Assembly (NCBI GenBank): GCA_025060595.1
Contig: JANXBX010000021.1
Span: forward strand, 1-7,222
DNA: 7,222 nucleotides
Direction of reading: 5' to 3'
From: Synergistota bacterium
GTDB lineage: Bacteria; Synergistota; GBS-1
Below, in pieces: positions 1-7,222 of the stretch. The notes under the pieces were generated by a model that saw only the letters and a program-made list of their open reading frames with translations, was not told where the DNA came from and ran no database searches. Every line of letters starts with the position of its first letter. Position 1 is the stretch's first letter. The position numbers and the translations under genes are program-made.

Positions 1-69
<69 letters not shown>

Positions 70-136
70 ATATCTAATCGAAGGTGCCCCCATGATGCCT
101 TATGCTCTTTTCAAGGTACCTCACTCACCAGAGGCA
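70..136 (-). other. Transcribed leader of the rRNA operon
   Basis: This is the stretch between the predicted transcription start (about 136, seven bases after the -10 box) and the mature 16S 5' end. On the minus strand it holds a weak boxA-like element, GGTACCTTGAAAAG at 120-107, which resembles the antitermination box of Gram-positive rRNA leaders (TGTTCTTTGAAAAC) at 10 of 14 positions. A short AGGC-TTT-GCCT hairpin (142-132) overlaps the start point. The RNase III partner strand would lie beyond the 16S 3' end, outside the window. Confidence 0.45.
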
Positions 137-142
137 AAGCCT

Positions 143-171
143 ATTCTACCAGCCAAAAGTAGCAATGTCAA
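143..171 (-). promoter_or_regulatory. Near-consensus sigma-70 promoter of the rRNA operon
   Basis: On the minus strand TTGACA (171-166) is followed after exactly 17 bases by TAGAAT (148-143), that is 6/6 and 5/6 matches to consensus. The T/A-rich stretch just upstream (about 180-200) could act as an UP element. The bases after the -10 box are GC-leaning (AGGC), a discriminator type often linked to ppGpp control of rRNA promoters; that link is inference. The -35 box lies 45 bases beyond the stop codon of the macro-domain gene. Confidence 0.88.
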
Positions 172-216
172 CTGGTCTTCTTCTTTAGAAAACAAAAATC
201 CACTCGACGATTTCCG

Positions 217-759
217 TCATTTTTTCACCTTTTCCTCTAAAAGCTTCAGCTCTCTTTCAAAAGCTTTAAAAACCTCTTCAGTATAAAGAACGAAGATTAT
301 CTCCTCAAGATTAGTGTTTTCCGCTTCTATCAGGTAGAGCCTCACCTCATCAAGCATGGCTTTGGCACATCTATCAAAGGGGAATCCTCCTACCCCCGTT
401 CCAAATGCAGGAAAAGCTATGCTCTTTAAGAAAAGCTCATCCGCTCTCAGCAAAGAATTATAAGTGGCCTCTCTTATCATTCGCTCGCTTGTCCTTAGAT
501 CCTGACCCATAACAGCAGCATGTATAACATATTTAGCCTTAAGTTTCCCTGCCTTAGTAACTATCGCTTCCCCTATTGGAATCGGCCCCTTGGAGACGGC
601 TTCACGCTCTATCTCATCTCCTCCCTTTCTCTTTATCGCACCCGCTACTCCAGCCCCCATCCAAAGGTGATTATTGGCAGCGTTAACTATAGCATCAACC
701 TCAAATTCCGTTATGTCTCCCTTCTCAAGCCTTATAACCGTCTTACCTATCTTAAGCAA
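217..759 (-). CDS. Macro-domain protein (ADP-ribose binding, probable ADP-ribosyl hydrolase)
   Basis: A 180-residue protein that is essentially a single macro domain. Visible signatures are GDIT (14-17), the ADP-ribose-binding loop NAANNHLWMGAGVAGAI (26-42), a strand ending HAAV (80-83) and the phosphate loop GTGVGGFP (120-127). Family members bind ADP-ribose and several remove ADP-ribose from proteins or nucleic acids, or deacetylate O-acetyl-ADP-ribose; which activity applies cannot be read here. The start is a TTG at 759-757, chosen because GGGAGG sits about 9 bases upstream and because it begins the first conserved strand; no in-frame ATG fits. The start overlaps the end of the phosphoesterase gene by 8 bases, indicating translational coupling. 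The C-terminus (about 150-180) is charged and helical. No convincing terminator follows it. Confidence 0.92.
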   Translation of the reverse strand: MLKIGKTVIRLEKGDITEFEVDAIVNAANNHLWMGAGVAGAIKRKGGDEIEREAVSKGPIPIGEAIVTKAGKLKAKYVIHAAVMGQDLRTSERMIREATYNSLLRADELFLKSIAFPAFGTGVGGFPFDRCAKAMLDEVRLYLIEAENTNLEEIIFVLYTEEVFKAFERELKLLEEKVKK

Positions 760-1306
760 ACAAGCTCACCTCCCTTAAGACCCTGCCATCGCGTAAAGAA
801 AGGAGCTTAAGGACGTCATTCTCTACCAACCCTACTGTTGGTCCCTCTTCGCTTTTAGGCAAACTAGGAGATCCAGGATTAAAGAACCAAATACCGTTCT
901 TTTTCTCCAAGTGAAATTTATGAGTATGCCCACTAACCACAAGCTTAACACCAAGCTTAGTAACAAATTTCATGATCTCCTCCTCTGACAAGGAATGCCC
1001 GTGATGAGCGAAAACCCTAAAACCTCCAAGATCGTAAATTATGTAAGGATTCAAGATAGGAAAATCTATAGCTAACTGATCTACATCTGCATCACAGTTT
1101 CCTCTAGCTACCAAAAGAGGAATCTGTAAAGAGTTTATCGCCTGAGCTAAGCCCTTAGGATCGTGCCTCTCAGGAAAGGGATTTCTCGGACCATGATAAA
1201 GAATATCACCCGCATGAATTATAAGATCGACATCTCCAAAAAGCCTTAAACTTTCCTCCCAGGCCTTAAGTCCACCATGAGTATCGCTTAAGATCCCAAC
1301 TCTCAT
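752..1306 (-). CDS. yfcE: YfcE-type metallophosphoesterase (phosphodiesterase)
   Basis: A 184-residue calcineurin-like phosphoesterase with the full set of di-metal motifs: D8-T-H10, GD (33-34), GNCD (69-72), HGH (102-104) and GHTH (126-129). The GDILYHGPRN segment (33-42) and RGNCDADVDQ (68-77) closely match E. coli YfcE as I remember it, which is also 184 residues. YfcE hydrolyses artificial phosphodiesters with manganese; its natural substrate is not settled. It is cytosolic, with no signal peptide. The ATG at 1306 overlaps the stop of the Trm112-like gene as ATGA, and a GGAGGG site lies 8 bases upstream inside that gene. The 3' end overlaps the macro-domain gene by 8 bases. The three genes therefore look like one coupled operon. 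The symbol is given by similarity; a related archaeal-type MJ0936 phosphodiesterase is the alternative name. Confidence 0.9.
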   Translation of the reverse strand: MRVGILSDTHGGLKAWEESLRLFGDVDLIIHAGDILYHGPRNPFPERHDPKGLAQAINSLQIPLLVARGNCDADVDQLAIDFPILNPYIIYDLGGFRVFAHHGHSLSEEEIMKFVTKLGVKLVVSGHTHKFHLEKKNGIWFFNPGSPSLPKSEEGPTVGLVENDVLKLLSLRDGRVLREVSLFA

Positions 1307-1494
1307 TCTTCTAACCCTCCTCCCATTTTCTCAATAGAAAAAGCCTTATCGATTAGTAAAACTGGAATACCATCATCTATTGGATAGGCTAACTTACAGC
1401 TTTTACATATATAAAATCTCTCTTCACGATCAAGCTCTAAGTCCCCTTTACATTTAGGACAGGCTATCAAATTAAGAAGCTCCCTTAAATCCAT
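1303..1494 (-). CDS. Trm112-like zinc-ribbon protein (UPF0434 family)
   Basis: A small 63-residue protein with a zinc ribbon: CPKC at 12-15 and CKSC at 30-33, followed by the family hallmark AYPIDDGIPVLL (36-47). The family includes E. coli YcaR and the eukaryotic/archaeal Trm112, which stabilises several RNA and protein methyltransferases; the role of the bacterial versions is poorly defined. I place the start at the ATG at 1494 because GGGGTG (1506-1501) then sits 6 bases upstream and because family members begin just before the 'LLxxIACPxC' segment. GTG 1503 and ATG 1500 are in frame but would lie in or next to that ribosome-binding site. It is first in the operon and overlaps yfcE by 4 bases. 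Confidence 0.87.
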   Translation of the reverse strand: MDLRELLNLIACPKCKGDLELDREERFYICKSCKLAYPIDDGIPVLLIDKAFSIEKMGGGLEE

Positions 1495-1513
1495 ATACAT
1501 CACCCCATATTTA

Positions 1514-1522
1514 ATTTTATCA
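1514..1522 (-). promoter_or_regulatory. Possible extended -10 promoter of the Trm112-like/yfcE/macro operon
   Basis: The minus strand reads TGATAAAAT, an extended -10 (TG-N-TAAAAT), 20 bases before the chosen ATG. No good -35 box is visible. A start near 1507 would give a very short leader that just includes the GGGGTG ribosome-binding site. It is the best candidate in the divergent 1504-1698 gap, but weak. Confidence 0.35.
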
Positions 1523-1609
1523 GAGCAAGCAATAGATAATCACCTACAAAAGAAAAAACACCGACAACCAAATATATCATCGAAATAAATAGCAAAGCTA
1601 AATAATGAG

Positions 1610-1672
1610 ATAAAGTTAGGATTAAAACTATGTTAAAATAAAGTTAAGATACTACTGAAATAAAGTCGAAAT
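1610..1672 (+). repeat. Three direct copies of a 13-base box upstream of korA
   Basis: ATAAAGTTAGGAT (1610-1622) and ATAAAGTTAAGAT (1638-1650) differ at one base; ATAAAGTCGAAAT (1660-1672) shares the ATAAAGT core and the final AT. Start-to-start spacings are 28 and 22 bases. The copies flank and overlap the candidate -10 box at 1634-1639 and end 12 bases before the ribosome-binding site, the layout expected for operator boxes. The region is AT-rich, so chance similarity is possible. Confidence 0.5.
1631..1639 (+). promoter_or_regulatory. Possible extended -10 promoter of korAB
   Basis: TGTTAAAAT is an extended -10 (TG-N-TAAAAT) about 60 bases upstream of the korA ATG. The -35 position falls in the first repeat box and matches poorly (taaagt), so this promoter might need an activator. 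A second, weaker option is TTAAAA (1622-1627), 17 bases, TAAGAT (1645-1650). Confidence 0.35.
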
Positions 1673-1698
1673 TGATAGTTACAAAAGGAGGGTAGGTA

Positions 1699-3375
1699 AT
1701 GACAGATATAAGTGTAGTGCTTAGCGGAGAGGCAGGGCAAGGAATTCAAACGCTAGAACATGTTCTTACCCATATACTGAAAAACTCAGGGCTACATGTC
1801 TTTGCTACAAAGGAGTATATGTCCCGCATTAGAGGAGGGAACAATACGACCGAGATTAGAGTCTCATCAGAAAGGATTCGCGCTTTAATCGATAGAATTG
1901 ATATATTAATACCTCTGGGGAAAAACGCAACCTACAGGCTTGAAAACCGCATAACCGATAAAACTCTTGTAATAGGTGAAAGGGAATTTATAGAAACATC
2001 GCCCGGTGAGAAGATAGAGGTCCCCTTCTTGGAGATGGCAAAACAGTTAGGAAACAAGCTTTTTGCAAACTCTATAGCGATAGGCTTCCTATCGGGCTTA
2101 TTAGGAGCCGATGAATCAGCGCTAGAAAATCAAATTAAAGAGCAGTTTAAGGGAAAAGGAGAGGAAATAATTAAAAGCAATACACTTGCTGCAACCGAAG
2201 GCTACAAACGAGGCAAGGAGATCTCCCACAATATAGGGTTATCTCTGAAGAAGCACGAGTATGTTAAAGATGAGCTCATATTAAACGGAGCGGAATCCGT
2301 TGGCCTTGGAGCAATCGCTGGAGGCTGTAACTTCGTTTCATCTTATCCGATGTCACCATCTACATCTGTACTGGTCTTTATCGCTCAACACAAGAATGAT
2401 TTCGGAATAGTTGTTGAACAAGCGGAAGATGAAATAGCCGCCATGAACATGATTATAGGAGCTTGGTACGCTGGCGCAAGAGGATTAGTTACAACATCAG
2501 GTGGAGGATTCGCCTTAATGGGGGAGGCCTTAAGCCTTGCCGGGATGCTAGAAACCCCTGTTGTGATACACCTCGCTCAGAGGCCAGGCCCTGCAACTGG
2601 ACTACCAACAAGAACGGAACAGGGAGATCTAAACCTAGCACTATATGCAGGACATGGAGAATTCCCAAGAATAATATACTCACCCGGAAACATAGAAGAG
2701 GCCTTTTATATCACTCAGATGGCTTTCAACATGGCTGATAAATACCAAATCCCGGTGTTCATACTAACGGACCAGTATCTTATAGATTCCTTTTACAATT
2801 TACCACCATTCGATTTAAAGAACATAAGGGTTGAAAAGTACATAGTTAAAACTGAGAAAAGCTATTTAAGATATTCCCTTACCGAAGATGGCATATCTCC
2901 CAGGGGAGTCCCAGGTTACGGCGAGGGCTTGGTAAAGGTGGATAGCGACGAACACGATGAATACGGACACATCACAGAAGACTTTGAAATCAGAAGGAAG
3001 ATGGTAGAAAAAAGACTAAAGAAAGGAGAGAAATTAAAAGAGGAAATCCTGAAACCCAAGCTTATAGGAGATGAAAACTTTCAAACACTCATAGTGGCCT
3101 GGGGATCAACCTTAGAGGTAATAAGAGAAGCGATATCCGATATGAAAGGGATCGCTTTACTTCATTTCTCACAAGTATGGCCGATCGATAGCTCCGTAGT
3201 CAAGCTTCTAGAGAGAGCCAAAAAGGTTATAGCTATTGAAGCTAATGCAACGGGGCAGTTTGCAAACCTAATAAGACAAACAACCGGATTTTATATAAAG
3301 GAGAGAATCTTAAAGTACAACGGCATTCAATTTTCGGTAGAAGAGTTAAAAAGTAAGATTGAAGGAGTGATATAA
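1699..3375 (+). CDS. korA: 2-oxoacid:ferredoxin oxidoreductase, fused gamma-alpha subunit
   Basis: A 558-residue subunit in which the gamma domain is fused ahead of the alpha (pyrimidine-binding) domain. The gamma part (about 1-180) shows GEAGQGIQ (10-17) and [10 protein letters not shown]. The alpha part (about 190-558) shows YPMSPST (216-222, the position of the family's YPITPS substrate-loop motif), TTSGGG (265-270), [17 protein letters not shown] (295-311), AWGS (467-470) and EANATGQ (514-520). With KorB it oxidatively decarboxylates a 2-oxoacid with CoA to acyl-CoA, CO2 and reduced ferredoxin, or runs in reverse. 2-Oxoglutarate is the likeliest substrate from subunit architecture, but YPMSPST is not the textbook motif, so a branched-chain or broader 2-oxoacid is possible. 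Length is normal for the fused form. AAGGAGGG sits 6 bases before the ATG, and one base separates its stop from korB. Confidence 0.93.
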
Positions 3376-3376
3376 A

Positions 3377-4225
3377 ATGAAAATTGAAGAGTACGTTAGC
3401 AAGGATATAGCTTGGTGTCCAGGATGTGGAAACTTCGGTATAAGAGTGGCATTAATGAAGGTCTTCGAGGAAATGAAACTGGATCCTCGCAATGTGGTTA
3501 TTGTATCTGGCATAGGACAAGCTGCAAAGATGCCCCACTATATAGGGGTCAACATGTTTAACGGTCTTCACGGTAGAGCTTTGCCTGCAGCAACTGCCAT
3601 TAAGGTGGCAAACCCAAACCTATTAGTTATAGCTGAAAGCGGAGACGGCTGCATGTATGGAGAGGGAGGTAATCACTTCATACACACAATTAGAAGAAAC
3701 CCCGATATAGTAAACATAGTTCATAACAACATGGTCTACGGCCTAACCAAGGGACAGGCATCCCCGACAAGCTTATTAGGCTTTAAGACGCCAGTTCAGG
3801 TAGATGGTACAATACTGGAACCATTTAATCCTTTAGCGGTCGCCATCGCCCTTGATGCCTCCTTTGTAGCAAGAACATTCATAGGAGATATAGAGTTCAC
3901 AAAAGATATATTAAAGGAGGCAATCAAACATAAGGGTTACGCTTTAGTGGACATACTCCAACCCTGCGTAACTTTCAACAGGGTAAATACTTACGAGTGG
4001 TATAAAGAAAACACCTACTATCTTAAGAATCATGACCCGAAAGATAGGGAATTGGCCTTCAAGAGAGCTATCGAAAAAGAAAAACTACCCCTTGGCATTT
4101 TCTATGTAAACTCAAGTAAAAAGACCTTTGATGAGCTTGTACGACGAGGCCAGAAAACGCCTCTTTTTGAATATGAGGTAGATATTGAAAAACTAAATAA
4201 GCTGATAGAAAGCAAAAAGATGTAG
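3377..4225 (+). CDS. korB: 2-oxoacid:ferredoxin oxidoreductase, beta (thiamine diphosphate) subunit
   Basis: A 282-residue beta subunit. The thiamine diphosphate/magnesium motif runs from GDG (89-91) to NN (117-118), followed by [14 protein letters not shown], characteristic of KorB-type subunits. The N-terminal CPGCG (14-18) supplies Cys14 and Cys17, and Cys197 (in QPCVTFN) matches the distal cluster ligand. The position that normally gives the remaining [4Fe-4S] cysteine (SGIGC in well-studied enzymes) reads SGIGQ, with Gln48; residue 92 is Cys where Asp is usual (GDGC). These changes probably mark a subfamily rather than decay, since the rest is well conserved. AAGGAG (3362-3367) lies 9 bases before the ATG inside the end of korA. 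No separate delta/ferredoxin subunit is nearby, so the complex should be a two-subunit enzyme using free ferredoxin. Confidence 0.93.
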
Positions 4226-4264
4226 ATAAGAGCTACTGTACCATTAAAAAAGGCCAAAATCCCA

Positions 4265-4293
4265 TTGACAAACTAAAAACTCCCTAATAAAAT
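4265..4293 (+). promoter_or_regulatory. Strong sigma-70 promoter of ppcA
   Basis: TTGACA (4265-4270) and TAAAAT (4288-4293) are separated by exactly 17 bases, 6/6 and 5/6 matches. Transcription would begin near 4300, giving a leader of about 34 bases. ppcA can thus be expressed independently of korAB, although no clear terminator separates the two. Confidence 0.8.
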
Positions 4294-4323
4294 ATTGGTT
4301 TAAATATACCCTAATACAGGGAG
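4280..4323 (+). repeat. Direct and inverted repeats spanning the ppcA promoter and ribosome-binding site
   Basis: CCCTAATA occurs at 4282-4289, overlapping the -10 box, and again at 4309-4316 in the leader, 27 bases on. In addition CTCCCT (4280-4285) is the inverted repeat of AGGGAG (4318-4323), the ppcA ribosome-binding site. The arrangement suggests paired operator sites. An RNA fold hiding the ribosome-binding site could form only on read-through transcripts from korAB, because the left arm lies upstream of the predicted start point. Confidence 0.45.
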
Positions 4324-4333
4324 TGATACACAA

Positions 4334-5791
4334 ATGAAGATACCAAGATGTATGAGCACACAACACCCTGATAATGTTATCTCTCCATTTTTCACTAATA
4401 ACGCGATATTGGGAGGAGAGGATGAAATAGAAGAAGCCTTTTATGTTTTTTCTCACCTTGGATGCGACGAACAGATGTGGGACTATGAGGGAAAAGAAGT
4501 GGATAACTTCGTAGTTAAAAAGCTCCTCACCAAATATGAAAGCTTCTTTAAAGAGAAACCTTTAGGCAAGGAAGTATTCATAACCCTAAGAGTCCCAAAC
4601 CCGGCCATTGAAAAAGAGGAAGCGAAAATCCTTTTAGAAACTTTAGAGAGCATACCAAGATCTTACGATGTAGCCAAGCTTTTCTATGGAGATGATATCG
4701 CCCCTATCTTTGAGGTAATTCTTCCTATGACCACTTCAGCTGATGAACTTAATAGTATTTATTACTACTACAGCGATTTTGTTACAGGAAAACAAAAAAG
4801 AATTATAGAAAAAACGAAAATAACCATTGGGGATTGGATCGGAGAATTCAAGCCGGAGAAGATAAACGTCATCCCACTTTTTGAGAATAAGGAAAGCATG
4901 CTAAATGCTCACGAAGTAGTCAGAAGTTACTTAGAAGATAAGGATATACCTTACCAAAGGGTGTTCTTGGCGAGATCTGACCCGGCAATGAACTATGGTA
5001 TAGTAAGCGCTGTAATATTCAACAAGATAGCCTTAAGTAAGCTACATAAGCTTTCTATTGAAATAGGCAAGGAGATATACCCCATAATAGGGGTAGGCTC
5101 AGCCCCATTTAGGGGGAACCTAAGGCCGCAAACCGTTGAAAGAGTCTTAGAAGAATATCCGAGCGTATATACATTCACTATACAGTCTTCCTTTAAATAC
5201 GATAACACCCCTGAAGAGGCAAGAAAGGGGATAAAGAGGATAAAGAAAACTGTTCCGAGGCCACCTCAAGAAATAGATGAAAATAAAGCCTTAGAAATAG
5301 CTGAAAGGTATTCAAGGGAATATCAGAGCTGGATAGTCAAGCTTGCTCCCCTAATAAATAAGGTTGCAAAGTATGTACCTCAGAGAAGAAAAAGAAAGCT
5401 CCACATTGGACTTTTCGGATACTCAAGAAAACTTGGAGATGTAAGCTTACCCCGTGCTATAGCCTTTACTGCAGCACTATACTCAGTAGGGTTACCTCCA
5501 GAGGTATTCGCTTTAAACTCCTTAACTAAAGAGGACCTTAACTTCTTAAAAGATGTCTATATCGGTTTTAAATGCGATATTAAGGATGCGCTTAAGTTCT
5601 CAAACGTAAATGGGAAGCTATTCCCCAAAGAGCTAAAGGAGGCTATAGAAAAGCTTGAGATAGAATTTGAAGAGGACGAGGAACACAAAGAGCTAACCGA
5701 ATTTATAGTGAAACGTCTTGAGGAGGGAAAAACTGAAGACCTGGAAAAATACATTTTAAGGGCAGCACATATAAGAAAATTCCTAGGATAA
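4334..5791 (+). CDS. ppcA: Phosphoenolpyruvate carboxylase, archaeal type
   Basis: This 485-residue protein is the short, 'atypical' PEP carboxylase (PEPcase type 2), which makes oxaloacetate and phosphate from PEP and bicarbonate. Its start, MKIPRCMSTQHPDNV, and the following GGEDEIEEAFYVFSHLGCDE are hallmarks of the archaeal enzymes. The catalytic Arg-rich loop GVGSAPFRGNLRP (253-265) is intact, as is the C-terminal LFGYSRKLGDVSLPRAIAF block. Length equals that of archaeal PpcA (about 480-500) and is roughly half that of the usual ~900-residue bacterial enzyme, so it is complete and not a fragment. AGGGAG ends 10 bases before the ATG. It lies 108 bases after korB in the same direction, with its own promoter; together they would supply C4 and C5 skeletons. 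The archaeal-type form is unusual in bacteria and may have been acquired by transfer. Confidence 0.95.
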   Translation: MKIPRCMSTQHPDNVISPFFTNNAILGGEDEIEEAFYVFSHLGCDEQMWDYEGKEVDNFVVKKLLTKYESFFKEKPLGKEVFITLRVPNPAIEKEEAKILLETLESIPRSYDVAKLFYGDDIAPIFEVILPMTTSADELNSIYYYYSDFVTGKQKRIIEKTKITIGDWIGEFKPEKINVIPLFENKESMLNAHEVVRSYLEDKDIPYQRVFLARSDPAMNYGIVSAVIFNKIALSKLHKLSIEIGKEIYPIIGVGSAPFRGNLRPQTVERVLEEYPSVYTFTIQSSFKYDNTPEEARKGIKRIKKTVPRPPQEIDENKALEIAERYSREYQSWIVKLAPLINKVAKYVPQRRKRKLHIGLFGYSRKLGDVSLPRAIAFTAALYSVGLPPEVFALNSLTKEDLNFLKDVYIGFKCDIKDALKFSNVNGKLFPKELKEAIEKLEIEFEEDEEHKELTEFIVKRLEEGKTEDLEKYILRAAHIRKFLG

Positions 5792-5832
5792 AGAGGGCTG
5801 GATAGCGCAGAGACTATTTAATCTCATGCATC

Positions 5833-5855
5833 TTCCTTAGAAGTTACTATAGGGA
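5833..5855. terminator. Weak hairpin between convergent ppcA and parA
   Basis: In the 55-base gap between the two convergent stops, TTCCTTAG, a six-base loop and CTATAGGGA could pair as about eight base pairs with one bulge and one G-T pair. The right arm overlaps the parA stop, and only a four-T run follows at 5859-5862. It may serve as a shared terminator but is weak; no better candidate is visible. Confidence 0.2.
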
Positions 5856-6620
5856 AGCTTTTCGAGCAATCACCTTTAAAACCTCATCTGTTAAATATTT
5901 ATAGTCCATTGCTCCCTTACTTCGAGGAGCATAAAACTTAATAGGGCTTTTAGATTCGAAAGCCTCAACAAGCTTTATATCCATTCTTATTTGAGGTAAA
6001 ATTTTATCTTTCCCATACTCGTCAGCTATTCTTTTAAGAATGCACTTATGATGCTGAACTCTAGAGTTAACCATAATAGGAACAAAGCCAAGAAGCTTTA
6101 AAGAAGGGTTATCTTTGATCACAATCCTCAAAAAGGTCTTCGCCAAGCTTATAATGCCTTCTGCAGATAGAAAATGAGGCAAGAAGGGGATCAAAAGGAA
6201 ATCTGAAACTGTTAAAGCATTAAGAAGAAGGGCATCTAATGATGGAGGTGTATCTATAATAACGAAATCGAAATCCTTTAAAAACCTGCTTTTAATCAAG
6301 GCCTCCTTCAATAGTCGACTATCTCCCATAATACTGCTGTGCTCAAAGGAGTAGTTAGCAGGCATAAGGAATAGTCCATTCCACTTTGTAGAATAAAGAC
6401 AAGAATCAACATCAAAATTAGGATTTAGGAAGAGATCATGAATAGTCTTGTGATCAAGCGAAAAAGAAAAACCCAAACCTAGCGTGGCATGAGCCTGACT
6501 ATCCAGGTCAATAACTAAAACTTTCCGGCCACGGGAGGAAAGCTCCGCAGCCAGATTAACAACAGTTGTAGTCTTACCTGTTCCACCCTTGCGATTGCTA
6601 ACGGATATGATCACAGCCAT
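5847..6620 (-). CDS. ParA/Soj-family ATPase, MCP-linked
   Basis: A 257-residue ParA-type ATPase without an N-terminal DNA-binding extension, so of the short Soj/MinD-like size. It has the deviant Walker A KGGTGKTT (11-18, signature Lys11), switch I DLDSQ (38-42, where DLDPQ is usual), Walker B VIIDTPPS (120-127) and the family C-terminal pattern IKLVEAFESKSPI (215-227). ParA ATPases dimerise with ATP and position chromosomes, plasmids or protein clusters. No ParB gene is present; instead it follows a chemoreceptor gene by 3 bases, so a ParC-like role in placing a chemotaxis array is an attractive inference. The ATG at 6620 has AAGGG directly abutting it; GTG 6614, two codons in, has that AAGGG at a good 6-base distance and could be the true start. 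The symbol is left blank because the cargo is unknown. Confidence 0.88.
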   Translation of the reverse strand: MAVIISVSNRKGGTGKTTTVVNLAAELSSRGRKVLVIDLDSQAHATLGLGFSFSLDHKTIHDLFLNPNFDVDSCLYSTKWNGLFLMPANYSFEHSSIMGDSRLLKEALIKSRFLKDFDFVIIDTPPSLDALLLNALTVSDFLLIPFLPHFLSAEGIISLAKTFLRIVIKDNPSLKLLGFVPIMVNSRVQHHKCILKRIADEYGKDKILPQIRMDIKLVEAFESKSPIKFYAPRSKGAMDYKYLTDEVLKVIARKASL

Positions 6621-6623
6621 CCC

Positions 6624-6947
6624 TTAAAATAGCTCTACCTTGGGTCCTTCCTTTGAAAAAGCAATATCTCTATTAAACACCTGGTTATGAATCTCCCTTT
6701 GGGCGTGCATAACATATTCTTGATATAACTCCTCAAGCATCTTATCCATACTTAACGCCTCTTTGCTTTCCCCACTTAAATAAGAGATCACCGAAGAGTT
6801 ATAACTTGCAAGCTTACGCAAACCGCTACAAACTTTCTCAATCTTCTGCCTAACTACATCCTGAAACTGAATTTCACCTAATAAAGCTGTTAAAGTAGAG
6901 CTTATATCCTCATGCTGAGACTTAATAGTATAAAGAATCTCCCTCAC
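6624..6947 (-). CDS. C-terminal part of a chemoreceptor-like protein (frame-disrupted), with QFQDVVRQ motif
   Basis: 107 residues counted from a GTG at 6947, but this GTG has no ribosome-binding site and the frame stays open upstream to 7037, encoding a helical stretch ([20 protein letters not shown]). It is therefore read best as the 3' part of the MCP gene entering from the right edge, separated by a one-base frame change. The piece is helical and contains GEIQFQDVVRQKIE (motif bases 6869-6846), a segment found at the tail of many MCP-like proteins. Asp and Gln four residues apart there recall the CheZ phosphatase pattern (QDFQDLTGQ). The last 40 or so residues are charged, without a recognised motif. 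The stop TAA lies 3 bases before parA. Confidence 0.6.
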   Translation of the reverse strand: MREILYTIKSQHEDISSTLTALLGEIQFQDVVRQKIEKVCSGLRKLASYNSSVISYLSGESKEALSMDKMLEELYQEYVMHAQREIHNQVFNRDIAFSKEGPKVELF

Positions 6948-6964
6948 TATTAAGCAAGTGGAAT

Positions 6965-7222
6965 CTAGATCCTCAGCAATTTTAGAAGCGGCAACCTTAA
7001 CTTTGTCAAACTTTGAAAAAGCTCCTCCCTTAAAATTTCACCTAAGATTCTATTCATGTCTATACTAATTCTTTCAGAGAAGCCCCTTACCTCTTTCATA
7101 AAGTTCTCAGAAAGAGCTTTGGTTCTTTCAGAAAGCTTTCTAATCTCATCTGCAACAACAGCAAATCCTTTGCCATGCTTGCCAGCACGAGCTGCCTCAA
7201 TAGCAGCATTCAAAGCAAGTAA
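6965..7222 (-). CDS. Methyl-accepting chemotaxis protein, signalling tip (partial, frameshifted)
   Basis: The frame is open at the right edge, so the sensor, membrane and HAMP parts, and the start, lie outside. The visible 85 codons begin [20 protein letters not shown] and continue [14 protein letters not shown], the almost invariant hairpin tip of bacterial MCPs that contacts CheA and CheW. After about 55 further residues the frame meets TAG at 6967-6965; the last ~15 residues ([16 protein letters not shown]) look unlike an MCP helix, whereas the frame one base back gives a heptad-like helix that leads directly into the 6624-6947 segment. The natural protein is probably a single receptor spanning 7222 to 6624 with its frame broken near 7016-7020. 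It could be a pseudogene, a slippage-controlled gene or a sequencing error. Confidence 0.75.
7016..7020 (-). other. Probable frameshift site in the MCP gene (T5 run on the coding strand)
   Basis: On the coding strand the zero frame reads GAG CTT TTT CAA and soon stops at 6967-6965; one base back it reads TTT TCA AAG and stays open to 6624. Both frames are open only from 7037 to 6968, so the break lies there. One extra T in this run would restore a single continuous protein (REELFSKFDK). Confidence 0.65.

Follow-up and report, generated by a model that had tools for sequence, protein, structure and literature searches.

The chemoreceptor gene at one end of the window (the whole stretch of DNA analysed, 7,222 bp, which is the entire contig C21 of genome G000, an assembly of 1.86 Mb in 34 contigs that is 99% complete) is, as judged from translation and homologue comparison, truly split by a one-base reading-frame break. 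The reading that we prefer, with a probability of roughly 0.64, is that a single-base indel within 6968-7037 would have removed the receptor reading frame, in a laterally acquired chemosensory island that is starting to decay. The product would end just past the hairpin tip and lack both the C-terminal helix and the tail, so that a functional receptor is not expected and receptor function has probably been lost. The island, acquired between the genes for PEP carboxylase and peroxiredoxin, may be at the beginning of its decay because there is an internal stop in its cheR gene as well. As a finding the frame break is modest, namely a recent lesion within a chemosensory island gained by lateral transfer; the more useful by-product is a family of short membrane receptors that belong to ParA-linked chemosensory clusters and have a CheZ-like active-site stretch in their tails. 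Feature coordinates are collected in Table 1.

Table 1. Features of the split chemoreceptor gene, its surroundings and the related island genes (window coordinates unless another contig or locus is named).
Feature	Position	Strand	Evidence or remark
MCP hairpin tip, visible 5' part of chemoreceptor	6968..7222	-	PF00015, E=1.9e-18; N-terminal side cut by contig end
Premature TAG ending the tip frame	6965..6967	-	Translation
Zone that must hold the frame break	6968..7037	-	24 junctions, 158-164 bits against homologue profile
T5 run, one among many possible indel sites	7016..7020	-	Plus strand AAAAA
Remainder of receptor in the -1 frame: putative C-terminal helix and tail, end PKVELF	6624..7037	-	blastp, 8 homologues matched in their C-terminal part (best E=2.7e-21); alignment
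C-terminal KVELF	6627..6641	-	(K/R)(I/L)ELF is the end of nearly all homologues
QFQDVVRQ, CheZ-like FQDxxxQ motif in tail	6846..6869	-	NF041271 Phos_CheZ, E=6e-6; alignment with E. coli CheZ QDFQDLTGQ
Archaeal-type PEP carboxylase flanking the island on the left	4334..5791	+	PF14010; peroxiredoxin directly next in two relatives
ParA-type ATPase, intact, last island gene on C21	5847..6620	-	AAA_31, E=4e-39; 45% identity over 252 aa to L063 ParA
Repeat at contig break	7146..7222	.	76 of 77 bases shared with C17:732-808, which lies within a different MCP gene
cheR in-frame TGA at conserved Cys codon	L100 (G000:C22), about 2778-2780	-	Homologues have Cys in IFCRNLLIYFDD
Proposed chemosensory island separating the PEP carboxylase and peroxiredoxin genes	Window 5792-7222, L100, L009 1-1345, L173, L174	.	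Empty site in two relatives

The first-pass annotation had described a tip frame that stops at TAG 6967-6965 and a -1 frame that has TGA 7040-7038 as its upstream block and stays open between 7037 and a stop at 6624, with a TTTTT run (AAAAA on the plus strand) where both frames are open, and translation bore out each of these points. The tip fragment passes the PF00015 cut-off for an MCP signalling domain (67 bits against 34.6); the antiparallel hairpin is interrupted in its frame by the TAG, and no Pfam domain was matched by the -1 frame part (7037 to 6624). By blastp, this part aligns with the C-terminal portion of eight homologous loci from genome collections. In seven of them, all from other phyla (Nitrospirae, Deltaproteobacteria, Geobacter, other Proteobacteria, Anaeroferrophillacea, Methylotuvimicrobium, and Paludibacterium), a single ORF of about 410-427 aa that ends in (K/R)(I/L)ELF combines an N-terminal region with the MCP tip and the tail, and the ORF of the eighth (L064) holds the tail only. 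The claim that the -1 frame continues the same protein is thus supported by 7/8 loci, in which one protein spans both frames and which neither end at the TAG nor encode the tail as a gene of its own; compared with these intact homologues, the window gene is disrupted in the way that a pseudogene would be. Three plasmid or megaplasmid receptors, whose neighbours are annotated, have the same layout.

When read through both frames, the composite receptor is 199 aa long; against the homologue profile it reaches 158-164 bits, whereas its two pieces taken singly reach 70 and 89 bits. The scores of the 24 possible junctions between 7037 and 6968 differ by only 6 bits, so the profile is unable to name the affected base. 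Accordingly, the earlier picture of a single receptor with a one-base break and about 200 visible residues holds; the break may lie anywhere in the zone, the T5 run being one candidate site. Only about 200 residues are visible because the contig stops at 7222, and the missing N-terminal half was not recovered by a search of those contigs of this genome that are longer than about 2.5 kb.

The broken gene belongs to a set of chemosensory genes (ParA, MCP, CheA, response regulator, CheR, HEAT, and CheB) that are distributed over several contigs. On C22 the transcription order is CheB-HEAT-CheR-RR-CheA, all on one strand with CheA at the contig end, and on C21 it is MCP-ParA; related clusters in Nitrospirae, Deltaproteobacteria/Geobacter, and Proteobacteria are ordered CheR-RR-CheA-(STAS)-RR-MCP followed by ParA or RR, and in L062 and L063 ParA directly follows the MCP as it does in the window. 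In two related genomes, G001 (same genus) and G003, peroxiredoxin comes about 80-95 bp after PEP carboxylase and is itself followed by a MarC-like gene. Since in the present genome peroxiredoxin and the MarC-like gene lie on C17, where they adjoin another MCP gene that is open and appears to be part of the same island, the chemosensory genes of C21, C22, and C17 are most simply read as one island between PEP carboxylase and peroxiredoxin, the contig joins being inferred. The catalytic part of the C22 CheA is 59% identical to the CheA of the Nitrospirae locus L060 and at most 45% identical to any CheA in 20 relatives, and the window ParA is closer to that of L063 (45% identity) than to the best ParA-type proteins of the relatives (29-33%). 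Both this Nitrospirae-like CheA and the receptor tail, found in 0 of 184 other genomes sampled in the phylum, agree with lateral gain of the island. C21 was also considered as a contaminant of the genome bin and rejected, because its PEP carboxylase is 86% identical to that of a same-genus genome and its GC content is like the rest. At the opposite end of the contig, window positions 1-69 on the minus strand hold the 5' end of a 16S rRNA gene (RF00177), cut off by the contig edge.

A second lesion was found in cheR on C22, where a TGA replaces the Cys of the conserved IFCRN stretch; the Pfam CheR profile is matched at positions 1-141 before the TGA and at 143-193 after it in the same frame, and this lesion is a substitution rather than a homopolymer indel. 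Selenocysteine at this TGA was rejected, given that no SelB was detected above the cut-off (the best match being IF-2) and no Rfam element was found there, and UGA recoding was rejected because internal stops are absent from 266 conserved genes. This number comes from a census by tblastn, with G003 proteins as queries against 515 kb of the present genome and inspection of the candidates: the 266 conserved genes, with 92,807 aligned residues, yielded 0 true frame changes or internal stops. The candidates set aside were a two-gene altronate dehydratase that has an ATG of its own, a shadow ORF on the antisense strand, and stops located upstream of start codons or beyond gene ends. The background is therefore below about 3 lesions per 278 kb (95% bound), under which two lesions in the 5.7 kb of island visible here have p of about 0.002 (Poisson, mean 0.06), which ties the lesions to the island or its contigs.

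The main competing explanation is that assembly errors near the ends of small contigs gave rise to the frame break, possibly to the cheR stop as well, and that the real gene is intact, which we consider unlikely but worth weighing seriously. The receptor lesion lies 185-254 bp from a contig end, this end being situated in a repeat shared with C17, and the only two lesions found are both on small contigs (C21, 7.2 kb; C22, 4.4 kb). Moreover, the tail motif and C-terminus are fully conserved: the tail retains every conserved residue and has no further stop, so any decay would have to be very young. On the other hand, the other genes of these contigs are open (KorA, KorB, PEP carboxylase, and ParA on C21; HEAT, RR, and CheA on C22), the break zone is unique in the genome, leaving no collapsed repeat to blame, and a substitution such as that in cheR is not a homopolymer error. 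Two different lesions in one acquired island, against none in the 266 genes elsewhere, favour real decay over assembly error. We infer, with the census as indirect support, that the lesions are real mutations in the DNA of the organism; decay of a dispensable acquired island is a simpler reading than a local drop in assembly quality. Among the three causes offered by the first-pass annotation, a recent pseudogene is thus the best supported, with a second (nonsense) lesion in the same island. As for the contig end itself, its last 77 bases match the C17 repeat at 76 positions, indicating that the contig broke at this repeat; the flanks of the two MCP genes around 7146-7222 and C17:732-808 differ, and the shared segment may be a gene-conversion tract or a contig-end artefact.

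It is quite improbable that programmed -1 frameshifting or transcriptional slippage yields a full receptor from the split gene. On CTT TTT CAA a single tRNA could slip by -1 at TTT, and the purine-rich stretch AGGGAGGAG stands immediately before the run. However, the in-frame heptamer is G CTT TTT rather than the canonical X XXY YYZ, the stimulator is improperly spaced, and the homologues are single-frame, with none seen split. A Shine-Dalgarno-like stretch that abuts a slip site, as AGGGAGGAG does here, favours +1 shifts, and a +1 shift at this position meets a TGA after three codons. Five-base runs such as this one are short for polymerase slippage.

Even less probable is the phase variation that had been suggested earlier, in which slippage at the T5 run, situated inside the break zone, would toggle the receptor between on and off states across the population. 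Contingency loci usually need mononucleotide runs of about 8 or more, and the longest run in the zone is 5; A5/T5 runs are ubiquitous in this genome (4.9 per kb, and present in 27% of random 73-base stretches). Homology also fails to place the indel in the run, and slippage would leave the cheR substitution unexplained. The presence of a short homopolymer does not by itself make a broken gene a case of phase variation. Finally, a tail encoded as a separate gene with its own start can practically be dismissed: a GTG at 6947 does start a 107-aa ORF, but no ribosome-binding site is seen ahead of it, homology already begins at residue 8 of the 137-codon frame, ahead of this GTG, and tail and tip are continuous in seven loci.

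The tail that the frame break separates from the receptor holds QFQDVVRQ, and in the homologue alignment QFQDVxRQ is invariant and aligned with FQDLTGQ of E. coli CheZ; in CheZ, AxxFQ stands directly ahead of DxxxQ (PMC7750401). The window tail matches the NCBIfam CheZ model NF041271 with E=6e-6 and 26 bits, far below the cut-off of 350 bits, and does not match PF04344. For other members of the receptor family, E values with NF041271 range from 4e-6 to 0.035, the matches being in a similar register about the FQDxxxQ stretch; neither two further MCPs encoded in this genome nor L064 and L075 match the model. Comparison of the tail with six CheZ sequences by hhalign placed the motifs in register without significance, a PDB profile search with the tail gave chance matches only, and the AlphaFold model of the homologue L060 (mean pLDDT 64) was too weak for a fold search. 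A literature search for receptor-CheZ fusions found nothing. The CheZ-like motif may thus serve as a lead rather than as a sign of CheZ membership. The receptor tails of L060-L067 and L074-L076 carry FQDxxxQ, with FQD changed to YQD in L076, and their (K/R)(I/L)ELF end hardly varies. Tentatively, and at odds that we regard as rather low, this receptor family might have its own CheZ-like phosphatase element, in which FQDxxxQ would act together with an end that perhaps docks a response regulator, so that the array would help to switch off its own signal; the frame break here would then cut off exactly that module. If the tail were active, the phosphatase would be sited on the receptor itself.

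Compared with known systems, the tail has in common with the CheZ phosphatase (NF041271; PF04344) the FQDxxxQ active-site stretch, in the same profile register in several homologues; however, CheZ is a free protein and the window tail is the end of a receptor. The closest likeness is with the short transmembrane MCPs of CheB-HEAT-CheR-RR-CheA-STAS-RR-MCP(-ParA) clusters, a gene order that resembles class F9 (Vibrio cholerae cluster I). These MCPs are the same two-part protein, with an MCP tip and an FQDxxxQ/(K/R)(I/L)ELF tail, and have the same neighbours as the window gene, ParA included. Unlike them, the window gene is broken and its N-terminal half lies off the contig, and unlike those clusters it comes from a phylum in which no other sampled genome has it. 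With young bacterial pseudogenes in laterally acquired islands, the present locus shares a single-base frameshift and a nonsense mutation in one cluster, conserved flanking genes, and an empty site in relatives, and there is no difference in kind between them.
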